From the NCBI GenBank assembly GCA_031292275.1, contig JARLHL010000107.1, forward strand, positions 1 through 35,914: a stretch of 35,914 nt of DNA. The letters are read 5' to 3'. The position numbers were made by a program, and so were the translations under genes. The notes under the pieces were generated by a model. The model did no database searches and was not told where the DNA came from. It saw only the letters and a list, made by a program, of their open reading frames with translations. This DNA comes from Desulfocapsaceae bacterium. Lineage in GTDB: Bacteria > Desulfobacterota > Desulfobulbia > Desulfobulbales > Desulfocapsaceae. Below, piece by piece: positions 1-35,914 of this stretch (its first letter is position 1; each line of letters begins with the position of its first letter).

Positions 1-840
1 AACAGCGGCTTGATCAACCGGACCTGCTGCCGGCCCTCTTCCATTCGTCTGGTGAAGCAGATAATAATGTTTGGTCGCCTCTGCTGAAGAACCGATAAAC
101 ACCTGCCTGCCATTTTCAAGAAGGATTGCGCGATCGCAAAACTGTTCTATTTCAGTCATGGAGTGGGAGACCAGAAATATTGCGGCCCCGGAGCTTCGCA
201 GCTGCTCCAGGCGGGCGTAACATTTCTGCCGAAAAAAAACATCCCCGACGGCAAGGGCCTCATCGATGATGACAATAGAGGCATCGATATGCGCCTGAAC
301 CGCAAAGGCCAGGCGCACGAACATGCCGCTGGAGTAGGTTTTAACTGGCTGGTCGATGAACTCGCCAATGTCGGCGAACTCTGCTATCTGCTCATAGCGG
401 GCTTCGATTTCTTTCTGCGTCAGGCCAAGAATCTGCCCATTCAGAAAAACATTGTTCCGGCCGGAGAATTCCGGATTGAAGCCGCTCCCCAACTCCAGCA
501 GGGCAGCGATGCGGCCGGATGTCTTCACGTCGCCGCAGGTGGGAGCAAGGGTTCCGGCCAGGATTTGCAGCAGCGTGCTTTTGCCGCTGCCGTTGCGGCC
601 TATTATCCCGAACGTTTCACCCGGCCTGACCCGGAACGTCACATCCTGCAAGGCCCAGAATTCGCGGAAATAGCAGGGGGCGGGACGGCGCGGCAAAACA
701 CCAAGGGCCGAGCCCGCGCGATTCAGGCCCTGATGCAGACGGGGCAGAACAAACTGCTTCAAGCGGTCCCGGGGGCTATCGTAGATTTCATACCGTTTCC
801 TGAGACCGGCAACCTCAACGGCGTATTCGTTAGAGGACAT
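1..840 (-). CDS. wzt: Polysaccharide ABC exporter, ATP-binding subunit (Wzt), 3' end cut by window
   Basis: I translated the minus strand from the ATG at 838-840; 280 codons are open to the window edge with no stop. The protein shows a Walker A (GRNGSGKST, about residue 83), the signature YSSGM, a Walker B (IVIIDEALAVGD) and the switch histidine in VSHS. This is the Wzt/TagH type of ABC ATPase that energises export of undecaprenyl-linked polysaccharide across the inner membrane. It overlaps the 3' end of the permease gene by 11 bases, so the two are coupled. The nucleotide-binding domain is complete by about residue 245 and the frame stays open, so a C-terminal glycan-binding domain, as in O-antigen Wzt proteins, may follow outside the window; this is inference. 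Confidence 0.95.
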   Translation of the reverse strand, partial: MSSNEYAVEVAGLRKRYEIYDSPRDRLKQFVLPRLHQGLNRAGSALGVLPRRPAPCYFREFWALQDVTFRVRPGETFGIIGRNGSGKSTLLQILAGTLAPTCGDVKTSGRIAALLELGSGFNPEFSGRNNVFLNGQILGLTQKEIEARYEQIAEFADIGEFIDQPVKTYSSGMFVRLAFAVQAHIDASIVIIDEALAVGDVFFRQKCYARLEQLRSSGAAIFLVSHSMTEIEQFCDRAILLENGRQVFIGSSAEATKHYYLLHQTNGRGPAAGPVDQAAV

Positions 841-1648
841 CAGCAAATCCTCGCCGCGATTTTTGGAACCACCAGTAACCAAGCTGGCAGATCGAGACGC
901 CGATAAGAAGACTCACCGCCCATGCCCGCCAGTGGATCGGCCTCCCCCAGAGCATCAGATCGCGCAGCTCAAGGACGGGAAGGGTGATCGGATTCCAGAC
1001 CAGCACGGCCTGATACGGACCGGGAAGCGATTCGATCGGGTAGAATATGGGGGCCATAAAAAGGGCGACTGTGAGAAATACACCCATCATCTGAGAGAGA
1101 TCGCGCAGATAGACCCCAAGCGAACACAGTATCCAGGAGAACCCCAGGGTCATCAGGATCAGCGGCAAGAGTATCAGCGGAATCAGAAAGGTGCCTGATT
1201 GTATGGCCACGCCTGCCAGGAGACAGAAGACGAAAAGGACGCAGAAACTGATGAGAAAATTCAACAATGCCGACACCAGGGCCATCCAGGGCAGCATCTC
1301 GAGAGGAAAAACAACTTTTTTCACATAATTTGGACAGCTGGTAATAAGACTCGGCGCCCGATTGAGACACTCGGCAAAAAAGCTGTGCACAATGATTCCG
1401 GAAAAAAGGACGATTGCGAACGTGACCTTGCTCTCTTCGCCGCCTCCCCACCTGGCCTTGAATGCCACGCTGAAGACAAGGGTATAAATTGCCAACATCA
1501 AAAGCGGATTGAACAGGGACCAGAATATGCCGAAAAAAGAGCCCTTGTAGCGTCCGATAAAGTCTCTTCTGACCAAACCCCACAGCAGCTCCCTGTGCTG
1601 CACGAGACTTACAAGCATTGCAATCAATGTGTGCGGATACCTATTCAT
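830..1648 (-). CDS. wzm: Polysaccharide ABC exporter, permease subunit (Wzm)
   Basis: This is an integral membrane protein of the ABC-2 / Wzm family. After a short N-terminal part comes the amphipathic stretch RRDFIGRYKGS, typical of Wzm/TagG, followed by about six hydrophobic segments. It should form the channel for the adjacent Wzt ATPase. I chose the ATG at 1648 (272 aa, the usual family length), which has GGAG three bases upstream. The same frame is open to a TTG at 1714 (294 aa) with no ribosome-binding site. The gene ends inside wzt (11-base overlap). It is separated by 164 bases from rfbC, so it may have its own promoter, though I see no convincing one. The role is well supported by family and neighbour; the substrate is unknown. 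Confidence 0.93.
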   Translation of the reverse strand: MNRYPHTLIAMLVSLVQHRELLWGLVRRDFIGRYKGSFFGIFWSLFNPLLMLAIYTLVFSVAFKARWGGGEESKVTFAIVLFSGIIVHSFFAECLNRAPSLITSCPNYVKKVVFPLEMLPWMALVSALLNFLISFCVLFVFCLLAGVAIQSGTFLIPLILLPLILMTLGFSWILCSLGVYLRDLSQMMGVFLTVALFMAPIFYPIESLPGPYQAVLVWNPITLPVLELRDLMLWGRPIHWRAWAVSLLIGVSICQLGYWWFQKSRRGFADVL

Positions 1649-1812
1649 TATCTCCAGAACAAAATCTTTCGCATAATAACCAATCAATCCTGGCAAATCC
1701 CGCCAGATAAACAAAAAACGATGACACCATAAACCTTTCCGGGAAATATATCCAGAGGGTTCCTTGAATAATATACTGTGAAAATATGCTCAAAACGCAG
1801 AACGTTTATTTT

Positions 1813-2358
1813 TCAGGCAAACACCTCGGCACAATCCAGGACGGCTGCGGCGGCATCCTTCTCTGCCAATATCGGCTTGCCGTGAAAGGGCCAGTCAATG
1901 CCTATTGCAGGATCGTTCCAGAGCAGGCTGCGTTCATATTCCGGCGCATAATAGTCCGTTGCCTTGTACAGGAACTCTGCGGTTTCGCTGATAACCAGAA
2001 AACCGTGGGCAAATCCCTCCGGTATCCAGAACTGCCTCTTGTTGCCGGCACTCAAATGTACCCCGACCCACCGGCCGAAGGTCTTCGAAGACCTGCGCAG
2101 GTCGACAGCGACATCAAAGACCTCGCCCTGGACGACCCGCACCAGCTTGCCCTGAGGGCGTTTAATCTGATAATGGAGGCCGCGCAAGACATTTTTAAAT
2201 GATTTTGAATGGTTATCCTGGACAAAATCGCGTTTGATCCCGGTCTCCCGCTCAAAGTCCCTGGAGTTGAAGCTTTCAAAGAAAAAACCGCGGTCATCCC
2301 CGAAGACCTTCGGTTCGATGACCAGCACATCGGCAATGGCCGTGGATATCACCTTCAT
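1813..2358 (-). CDS. rfbC: dTDP-4-dehydrorhamnose 3,5-epimerase
   Basis: This 181-aa cupin-fold epimerase acts at C3 and C5 of dTDP-4-keto-6-deoxyglucose, the third step of dTDP-L-rhamnose synthesis in the cytoplasm. Family hallmarks include the opening [12 protein letters not shown], the active-site stretch LRGLHYQ with its catalytic histidine, and the later run [10 protein letters not shown]. Its length equals that of typical RmlC. The ATG at 2356-2358 overlaps the rfbA stop (ATGA), so it is translationally coupled and is the last gene of the rfbBDAC set. Nothing looks damaged. Confidence 0.97.
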
Positions 2359-3236
2359 CGCCGCACCTTTTCTTTCAGAATACCCCTGAGATACTTTCCA
2401 TATCCGTTCTTCGCCAGAGACTGGGCCAGGCTTCCCAGCTGTTTGGCGCCGATCCAGCCCGCACGGTAGGCAATCTCCTCCGGGCAGGCGACCTTCAGCC
2501 CCTGGCGTTTTTCTATGGTCTGAATGAACTGGCTGGCCTCCAGCATGGACTCGTGGGTCCCCATGTCCAGCCAGGCGTAGCCGCGCCCCATGATCTCGAC
2601 CCGCAGCCGGTTGCCTTCGAGATAGATCCGGTTCACATCGGTGATCTCCAGCTCGCCGCGGGCGGAGGGTTTGATACCTTTAGCGATTTTGACAACCTCA
2701 TTATCGTAAAAATAAAGGCCGGTCACAGCGAAATTCGATTTCGGCTGCTTCGGTTTTTCCTCCAGGCTGGTGGCCCGCCCCTGCTCATCGAAGGCCACCA
2801 CGCCGTAGCGTTCGGGATCCTGAATATAATAGGCAAACACGCTGGCCCCCTGCTCCCGGGCATTGGCGTCGGCCAACAGCTGCTGGAATCCATGCCCGTA
2901 AAAGACATTGTCGCCGAGCACCAGGGCAACCGCATCGCCGCCGATGAAGTCCTCACCAATCAAAAAGGCCTGGGCCAGACCGTCGGGGCTCGGCTGGACC
3001 GCATAGCTGAGGGCCAGACCCCACTGGCTGCCGTCGCCCAGCAGCTGTTTGAAGCGCGGGGTGTCCTGCGGGGTGGAGATGACCAGGATTTCGCGGATCC
3101 CCGCCAGCATCAGGGTGGTCAGCGGATAGTAGATCATCGGTTTGTCGAAAATGGGCAGCAGCTGCTTCGATACCGCAAGCGTTGCCGGATAGAGCCGCGA
3201 GCCGGAGCCTCCGGCCAGGATGATGCCTTTGCGCAT
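2355..3236 (-). CDS. rfbA: Glucose-1-phosphate thymidylyltransferase
   Basis: The 293-aa protein joins dTTP and glucose-1-phosphate to give dTDP-glucose, the first step of the L-rhamnose pathway. The nucleotide-binding signature [11 protein letters not shown] follows the start directly, then [16 protein letters not shown], and later VLGDNVFYG and the motif [12 protein letters not shown] took the ATG at 3236 because it gives the family's standard start [10 protein letters not shown]. The frame continues upstream but would add 18 unrelated residues that overlap rfbD. The start lies 11 bases after the rfbD stop and has only a weak ribosome-binding site, so coupling is likely. The gene ends in a 4-base overlap with rfbC. 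Confidence 0.97.
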
Positions 3237-3247
3237 GGTGGACTCGA

Positions 3248-4138
3248 TTAGAGGATTTCCTGCAGGACGTGAGAGAGCCCATCCTGCCAATCGGGCAGGT
3301 GCAGGCCGAAGGTCTTTCGGATTTTAGTGGTATCCAGCCGGGAATTTGCGGGACGGGCGGCCGGCAGCGGGTATTCCGCGGTGGCAATTGGACGGATATT
3401 TTCGGGCTTCAGCTTCAGGGCCCTGCCGGCCTGACGGGCGGCGGCCACCACGGTTCGGGCAAACTCATGCCAGGTGGTCTCGCCTGCGGCAGCCAGGTTA
3501 TAAAGGCCGCAGGGAAAGGCGTCATCGTCCCGCCGCAGATACTGGCCAACGATCTGGGCGGTGACATCGGCCAGCAGCGCCGCCGAGGTCGGGGCGCCGA
3601 ACTGGTCGGCGACAACGGGAAGGCTCTCCCTCTCCGCCGCCAGCCGTAACATGGTCTTGGCGAAATTCCCGCCATGGGCACCAAAGACCCAGCTGGTGCG
3701 GAAGACGAGACAGCTTACCCCACCCTGCAGGAGGGCCTGGTCGCCAGCCAGCTTGCTTCTGCCATAGACGCTCTGCGGATGAGGCTGATCCTCTTCCGTG
3801 TAGCAGCCCTGCCCGGTGCCGTCAAAGACATAGTCGGTGGAGTAATGCACGACCAGGGCACCGTGCCGGGCGGCCTCTTCGGCCAGAACTTCCGGGGCCC
3901 GGGCGTTGATTGCAAAGGCCCTGTCCGTATCGGATTCAGCCTTGTCAACAGCCGTATAAGCAGCCGGATTAACGATAATATCGGGCTTGATTTCCCGGAC
4001 AAGCCGGCGAAGGGCCTGTTCATCGGTGAGATCACAGTCCGACTGGTCGACGGCGGCGATACGGCCCAGAGGCGCCAGCGCCCGCTGCAGCTCAAAACCG
4101 ACCTGGCCGTTTTTCCCGGTGAGAAAAATTGTCTTCAT
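3248..4138 (-). CDS. rfbD: dTDP-4-dehydrorhamnose reductase
   Basis: This is a 296-aa short-chain dehydrogenase that reduces dTDP-4-keto-L-rhamnose to dTDP-L-rhamnose with NAD(P)H, the last step of the pathway. The cofactor loop reads GKNGQVG, as is usual for RmlD. The catalytic STDYVFDG and YGRSK (YxxxK) motifs follow at about residues 100-135. The ATG at 4138 overlaps the rfbB stop codon (ATGA). The frame extends upstream to 4219, but that part lies inside rfbB and does not resemble the family. The gene order rfbB-D-A-C is a common arrangement. Confidence 0.97.
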
Positions 4139-5196
4139 ATCCCGTATTGTCTCTCGACCCAGCTGCGGTAGGCGCCGCTGGTCACATTGACGACCCAGGC
4201 CTGATTGTCCAGGTACCATTCCACCGTCTTGCGGATACCGGTCTCAAAAGTCTCCGCAGGGCTCCAGCCCAGTTCGCGCTGGACCTTGGTGGCGTCGATG
4301 GCGTAGCGGCGGTCATGGCCCGGACGGTCCCGGACAAAGACAATCTGATCCCCATATGATCTGCCGTCCGGCCTCGGCTGCAGCTGGTCCAGGATGCGGC
4401 AGAGCGTATGGACGACCTCCAGATTGGTCTTTTCATTCCAACCGCCGATATTGTAAATCTCGCCATGTCTCCCCCGCTCCAGCACGCAGCGGATGGCGCT
4501 GCAATGATCGTTGACGTAGAGCCAGTCCCTGACCTGCCTCCCGTCGCCGTAAACAGGCAGGGGCTTGCCGGCAAGGGCATTGTGGATGCAAAGCGGGATC
4601 AGCTTTTCCGGAAACTGGCGCGGGCCGTAGTTGTTGGAGCAATTGGTCGTCAGCACCGGCAGGCCATAGGTGTGGTGGTAGGCGCGGACCAGATGGTCGC
4701 TGGCGGCCTTGCTGGCGGAATACGGGCTGTTCGGCTCGTAGCGGTTGCTCTCCGTGAAGGCGGGAGCATCGGCGGCCAGGGTTCCGTAGACCTCATCGGT
4801 GGAGATATGCAGAAAGCTGAAGGGCGCAGCGGCATCCCTGTCCTGGCCGGCCCGGTAGGCCCTGGCCGCTTCCAACAGCCGGAAGGTTCCAACCACGTTG
4901 GCCTGGATAAAATCCTCCGGTCCCCGGATGCTGCGGTCCACATGGGACTCTGCGGCAAAATTGACGATGGCCCGCGGCTTATGCCTGGACAGAAGATCCG
5001 CCACCAGATCGAAATCGCCGATATTTCCGTTGACGAAGATATGCCGGAAATCACCTGCAAGGGATTGGAGATTATCCATATTCCCCGCATAGGTCATCGC
5101 GTCCAGGTTGATGACCGCTTCGTTGGAGGACGCCAGCCATTCAAGGATGAAATTACTACCGATGAAGCCTGCTCCACCGGTGACTAAAATCGTCAT
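4135..5196 (-). CDS. rfbB: dTDP-glucose 4,6-dehydratase
   Basis: The 353-aa extended SDR enzyme converts dTDP-glucose to dTDP-4-keto-6-deoxyglucose using tightly bound NAD. Visible motifs are GGAGFIGSN at the start, the catalytic STDEVYG (Asp-Glu pair), YSASKAASD (YxxxK) and the downstream TNCSNNYGPRQFPEKLIP, all typical of RmlB. I chose the ATG at 5196, giving MTILVTGG; an upstream in-frame start at 5244 would add 16 unrelated residues. It is the first gene of the rhamnose set. A 329-bp spacer containing one copy of the dispersed hairpin element described below precedes it, so separate transcription or processing is possible. Confidence 0.97.
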   Translation of the reverse strand: MTILVTGGAGFIGSNFILEWLASSNEAVINLDAMTYAGNMDNLQSLAGDFRHIFVNGNIGDFDLVADLLSRHKPRAIVNFAAESHVDRSIRGPEDFIQANVVGTFRLLEAARAYRAGQDRDAAAPFSFLHISTDEVYGTLAADAPAFTESNRYEPNSPYSASKAASDHLVRAYHHTYGLPVLTTNCSNNYGPRQFPEKLIPLCIHNALAGKPLPVYGDGRQVRDWLYVNDHCSAIRCVLERGRHGEIYNIGGWNEKTNLEVVHTLCRILDQLQPRPDGRSYGDQIVFVRDRPGHDRRYAIDATKVQRELGWSPAETFETGIRKTVEWYLDNQAWVVNVTSGAYRSWVERQYGI

Positions 5197-5525
5197 AAGC
5201 TCTGTCGTGCGGGGAATGAATTCGTACAAAGAGAGAATATTCAAGTCTACCCGGAAGGAATTCCCGGGTATTGCGGCAACAAGGCCGACAATCCACAGAC
5301 TGTATTACATCCAAATAACAAGAAAGACACCATTTATATATGAAAGCATGCTCAAGCAGCAGTATCACCATGCCCGAACGGCAAACTTTCGCAAGAGAGC
5401 GAGGCCCGCCGATCTGGCCCAGCCACGCTGGTTTTCATGGATCAGTCAGAAAATGCCTTTATCTCGCTTCTTCAAGACAATGCCCCTGCTTCCTAAGAGT
5501 GCTCGAAAAAACATTGACCGGGCTC
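5197..5525. other. Spacer upstream of rfbB with a hairpin repeat
   Basis: No credible gene lies here. The spacer holds repeat copy C (5333-5434) and a short inverted repeat, TACCCGG at 5248-5254 against CCGGGTA at 5264-5270, with a 9-base loop. No T-run follows the small hairpin on either strand, so it is not a standard intrinsic terminator. I found no convincing -35/-10 pair for rfbB. Confidence 0.6.
5333..5434 (+). repeat. Dispersed two-hairpin intergenic element, copy C
   Basis: It begins with TTTATAT, then GAAAGC (5342) and CTTTC (5386) as outer arms, with GCATG (5346-5350) and CATGC (5369-5373) able to pair inside. A second hairpin, CCAGC/GCTGG, lies at 5419-5431. The distance from GAAAGC to the CTTTC block (43), from there to GAGGCCCGCC (16) and to GCCCAGCC (32) is identical to copy A at 28866. 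It lies 137 bases upstream of the rfbB start. Confidence 0.65.
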
Positions 5526-6086
5526 TCAATGGGTTACGCCTTCGCGGAAAACGACCTTCATGATGGTGCCCAGGATAATTTTCATATCCAGACGAAACGA
5601 TTGGTGCAGGAGATAATAATAATCGAATTCCACCTTCACGGGAATGGGCAGTTCATCCCTGCCGTTGATCTGCGCCCATCCCGTCAGGCCGGGGACCAGA
5701 CGATGGATCCCCCTGGCGGTTCTCAGGGCAATGAGATCATCCTGGTTGTACAGCGCCGGACGCGGGCCGACAACGCTCATATCTCCGACGAGGATGCTGA
5801 AGAGCTGGGGCAGCTCATCCAGGCTGGATGGCCGCAGTATCCTGCCGATCCCGGTCACATAGGCCTCCGGATCGGTGAGAAGATGGGTGGCCACCGCCGG
5901 AGTGTCCGTACGCATTGTCCGGAATTTCGGCATCTTGAAGATCGCATTGTCTTTTCCCACCCGGTCCGACCAATACAGGACAGGCCCCTTGGAGGTGAGT
6001 TTGATCCCCGCGGCAATCAGCAGCAGAGGCAGCAGCAGCACCGTAAAGGCAACCAGGGATACCGCTATGTCAAAGGCCCGCTTCAT
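5526..6086 (-). CDS. Initiating sugar-1-phosphate transferase (PglC/WcaJ-like small phosphoglycosyltransferase)
   Basis: This 186-aa monotopic phosphoglycosyltransferase transfers a sugar-1-phosphate from a UDP-sugar to undecaprenyl phosphate, starting glycan assembly on the cytoplasmic face. It has one N-terminal hydrophobic segment (residues 5-25), then KFRTM, the catalytic Asp-Glu in SLDELPQ, VVGPRP and PGLTGWAQINGRD. It is the short, PglC-like catalytic core without the extra membrane domain of WbaP. The ATG at 6086 has an excellent GGAGAG site; the longer frame to 6125 is unlikely. It overlaps the upstream reductase gene by 17 bases. By context the substrate is probably UDP-QuiNAc or a similar 6-deoxy-HexNAc; that is inference. 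Confidence 0.93.
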   Translation of the reverse strand: MKRAFDIAVSLVAFTVLLLPLLLIAAGIKLTSKGPVLYWSDRVGKDNAIFKMPKFRTMRTDTPAVATHLLTDPEAYVTGIGRILRPSSLDELPQLFSILVGDMSVVGPRPALYNQDDLIALRTARGIHRLVPGLTGWAQINGRDELPIPVKVEFDYYYLLHQSFRLDMKIILGTIMKVVFREGVTH

Positions 6087-7035
6087 CGTCTCTCCTCTCC
6101 CGAACCATTCGCCGCAGGCCCTCATCGACGCTCAAAGGCGGCCTCCAGCCCAGCAGACTTCTGGCCTTGCCGATATCCACCCGCAGAGAGCCGCAGAGCC
6201 GCTTCACCATCGCCCTCCGGCCCAGCAGCGCCGCCATCCCCTGCAGAAAGGCCTGCGGCACGGGCAGGAGCCGTGCCGGCTTCCCTAGGGCCAGGGCCAC
6301 CCGGCGCAGGAGTTCGGGGGTTGACAGGTCTTCCCCGTCCCCTGCCAGAAAGGTCTGGCCCCCCGCAGCCGGATGGTCGATACAGGTCATTGTCAAATCG
6401 GCCAGGTTGTCTAGGCCGACAAAGCTTCGTTTATTCTGCACAGCGCCTAAAGGCAAGGGAAGGCCCCAGTCCACCCAGCGGATAAGCCTCTGGAAATTTC
6501 CCTTGACGCCGGGACCGTAGACCAGGGGAGGACGGATAATGACCACCTCCATCCCGGTCTTTGCAGCCAGCCGCCGCAGGCCCTCTTCGGCCTCATATTT
6601 AGAAATCCCGTAAGGATCTTCAGGGGCGGGCCTGTCGTCTTCGGTAAAGGGACGGTCCAGGGGCGTCTCTTCGCCATTCACCTTAATGGAGCTGATGAAG
6701 ACAAAACGCCCGACCCCGGCCTCGGCTGCCTGGCGGGCAAGCCTGAGGGTGCCCTGGACGTTGACCCGGCGGAACTCCTGCAGGGGATCGGCGGCCCTCT
6801 CCTCCATCACATGGACCCGGGCGGCACAATGGACCACGACCTGGCAGGCCTGCACAGCCTCACGCCAGTCCGTGCCGGGCCCCAGGCCGTCGATACGGCA
6901 GGAGCCGACCCCGGCGGGCAGCCCTTCCGGGGCTCGACGGACTGCGGTCCGCACGGCAAAGGCCTTTTTCTCCAGCAGGCCGGCAAGCAATGCCCGGCCG
7001 ATGAACCCCGTCCCGCCGGTGACAAGAATATTCAC
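6070..7035 (-). CDS. NAD-dependent epimerase/dehydratase, WbpV/WbpK-like UDP-4-keto-6-deoxy-HexNAc reductase candidate
   Basis: This 321-aa extended SDR protein has GGTGFIGRAL at the N-terminus, SSIKVNGE, YGISK (YxxxK) and the block RPPLVYGPGVKGNF seen in UDP-sugar epimerases and in WbpV/WbpK. It starts with GTG at 7035 and overlaps the upstream glycosyltransferase stop by 4 bases. Members next to a small phosphoglycosyltransferase, in a locus that also has a WbpM dehydratase, usually reduce the WbpM product to UDP-QuiNAc or UDP-FucNAc. I propose that role here. UDP-glucose 4-epimerase activity cannot be excluded from motifs alone. Confidence 0.85.
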   Translation of the reverse strand: MNILVTGGTGFIGRALLAGLLEKKAFAVRTAVRRAPEGLPAGVGSCRIDGLGPGTDWREAVQACQVVVHCAARVHVMEERAADPLQEFRRVNVQGTLRLARQAAEAGVGRFVFISSIKVNGEETPLDRPFTEDDRPAPEDPYGISKYEAEEGLRRLAAKTGMEVVIIRPPLVYGPGVKGNFQRLIRWVDWGLPLPLGAVQNKRSFVGLDNLADLTMTCIDHPAAGGQTFLAGDGEDLSTPELLRRVALALGKPARLLPVPQAFLQGMAALLGRRAMVKRLCGSLRVDIGKARSLLGWRPPLSVDEGLRRMVRERRDDEAGL

Positions 7036-8186
7036 CCTCCGCGCGCCCCCTCCTGTTGAGTCACTCCCAACACGTCAAGAATCGTGAGATTGATCGCATG
7101 CACATCGAAACGCCGCTCGGCGATACGGCGGCTCTCGCAGCCCATGGTCGTGATCAGATCGGGCTCTTCGATGAAATGGATCATGGCCCGGGCCAGCTCA
7201 TCCGGATTGCGGACCGCGACCAGATAGCCGTTCCGGCCGTCTTCAACCGTCTCCCGGCAACCGGGGACCGCTGTGGTGATCACCGGCCGCCCGGCCGCCA
7301 TGGCCTCCTGAGTGCTGCGAGGCTTTCCTTCACGATAGGACGGCAGGACAAAGACGCTGGCCTTCCGCAGCTCTTCCCTGACGTCGTCGATATTCCCCGT
7401 CCACTCCACCAGACCGTCCCTGACCCAGGAGAGGATCTCTTTTTCGCGAACGGAACCCGGATTGCAGTCCACGCCCCCGACCAGGACGAAACGCGCCTCG
7501 GGAAAACGACGGCGCACACGTTTCGCCGCTTCGATAAAATCGTAGATCCCCTTTTCCCTGAGCATCCTGCCGACAAAGAGGAAGGACACCGGTCCCGCCG
7601 CCGGCGGCTCGAGACGATAATGCTCAAGATCAAGGCCGATTCCGTCTATATAGGCGATCTGCCTGGCTGCAACCAGCTTTTTCCTCAGAAAGAAATCCAT
7701 ATCGTCATCGTTGAGAAAAAACACCCGCAGGTTGCAGGCCAGGGCCAGCTTATAGAGCCACGACACCCCCAGGCGCAGAAACCGGCGGTTCAGCGAGACG
7801 CCCTGGATATCGTCCATAAACACATACCCCAGACCTTCGATCATCGAAAACCGCCTGGGCACCCCGGCCAGCCAGGCCGCGATGGAGCCGTACATCACCG
7901 GTTTGATAAAATAGGTCAGCGTCATTTCGGGCCGCAGACGCCTGAGCAGAAAAGCCAGGCGGACAATATCCGCCAGGTCCCGGACCGGGTTCATCTCGGC
8001 CCGGGACAGAGAACAGTCGACGGGAATTGCACCGCAGCCCTTTATCTGATTACGGATCTCATCGTCATAATCAGGGGCCAGGGCGAATACAGTCATCCCT
8101 CTTTCAACCAGCCGGGCAATCAAGGGACCGCGGAAGTTCACCAGGGAAAACGCCTGACTCGTAATTATCGCAATTGATGCTGCCAT
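7032..8186 (-). CDS. Glycosyltransferase family 4 (group 1), PglA-like
   Basis: The 384-aa GT-B fold retaining glycosyltransferase has an N-terminal part of the Glyco_trans_4_2 type (FRGPLIARLVERG, then IEGLGYVF) and a C-terminal Glycos_transf_1 domain. The C-terminal domain contains FVGRMLREKGIYDF and the EX7E motif EGKPRSTQE. Similar proteins add the second sugar to an undecaprenyl-linked 6-deoxy-HexNAc, which fits its place directly before the reductase and the initiating transferase. I chose the ATG at 8186; an in-frame GTG-type extension to 8270 would run through an inverted-repeat region. No Shine-Dalgarno is visible. The left inverted repeat of the 8193-8385 unit ends only 7 bases from this start. 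Donor and acceptor are not known. Confidence 0.9.
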   Translation of the reverse strand: MAASIAIITSQAFSLVNFRGPLIARLVERGMTVFALAPDYDDEIRNQIKGCGAIPVDCSLSRAEMNPVRDLADIVRLAFLLRRLRPEMTLTYFIKPVMYGSIAAWLAGVPRRFSMIEGLGYVFMDDIQGVSLNRRFLRLGVSWLYKLALACNLRVFFLNDDDMDFFLRKKLVAARQIAYIDGIGLDLEHYRLEPPAAGPVSFLFVGRMLREKGIYDFIEAAKRVRRRFPEARFVLVGGVDCNPGSVREKEILSWVRDGLVEWTGNIDDVREELRKASVFVLPSYREGKPRSTQEAMAAGRPVITTAVPGCRETVEDGRNGYLVAVRNPDELARAMIHFIEEPDLITTMGCESRRIAERRFDVHAINLTILDVLGVTQQEGARGG

Positions 8187-8192
8187 GAAGGT

Positions 8193-8385
8193 TGACTGTC
8201 TTTTTTCTCTGTTTTTCCCGGTTGCCGGGGCGGAATGCGGGTTCAAGGGCTCTCTGATTCCGCCCAACACTACCTTAAAATGTTAGATACTTCATGCAAA
8301 TTCAAAGGACGGTGAGGATTTTACCGCAATCGCGGATCGGATATCCTCCTGATGTCCCGCCAAAAACAGAGAAAAAACGATGTCA
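8193..8385. repeat. 193-bp unit bounded by long inverted repeats (MITE-like or structured leader)
   Basis: TTTTTTCTCTGTTTTT at 8201-8216 is the exact reverse complement of 8362-8377. Four bases outside each arm the match resumes (TGAC at 8193-8196, GTCA at 8382-8385). Inside lie CCCGG/CCGGG (8217-8229) and GGGCGGAAT/ATTCCGCCC (8228-8236 and 8257-8265). No ORF is encoded and no clear target-site duplication is seen. It fills most of the gap between two glycosyltransferase genes. Confidence 0.6.
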
Positions 8386-8417
8386 GGGGGCTGCCAACCC
8401 AAAAGGTGAAGGCGCTC

Positions 8418-9500
8418 TCATCCTCTCTGGCCTCCCGCAACCTCGGCATAGAGCCCCTCCCATTGCGAGGCGATGGCCTGCAGAGAGAACTGCCCTTCAA
8501 TCCGCTCCCTGCCCTTCTGGCCCATCGCCCTTCTGGCCGCGGCCGGCATGGCCGCAACCAGGTTCATCGCCCTGGCCAGGGCCGCCGGATCCTGCGCTGC
8601 AACCAGCAATCCCGCCTCACCCTGCCGGCCCACAATCTCAGCCGGCCCGCCGCAGTCGGTCACCACAACCGGCAATCCCGAGGCCATGGCCTCCGCCACC
8701 ACCAGGCCGTAGCCTTCGCTGGCAGATGATAACACAAATGCATCCGCACTGCGATAGAGCTCTGCAATATCCAAGCGGACACCGAGAAACCGGACCCTTT
8801 CCGCCAGCCCCAGCCTTCCGCACCGGGCCTGCAGCTGAGCAGACAGGGGCCCCTGCCCGGCAATCAGCAAACGGCCATCAGGGACCTGGGCAAAGGCCGC
8901 AAGCAGGGTCGGATAATCTTTCTGCGCCGCCAGCCTGCCTACTGCCAGCCAGGTGAAATCCGGGCTGTTCCGCGGCTTTTCCGCCGGATGAAACAGGCCG
9001 GTGTCGATTCCATTATACACGGTCCGGGTCCGTTCAGGCAAAAAGACCTTTTCTTCGATAAATCTGCGTGTGGCGGCCGCACTGATGGTGGTGTTGAGCT
9101 GGCTGAGGGGGGCGGTGAGACGGTAGGCCCAGTCCCTGCATCTCCCCCCTTCTCTGATACTGTGAGCGGTGGTGATCACCTTCAGCGCCGGGAAAAACAG
9201 CCGGGTCAGACGGACCAGGAGATTGGCGTGGACCATATGGCCATGGATGATGTCCGGCGGCGACTTTTTGCAGAGCCGGAGGAGACGATACAGGGCAAGG
9301 GGCAGATGCAGGGCCCGGCGCATCCCCAGGGAATGGACCGCAATGCCAGCCTGTTCAAGGCGCTCGACGAAGGCCGCAGGCCTCAGCAGCGAGATGACCC
9401 GCAGCCGGTGGCCGCGCCGCGCCAGAGTCTCTGCCAGCGCCACCACCTGGAACTCGGCCCCTCCGACGTCGAGCCCGGTGATCACATAATCAATGCGCAT
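8418..9500 (-). CDS. Glycosyltransferase family 4
   Basis: This is a 360-aa GT-B glycosyltransferase. The N-terminal domain opens with the common GLDVGGAE and continues to IIHGHMVHANLL. The C-terminal domain carries AVGRLAAQKDYPTLL and the EX7E motif EGYGLVVAE. It should transfer a sugar from a nucleotide donor to the growing lipid-linked oligosaccharide at the inner membrane. Its start overlaps the upstream GT2 gene by 11 bases, so it is coupled to it; downstream comes the 231-bp spacer with the inverted-repeat unit. The sugar specificity cannot be read from the sequence. Confidence 0.92.
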   Translation of the reverse strand: MRIDYVITGLDVGGAEFQVVALAETLARRGHRLRVISLLRPAAFVERLEQAGIAVHSLGMRRALHLPLALYRLLRLCKKSPPDIIHGHMVHANLLVRLTRLFFPALKVITTAHSIREGGRCRDWAYRLTAPLSQLNTTISAAATRRFIEEKVFLPERTRTVYNGIDTGLFHPAEKPRNSPDFTWLAVGRLAAQKDYPTLLAAFAQVPDGRLLIAGQGPLSAQLQARCGRLGLAERVRFLGVRLDIAELYRSADAFVLSSASEGYGLVVAEAMASGLPVVVTDCGGPAEIVGRQGEAGLLVAAQDPAALARAMNLVAAMPAAARRAMGQKGRERIEGQFSLQAIASQWEGLYAEVAGGQRG

Positions 9501-10401
9501 GCAGGCCCCGCCCCGATTGACGGCGGTACAGAATGAACATCCGCCGGATGAGCGCCAGAGGCAGCCAGCTCGCCCCCCAGAGCGCGGCCTTCATCCCCGC
9601 GCCCACAGGGGCTTCTGCCAGGTGGCGGCGGGCAGCCCGGCGTTTGCCGCTCAAAAGGCTGTAGGTGATCCGGGCCAGGCTCACCCGCCGGTATTCCGCA
9701 GGGTATTGACGACGCAGCAGATCGCCGAACTGCTGCAGGGTCTCCTCGGCCAGCTGCCTGTGATCGGCGGCCCTCAGGATCTGGGCGGCGGCGCGGGTCA
9801 TCCGCTCACCGGCGTCGGCCGTCACCTCTACCAGGACCCGGCTGAAGGTGGGAATGCCGTAGTCCCCGGCCAGCCGCCACCAGAGCAGATGCTCGCCGCC
9901 CGCACGGTTGACCGGATAGCTGAGGCCGGTCTGCTGAAAGACGGACCGATTGAATACCGGGGTGAAATCTCCGGTAAGAGCGCCGCCCAGATAGTCATGG
10001 AGATCGACCACAGGATAGTCGCTCGCAAACCTGCCGTTGCTGCTCGCAAACTGGACGACCGGATAGCTCAAGGCATCGAATCGGTCCAGCTCACGCGCCA
10101 GCCCCTCCAGCGCCCCCCGCCTCAGGACGTCGTCATCGTCCAGCATCAGCACCCAGGGGGCCCTGGCCAACCGCAGCCCCTGCATCCTGGCAGGCCCCGG
10201 TCCGCCGTTGGCCGTCATCCGGAAGCAGAGCAGATCAGGCTCGGCAAAGACAGGCAGGGGGATTGTCGAGGCGTCATCCACAACGATGATCTCCACCGCC
10301 GCGCCGCCGGTCCGCTCGGAGAGCACCGAATGCACCGCGCGCCTCAGCAATGCCGGCCGGTTATAGGTCGTAATGACGACAGTGAGGGCGAAAGCATTCA
10401 T
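9490..10401 (-). CDS. Glycosyltransferase family 2
   Basis: The 303-aa GT-A glycosyltransferase shows the family opening VVITTYNRPALLRRAV, the donor-binding VVDDAS and the metal-binding MLDDDD near residue 100. The C-terminal half is less typical. I placed the start at the ATG of 10401, which overlaps the flippase stop in ATGA; an upstream in-frame start at 10458 lies inside the flippase gene. It is coupled on both sides and probably adds one sugar (rhamnose is one candidate) to the lipid-linked repeat. The acceptor and donor are not known. Confidence 0.9.
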   Translation of the reverse strand: MNAFALTVVITTYNRPALLRRAVHSVLSERTGGAAVEIIVVDDASTIPLPVFAEPDLLCFRMTANGGPGPARMQGLRLARAPWVLMLDDDDVLRRGALEGLARELDRFDALSYPVVQFASSNGRFASDYPVVDLHDYLGGALTGDFTPVFNRSVFQQTGLSYPVNRAGGEHLLWWRLAGDYGIPTFSRVLVEVTADAGERMTRAAAQILRAADHRQLAEETLQQFGDLLRRQYPAEYRRVSLARITYSLLSGKRRAARRHLAEAPVGAGMKAALWGASWLPLALIRRMFILYRRQSGRGLHAH

Positions 10402-11621
10402 GCCGATTTCCTGCAGAAAAGGATCATCAATACCGCAAACATTGTCACCTCGGAGCATAAAAAGGTCAGGGTCATGCCCAAGCCCCCACGGGAGGGCACC
10501 AGCAGGGATGCCAGCAGGCAGACGAGGATGAGGTTGACAAGCATCGCCCGGCTGGCAAGATCTTCCCTTCCGGCGGGGATAAACCAGAGAACGGCCATGA
10601 TCATGCTGGAGACGCGCAAGGGCACGATCCAGACCAGGATCCTCAAGAGGGCAATGGCGCTCTCATATCCAGGACCAAAGACCAGACTGACCACGACAGG
10701 GGCCAGCCAGACCGTCAGCAGGGCGAAGAGTATCGTCAGCCCGCCGACCGCGAGCAGGGAGATGCCGACCAGCCTTTTGGCCGCAGCCCCGGACGCAGCC
10801 TGCACGCGGACCAGATGCGGAAAGGCCGCATTGAGCGCCAGGCTCACCAGGCCGGTGGCGGCGCGGACCAGCTTTTCGGCCGGAACAAAGGCGCCGACCA
10901 CCCGGGCACCCCCAAAAAATCCCAGCAAGGTCGAGGCAATGGAGCCCATAATGCTCTGGGCGCCCTTAAAAAGGAAAAGCTCCCAGCTCTCGCGCAGGAC
11001 CAGCCAGGTCCCCGAGAGGGAAAAGGGTCCCGCACCGGCGCGGCGCAGGAGTATCAGCGTCGGAATGCCGGTATTGGCCAGGCCCACCGTCGACTGGATG
11101 ATCAGCACCCGCCGGGCATGCTCCGGGGCTGAGACCAGCGCGATTATGCACAGAAGTCCCGCCGTCCGCAGCCCGACATCCAAAAGGGCGGGCAGCACCA
11201 GATCTTCCGTGCCGATATAATACCAGAGGGGACTGAAGCCGAAGACCAGGATGAGCAGCCCTATCCAGACATACCACTGTCCCGGCAGGGCCGCATCTCC
11301 CGAGCCGCAGGCCAGCACGGCGGCAACGGCCAGGGCGACGATTATGCCCAGAAAGAGCTTGGCCGCAAGGACATTGGTCACCAGCTGGGCCAGGGCGGCG
11401 GCATCGTCCCTGACCCGGACAAGGCTGCGGGCGGCACTGAAGTTAAAGCCGAATTCAACGAAGACGGAGGCCGTCAGGGCAATGCCCATCGCATAGAGGA
11501 TCCGGCCATAGGCATGCTGCCCCAGGGCCCTCGCCAGCACCGGCAGCTCCACCAGGGGTATGCACATCCCGCCGACCTGGGCCAGCACCAGCCAGAAGGC
11601 ATTGGAGGCAACGCGCGACAC
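10398..11621 (-). CDS. wzx: Wzx-type polysaccharide flippase (MOP superfamily)
   Basis: This 407-aa protein has roughly 12 hydrophobic segments and the N-terminal pattern of polysaccharide flippases (RVASNAFWLVLAQ, then LARALGQHAYGRI). Wzx proteins flip undecaprenyl-diphosphate-linked oligosaccharides to the periplasmic side of the inner membrane. It lies 52 bases after the WbpM-like gene and overlaps the GT2 gene by 4 bases. Its presence in the same cluster as a Wzm/Wzt exporter is unusual. Sequence conservation in this family is low, so the call rests on hydropathy, N-terminal pattern and context. Confidence 0.88.
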   Translation of the reverse strand: MSRVASNAFWLVLAQVGGMCIPLVELPVLARALGQHAYGRILYAMGIALTASVFVEFGFNFSAARSLVRVRDDAAALAQLVTNVLAAKLFLGIIVALAVAAVLACGSGDAALPGQWYVWIGLLILVFGFSPLWYYIGTEDLVLPALLDVGLRTAGLLCIIALVSAPEHARRVLIIQSTVGLANTGIPTLILLRRAGAGPFSLSGTWLVLRESWELFLFKGAQSIMGSIASTLLGFFGGARVVGAFVPAEKLVRAATGLVSLALNAAFPHLVRVQAASGAAAKRLVGISLLAVGGLTILFALLTVWLAPVVVSLVFGPGYESAIALLRILVWIVPLRVSSMIMAVLWFIPAGREDLASRAMLVNLILVCLLASLLVPSRGGLGMTLTFLCSEVTMFAVLMILFCRKSA

Positions 11622-11673
11622 GGGCGATCAGGCCTGCAAACGGGTCTGTGCAGGCCGCAGGTGATGCGAGGGG

Positions 11674-13680
11674 CTATTCCTGGGCTGCATCCCGTCCGAT
11701 GATCGACTGCGCCTTCATATCCGGCACATACTCAGGCATTATTTTCTTGAGCACCTCTTTGATCCCCTGGGCGTCATGGGCCTTGGCCCGGCTGGCAAGT
11801 TCCTCCAGGAGACCTCCCATTTCCCCGTGGGTCCGGCCGTCCCCATGCAGGACCATTATCTTTTCATGCCGGGTCGGGACGATGCCCTCGCCTTCGGTGA
11901 TGAGTTCCTCGTACAGCTTTTCGCCGGGCCGCAGGCCGGTATAGGTAATTTTGATTTCGGTCTCCGGTTCATACCCCATGAGCTTGATCAGGTCATGGGC
12001 CAGGGTGGCGATTTTTATCGGCGTGCCCATCTTCAGAAGAAAGATCTCGCCGCCCGTGCCCATGGCGCCGGCCTGGAGGATAAGCTGGGCGGCCTCCTCA
12101 ATGGACATGAAATACCGGATCATCTCGGGATCGGTGACGGTGACGGGCCCGCCCTTCTCGATCTGGCGTTTGAACAGCGGGATCACCGAGCCGGACGAGC
12201 CCAGGACGTTGCCGAAGCGGACCGCCATAAAGGCGGTGCGCTGCGAAGAGGAATCCGCTCCGCTCTCCGGCTCCCGGCAGCCCGCTGCATCCCCGCCCGC
12301 CGTACCCGCCTGGTCCTGACAATAGGCCAGCATCAGGAGTTCGGTCAGGCGTTTGGAGGCCCCCATCACATTGGTCGGCCGCACTGCCTTGTCCGTTGAG
12401 ACGATGACAAACCGCTGGGTCTTATGAAATATGGCGGTCTCGATCAGATTTTTCGTCGCAAAGATGTTGTTGAACACCGCCTCCCAGGGGTTGGCCTCGA
12501 TCAGCGGGACATGTTTGTAGGCGGCGGCATGAAAGACCACCGAGGGCGCATACCGGCAGAAGAGGCGATCCAGCAGTTCCTGATTCTGGATCTTGCACAG
12601 CACGGGGATATAGTTGTGAAAATGGTGCTCATGCCGGAGCTCCATCTCAATTTTATAGAGGTTTTCTTCACCGGCATCCAGCAGGACGATCCTCTCCGGA
12701 TTGAATTTGATGATCTGCCGGCAGAGTTCGGAGCCGATGGAACCGCCGGCGCCGGTGACCAGCACCGTCTGTCCGGTCAGATAGCGGCCGATCTCCATCT
12801 GGTCGAGATGGACGACGGGACGCCCCAGCAGATCCTTATAGGCGATCTCGCGCATGGAGGTCACGCTGAGTTTTCCTTTGATGATCTCGCCGATGCTGGG
12901 CAGGACCTTGAAGGCGGTCCTGGACCTCTGGCAGGCCTCGACAATCCTCTTCATCTGCTCTCCGCTGGCCGAGGCGACCGCGATCAGGATCTCCTCGGCC
13001 CTGGTCCTGGCGATGCACTCCCTGAGCCTGTCCACGCCGCCCACCACCGGAATGCCATGGATTTTCAGGCCATGCTTATTGGGATTGTCGTCGACCAGTC
13101 CCACCACCTCATAGAAGACGCTGGCATTATCGGTGATCTCACGGATGACCTTCTCCGCGGCGGTACCGGCCCCGATGAGCAGCAGCCTCTTCTTCTTCCT
13201 CGTCTCACTGCGGGAGGCCATTGAAATTGCGTCTTTGTTCTGCAGTAGATAGCGGATGGCGCCCCGGTGCAGGCAGATCAGCAAAAAGGTGAAGACGGCA
13301 TCCATGAAGAACACCGAACGGGAAAACCCGGCAAACCGGTTTATATACAGGACCACCATGACCACCAGGCCCGACGACAGCGTCACGGCCCTGGCAATAT
13401 TTTTCAGATCGGCGATGCTGGTGTACCGCCACATGCCGCGATAGAGACCGAAGATATAGAATACTACAATCTTGGTTGCCGTCAGCAGGGGAAGAAGGCT
13501 GATGATGCGGGGAAGCTCCCCGGAAATCTCCCAATCGAAACGCACCAGATAGGCAAGAAAATGGGCGAAGATCACCAGACCGATATCGACCAGGAGAACA
13601 ATCCAGAAATTCACCATCCGCAGGAGGTTCCACAGGATTCTGGGTTGTTCAAACAGGAGCCTGGTAAAAATATTTCCCAT
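11674..13680 (-). CDS. wbpM: WbpM/PglF/CapD-type UDP-GlcNAc 4,6-dehydratase (membrane-anchored, long form)
   Basis: About 668 aa: an N-terminal membrane region with around four hydrophobic segments, a first Rossmann-like CoA-binding domain (LLLIGAGTAAEKVIREI) and a catalytic SDR domain with TGAGGSIGSE near residue 310. The active site reads STDKA followed by NVMGASK, so the usual Tyr of YxxxK is Met, as in the long WbpM class. It converts UDP-GlcNAc to the 4-keto-6-deoxy sugar used for QuiNAc, FucNAc or bacillosamine. A polar insert (about residues 453-480, AGTAGGDAAG to SSSQRT) interrupts the fold before MAVRFGNVLGSSGS. I prefer the ATG at 13680 (GGAAGAG upstream) over the ATG at 13716, which has no ribosome-binding site. 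It is the first gene of the polysaccharide operon. Confidence 0.93.
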   Translation of the reverse strand: MGNIFTRLLFEQPRILWNLLRMVNFWIVLLVDIGLVIFAHFLAYLVRFDWEISGELPRIISLLPLLTATKIVVFYIFGLYRGMWRYTSIADLKNIARAVTLSSGLVVMVVLYINRFAGFSRSVFFMDAVFTFLLICLHRGAIRYLLQNKDAISMASRSETRKKKRLLLIGAGTAAEKVIREITDNASVFYEVVGLVDDNPNKHGLKIHGIPVVGGVDRLRECIARTRAEEILIAVASASGEQMKRIVEACQRSRTAFKVLPSIGEIIKGKLSVTSMREIAYKDLLGRPVVHLDQMEIGRYLTGQTVLVTGAGGSIGSELCRQIIKFNPERIVLLDAGEENLYKIEMELRHEHHFHNYIPVLCKIQNQELLDRLFCRYAPSVVFHAAAYKHVPLIEANPWEAVFNNIFATKNLIETAIFHKTQRFVIVSTDKAVRPTNVMGASKRLTELLMLAYCQDQAGTAGGDAAGCREPESGADSSSQRTAFMAVRFGNVLGSSGSVIPLFKRQIEKGGPVTVTDPEMIRYFMSIEEAAQLILQAGAMGTGGEIFLLKMGTPIKIATLAHDLIKLMGYEPETEIKITYTGLRPGEKLYEELITEGEGIVPTRHEKIMVLHGDGRTHGEMGGLLEELASRAKAHDAQGIKEVLKKIMPEYVPDMKAQSIIGRDAAQE

Positions 13681-14079
13681 ATACTCTTCCCGATAAGACA
13701 ATGACTTCTCTGACATACAGCAGACCCGCGCGGCAATTGCCCCCGGTAGCCGGCATCTGAGCCCTGAAAATACAGGCCCGGCAATATGACATGATCGGGA
13801 TCAGGGAGAGGATGGAGGCGAGCGGCCCCAAAACGGCGGAACAGCGGACGTCGCCCCGGTAAGGAATGTATTTAATTTACTCTCCTGCCCGATGATGCGA
13901 TGAAGGCGCCGAAGGCCTGCCAGACACATAGGCAATAAGTTTTGCATGATATCGCTTTCGCCACCCTCCCGCCATATCTTTTTCAATCAGGCCTCTCAGC
14001 CCCCGAGAATTCCCGTCTCCTTACGCAACGGGCTTTTGCGGTGATGACGCCGTCCTGCAAAGGGCCCTGGCAGACCAGG
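13681..14079. other. Leader region of the polysaccharide operon
   Basis: No credible gene is seen. The region probably carries the promoter for the large minus-strand operon, but I could not find a good -35/-10 pair, nor a JUMPstart/ops element. A weak inverted repeat, CCCGT/ACGGG, lies near 14011-14031. An AT-rich patch at 13866-13882 (minus strand) is the most promoter-like part. Confidence 0.4.
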
Positions 14080-14757
14080 TCACGGTTTCGTGGCAATGAC
14101 GATGTCTCCGTACCAGGCGGTGGCATCCGTGCCGGTATCATCCGTGTCCGTCATGATGGCGATGGCCTCCGCCTCTCCGGGATCTTCCCCGAAAAGACGG
14201 CGATAGTCAGCCAGCATATCGCGCTCTTCGGCCACCCACTGACCGGTCCGGGCGGCTCCCGATTCCACGGCAACCATCATGACTCCGGCGGAGTACGGAT
14301 TGGGCAGGGACTGTCCCTGAGGCAGAATATTGGCCCAGATATAGTTGACAGCCCTGGTCTGCCAGAAAAAGCGGCCGGGGAAAACCACATAGACGCGGGC
14401 GGCGTAATCGTCTCCGGACCTGGATCTCTCGTCGCCGCCGGAAATGGTGTGAGCGACCTTCCACGACCATCGCAGATAGCGATATTCCCTTGGATTAAAA
14501 TGAATTTCCCTGATCAGTCCAGATGCCGCGGCATGGCTGTTCGCCTCCACCACCCACCGCCCCTGGTCAGAGACCAGACGATAGGCGGTCTGCCCCTTGA
14601 AGGACTTGGGGACCCAGCCGGAAAGCCCGTCGACGGCGAAACGGCCGACGGCTATCTCCGCCGATTCAGCCCCGGCAATCGGAATCACCCCCAGCCAAAG
14701 GACAAGGAGAATCCGCGTTCCCCAACTGATCACGGCATCCATGCCGGCCATGGGCAT
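14080..14757 (-). CDS. DUF3047 family protein, probably exported
   Basis: The 225-aa protein has an N-terminal hydrophobic segment ending in IPIAGAESAE, a likely cleavable signal peptide. The following domain matches the DUF3047 pattern: FNPREYRYLRWSWKV, then DDYAARVYVVFPG, and NYIWANILPQG near the middle. The function of DUF3047 is not known. The start is uncertain: ATG at 14757 or 14742, neither with a clear ribosome-binding site. The gene lies between the dodecin gene and the polysaccharide operon, but a terminator-like hairpin separates it from the dodecin gene, so it may be transcribed alone. Confidence 0.85.
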   Translation of the reverse strand: MPMAGMDAVISWGTRILLVLWLGVIPIAGAESAEIAVGRFAVDGLSGWVPKSFKGQTAYRLVSDQGRWVVEANSHAAASGLIREIHFNPREYRYLRWSWKVAHTISGGDERSRSGDDYAARVYVVFPGRFFWQTRAVNYIWANILPQGQSLPNPYSAGVMMVAVESGAARTGQWVAEERDMLADYRRLFGEDPGEAEAIAIMTDTDDTGTDATAWYGDIVIATKP

Positions 14758-14799
14758 TGCAGAAAATTGAACGCAGGAGGGATCCGGGAAGCGTACCGG

Positions 14800-14829
14800 A
14801 AAGAAAAGACCGGGCCTTGCAAAGGCCCG
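14800..14829 (-). terminator. Intrinsic terminator downstream of the dodecin gene
   Basis: CGGGCCTT (14811-14818) and AAGGCCCG (14822-14829) form an 8-bp perfect stem with a 3-base loop. Read on the minus strand it is followed by GTCTTTTCTT, an imperfect T-run. It lies about 115 bases after the dodecin stop and 43 bases before the DUF3047 start. Confidence 0.6.
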
Positions 14830-14845
14830 TGTGCTGCTGGAGCCG

Positions 14846-14925
14846 GAACAGGCCGGGGTGCAGCGGCGGCACCACGCCCTGCCCGAGCCTGTTCGGGATC
14901 ACGGAGGCAACCTCCATGATCCCGA
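14846..14925. repeat. Nested hairpins in the dodecin 3' region
   Basis: GAACAGGC (14846-14853) pairs perfectly with GCCTGTTC (14887-14894) and encloses GGTGC/GCACC. Next to it, TCGGGATCA (14893-14901) pairs with TGATCCCGA (14917-14925), enclosing GGAGG/CCTCC with a CAA loop and a single mismatch, a 14-bp stem. The two structures share bases 14893-14894. No T-run follows, so they may stabilise an mRNA end or be a small structured element. Confidence 0.55.
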
Positions 14926-14944
14926 CATGATGGCGCTGCAGTTA

Positions 14945-15157
14945 TCAATCGGACAGGACTTTAAACGAAAGTTTGACACGGGCTCTGAAGATAACCCCTT
15001 TGCCATCCTCGATGATCATGTCCTGGGTTACGACCTCGGCGATGCGCAGATCCCGCAGGCTGAGCCCGGCGGCCTTGACGGCATTCTGCGTGGCCTCTTC
15101 CCACGAAATCGGGCTCGATCCTACCATCTCTATGATTTTGTAAACACTCTCAGACAT
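14945..15157 (-). CDS. Dodecin family flavin-binding protein
   Basis: The 70-aa protein begins MSESVYKIIEMVGSSPISWEE and shows the dodecin pattern: a short strand, the helix WEEATQNAVKAA, then two long strands. The Trp of SWEEA corresponds to the residue that stacks on the bound flavin. Dodecins form dodecameric shells that store or buffer riboflavin, FMN or FAD in the cytoplasm. I chose the ATG at 15157 because AAGGAGG then lies 6 bases upstream; the ATG at 15163 would directly abut that site. The length is normal for the family. Confidence 0.93.
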   Translation of the reverse strand: MSESVYKIIEMVGSSPISWEEATQNAVKAAGLSLRDLRIAEVVTQDMIIEDGKGVIFRARVKLSFKVLSD

Positions 15158-15470
15158 AGACATCCTCCTTTTATAAGGGTTGGGTGTGACCATCACGGAA
15201 AATACACACGGTGCCTTGAAACAGGCAGGGGAATGCTGCAGACCGCCCAGACGATACGGTCCGTTGATGCTGATGATGGAAAAGAGAGATCAGAGGCCCG
15301 GTCCTGCACCAGGCGGCAAGCCGCTGCCTCTCAGATCAGTATATCCTCAGATGGAAGAAAATTACAGAAAAAATATTTGATCAACCGATATGCCGCAGGC
15401 GGATGAGCGGCAGACGCCCTTCGGATTCCGTATCCGCACAGCCCGAAAGATCATTTCGGATGCCGGGCCT
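15158..15470. other. Spacer between radical SAM/SPASM and dodecin genes
   Basis: No gene is supported. The 3' part holds the strong AAGGAGG ribosome-binding site of the dodecin gene (15164-15170). The sequence TATAAA overlaps that site on the minus strand and is therefore an unlikely -10. I see no terminator for the upstream gene. Confidence 0.4.
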
Positions 15471-16331
15471 TCAATCGAAGCGTTCCTTATAGCTGCAGCG
15501 GCGGCAGAGCGGCTCGACAGCCCGCCGCCGGCAAAATCCTTCCCGCATGGCCAGGGCCCGCGGAGCGGCCAGGATGCCCGCCAGCCCGTCGTGATGGATG
15601 TTGCCCAGCGGGATGTCGGCCTCCGCGTCCAGACAGCAGGGGACGACCGTCCCGTCAACCAGGATGGCGACATGGTCCCTCAAGCCCCGACAGAAACCGC
15701 GGCCGCCGAGATCCGGGGCGGGGGCATGAGGCCAGCTGAATCGACGGGCTCCGCTGAGAAAGACCCCGGGAGCCAGTGTCAGATTGCGCCCCGGAACACA
15801 CTTCGGGGCGGCCAGCCCGGGGCAATCGAAACTGGCCGCCAGCCGTGCCAGGATTCTGGAATTGAGGACGGCGGCATCGTCATGCAGGTTCCACAGCCGC
15901 AGGTTGATAAACAGCGGCGGCGGACTGCCTGCAACACGGATAAAATCCAGGACCTCGTCCATATAGCGGTCAAGCTCCCCGGCGGGACCAGGCTCTTCCA
16001 TGCTGTGCAGCGAGATATTTATCTGCCGCAGAGCAGATGCGGCAAGCAGCCTCTCCCCCCAGGCGGCAAGGAGGGTACCGTTCGTAGTGAGATTGACCCG
16101 AAACCCGAGGGAGCCGCTGATCTCGAGCAGGAGGGGGAGTTCGGGATGCAGCAGGGCCTCCCCCAGGACATGGAGATAAATATGCTCAGTGAATCCGGTA
16201 ATCTTTTGCAGGACACTCGCGAAGGCAGCTGGGGCCATGAAGGCCTTCGGCCTTCGGCTGGGCTGACAGAAGCTGCAGGCGCGGTTGCAGGAGTTGGTAA
16301 TCTCTATATATATTTTCTTGAATTCAGTCAA
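15471..16331 (-). CDS. Radical SAM protein with C-terminal SPASM domain
   Basis: The protein has the radical SAM CX3CX2C motif (CNRACSFC) about 16 residues after the start, binding the 4Fe-4S cluster that cleaves S-adenosylmethionine. A TIM-barrel-like middle with LTTNGTLL follows. The C-terminal cysteines (CVPG, GFCRG, VVPCC, GFCRRR, LCRRCSY) look like a SPASM domain for auxiliary clusters. The substrate is unknown; relatives modify peptides or act like MoaA. I chose the TTG at 16331 (286 aa) because GAAGGAGG lies just upstream; the frame also opens at an ATG at 16397 without such a site. It is not obviously in an operon with its neighbours. Confidence 0.85.
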   Translation of the reverse strand: MTEFKKIYIEITNSCNRACSFCQPSRRPKAFMAPAAFASVLQKITGFTEHIYLHVLGEALLHPELPLLLEISGSLGFRVNLTTNGTLLAAWGERLLAASALRQINISLHSMEEPGPAGELDRYMDEVLDFIRVAGSPPPLFINLRLWNLHDDAAVLNSRILARLAASFDCPGLAAPKCVPGRNLTLAPGVFLSGARRFSWPHAPAPDLGGRGFCRGLRDHVAILVDGTVVPCCLDAEADIPLGNIHHDGLAGILAAPRALAMREGFCRRRAVEPLCRRCSYKERFD

Positions 16332-17324
16332 AACGCCTCCTTCGGGCCCGTGTATCGCATCCGGCCGGCACGGCCCCTTCCCCGCTCTCGCCGGCATCGG
16401 GCATCAGGATCGGCCGAAAGCAGGAAACAGCGCCAGCTTCGGTGCTGATCGAATCTGCCGGCGAAAGGGACAGTACTCCCCGAAAATCAAAAGGGCAAGA
16501 TCAGGAGGAGTCAGACCATGCGGCAGCCTGCCCAACTCCTGCCGCCGTCCTTCAGGGGCGCAGCATCGATAACATCATTCTTTTTTATCAGACAAATACA
16601 GCGATAAAGCTCCATCAATTGCACGGTTTTTCGCAGCGTACCCCTTAGGATATTAAGTTATTTGCAACTAATATCGGCATATTACAGACTTACAATCCCG
16701 ATGCGAAAGAAGGTGGCCTCTTGACAAACACACGTTCTGTTTTTTACCCGCTGCCACATGTTCCGCTCCGCAATAATTTTTCAGGATACGCTGCTGATAA
16801 TTAATTGCACTTTGATTTCTTTTATGTTACCTAGGGTGCTGTTACATGAATTTAATCATAAAAACAGGCGCTTTTTAGACCGTCCTAAAACTAATGGGCT
16901 TTTCTGCTGGTCGGAAATTGATCAGTAACAAGTGTTCGCAGCAGAAGGTTTTGGAAAAATGTGCGGATTGTTTTTTTTCATTCTTTTATACGCCCTTTTT
17001 ATTCAGCAAAACAGTCATCGATACAGCCTCTCGATGCCCCTGGCCGCTGATCCCGGCGGAGTTTTCATCCGCCTTCTGCTCCGTGGGCGCCGCACGTCCT
17101 GCACCGACAGAAGTTGTTTACCTCCTACAAATATCCTTGAAGTCCTATATACAGTGTTCCGTCACAGAAGAGAAATTCCCCGGAAGGGAACATCTGCTGA
17201 GTCTGCTTTTGTCCCTGAAAAGGCGTTCTGGCGGCTGAATTCGGCAAGGATGCGGTGTTTTTTATTTTATCAGAAATGGAGGTGACGACAGGATACAACC
17301 ACTGTGAAGAATGGGGAGCGACAA

Positions 17325-17354
17325 TTGATTCGTCCACCGCAAACGAAATACAAT
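17325..17354 (+). promoter_or_regulatory. Sigma-70-type promoter candidate for satP
   Basis: TTGATT at 17325-17330 and TACAAT at 17349-17354 are spaced by 18 bases, with 4 and 5 matches to the consensus. A start near 17361 would give a leader of about 100 bases containing the hairpin at 17379-17417. Confidence 0.5.
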
Positions 17355-17378
17355 TTCCTTTCTTCCATGAATGATGTC

Positions 17379-17417
17379 TTTGTTGAAGACCAAGGAGAGG
17401 AGATCCTCTTCAACAAA
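17379..17417 (+). promoter_or_regulatory. Leader hairpin with an SD-like sequence in its loop
   Basis: TTTGTTGAAGA (17379-17389) is the exact reverse complement of 17407-17417. The 17-base loop contains AAGGAGAGGAG. There is no following T-run. The real satP ribosome-binding site (AGAGAGG, 17444-17450) is outside the stem. GAGGA/TCCTC inside the loop could form a competing fold. Confidence 0.5.
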
Positions 17418-17459
17418 TTGATGCAGCACTAAACAAACATTCAAGAGAGGGCGAATACG

Positions 17460-18059
17460 ATGGCAGAAACAAATATTGCAAATCCCGCTGTTGTTGGTCT
17501 GGCAGGTTTTGGTACCACTACTTTATTGCTTCAATTCCATAATTTCGGTCTGTGCGGTTCGGGCGTTGTTTTCTGTTGCGCCATGGCCTTTGGTGGTTTT
17601 GCCCAGCTTATGGCGGGCCTTCAGGAGTTTAAGACCGGGAACAATTTCGGCTACTGCGCCTTTTCCGCATACGGCGCATTCTGGATTGCACTCGGACTGA
17701 TTTTTCTCATGCTGGAGCTGCAGGCCCAAGGCGTCATCCCGGACAAGGGAGCACTTCATGTTACCGGCGGAGACCTCGGATGGTTCCTGGTAGCATACAC
17801 CGTCTTAACATTTTTCCTGTGGATCGGCTCCTTTGCCATTCATACGGCAATGGTTGCCACATTTACTACTCTTATCCTCGGCTTCATCGGACTCGATCTG
17901 GAAAAATTGGCTGGCATGGAAAGCATAGGGTTCATCACCACTGTCGACCTGACACTTTGCGCCCTCTGCGCCTTTTACATGATGGCGCATGTGATCTTCC
18001 TGCAGGTCTTCGGCAGGGATATCCTGCCCGTTGGCAAACCATGGGTCAAAAAGGGATGA
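17460..18059 (+). CDS. satP: Acetate/succinate uptake transporter, GPR1/FUN34/YaaH (SatP) family
   Basis: The 199-aa protein has six hydrophobic segments and the family signature near the N-terminus, NPAVVGLAGFG (canonical NPAPLGL). YaaH/SatP proteins take up acetate and succinate with protons through the inner membrane. The length is typical. The ATG at 17460 follows AGAGAGG with a 9-base gap. The gene is monocistronic: it has its own promoter candidate and leader upstream and a strong intrinsic terminator at 18155. An acetate channel would fit a sulfate-reducer-like or syntrophic lifestyle, but this is inference. Confidence 0.93.
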   Translation: MAETNIANPAVVGLAGFGTTTLLLQFHNFGLCGSGVVFCCAMAFGGFAQLMAGLQEFKTGNNFGYCAFSAYGAFWIALGLIFLMLELQAQGVIPDKGALHVTGGDLGWFLVAYTVLTFFLWIGSFAIHTAMVATFTTLILGFIGLDLEKLAGMESIGFITTVDLTLCALCAFYMMAHVIFLQVFGRDILPVGKPWVKKG

Positions 18060-18154
18060 GCACGCTGCTCTCCCTGAAGGGGAAATCAGGCAGCAGCCCG
18101 TACCGATATCGGGGCTGCCGGCGCAATATGGCCATCTCCTGACTTTTCTGTAAC

Positions 18155-18194
18155 AAAACCGGTGAAGCGTCTCAACGCTCCGCCGGTTTTTTTT
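18155..18194 (+). terminator. Intrinsic terminator after satP
   Basis: AAAACCGG (18155-18162) pairs with CCGGTTTT (18183-18190), and AGCGT with ACGCT inside, closing a CTCA loop; a run of eight T follows the CCGG. This is the strongest terminator in the window. Confidence 0.92.
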
Positions 18195-18477
18195 ATCGTT
18201 GCACAGAGGACAAGAGCTTGTAATTTCTGGCATCCGGCACCATCAGAACCTCGCTTTATTTCCATCCGGAAGAAAGCCCCCTTTGACTGAACTCCCCGGA
18301 CCCGTAATTTCATTGCCCTGCACTCGAATTTCATGCTATGCTTTTTCGGTAGTCGCCTGGCTCCGGTTCGTTTGCTGCCGCTTCCTTTCTGTACGGTGTC
18401 TCCGGCAGGGAGTGCTGACCCCTCCCCGGCGGAATTGCAGTGCCAGCGATCTATTTACCCTCACAAGGAAATCAACC
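18195..18477. other. Upstream region of ald
   Basis: No gene. It contains the promoter candidate at 18313-18342 and, at 18465-18470, AAGGAA, which serves as the ald ribosome-binding site. The long open frame to 18199 crosses this region but shows no protein-like features there. Confidence 0.5.
18313..18342 (+). promoter_or_regulatory. Possible extended -10 promoter for ald
   Basis: TTGCCC (18313-18318), an 18-base spacer and TATGCT (18337-18342) preceded by TGC form an extended -10-like site. Both hexamers have four consensus matches. An alternative, TTGACT at 18283 with TAATTT at 18305, is weaker at the -10. Confidence 0.35.
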
Positions 18478-19593
18478 ATGCTCATCGGAATACTGAAAGA
18501 GATCAAAGTTGCGGAAAATCGTGTCAGCATGACGCCGGCCGGGGTCGAGGCCATGGCCCTGCATAAGCATGATGTCCTGGTGGAAAAAAATGCCGGAGCC
18601 GGCAGCGGCTTTACCGATGAGGCCTATCAAAAGGCCGGGGCCAGGCTGGTCGAGACCGCTGAGGAGATATACGCCAGGGCGGACATGGTCATGCACGTCA
18701 AGGAGCCCCAGCCCTCCGAATATGCGCTTATCAGGGAAAACCAGATCATCTTCACCTACCTCCATCTGGCTGCGGACAAGAAGCTGACCCAGGCCCTGAT
18801 CAAGACCCGATCGGTCAACATCGCCTACGAAACCATCCAAAAGGCCGACCGCTCCCTGCCCCTTCTGATCCCGATGAGCGAAATCGCCGGCCGGATGGCG
18901 GTCCAGGAGGGGGCCAAATACCTGGAGATGCCGCAGGGCGGACGGGGGATACTGCTGGGCGGCGTTCCCGGAGTCGTACCCGGCGTGGTGCTGATCTTAG
19001 GCGGCGGCATCGTCGGCATCAATGCGGCCAAGATCGCCTGCGGCCTGGGGGCCAGGGTCTACCTGCTGGATACCAACCTGGACCGCCTCCGCTACCTGAG
19101 CGAGGTAATGCCCAGCAACTGTTTTACGGTCATGGCCAATTTGGCCAATCTGCGCGCCCTGCTCAAAGAGGCGGATCTGGTCATCGGCGCCGTCCTGATC
19201 CCCGGCGCCAAGGCCCCGAAGCTGATCACCCGGTCCATGCTCAAGGACATTAAGGCCGGCACAGTCCTGGTGGATGTGGCCATTGACCAGGGCGGCTGTT
19301 TCGAGACATCAAGGCCGACCACCCACACCCAGCCCACCTTCGAGGTCGATGGGATCATCCACTACTGTGTGGCCAATATGCCGGGTGCCGTGCCCAAGAC
19401 CTCAACCATCGCCCTGACCAATGCCACGCTGCCCTACGCCCTGGCCATTGCCGAGAAAGGCTGGCAGGCGGCCTGCCGGGAGAGCCATGAGATCGGCCTC
19501 GGAGTCAATGTCGTCCAGGGGCAGATCACCTGCAAGGGAGTTGCCGACGCCTTCGGCATGCCATACGTCCCCATAGACTCCCTGCTGAACTGA
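18478..19593 (+). CDS. ald: Alanine dehydrogenase
   Basis: The 371-aa enzyme catalyses the reversible NAD-dependent deamination of L-alanine to pyruvate and ammonia. It matches the family end to end: MLIGILKEIK at the start, the substrate-binding Arg15 in ENR, Lys75 in VKEP and catalytic His96 in YLHLAAD. The dinucleotide fold LILGGGIVGINAA and the C-terminal run HYCVANMPGAVPKTST follow. I chose the ATG at 18478 with AAGGAA 7 bases upstream; the frame extends 93 codons further but without similarity. It is followed by an intrinsic terminator and appears monocistronic. Confidence 0.97.
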   Translation: MLIGILKEIKVAENRVSMTPAGVEAMALHKHDVLVEKNAGAGSGFTDEAYQKAGARLVETAEEIYARADMVMHVKEPQPSEYALIRENQIIFTYLHLAADKKLTQALIKTRSVNIAYETIQKADRSLPLLIPMSEIAGRMAVQEGAKYLEMPQGGRGILLGGVPGVVPGVVLILGGGIVGINAAKIACGLGARVYLLDTNLDRLRYLSEVMPSNCFTVMANLANLRALLKEADLVIGAVLIPGAKAPKLITRSMLKDIKAGTVLVDVAIDQGGCFETSRPTTHTQPTFEVDGIIHYCVANMPGAVPKTSTIALTNATLPYALAIAEKGWQAACRESHEIGLGVNVVQGQITCKGVADAFGMPYVPIDSLLN

Positions 19594-19607
19594 CGTACCC
19601 GATTTCC

Positions 19608-19633
19608 CGGCACTGCCACCAGTGCCGTTTTTT
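19608..19633 (+). terminator. Intrinsic terminator after ald
   Basis: CGGCACTG (19608-19615) pairs with CAGTGCCG (19620-19627) around a 4-base loop and is followed by six T. It lies 15 bases after the ald stop. Confidence 0.9.
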
Positions 19634-19648
19634 GCCAAATCCCTACCC

Positions 19649-20875
19649 ATGACAACATCGATGAAAAATACGTCAAAAAAGCAGCCTCCCTATGCGGGCT
19701 TTGAGCAGGGACCTACTCGACCGCCCAGTGAGGCCGCAAGCCTGCTGATCCGCATCACCCGCAACTGTCCCTGGAACCGCTGCATCTTCTGCCAGATCCA
19801 TAGAGACAATACCTTTTCCCTGCGGCCCGTGGACCATGTCCTGATGGACATCGACACGATCCACCGCCATGTAGGGCTCATTCGCAAGGTCATCGGCGGC
19901 CCAGGAAAGATCACCAGAGACCATATCCTAGCCCTGACGGCCTGGACGGAGCCTGATGAACTCAAGGTGCTGAACGCCGCGCTGCACTGGGCCAGAGACG
20001 GCATGCGGACCATCTTTCTCCAGGATGCCAACAGCCTGATCATCAAGCCCCGGGACCTGATCTCCATCCTGACTCACCTGCGAAAGCGCTTTCCCTGGGT
20101 AGAGAGGATCACCTCCTACGCCAGTTCCCACACCCTTGCCCGCATCGACGACCGGGACTTGAACCAGATCGCCGCCGCCGGCCTGAACCGCATCCATATC
20201 GGCATGGAATCGGGTTCCAATAAAGTTTTGGCCATGGTCAACAAAGGGGTAGACCGGGAGGTCCATGTCCAGGCCGGCCTGAAAGTCAAAAGGGCCGGGA
20301 TGGAGCTTTCCGTATACGTGATGCCGGGCCTTGGCGGCAAGGCCCTAAGCCACAGTCATGCCGCGGAGACGGCGGATATGCTGAACCGGATCAATCCCGA
20401 CTTCATCCGGCTGAGCACGTTGGCTATGCCCACCCATCCCTGGAACCTCAAACAGCTCGGTCGGGAAAACTTCGTCAGGCAGAACGATCGGGAGATTGCG
20501 CTGGAACTCCTGTTCCTCCTGGAAGACCTCAAGGGAATCACCTCCACGGTCCACAGCAATCATATGCTCAACCTCTTTGAAGACATGGAAGGGACCTTTC
20601 CGCAGGACCAGGAGAAGATGATCGCCATCGCCCAGGAATTCCTGGGCATGCCCGTAGACGAGCAGGTGCTCTATCAGGTGGGACGCCGGATCGGTTTCTT
20701 CACCGGACTGCGCGACCTGCAGGATCCCATCAAACGGGCCCGGGCCGAAAAAACCTGTTCCTATCATGGGATTGGCCCTGATAATGTGGATGCAGCCATC
20801 AGTAAGATGATGAAAAACTTTTTCAAACTGGAGACTGCCGCCACTGCCATTCCGACCCTTATTCCGGCCTTATGA
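19649..20875 (+). CDS. Radical SAM protein with a CX4CX2C cluster motif
   Basis: The 408-aa protein has a cluster motif NCPWNRCIFC near residue 40, in which the first two cysteines are four residues apart instead of the usual three. The barrel continues with a glycine-rich strand, the Elp3/MiaB/NifB-like block NRIHIGMESGSNKVL and MPGLGG. No B12-binding or SPASM domain is seen, and the C-terminal 120 residues are not recognised. The substrate is unknown. The annotated start is the ATG at 19649; an in-frame GTG at 19622 lies inside the ald terminator, and the ATG at 19661 is also possible. No good ribosome-binding site is visible for any of them. Confidence 0.85.
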   Translation: MTTSMKNTSKKQPPYAGFEQGPTRPPSEAASLLIRITRNCPWNRCIFCQIHRDNTFSLRPVDHVLMDIDTIHRHVGLIRKVIGGPGKITRDHILALTAWTEPDELKVLNAALHWARDGMRTIFLQDANSLIIKPRDLISILTHLRKRFPWVERITSYASSHTLARIDDRDLNQIAAAGLNRIHIGMESGSNKVLAMVNKGVDREVHVQAGLKVKRAGMELSVYVMPGLGGKALSHSHAAETADMLNRINPDFIRLSTLAMPTHPWNLKQLGRENFVRQNDREIALELLFLLEDLKGITSTVHSNHMLNLFEDMEGTFPQDQEKMIAIAQEFLGMPVDEQVLYQVGRRIGFFTGLRDLQDPIKRARAEKTCSYHGIGPDNVDAAISKMMKNFFKLETAATAIPTLIPAL

Positions 20876-20931
20876 GCAAGGACGATTTTCTCCGCCGGAT
20901 ACGGTTTTCCCCTGACGGATCTCCCGCTCTT

Positions 20932-20982
20932 TATAAAACAGGCTGCTGAATATGCCGCCTGGATTCCTGCGACATGCAGCCT
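20932..20982 (-). terminator. Possible terminator for the minus-strand PstS/OmpA gene
   Basis: AGGCTGC (20940-20946) pairs with GCAGCCT (20976-20982), with a wobble-paired inner helix. On the minus strand it is followed by GTTTTATAAA. It lies about 170 bases past the stop of the gene at 21151. Nearby at 21065-21080 is the palindrome GATGATATCATC of unknown role. Confidence 0.35.
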
Positions 20983-21150
20983 CATAATTCCGCAGGATCT
21001 CCATCGTCTTCGGCGGGACTACACCATAGGTCTGTATACCGTCAAGATACCATCATGATACCGAGATGATATCATCACAGACTGGTCTTGAAAGAAAGGG
21101 GAAGCACAATATCAACCCTCAGGACAGCATGACAGCCGGCACCTGCAAGA

Positions 21151-23553
21151 CTATTTCAGCCAGACCTCAACCCGCCTGTTTTTTTCCCTGCCCTGCTCGG
21201 TGGCGTTGGAGGCCACCGGGTTTTCCTGACCGCAGCTGAAGATCTCGCCCACGCTGATACCGCGGGCCCGCAATTCCGAGGCCACCAGCTGGGCCCTGGC
21301 CATGGCCAGCCTGTAATTATTCTCATAATTCCCTGAATTATCAGCAAAACCAGCAAGAACAATCCGTTTGTCCAGTTTGTTTTCCAGAAAGACAATGATA
21401 CGGTCCAGGTCATGCATGGAACGGTTATCCAGGGCCGTTTCATTCTTTCTGAACCTGAAATTCAGCGACAGACGGTTGGCATTTTTGACCGAATTGAGAT
21501 ACTCCCGGATCTTCGGGGGTGCATCCTTACTCTCATGCTCAGCGGGCTCCAGGGGAAAGGTCCTGATGTTCATATCGACAAATCCGCTCTCCTGCACAAT
21601 TTTCTGCCCCTCGGCAGAAAGAACGAAGTTGATGAAGGGTGCGACATTGGGGTTTTTCGGGATGGAGGCCGTGTACATATACAGTCGCCGGGAAAGAGGA
21701 TAGTCCTCGGTGGCCACCGTGAAAAAGTTCGGATAGATGGCCAGGGCCCCCTCTTCAGAGACCGCCAGGGCCTTAGACTCTCTTACGTAGGGAAGGCCGG
21801 TAAAACCGATTCCCAGAGGGTCGCGGGAGACGTCGTCGGACAACTCCGCATTTGACTCATAGCGTCTGGCGCCAGCGGCAAGCGTCTCCTGTTCGCCTAG
21901 AATAATGCTCTTAAAGGTATCATAGGTACCGGAATTGCCGTCACGGGCATAGACCCCGATCGTCCCCTTCGCGCCATGCAGATCCTGCCAATCGGCAAAC
22001 CTGCCGGCAAAGACCTGCTGCAGATCCTTTACCGTTATCTGGTTGAGAATATTGCCTCTATTGACAATGACAGCAATGCCGTCAAGCCCGACCACATGCT
22101 CGTTGGCCAGAGAGGTCATCTCTCCCAGGAAGGAAAGCTGTTCAATCTCCCCCTCCTTGATCTTCCTGGAGGCATCACCGATATCACAGGTTCCAGTCTT
22201 CAGATCCTCGAAGGCTGTTGCAGAACCGTGGGCCTGGATCTCAACGGCAACACGTCTGCCGTTCACCATCGCCCTGATTATCACCTCGTTCTCCTGAGCA
22301 CCGGGCACACCGGCAATGTCAACGGCATTCAGCCGGGTCTTCAGATAGGCGGTTACCAGCGCCGGGGCAAGGACGGCACCGATGGTGTTGGAACCGTGCA
22401 GCCTGAGAAGGGTCTCTTCGGCAAGAGGCGGACCAGCCTGAGGGACCAGCCCTGTCATCCCGTCGGCAGGAGCAGTCCCCACTGGCAAAGCGGCCTCCGC
22501 ATTCCCTCCGGCGGTGCCCGGAAAGGCCTTGCCGGCCGCTCCTGTCCCGGAAGGATCGCCCCCCTTCTGCGCTTCGCCCTTATCGGCAGCCTGGGCATTC
22601 TCCGGATCCGCAGAGCGGTCCTGCAGACTCTTCTTCCCGGAGACCCTGCCGCCTGAAGAAAAAACAGCCGGGTTCATTCGCCCGTTCCTGCCCTCGTCCC
22701 GAATGGCATACTGCTGAAAGAAGGTCAGGGCAACGAACAGAACAACCATCACCGCAACGCAGATACCGGCATATTTTCTCACAAACCCCCGCGGCCTCCC
22801 CCTTTCGGGGACAGCGGCCCCGGCACATTCATCTTCCGGCTGATCCATGAGACCGGCAAGCACCCCCATGCCGGGCACCGTCTGCCCCTGTTCTTCTCCT
22901 GCTTCATCCAGACTGAGGCTGGCCGTAAGCAGCAGTTGCTGGACATCCATATCAATGTTCGGGGGAGGAAATTTCTTGACTTTGACCTCCTTTATCTGCC
23001 CCTGCCTCCAGGAAATAATCTGACAGAAGGCCTTTTCCCCCTTGAATCCGGCAACTTCGGCATAGGTAATACGCCCGTCGCTGATCAGAATGATCCCCTT
23101 GTGCGCGTCCTTTTTAATCAGGATCGCCTTGGTCACCCTGTTCATGCAGAGCATCTGCACGTAGTCCGCCAGACTGATCCCGGTAATAAGGCCTGAAAAT
23201 CCCTCGCCATCGAAAAGTTGCTTTATACTGCTGACAATTGCCGGAAAATCGAGGGGTTTTCGAACCTGATCATAGATCCTGGGCAAAGTCTTTCTGCTGG
23301 TAGAAGCATCTTCCAGGATGATCATGAAGGAGGCTGCCGGCTGTTTCACCTGCAGATACGGTATGATATCTTTGCCGCCATCGGTCTTGATCAGGGCGTT
23401 CACCAGAATGAGATCAAAATCATGCAGCCCGGCCAGACGCATGAGACCGGGCAAGTCACCGCAGACGGAAACCTCATAGGACTCAGCCCGAAGAAGCTTT
23501 TCCAAGGTCAGGACGACATTATGATCAGGGTCCGCTATAAGAATTTTCTTCAT
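21151..23553 (-). CDS. Pseudo-receiver/DUF4388/TM/PstS-like/OmpA multidomain protein
   Basis: This 800-aa protein appears to span the inner membrane. Residues 1-115 resemble a response-regulator receiver (ILIADPD, VRKPLD), but the phosphoacceptor position has Asn52 (FDLILVN), so phosphorylation is unlikely. Residues about 118-225 match DUF4388 (GLITGISLADYVQML, then ISDGRITYAE). A polar linker leads to one membrane segment near 258-280. A proline/alanine/glycine-rich stretch follows, then a PstS-like periplasmic binding domain (LRLHGSNTIG, VYARDGNSGTYDTF) and a C-terminal OmpA peptidoglycan-binding domain (FADNSGNYENNYRLAMARA, NRRVEVWL). PstS-OmpA fusions are known; the cytoplasmic pseudo-receiver and DUF4388 are the odd part. 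The ATG at 23553 has GGTGGAGGA just upstream. No PstABC or PhoU genes are near, so transport is doubtful; sensing or envelope anchoring is more likely (inference). Confidence 0.88.
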   Translation of the reverse strand: MKKILIADPDHNVVLTLEKLLRAESYEVSVCGDLPGLMRLAGLHDFDLILVNALIKTDGGKDIIPYLQVKQPAASFMIILEDASTSRKTLPRIYDQVRKPLDFPAIVSSIKQLFDGEGFSGLITGISLADYVQMLCMNRVTKAILIKKDAHKGIILISDGRITYAEVAGFKGEKAFCQIISWRQGQIKEVKVKKFPPPNIDMDVQQLLLTASLSLDEAGEEQGQTVPGMGVLAGLMDQPEDECAGAAVPERGRPRGFVRKYAGICVAVMVVLFVALTFFQQYAIRDEGRNGRMNPAVFSSGGRVSGKKSLQDRSADPENAQAADKGEAQKGGDPSGTGAAGKAFPGTAGGNAEAALPVGTAPADGMTGLVPQAGPPLAEETLLRLHGSNTIGAVLAPALVTAYLKTRLNAVDIAGVPGAQENEVIIRAMVNGRRVAVEIQAHGSATAFEDLKTGTCDIGDASRKIKEGEIEQLSFLGEMTSLANEHVVGLDGIAVIVNRGNILNQITVKDLQQVFAGRFADWQDLHGAKGTIGVYARDGNSGTYDTFKSIILGEQETLAAGARRYESNAELSDDVSRDPLGIGFTGLPYVRESKALAVSEEGALAIYPNFFTVATEDYPLSRRLYMYTASIPKNPNVAPFINFVLSAEGQKIVQESGFVDMNIRTFPLEPAEHESKDAPPKIREYLNSVKNANRLSLNFRFRKNETALDNRSMHDLDRIIVFLENKLDKRIVLAGFADNSGNYENNYRLAMARAQLVASELRARGISVGEIFSCGQENPVASNATEQGREKNRRVEVWLK

Positions 23554-23790
23554 TCCTCCACCTTCCCCTGCCTCTTGCAGCCCGGGTCTCTGTATACATG
23601 GCAAAAAATCCTGAAAACCAGACCATACTTACAAAACTGAAATTCGATTTCTGTTACGATCCCGTTAGTATTTCCTCCCCGCCCATCAAATCCGCCGCCG
23701 GGATCGGGACAGCGTCTGCCGCCAACAGAGCTCTATTTCAATCCTATTCCTTTTCTAATACGGACCGCTCATAGTGATCGAGAGTCATTA

Positions 23791-23820
23791 TTGACGGGAA
23801 CAATCACGTCCGGATTTATT
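23791..23820 (+). promoter_or_regulatory. Possible promoter for the olsF-like gene
   Basis: TTGACG (23791-23796), an 18-base spacer and TTTATT (23815-23820) give 5 and 4 consensus matches. Just downstream ATCAAT (23827-23832) and ATTGAT (23844-23849) can pair, flanked by TCCGG and CCGGA. Confidence 0.4.
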
Positions 23821-23876
23821 GGCCCAATCAATACTTTTCACCGATTGATCCGGAAAGAATCTGCCATGGAGCCCCC

Positions 23877-25595
23877 ATGTTTGCCGTTGACAAGGTACTT
23901 GCTGAACACTATCCCGCCCTCAATAGCAGCAGGATATGCTCTCCGCTGATCAAGTCGATGCTCCGGCGCCTGCTCCATGAACGCGCCTTTGCCGATTTTG
24001 CCGAGCGCTACCCGCACCTGCACGGCATCGAGTTCGTCGAACAGTCTCTGGAGTATTTCGACTTCAGCTACGCCGTCTCGGATCTGGAGCGGGAGAATAT
24101 CCCTGCCGCCGGCAAGGTGATGATCATCGCCAACCACCCCATCGGTTCCCTGGACGGCCTGGCCCTGCTGAAGCTGGTGCACGGGACCCGCTCCGACGTG
24201 AAAATCGTCGCCAACGACCTGCTGATGATGATCAACCCGCTGCAGCCCTTTCTGCTCCCCGTCCGCGCCATGCAGGGACTCAGCGTCAAGCAGCATATTG
24301 CCCGGATAACAGACGCCCTCGACCGGGAAGAGGCGGTCATCATGTTCCCCGCAGGCGAGGTCTCACGTCTGAGCCCCGGCGGCATCCGAGACGGCCGGTG
24401 GCACAAGGGATTTCTGAAAATGGCCGAGCGGGCCAAGGCCCCCATCCTGCCCATCCATATCTCCGGGCGCAACTCCGTCTCCTTCTATCTGGCCTCGCTT
24501 TTGGTGCGGCCCCTGTCGACCCTGATGCTGGTGGGCGAGATGTTCCGCCAGCGCGAGAAGCAGGTCCGGATGACCATCGGCTCCATCGTCCCCTATGAGG
24601 CCTACCGCAATATCTGCCTGGGCCGGAGCGACAAGATCAGGCTGTTCAGGAGGCATGTCTACAGGCTCGGCTCAGGGAAAAAGCCGCTCTTGCCCACGGT
24701 GTCGGCCATCGCTAGGCCCGAGCGCAAGACCGAACTGAAGCAGGCGATGCGCCAGGGCGAGAGGCTGGGCAGGACCCCGGACGGGAAGGCTATCTATCTC
24801 TTCGAGCCGTCGGGCTCGTCGCCGGTGATGCGGGAGATCGGCCGTCTCAGGGAGATAACCTTCCGGGCCGTGGGCGAAGGATCCGGCAAACGCCGCGACC
24901 TGGACATCTTTGACTGGCATTACCGTCACCTCGTCCTCTGGGATGAGGAGGACCTGGAGATTGCCGGCGCCTACCGTTTCGCCGACGCCGGCAGGATCGT
25001 CGAGGAAAAGGGGGCCGCCGGCCTCTATACCGGCAGCCTCTTCGACCTTGACCCGGCAAAATGCCCATTTCTCGACCAGGGCCTCGAACTCGGCCGCAGC
25101 TTCGTCCAGCAGAGGTACTGGGGAAGGCGAAGCCTCGACTATCTGTGGTACGGCATCGGCGCCTTCCTGACCAAAAACCCTCAGTACCGGTACCTGTTCG
25201 GCCCGGTCAGCATCAGCAACGCCATACCCCCGATGGCGCGTGATCTCCTCGTCTATTTCTACAAGCTCTACTTTGCCGGCAATACGCCCGCGCCCTGCTC
25301 CCGGAATCCCTTCAGCTTTTCCCAGCCCCTGTCCACGCTTGCAGCATCCTTCTCGGGCAATGACTATCCGGCGGATTTCAAGACGCTGAAGTCACTGCTG
25401 AACAACCTCGGCACCGCCGTGCCGCCGCTCTATAAGCAGTACACCGAACTCTGCGAACCCGGCGGCGTGGTCTTTCTCGATTTCAATATCGATCCGGCCT
25501 TCAACAACTGCGTTGACGGCCTGGTCATCGTCGATACCGACCGGCTCAAGGAACACAAACGAAAACGGTACATGGAGGAGACCGTCCTCAACTGA
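23877..25595 (+). CDS. olsF: Bifunctional acyltransferase, OlsF-like (PlsC-type plus GNAT-type domains)
   Basis: The N-terminal half (to about residue 290) is a PlsC/hemolysin-type O-acyltransferase with ANHPIGSLDG at residues 85-94 and FPAGEVSR further on. The C-terminal half (about 320-570) resembles the OlsB-type N-acyltransferase fold (REITFRAVGEGSGKRRD, then YRFADAGRI and ELGRSFV). This two-domain arrangement and a length of 572 aa match OlsF, which makes ornithine lipid by N-acylating ornithine and then O-acylating lyso-ornithine lipid. Some relatives work on other amino acids such as glycine. The ATG at 23877 has GGAG 5 bases upstream. It is followed by the PhoH gene 126 bases later, perhaps co-transcribed. 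Confidence 0.85.
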   Translation: MFAVDKVLAEHYPALNSSRICSPLIKSMLRRLLHERAFADFAERYPHLHGIEFVEQSLEYFDFSYAVSDLERENIPAAGKVMIIANHPIGSLDGLALLKLVHGTRSDVKIVANDLLMMINPLQPFLLPVRAMQGLSVKQHIARITDALDREEAVIMFPAGEVSRLSPGGIRDGRWHKGFLKMAERAKAPILPIHISGRNSVSFYLASLLVRPLSTLMLVGEMFRQREKQVRMTIGSIVPYEAYRNICLGRSDKIRLFRRHVYRLGSGKKPLLPTVSAIARPERKTELKQAMRQGERLGRTPDGKAIYLFEPSGSSPVMREIGRLREITFRAVGEGSGKRRDLDIFDWHYRHLVLWDEEDLEIAGAYRFADAGRIVEEKGAAGLYTGSLFDLDPAKCPFLDQGLELGRSFVQQRYWGRRSLDYLWYGIGAFLTKNPQYRYLFGPVSISNAIPPMARDLLVYFYKLYFAGNTPAPCSRNPFSFSQPLSTLAASFSGNDYPADFKTLKSLLNNLGTAVPPLYKQYTELCEPGGVVFLDFNIDPAFNNCVDGLVIVDTDRLKEHKRKRYMEETVLN

Positions 25596-25721
25596 CCCAA
25601 AACCGCAGGAAGCGGCAGACATGAAGCATGACGGTCTGCCGGGACCGGGGCTCGCGACAGGGGTCGCCCGCCTGATCAGGTCATATCACATCCAACCCCT
25701 TCCCCCTTCAGGACAGCACAC

Positions 25722-27059
25722 ATGCCGATGAAAATCTTCATCCTCGACACCAATGTTATTCTCCACGACAGTTCCTGCATCTACAACTTTGCTGAGCACG
25801 ATATCATCATCCCCATCACCGTCCTGGAAGAGCTGGATAATTTCAAGAAGGGCGGCCAGATCATCAACTACCATGCCCGCCAATTCGTCAGGGAACTCGA
25901 CAAGCTGAGCACCGACAAGCTCTTCAACGGGGGAATGCGCATCGGCGAGGGCATGGGGACGGTGGCAATCCGTCTTGAAATGGAGATGCATCCCGATCTC
26001 CGCAATATCTTCCTCAACGGGCACAAGGAGGACCATCGCATCCTCAATACCGCATACCATATCGCCCAGGCCCAGAAGGATCGCACAGTCATCCTGGTCA
26101 CCAAGGATGTCAACCTCCGGATGAAGGCGCGTTCGGTCAAGCTCATGGCCGAGGACTACACCACCGATTATGTCACCGATCCGGCCCATCTCTACTCCGG
26201 CTGCCGCTGCGAGGAAAACGTCCCCTCGACGGTGATCGAGAAGCTCTACGGCCAGGAAGGCACGATCTCCCCCCTGGACCTCAGCCCCGAGACGCCTCTG
26301 CGCCCCAACGAATACATGGTCCTGCGCAACGGTAAAAAGTCGGCTTTAGCCACCTATGTCGAAGGCGACACCGCCGGCGAATCGGTCATCAGACGGATCA
26401 TCAAGGAGACTGTCTACGGCATCAGTCCGCTCAACGCCGAGCAGTCCTTTGCCGTGCATGCCCTGCTCAACCCCAGGGTCAAGCTGGTCACCATCTCGGG
26501 AAAGGCAGGAACCGGCAAGACCCTGCTGGCGCTTGCGGCAGCGCTGGAGAGCCGCACCCACTACCGGCAGATCCTGCTGACGCGGCCGGTGATCCCGCTC
26601 TCCAATAAAGATATCGGCTACCTGCCGGGGGACATCCAATCCAAGATCAAGCCCTATATGCAGCCGCTCTACGATAATCTGGGCGTCATCCGGAGCCAGT
26701 TTCCCGAGAAGAGCGAGATGTTCCAGCGCCTGCAGAAGATGCTGGACGATGAGAAGCTGGCCATCGAGCCGCTGGCCTACATCCGCGGCAGGAGTCTCGG
26801 AAAGATGTTCATGATCGTCGACGAGGCCCAGAACCTGACGCCCCATGAGGTCAAGACCATCATCACCCGGGCCGGCGAAGGGACGAAGATCGCCCTGACC
26901 GGCGATATCAATCAGATCGACCACCCCTATCTCGGAATCCATTCCAACGGACTCACCACCCTGATCGACAAGATGCAGGGCCAGAGACTCTATGCCCATA
27001 TCGACCTGCGCAAGGGCGAGCGCTCGGAGCTGGCGGAATTGGCCAGCAATATCCTGTGA
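25722..27059 (+). CDS. phoH: PhoH family ATPase with N-terminal PIN domain
   Basis: The 445-aa protein joins an N-terminal PIN nuclease domain (ILDTNVILHD with the first acidic residue at Asp9, then VLEELDNFK and VTKDVNLRMKA) to a C-terminal PhoH ATPase. The ATPase domain has Walker A SGKAGTGKT near residue 260 and Walker B MIVDEAQN near 363, followed by LTGDINQID. PhoH2 proteins of this architecture act as RNA helicase/RNase enzymes. The ATG at 25722 has AGGA 8 bases upstream. The usual ybeY neighbour of the shorter PhoH is absent, which also fits the PhoH2 type. Confidence 0.95.
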   Translation: MPMKIFILDTNVILHDSSCIYNFAEHDIIIPITVLEELDNFKKGGQIINYHARQFVRELDKLSTDKLFNGGMRIGEGMGTVAIRLEMEMHPDLRNIFLNGHKEDHRILNTAYHIAQAQKDRTVILVTKDVNLRMKARSVKLMAEDYTTDYVTDPAHLYSGCRCEENVPSTVIEKLYGQEGTISPLDLSPETPLRPNEYMVLRNGKKSALATYVEGDTAGESVIRRIIKETVYGISPLNAEQSFAVHALLNPRVKLVTISGKAGTGKTLLALAAALESRTHYRQILLTRPVIPLSNKDIGYLPGDIQSKIKPYMQPLYDNLGVIRSQFPEKSEMFQRLQKMLDDEKLAIEPLAYIRGRSLGKMFMIVDEAQNLTPHEVKTIITRAGEGTKIALTGDINQIDHPYLGIHSNGLTTLIDKMQGQRLYAHIDLRKGERSELAELASNIL

Positions 27060-27158
27060 GGTCCCGATGAAAGATCTGGGAGGCTGCAGCCTCCGAGAGC
27101 AGAAGGACACTGCAAGGATAGCGGTGAACAATCCTGTAAAAAATGGTAGGATGAAAGC

Positions 27159-27671
27159 ATGCCGACTACAGGGATAATCCCGCAATCGCCGCCGCCGGAG
27201 CTCAGAGCGGAACCTCTTCCGGAAGGGTGCGATACTCAAACCATTTTTCACAAGATAGTCATGGACGCCTATACAGAAGCCCATCTCGTTGTCGCCGCCA
27301 TCAGGATCCTGCAGCACCAGAAAAGAACTCCGCCCAAGCTTGAGGAGGTCTGCTCACTGCTCGCGATCTCCGATGAGGCCGGCCACTCCTGCTGCCGGAA
27401 TCTCGCGAAGCTCGGCATAATCGAGGTGCTGGAAGACCCCTTTTCCCTCAATCTCACCGTGGCGAATCATCTGGAAATCGAAAAAATCCCAAAAAATGAG
27501 CAGGACGGCAAAGGACTGGCCCGGGAGCTTGAGCAGTTTCAGGCCAAGAAAATGAAGGAGGGGAAAAAGATCGCCGACATCCAGGCCGAGATGGCAAAAA
27601 AGAAGCAGGACATGCTCTCGGCCATCGAGTCGAAATTCAAAAAGGAGATGGAGAAGTTCAAGAAGGAGTAG
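27159..27671 (+). CDS. Unknown protein, winged-helix-like N-terminus and charged coiled-coil C-terminus
   Basis: I do not recognise this 170-aa protein. Residues about 35-105 look helical with a possible winged-helix pattern (EVCSLLAISDEAGHSCCRNLAKLGIIEVLED). From residue 115 on it is strongly charged, rich in Lys and Glu and predicted coiled coil (AKKMKEGKKIADIQAEMAKKKQ to the end). The ATG at 27159 follows TAGGA with a 7-base gap. It lies 99 bases after phoH on the same strand and converges on prfB. A role in nucleic-acid binding is possible but not shown. Confidence 0.75.
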   Translation: MPTTGIIPQSPPPELRAEPLPEGCDTQTIFHKIVMDAYTEAHLVVAAIRILQHQKRTPPKLEEVCSLLAISDEAGHSCCRNLAKLGIIEVLEDPFSLNLTVANHLEIEKIPKNEQDGKGLARELEQFQAKKMKEGKKIADIQAEMAKKKQDMLSAIESKFKKEMEKFKKE

Positions 27672-27682
27672 AGGCCGGGGGC

Positions 27683-27719
27683 CCGGGAATTCTCTTCATC
27701 ACTCCAAGGGAATTCCCGG
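27683..27719. terminator. Hairpin between convergent genes
   Basis: CCGGGAATTC (27683-27692) pairs perfectly with GAATTCCCGG (27710-27719) around a 17-base loop, between the stops of the unknown gene and prfB. Neither side has a T-run, so termination, if any, would be bidirectional and not of the simplest type. Confidence 0.4.
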
Positions 27720-27731
27720 ACCGGGACGACA

Positions 27732-28848
27732 TCAGGGCCTGTTGGCCCAGAGCAGATAGGCCTTGATGAAAGGATCCAGATTGCCGTCCAGGACCGCATC
27801 CACATTGCCCATCTCCTGATCGGTGCGGTGGTCCTTGATCAGCCTGTAGGGCTGCAGGACATAGGAGCGGATCTGGCTGCCCCAGGCGATTTCCTTTTTA
27901 TCGCCGTGCAGCTCCTCGCTGGCCTCGGCCTGACGCTCCTTCTCCAGCTTATAGAGGCGGGAGGCCAGCATCTTCATGGCCGTGTCCTTATTGCGGTGCT
28001 GCGAGCGCTCGTTCTGGCACTGGACCACGGTATTGGTCGGCAGATGGGTGATCCGGATTGCCGAGTCGGTCTTGTTGACGTGCTGGCCGCCGGAGCCGCT
28101 GGACCGGTAGGTGTCGATGCGCAGGTCTTTATCGTTGATGTCGACGACGATGGAATCGTCCAGTTCGGGCATGACCATGACCGAAGCGAAGGAGGTATGC
28201 CGCCTGCCGCTGGCATCGAAGGGCGAAATCCGCACCAGGCGATGGATGCCCAGCTCGGAGCGGAGATACCCGTAGGAGTACCGTCCCTTGACCATGATGG
28301 TCACGCTTTTGGTCCCGGCCTCATCGCCGGGAAGGATATCGACGATATCGGCGGCAAAGCCCTTTTCCTCGGCCCAGCGCAGGTACATGCGCATCAGGAT
28401 CCCGACCCAGTCCTGGGCCTCGGTACCGCCGGCGCCGGCATGGATGGAAATGATGGCGTTGTTGGAGTCGTGCTCGCCGCTGAACATGCATTCGAGTTCG
28501 GCCTGGGCGATATGCCCCTCTATCCCCGGCAGGTTGGCGGCGACCTCATGCTCCGTGTCGGCATCGCCTTCCTCGACAGCCATATCCAGCAGGAGTTCGG
28601 TCTCTTCCAGCTCCGACCATTTCCCCTCCCAGTTGGTGATGATATCCTGGAGCACGCCGTAGTCCTTCTGCACCTTCTTGGCCCGGATCGCATCGTTCCA
28701 GAATTCCGGGGCCAGGGTCTGCCGTTCCAGACGTTCGAGCTGGTCTTTTTTTCTCTCTAAGTCAAAGATGCTCCTTCAGCGCCAGCATTCTGTTCTTAAG
28801 GTCCTGCAACTTCTGTTTGGAAACGGCTGAGCCGGTATCTGTCGACAT
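27732..28848 (-). CDS. prfB: Peptide chain release factor 2, with programmed +1 frameshift
   Basis: RF2 recognises UGA and UAA and triggers peptide release. The gene is split: 28 codons from the ATG at 28848 (MSTDTGSAVSK) run into an in-frame UGA at 28762-28764. A +1 shift after CTT continues at GAC (28763) into the 343-codon main frame, giving 371 aa. The tripeptide motif SPF and the catalytic GGQ (SGSGGQHVNKTDSA) are present. TGAGGA lies 5 bases before the start. The shift site is intact, so this is an autoregulatory signal and not a pseudogene. The gene lies next to repeat copy A. Confidence 0.97.
28761..28776 (-). promoter_or_regulatory. prfB programmed frameshift site
   Basis: Read on the minus strand the site is AAGGAG-CAT-CTT-TGA-C: a Shine-Dalgarno-like stimulator three bases before the slippery CTT and the UGA stop. 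RF2 shortage slows termination at UGA and favours the +1 shift, so RF2 controls its own level. Confidence 0.97.
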
Positions 28849-28865
28849 CACAATCCTCACTGCTG

Positions 28866-28970
28866 TTTATATGATATGAAAGCTCTCCGGAAGCACAATC
28901 CTGCCCTGCCGGAGTGACAAGCTTTCGTATTTTGTTGAGGCCGGCCAATACGGTCCAGCCCTGCTGGTTA
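28866..28970 (+). repeat. Dispersed two-hairpin intergenic element, copy A
   Basis: ATATGAAAGCT (28874-28884) pairs with AGCTTTCGTAT (28920-28930), and CTCCGG (28885-28890) with CCGGAG (28909-28914), giving a long stem. CCAGC/GCTGG (28955-28967) is a second hairpin. It starts 18 bases upstream of the prfB start codon. A GC-rich hairpin (CCTGCGGC against GCCGCGGCAGG, 28981-29003) follows it. Confidence 0.65.
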
Positions 28971-29113
28971 TTGTTTCGTCCCTGCGGCTCGGGCCGCGGC
29001 AGGCGTCCTATCTCTTCGATCTTCCGGCTGGAAAGCGGGACAGATCGCCGCCATTATAATGGGAATTTCTCTATCCGTTAAGGGAAATACAGACCTGGGC
29101 CGCAAAACGCGAT

Positions 29114-30673
29114 TCAGGTCTCCCTGGACAGTCTGCGCCTGCGCCTCCGCCCGTCCAGAGTCAGGGCGGCCCCGGCCGCAAGACACAGCGGCGCAAAGAG
29201 ATGGCCAAGGCCGACAACGAAAGGGACCGTCTCGTTTAAGACGACATCATCGGCAGCCTGCCAGGGCACGAATATCTCCGAACGCTTCCGGACCCGCCCC
29301 AGCGGATCGATAAAACCTGAAATCCCGGTATTGGCGGCGCGAACCACGCTGCGCCTGTTCTCAACGGCGCGAAAGACCGTCATCGCAAAACTCTGCTGCG
29401 GGGCACTGGATTTACCATACCAGGCATCATTGGTCAAATTAAACAGGACATTTGCCCCCACCTTCGCCCATTTTTCAGCAATATCGGGGAATATGCTCTC
29501 ATAGCACAGTACCACCCCGATCCGCGCATCCCCGAAGACAATGGGGTTTTCCACGGTGCCGGGGGTAAAATCCCCCACCGTCTGGACGATGGGGGCGATA
29601 AACCACAGAAATTTTTTCATCGGCACATACTCGCCAAAGGGGACCAGGTGGGTCTTGGAGTATCTGCCGCCCAAGGTGCCGTCGGGCTTCAAGAGCATGG
29701 CGCTGTTGTAAAACCGGAACTTCCGGGTTTCAACGGCCTCGGCCCAGGGGGCGCCTGTGAGCAGGCCTGTATTGCTGCCTTCAACCATATACCACACAGG
29801 GGCCATCAGCCCGGGATGATACTCTGGGTAGAACGGCAAGGCCGTTTCCGGCCAGACCACCAGGGCCGGTTTATTGTCCGCAAAGAGCGATCTTGTCTGC
29901 CCCAGATAGGACATCACCGTCTTTTCCCTATCCTCGGGAACCCATTTCTCATTCTGCAGGATATTGCCCTGGACCACCCCGATGCGCATGGTCCTGGCCG
30001 TCGCCATCCACTGATCGAGGGACTGCCAGCGCCAGACGGAATAGAGAGACAGGCAGAGCAGCAGCACCGCCACCGGGGCGAGGACGGGCAGCCGCAGCGT
30101 CTTTTCCCGCCCCGTCAGGATCAGCGCCGCCAGGGTATTGGTCAGCAGCAGCACAAAGGTGATCCCGTAGTGCCCCGTCAGATCGGAAAGTTGAATCAGG
30201 CCAGGGACGCTCCACAGGCCGTAGCCCAAATCCATCCAGGGGAAGCCGGTAAAAATAAAGGAGCGGATCCAGTCCAGGCCCACCCAGATACAGGGCAGCC
30301 CCCAAAGGGCAGGCAGAGGCGACGGGCCCGCCAGCAGGATCCTGGCCGAAACGGCAAAGGCCATCACGAAGAGACTCAGGATCAGGGCCAGCAGGAACAG
30401 GGTCGGATAGGAGATATACCAGCCCAGGCCACCGTACCGTCCCATGACAATGATGATCCAGTAGAGCAGGGAGATGAAATGGACAAGACCGGTGACAAGA
30501 CCGCAACGCAGGGCCTGCCCCGGAGTCGCAGCCTTCAACGCCGTCAGAAGCGGGACCAGGGCGATGAAGAGCAGCGGCCAGAGGCCGCCGGTTCCGGGCA
30601 TCCCCAGACAGAGGAGGAGGCCTGAGGCAAGGGCCGGCAGGAGGGGGGCCTGCCGGATAAATGGGCGCATCAT
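29114..30673 (-). CDS. lnt: Apolipoprotein N-acyltransferase
   Basis: The 519-aa inner-membrane enzyme adds the third acyl chain to the N-terminal cysteine of lipoproteins. About six hydrophobic segments fill residues 1-215, followed by a nitrilase-type domain. The catalytic triad is visible as Glu in WPETALPF (near 272), Lys in YSKTHLVPFGEY (near 340) and Cys in VLCYESIFP (near 390). The ATG at 30673 overlaps the corC stop by 4 bases, the same order as the E. coli ybeX-lnt pair. The C-terminus carries a run of arginines. Confidence 0.97.
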   Translation of the reverse strand: MMRPFIRQAPLLPALASGLLLCLGMPGTGGLWPLLFIALVPLLTALKAATPGQALRCGLVTGLVHFISLLYWIIIVMGRYGGLGWYISYPTLFLLALILSLFVMAFAVSARILLAGPSPLPALWGLPCIWVGLDWIRSFIFTGFPWMDLGYGLWSVPGLIQLSDLTGHYGITFVLLLTNTLAALILTGREKTLRLPVLAPVAVLLLCLSLYSVWRWQSLDQWMATARTMRIGVVQGNILQNEKWVPEDREKTVMSYLGQTRSLFADNKPALVVWPETALPFYPEYHPGLMAPVWYMVEGSNTGLLTGAPWAEAVETRKFRFYNSAMLLKPDGTLGGRYSKTHLVPFGEYVPMKKFLWFIAPIVQTVGDFTPGTVENPIVFGDARIGVVLCYESIFPDIAEKWAKVGANVLFNLTNDAWYGKSSAPQQSFAMTVFRAVENRRSVVRAANTGISGFIDPLGRVRKRSEIFVPWQAADDVVLNETVPFVVGLGHLFAPLCLAAGAALTLDGRRRRRRLSRET

Positions 30674-31563
30674 TCTTTTTTTCCCTCTCCCCGCAGATGG
30701 GTGATTTCGACCATCTTGATATGCCGCTTGCTCGCCCCCTTGACAATGAAGCGAAGGTCCCCGATATCCACCGTATCACCGGCCACAGCCAGACGGCCGA
30801 GGCTGGCGATAACCAGGCCGCCGATGGACTCGTAAGGGCCATCCGGCAGAACAACCCGGAAACGTTCCTCCACCTCCTCGACATCCACCCGGGCATGAAC
30901 CAGGATGGTATCGGCACTGATCTCTTCTATGGTCGTCTCGTCAGTGTCGTATTCATCATCGATCTCGCCGACAATCTCCTCTATGACATCCTCAAGGGTG
31001 ATGAGCCCCCGGACCGTGCCGAATTCATCGGTCACCAGCGCCATGTGGGTCTTCCGTTTCTTAAAATCCTTCAGCAGTTCAACCACGGGCTTATGTTCAG
31101 AAATGAAGTGAGCAGGCTTCAGATAGTCTTCCAGCCCCTGGGTATTCCTGGCGGCCTGGGTGCAGAGTCTGAGGAGATCCTTGACATGGAGGATGCCGAT
31201 GATCCGGTCCGGATTCTCCCGGAAAATGGGCATCCTGGTAAAGCCCTCTTCAATCACCGCCGCCACCAGATCGTCAAGACTCGTAGAACACTCAAAACTG
31301 ATAATCTCCGCCGCCGGGGTCATGATCTCCACGGCCAGCGTATCGCGGAAATCGAAGATCGAGTTGATCATCTTCTCCTCGAGGCTGGAGATCAGGCCAT
31401 GCTCTTCTCCTTCTTCAAGGAGTCCCTGGATCTCGTGCTCCAGCGCCTCGGTGGTCTCCGGAGAGCGGTCCAGTGAAAGCAGGTTCATCAATCTGCGGAG
31501 AATCCCTTTTTTGGCCGCCGGTTCGGACACCTCGGATATGTCGTCTTCTGTATTCATTGTCAT
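30670..31563 (-). CDS. corC: CorC/YbeX-type CBS-domain protein (hemolysin family)
   Basis: The 297-aa soluble protein has two CBS repeats (VEIMTPAAEII to GILHVKDLL, and ISEHKPVVELLKDF to LITLEDVIEEIVGEI). These are followed by a C-terminal transporter-associated domain (RVVLPDGPYESIGGLV). There is no DUF21 membrane domain, so it is the short CorC/YbeX form. The role is linked to Mg2+/Co2+ handling in enterobacteria, but the molecular function is not settled. It is coupled to lnt by a 4-base overlap. Starts at 31563 and 31557 are both possible; neither has a strong ribosome-binding site. Confidence 0.93.
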   Translation of the reverse strand: MTMNTEDDISEVSEPAAKKGILRRLMNLLSLDRSPETTEALEHEIQGLLEEGEEHGLISSLEEKMINSIFDFRDTLAVEIMTPAAEIISFECSTSLDDLVAAVIEEGFTRMPIFRENPDRIIGILHVKDLLRLCTQAARNTQGLEDYLKPAHFISEHKPVVELLKDFKKRKTHMALVTDEFGTVRGLITLEDVIEEIVGEIDDEYDTDETTIEEISADTILVHARVDVEEVEERFRVVLPDGPYESIGGLVIASLGRLAVAGDTVDIGDLRFIVKGASKRHIKMVEITHLRGEGKKE

Positions 31564-32022
31564 TACGGAGTTATCGGACTCTCATGCTGGAGGATCTCAG
31601 GCACTATCAAATGAAATTTGTATCTTTTATATGTACGATTTTCGGAAGCAGCGGCCATGCCATGCCGAAGTGATGGCTTTCATATTTTTTTGCTGTCAGC
31701 CAGGTCCAGTCCAGCCATGCCGGCTCATATGATCCTGCCCCGGACATCGCCGGAGCAGTAAGATTAAGAATTTCAGCAGGAAATTTCAAGGTCTCCGGCC
31801 CCCTGCCGGACAGGCAGAAAAAAGTGCGCCCCTGGCGACTTGACAAGTTTTACCATAAAAACCAGCAATTACAAGCTTGAAAAATTATTTTTCTTTTCTA
31901 ATAAGGCCGGCAAGACTATAGTTACAGTGCATAAAGGCTGCGCCTCCGGTATGGCCGGGAAACGCTCCTGCTCCAGCGAAACCATCAGAAATGAAGAAAA
32001 AAGCACGCAACGAGGAACAGGT
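31564..32022. other. Divergent spacer between corC and the biotin carboxylase gene
   Basis: It contains repeat copy B and a GC-rich stretch (CCGGC/GCCGG, 31796-31809). At 31840 the hexamer TTGACA has no -10 partner at 16-18 bases. The plus-strand frame is open from 31840, but the first 61 codons show no family similarity. I see no confident promoter for either gene. Confidence 0.5.
31625..31726 (+). repeat. Dispersed two-hairpin intergenic element, copy B
   Basis: It shares CGGAAGCA (31643) and a 16-base word matching copy A at 14 of 16 positions (31658-31673). GCTTTCATAT (31676) and GTCCAGCC (31709) follow at spacings within one base of copy A. TTCGG (31641-31645) pairs with CCGAA (31665-31669), where copy A uses CTCCGG/CCGGAG. 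It lies 62 bases upstream of corC. Confidence 0.65.
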
Positions 32023-33426
32023 TTGGACGGAAAAGTTCTCATCGCCAACCGGGGTGAAATTGCGATACGCATCATGAATGCCTGCGCAGACCTGGGGCTT
32101 GATTACGTCGTGATCTACACGGATGCCGACCGGGATTCCGAACATGTCGCCAGGAATATCACCGGCGGCGCAGGCCAGAACGCCTGGCGGGTCACAAGCT
32201 ATTCCGATCCTAACGACATCCTGGCCGTTGCCGATCACGCCGGATGTTCGGCCATCCATCCGGGCTATGGTTTTTTCGCCGAGGACTATCGGTTCGCCCG
32301 CAGGGTGACGATGCGGGACCGGGCCTTGACCTTCATCGGCCCCAACTGGGAGGTCATCAGGGAGCTTGGCGACAAGATCAACACCAAAAGGGTGGCAAGA
32401 TCGCTTAACATTCCTACAATTCCAGGAAGTTCAGCCCCGATCTACAATGAGATGGAGGCGGAGGAAATTGCCGTCTCCCTGCTCGAGGACCAAACCGACA
32501 AGGGGATCTCCGACCCCTCTGTTCTCATCAAGGCTGCGGCCGGCGGCGGCGGCATGGGGATCGAGGAGGTAAAAGAAATCGAGCAGTTCCGCCGGATCTA
32601 CCGGCACCTGCAGAATTACGCCAAACGCCAGTTCGGCGATGGCGGCGTCCTGATCGAGCAGTGTCTGCGCGATTACAACCATCTGGAGGTTCAGCTGCTC
32701 TGCTCCCGGCACGGCGAGCGCATCCACTTCAATTCTCGGAACTGCACCATTCAGTCCGCCGGCCGCCAGAAACGGGTGGAGGCGGCCCCGGGCTTCCATG
32801 GCTCCTGCTTCGCCTATGACTTTGACGAGCAGCAGGTCCTGGACAAGATCGTCGACTACTCACTGAAGCTGGCAGAGCACGTCAACTATGACAATATCGG
32901 GACCTGGGAGTGGATAGTCACCCGTTCGGGAGAGCCCTATCTCCTGGAGGTGAATACCCGCATCCAGGTGGAAAACGACGTGTCCGCCCGCATCAGTTAT
33001 CTGGACGGCAGACACCCCGACCTGATCCGCGAACAGATCAGGCTGGCGCTGGGAGAGAAGATCGGCTATGACCAGAGTGCCGTCAGTTTCCGAGGGGCCG
33101 CCATCGAACTGCGAATCGTGGCCGAAGACACGCGGCGCGGGTTTGCGCCGTGGATCGGCACAATCACCCGGTTTTCCATTCCCCGATATGACTGGTCAGC
33201 GGCCTACACCCACGTCCCCGCCGACCGCCCCTACCTGATCCCCAGCGACTTTGATCCGAATCTGGCCCTGGTTCTGGTCTGGGGAGAAACCATGGATGAG
33301 GCGAAAACACGGGCAGCCCGATTTATAGACGAGACCGTCATCGAGGGCCAGGATGCAGCAGGCAGTCCCATCATCACTAATCTGATCTATCTGAAAAACA
33401 ATCTGGATCGCCTGCTGGCTTTCTGA
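32023..33426 (+). CDS. Biotin carboxylase-like ATP-grasp subunit (divergent)
   Basis: The 467-aa protein matches biotin carboxylase domains in order: N-terminal GKVLIANRGEIAIRI, HPGYGFFAED, GDKINTKRVA, the ATP-grasp loop KAAAGGGGMG and the C-terminal EVNTRIQVEN. E. coli active-site residues E276, E288, N290, R292, K238 and R338 all have counterparts. His236 becomes Arg (GRQK), with one inserted residue before it, and the His after IQVE becomes Asn. It should carboxylate biotin on a carrier protein using ATP and bicarbonate. I chose the TTG at 32023, with GAGGA 6 bases upstream; the frame is open further but unlike the family. The carboxyltransferase gene follows 32 bases after the stop codon. 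No biotin carrier gene is in the window. Confidence 0.85.
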   Translation: MDGKVLIANRGEIAIRIMNACADLGLDYVVIYTDADRDSEHVARNITGGAGQNAWRVTSYSDPNDILAVADHAGCSAIHPGYGFFAEDYRFARRVTMRDRALTFIGPNWEVIRELGDKINTKRVARSLNIPTIPGSSAPIYNEMEAEEIAVSLLEDQTDKGISDPSVLIKAAAGGGGMGIEEVKEIEQFRRIYRHLQNYAKRQFGDGGVLIEQCLRDYNHLEVQLLCSRHGERIHFNSRNCTIQSAGRQKRVEAAPGFHGSCFAYDFDEQQVLDKIVDYSLKLAEHVNYDNIGTWEWIVTRSGEPYLLEVNTRIQVENDVSARISYLDGRHPDLIREQIRLALGEKIGYDQSAVSFRGAAIELRIVAEDTRRGFAPWIGTITRFSIPRYDWSAAYTHVPADRPYLIPSDFDPNLALVLVWGETMDEAKTRAARFIDETVIEGQDAAGSPIITNLIYLKNNLDRLLAF

Positions 33427-33458
33427 CCCTTTCACCTGCAGTGGACGAAGCGTTCCCT

Positions 33459-35717
33459 ATGAAAGAACAACTCAAAGAGCTCCTGAAGATAGAAGATCGA
33501 ATAAACTATCTGATTCAGCTTAAAGATTTCTCAAGCTGGGGAAACCTCACCGGTTTCAAAGAGACCTGCGGGCGGCTGAAGCAAACCCTCTACGACTGTA
33601 CCCAAGAACAGCTGATCCAGGAAATCGGCAAACTCGACGACTCGATCAGCTTTCTTGAAGAGCGGGCGGAAGAGCAGCTGACCCCCATGGAGAGGGTCAG
33701 GATCGTCCGCAGCGCCCTGCGTTTCAGCCTGAAGGACATCCTGGAAAACGTCTACGAGGATTATACCGAACTGGGCGGCGCGGGTGACGCCAATATCGAC
33801 CCGGCCATGCTCTGCGCCAAGGCCACCATCAGCCGGCGGATCGGAAACAGGCCCTACACCGCATCGGTGATGGTGATCGGCCAGGAGACCGGACATGGCG
33901 AGGAATTCCGCAACGGCGGATCCTGCCGGCCCGAAGGGAACGACAAGGCCCTGCGCTTTATGCGGGTCGCAGAGACCGAAGGCGTCCCGATTCACTTCTA
34001 CATCTTCACCCCCGGTTCCTATCCCGTCGAGGAATATCCGGGGGCCGCTCAGCAGATCGCCCGCAATATATACGCGATGGCCAAGCTCCGGGTACCGATG
34101 ATCTCGATGATCTCTGAAGGCGGCTCCGGCGGCGCCGAGGCCATCGGCCTGTCGGATTACCGGCTGATGGTCACCCACGGCTACTATTCGGTGATCTCCC
34201 CGGAGGGGGCCGCGGCCATCGAAGGCCGGGTCAGGGAGGGCGCCAAGGTCCCCAAGGAACTGACCGAGGCCTGTGCTGAACGCCTGAAGCTCACCGCCGC
34301 GGACAATCTCCGTCTGGGCACCATAGACCGGATCATTCAGGAACCCCAGTTGGGTGCCCGACGGGACGATTTTGCCTTTTTCGCCCGGATCCGCTCCGAA
34401 ATGGTGAGCGCCACCGACAAAGTCGTATTATCCACCAAGAGTTTTCGGGCCCTGCGGACCTGGGAATTCAGACAGAAAAAGGCCAGGACCGAGGACCATG
34501 AACTCCAGGTGGAAATTCCCTGGGATCTCAACTCCAAGGAGATCCGTCGCCTGCTCGCCCAACGTTCCCGGAAGTATCTCGGCATGGCGGCGCAGGGATA
34601 TACGGACACCACCCACCCTGCCCTGGCCTCCACCACTCAGGTTAAGAACAGGATCGAGCAGCTCTACTATAATATCCGCTATGATATCCTGAAGAATCAT
34701 AAGCGGCAGGTCCATAAGGTGATCAAGGATGTCTCAGGCGAGGGATCGGTAATCCTGAAGCGGATTACAGGGCCGATCACAGACATCATTCGTTTCCTCA
34801 ATACCAAGGCGAAGAAAAAAAGGGTCCGGGCCGCCCTCTCCCATACCGGCGATACGCAGCAAAGCAGCCGGCTGAAGAAGGACGACACTTATAGAAGTCC
34901 TCTGGCCGACTCGGACCGGACCATAAGCTGCCCCAACACCGATAAATCCGGTTGCAAGGATCTCTGGGTTCCCGATCTTTTCACCGAATTTGCAGGGGCT
35001 TGCGAAACCTGCGGCCATCATTTTCCGCTTGAGTACCAGTGGTATCTGGCAAATGTCTTTGATCCGGGTTCAATCGGGTTTTTCAACCGGCGGATTACCT
35101 CTCACAATCCCCTCGACTATACCGGTTTTGATCAGCGGCTGAGACAAGCCAAAGAGAGAACCGGGGAAAATTCCGGCAATATGACATTCACAGCCGAGAT
35201 AGGCGGGATCCAGCTCGTGGTGGCCATGCTCTATTCCGATTTCCGCAACGGCACAGTCGGCGCGGCGGAAGGCGAGAAATTCGTCCGCGCCTGCGAATTG
35301 GCCAAGCGCAAAAAACGCCCGCTTCTGGCCTATGTTCACAGCACCGGCGGCATCCGGATCCAGGAGGGGACCCTCGGGGTCATCCAGATGCCGAAGTGCA
35401 CCATGGCCGTCCGCGAGTATGTGGACGCGGGAGGTCTCTATATCGTCGTCTACGACAATGATTCCTACGCCGGCCCGGTGGCGTCCTTCCTCGGCTGCGC
35501 CCCCTACCAGTTTGCAATCCGCTCCAGCCGGGTGGGATTTGCAGGACCGCGGGTCATCCGGGAGACAACCGGCATCGACATCCCGCCGGATTACCACTCT
35601 GCCCGCAATGCCTTGAAGCGCGGCCATATTCAGGGGATATGGGACCGCCGGGAGTTCCGGCGCAATCTCCACAAATCCCTGCTGACCATGGGAAGCCCTA
35701 ACCTGTATTACCGCTAG
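33459..35717 (+). CDS. Fused acetyl-CoA carboxylase carboxyltransferase (AccA-like then AccD-like)
   Basis: The 752-aa protein has an AccA-like N-terminal half (GSCRPEGNDKALRFMR, SEGGSGGAEAIGLSDY, SVISPEGAAAI) and an AccD-like C-terminal half (FTAEIGGIQLVVAMLYSDFRNG, STGGIRIQEG, FAGPRVIRETTG). About 140 basic, helix-rich residues (340-480) join them. A zinc-ribbon-like cysteine set precedes the second half, C-x7-C and C-x2-C (near 490-520), in place of the usual CxxC pairs. It should transfer the carboxyl group from carboxybiotin to an acyl-CoA, probably acetyl-CoA; propionyl-CoA cannot be excluded. I chose the ATG at 33459 over the in-frame GTG at 33441; neither has a strong ribosome-binding site. 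Confidence 0.85.
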   Translation: MKEQLKELLKIEDRINYLIQLKDFSSWGNLTGFKETCGRLKQTLYDCTQEQLIQEIGKLDDSISFLEERAEEQLTPMERVRIVRSALRFSLKDILENVYEDYTELGGAGDANIDPAMLCAKATISRRIGNRPYTASVMVIGQETGHGEEFRNGGSCRPEGNDKALRFMRVAETEGVPIHFYIFTPGSYPVEEYPGAAQQIARNIYAMAKLRVPMISMISEGGSGGAEAIGLSDYRLMVTHGYYSVISPEGAAAIEGRVREGAKVPKELTEACAERLKLTAADNLRLGTIDRIIQEPQLGARRDDFAFFARIRSEMVSATDKVVLSTKSFRALRTWEFRQKKARTEDHELQVEIPWDLNSKEIRRLLAQRSRKYLGMAAQGYTDTTHPALASTTQVKNRIEQLYYNIRYDILKNHKRQVHKVIKDVSGEGSVILKRITGPITDIIRFLNTKAKKKRVRAALSHTGDTQQSSRLKKDDTYRSPLADSDRTISCPNTDKSGCKDLWVPDLFTEFAGACETCGHHFPLEYQWYLANVFDPGSIGFFNRRITSHNPLDYTGFDQRLRQAKERTGENSGNMTFTAEIGGIQLVVAMLYSDFRNGTVGAAEGEKFVRACELAKRKKRPLLAYVHSTGGIRIQEGTLGVIQMPKCTMAVREYVDAGGLYIVVYDNDSYAGPVASFLGCAPYQFAIRSSRVGFAGPRVIRETTGIDIPPDYHSARNALKRGHIQGIWDRREFRRNLHKSLLTMGSPNLYYR

Positions 35718-35793
35718 GACGACGAAGGACACCTGCAGATGCGCGTGAAAAAGCAACATCCAGGATTTAATCGCAGAAATCTGCTCTTCCGGC

Positions 35794-35822
35794 TTGACTC
35801 ATTCTCCGGTCTATGATAAAAG
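35794..35822 (+). promoter_or_regulatory. Promoter candidate for tRNA-Lys
   Basis: TTGACT (35794-35799), a 17-base spacer and TAAAAG (35817-35822) lie 17 bases before the tRNA, about the distance expected. The sequence TATGAT at 35812 is closer to the -10 consensus but only 12 bases from the -35. Confidence 0.45.
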
Positions 35823-35838
35823 GCACATGCAAAAGACA

Positions 35839-35914
35839 GGGCCGTTAGCTCAATTGGTAGAGCATCTGACTCTTAATCAGCAGGTCCCCGGTTCGATCCC
35901 GGGACGGCCCACCA
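35839..35914 (+). tRNA. tRNA-Lys (anticodon CUU)
   Basis: A 76-base cloverleaf: acceptor GGGCCGT pairs with ACGGCCC, the D-arm reads AGCTCAATTGGTAGAGC, and the anticodon loop ACTCTTAA places CTT, which reads lysine AAG. The T-arm has GGTTCGATCCC, and a discriminator A is followed by encoded CCA. The gene ends exactly at the window edge. Confidence 0.97.

Follow-up and report, generated by a model that had tools for sequence, protein, structure and literature searches.

A predicted single-pass membrane protein that joins a receiver without its phosphorylation site, a PATAN domain, a PstS-like domain and an OmpA domain in a Desulfocapsaceae bacterium

One gene, at positions 21151-23553 of a 35,914-nucleotide stretch of Desulfocapsaceae DNA (the window), raises the question of what a protein would do that carries a receiver-like domain and DUF4388 (PF14332), which we take to be the PATAN domain, on one side of a predicted membrane segment, and a phosphate-binding-like domain and a peptidoglycan anchor on the other. 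The gene, with all the parts given below, lies on the minus strand and encodes 800 amino acids, from an ATG at 23553 to a stop at 21151. The purine-rich stretch AAGGTGGAGGA ends at the ATG. By layout the gene stands alone, i.e., a radical-SAM gene is convergent downstream and an acyltransferase gene is divergent upstream. The order receiver, DUF4388, PstS domain and OmpA in one protein, claimed in the first-pass annotation, was borne out by Pfam, by structure models and by six other genomes. The models were built as two parts, i.e., residues 1-225 (AlphaFold, mean pLDDT 82.3) and residues 376-800 (mean pLDDT 84.5, pTM 0.77).

The pseudo-receiver, residues 1-118 (23200-23553), was recognized by Pfam, a Spo0F-like model and a residue readout. 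The Response_reg match at residues 4-110 was under the Pfam cut-off, i.e., 23.1 vs 30.2 bits. The best fold matches of the model of residues 1-225 were receivers, with Spo0F (1pey_C) at Z 18.7 and rmsd 1.8 over 113 residues, so that structure prediction, which could have denied a receiver fold, found it. Set against the phosphorylatable receivers (PF00072), the protein has the fold and lacks the phosphorylation site. The acceptor position, residue 52, is Asn, as had been noticed from the letters alone. The acidic pair is D8/P9, the Thr/Ser position is Leu80, and Lys99 is kept.

As a family, the four-domain proteins lack the acceptor Asp. It was missing in all seven, where Asn, Asn, Ser, Ser, Ser, Pro and Thr stand at the position, and in a truncated relative from genome G163, which has His. 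The fused set was otherwise mixed, i.e., the acidic pair was retained in G141 and the Lys in five of eight, with the G163 fragment counted. The full site, i.e., acidic pair, acceptor Asp, Thr and Lys, was retained in 41/41 receiver-DUF4388 relatives that have no membrane part and are presumably soluble; the acidic pair is Glu-Asp in one of them (L160). This comparison set was chosen by similarity to the query and holds 41 of 44 matches, with two in G044 and one in G050 left out, as was a partial G018 match with two stops. In a receiver-PATAN tree, the ten fused rows, which include two PATAN-only rows and the G163 fragment, fell on one side of a branch and the other 41 on the opposite side (support 100/99); the tree has long branches, the window row among them. 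The fused receivers group as one clade, and the Asp may thus have been lost only once. An ordinary phosphorelay role was disfavoured because the acceptor Asp is lost in 7/7 four-domain proteins.

The DUF4388 domain, residues 121-217 (22903-23193), belongs to its Pfam family with 44.8 bits against a cut-off of 25. Ten-residue blocks of residues 131-210 had pLDDT 79-93 in the model of residues 1-225. The fold matches to this model span only residues 1-119, so the DUF4388 identification is that of the Pfam match. The PF14332 profile also matched in Synechococcus, supporting the PATAN identity. The available text of two papers reports that PATAN binds PilB, the pilus motor, in cyanobacteria (PMC10519157, PMC7690835), and that of a third places PATAN genes near some mglA/mglB genes (PMC4316618). 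The window genome has seven T2SSE-family matches above the cut-off and two roadblock matches, of which one is marginal and one lies in the receiver-DUF4388 protein of that genome. Full-length T2SSE-family ATPase matches were found in 9/9 genomes examined. The T2SSE profile matched in 14/14 control genomes (13 above the cut-off), so its presence says little and only permits the idea of a PATAN-motor link.

A single hydrophobic segment, predicted to be transmembrane, was found at residues 261-279 (22717-22773) and is preceded by RGRPRGFVRK; it was located by hydropathy scan only. The best 19-residue hydropathy mean of the protein was 2.57. The topology drawn in the first-pass annotation, with the receiver and DUF4388 inside and the other two domains in the periplasm, fits the single segment and its basic N-terminal flank; the basis is hydropathy and flanking charge, which predict that the N-terminus lies in the cytoplasm. 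A linker of 104 residues (280-383; 22405-22716), rich in Ala, Gly and Pro, follows.

The PstS-like periplasmic-binding domain (PBP), residues about 384-665 (21559-22404), was assigned by Pfam, TIGR02136, alignments and the model. The PBP_like_2 match at residues 434-648 scored 89.8 bits (cut-off 27). TIGR02136, the PstS family, matched residues 434-661 with E 5.2e-52 and 176.9 bits, under its cut-off of 206.6; the fold and ligand-site motifs of the family are present, at a score below that curated for the whole protein. The best fold matches of the residues 376-800 model were phosphate-binding proteins, i.e., 4omb_A (Z 32.4, rmsd 2.4 over 258 residues), and phosphate-bound 4gd5_A gave Z 32.1 and rmsd 1.7 over 242. 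Candidate ligand-site residues are S388/T390, S444, R537 and S541-G542-T543. The columns of R537, S541, G542 and T543 were invariant in 15 rows, of which two are PBP-OmpA proteins and 13 are PBP stretches taken from other loci. The motifs AHGSxT and RDxxSGTxDTF were invariant in 23 PBP-OmpA proteins, the conservation alignments covering 23 of 30 PBP-OmpA loci. GSNTIG is invariant in the same 23 rows by construction, because the rows were trimmed at that motif, and it varies in two loci outside them, i.e., GSTTIG in L150 and GSNTVG in L151. The conserved motifs align with what we take to be the phosphate-contacting residues of E. coli PstS; by eye, the position of Asp56 of E. coli PstS is Ser here. 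Judged from the model, the domain is a candidate for binding phosphate or a related anion.

The OmpA-like domain, residues 701-793 (21175-21453), was supported by Pfam (PF00691, 54.7 bits, cut-off 27.2), alignment and model, and it has the wall-binding Asp and Arg of the family. The columns of these residues, Asp738 and Arg753, were invariant in 23/23 rows. They presumably sit at the diaminopimelate-binding positions of OmpA/Pal, and the domain is predicted to grip peptidoglycan. YfiB/Pal-type OmpA lipoproteins have the fold and the wall-binding residues in common with the window protein. They are, however, outer-membrane lipoproteins without a PBP or cytoplasmic part.

To find the same domain order elsewhere had been proposed as a check, and it was seen in six other genomes of the window's order. 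Among 257 genomes of this order, 23 matched the protein at E 1e-33 or better. All four domains were present in seven, i.e., the window genome, G168, G008, G145, G021, G141 and G112, which belong to two families, G112 being from the other one. The arrangement is not unique to the window. Identity to the window protein was 41.9% (G168, G021), 39% (G145), 37.9% (G008) and 36.4% (G112), and G141 aligned in two pieces (47% and 30%). The four-domain frames had no stops; that of G021 was cut by a contig end. G016 and G178 encode DUF4388, membrane segment, PBP and OmpA without a receiver, and G016 has an extra copy with the membrane segment only. G163 has receiver-DUF4388 only and no PBP-OmpA. In G193 and G195 the N-terminus is Cys-rich and zinc-ribbon-like, with no match among the Pfam profiles tried. 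The other eleven genomes have at most about 85 residues before the PBP and no cytoplasmic module; hydropathy scans found a hydrophobic segment in ten of their twelve PBP-OmpA proteins. Since 11 of the 23 genomes have PBP-OmpA in this form, the ectodomain also works without a cytoplasmic module.

The window's genus has two other genomes. G001 gave a PstS-type match only, and in G002 (63% complete) a C-terminal piece of 55 residues, with 85% identity, was found where a contig ends. Of 395 genomes drawn from the phylum, six matched at 1e-45, i.e., the window genome and G008, then G297, G332 and G407 (all three zinc-ribbon-like) and G451 (kinase domain). The plasmid search gave no record covering 80% of the window protein, the best being a Pseudoalteromonas PBP-OmpA protein; when plasmids were searched with a PATAN part, three Deinococcus records were the sole matches.

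Across these sequences a wider family emerges, in which PBP-OmpA stays constant and the N-terminal module has been exchanged. The modules were pseudo-receiver-PATAN, PATAN alone, zinc-ribbon-like, helical and, in another order, a kinase domain. In a PBP-OmpA tree of 28 of the 30 loci, the two with a variant GSNTIG motif being left out, the PATAN-only and membrane-segment-only proteins nested beside the four-domain protein L117, which makes secondary loss, first of the receiver and later of PATAN, the probable course. This tree did not resolve the two four-domain groups as one.

The kinase version was recognized in the G451 protein (L143:7780-9981), in which a Pkinase match (E 3.3e-38) is followed by a weak hydrophobic stretch, PBP and OmpA. 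In G451's order, 9/141 genomes matched at 1e-60. The Asp of the kinase HRD motif is catalytic. It is replaced in 9/9 kinase domains of PBP-OmpA proteins (L143, L196-L203), where HRD reads HRG, and in two of the nine DFG also reads GFG; this count does not include L204, which is the remaining half of the kinase gene of G767. The best 19-residue mean before the PBP was 1.21-1.45 in eight rows and 1.79 in one, so that eight of nine are under the segment threshold of 1.6, which leaves it less certain that the kinase version inserts into the membrane. With this reserve, two unrelated modules on the PstS-OmpA ectodomain apparently lack the phosphotransfer residue. The proposal that the protein couples periplasm and cytoplasm in one piece gains support from these module swaps on a constant PBP-OmpA, the kinase-like domain included, and is to that extent partly upheld.

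The reading put forward, with confidence a little short of even, is that the protein is a wall-held single-pass inner-membrane receptor or scaffold that works by docking rather than by phosphotransfer. The OmpA domain would hold peptidoglycan, and the PstS-like domain, on its 104-residue tether, would bind phosphate or a related anion. Contact with the ligand or the wall would move the protein or alter its oligomeric state, and the pseudo-receiver-PATAN part would then dock a cytoplasmic partner without phosphotransfer. The most plausible partner would be a PilB/GspE-type motor ATPase or an MglA/roadblock polarity protein, and the state of the ectodomain would set where or whether this partner is held. 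The relatives with an intact phosphorylation site and no membrane part may be the phosphorylated branch of the same output. The PATAN-motor link in this protein is proposed by analogy, being carried over from cyanobacteria. Also weighing against the reading are the PBP-OmpA proteins that have no cytoplasmic module, the weak hydrophobic stretch of the kinase version, the finding of PhoU in just 2/30 PBP-OmpA loci and the chance that the Asp was lost a single time. If the reading is true, the protein shows how a docking module in the cytoplasm can be driven by a periplasmic binding protein and a wall anchor without an intervening kinase cascade, and PATAN, tied to pilus motor control in cyanobacteria, is governed by an external ligand.

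Known proteins resemble parts of this design. FrzS of Myxococcus xanthus has a pseudo-receiver that works by protein binding, i.e., to SgmX, which acts on PilB; unlike here, its second domain is a coiled-coil, and the available text mentions no PATAN, membrane or periplasmic part (PMC11580455). PixE, PixG and LsiR of cyanobacteria join a receiver and PATAN as the window protein does, and their action on the pilus motor is shown or proposed (PMC7690835, PMC10519157). The available text of these papers describes them as response regulators and does not mention a periplasmic part, whereas the receiver of the window protein is dead. The receiver-DUF4388-roadblock protein L156, which comes from the window's taxonomic order and is the one receiver-DUF4388 relative scanned by Pfam, has a homologous receiver-DUF4388 part, but its C-terminal roadblock domain replaces the membrane segment, PBP and OmpA, and the phosphorylation site is intact in these relatives. 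PstS-OmpA proteins, e.g., the 'phosphate ABC transporter substrate-binding/OmpA family protein' WP_152441739.1 of Pseudoalteromonas, have homologous PBP and OmpA (41.4% identity, query residues 371-799), yet the N-terminus of WP_152441739.1 is a short stretch and a hydrophobic segment without a receiver or DUF4388 match. No description of the four-domain architecture was found in the open-access collection searched, which misses most subscription-journal papers. The parts are known, and the swapped, partly dead modules, absent from the first reading, are the interesting point. It is possible, and offered tentatively, that they mark a new receptor family in which a constant PstS-OmpA ectodomain carries exchangeable modules repeatedly stripped of catalysis, so that anion binding or wall contact would recruit cytoplasmic machines and thereby link nutrient or wall state to the control of pili or polarity, with no phosphotransfer. 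The loss of catalytic residues in two unrelated modules on one kind of ectodomain is a testable pattern.

A static envelope scaffold, in which OmpA sits on the wall, PATAN tethers a pilus or type II secretion motor and the PstS fold is a ligandless spacer, is considered rather unlikely. The OmpA wall-binding residues invariant in 23 rows agree with it, the dead receiver and the kinase-like domain fit a binding role, and PATAN-PilB binding in cyanobacteria is a precedent in the available text of PMC10519157 and PMC7690835. The ligand-site motifs, however, are among the best conserved columns, which is unexpected for a spacer.

An accessory phosphate scavenger was also considered and is judged unlikely, i.e., a protein whose PstS-like domain serves the Pst transporter by gathering phosphate close to the wall and whose cytoplasmic part only anchors or localises it. 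It would agree with the strong PstS fold and site. PhoU genes were found in the G178 locus (same strand) and the G125 locus (divergent), with PstS-like genes alongside; in G178 one strand carries DUF4388-PBP-OmpA, a dksA-type gene, phoU, a PstS-like gene and a permease-like gene. However, this linkage was seen in only 2/30 PBP-OmpA loci. The window genome has, elsewhere (L154), a PstS-type match and transport permease genes that resemble the ones in the pst operon of G125, and transport leaves a conserved receiver-PATAN or kinase-like module unexplained. It had been stated that no pst or pho genes are near. This held for PhoU, PstS and Pst permease queries, which matched nothing in the window, but a PIN-PhoH gene (25722-27056) lies two genes away. 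A similar gene stands beside the receiver-less relative in G016. The divergent acyltransferase gene (23877-25592), joined to a GNAT-type acetyltransferase domain, has similar genes near the G016 and G178 relatives. Common to the window and the receiver-less G016 locus are the acyltransferase gene, the PIN-PhoH gene and one small gene; with the G178 locus the window has the acyltransferase gene in common.

An unconventional two-component output, in which a histidine kinase, neighbouring or distant, binds the pseudo-receiver or phosphorylates another residue, is very improbable. Inspection of neighbours for kinases, which the first-pass annotation had suggested, found histidine-kinase genes in 4/7 four-domain loci. 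In G112 a HAMP-HisKA-HATPase histidine kinase gene (L123:6736-8169) lies 234 bases upstream of the four-domain gene on the same strand; others lie about 2.7 kb away in G008 and G145 and about 7.5 kb away in G141. These genes are counted against the docking receptor, since two-component input by some route is possible. Such genes are common, so the neighbourhood is weak evidence, yet it leaves room for a kinase contacting the pseudo-receiver. Against a two-component output, no histidine kinase was identified next to the four-domain gene in the window, in G168 or in G021, the acceptor Asp is gone in every four-domain protein, and close kin of two four-domain relatives (G016, G178) have no receiver at all. 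Motility genes, also looked for, were not identified among the neighbours in relatives, most of which were not Pfam-scanned. A conserved operon was ruled out, as no gene family was common to all the four-domain loci; the lack of a shared partner gene family is likewise counted against the docking receptor. Because genes were called simply by picking open frames, neighbours that are small or broken may have escaped notice. The close pair G008/G145 has a hybrid histidine kinase, a Peripla_BP_6 protein, a Zip transporter and a MarC protein in common.

That unrelated genes were fused by chance or in assembly, or that the gene is decaying, is hardly credible and was rejected although the truncated G163 relative exists, because the order recurs in 7/257 genomes of two families, in frames without stops and with a single contig-end cut. 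In that apparently truncated relative (L135:9181-10254), the receiver-DUF4388 frame precedes a short one that encodes a membrane segment but lacks PBP-OmpA.

Other genes were observed near the versions with other N-terminal modules. In G451, a GGDEF-EAL protein gene lies 30 bases upstream of the kinase-like PBP-OmpA gene. Genes resembling it (L134:7326-9203 and L149:6449-8293) adjoin the zinc-ribbon-like PBP-OmpA genes of the G193/G195 pair. A Tubulin_2 gene was found near three of five zinc-ribbon-like loci, i.e., L144, L145 and L146, from three genomes of two families. A DUF4388-HDOD protein (L145:1086-3269, G332) is encoded about 5 kb from a zinc-ribbon-like PBP-OmpA gene.
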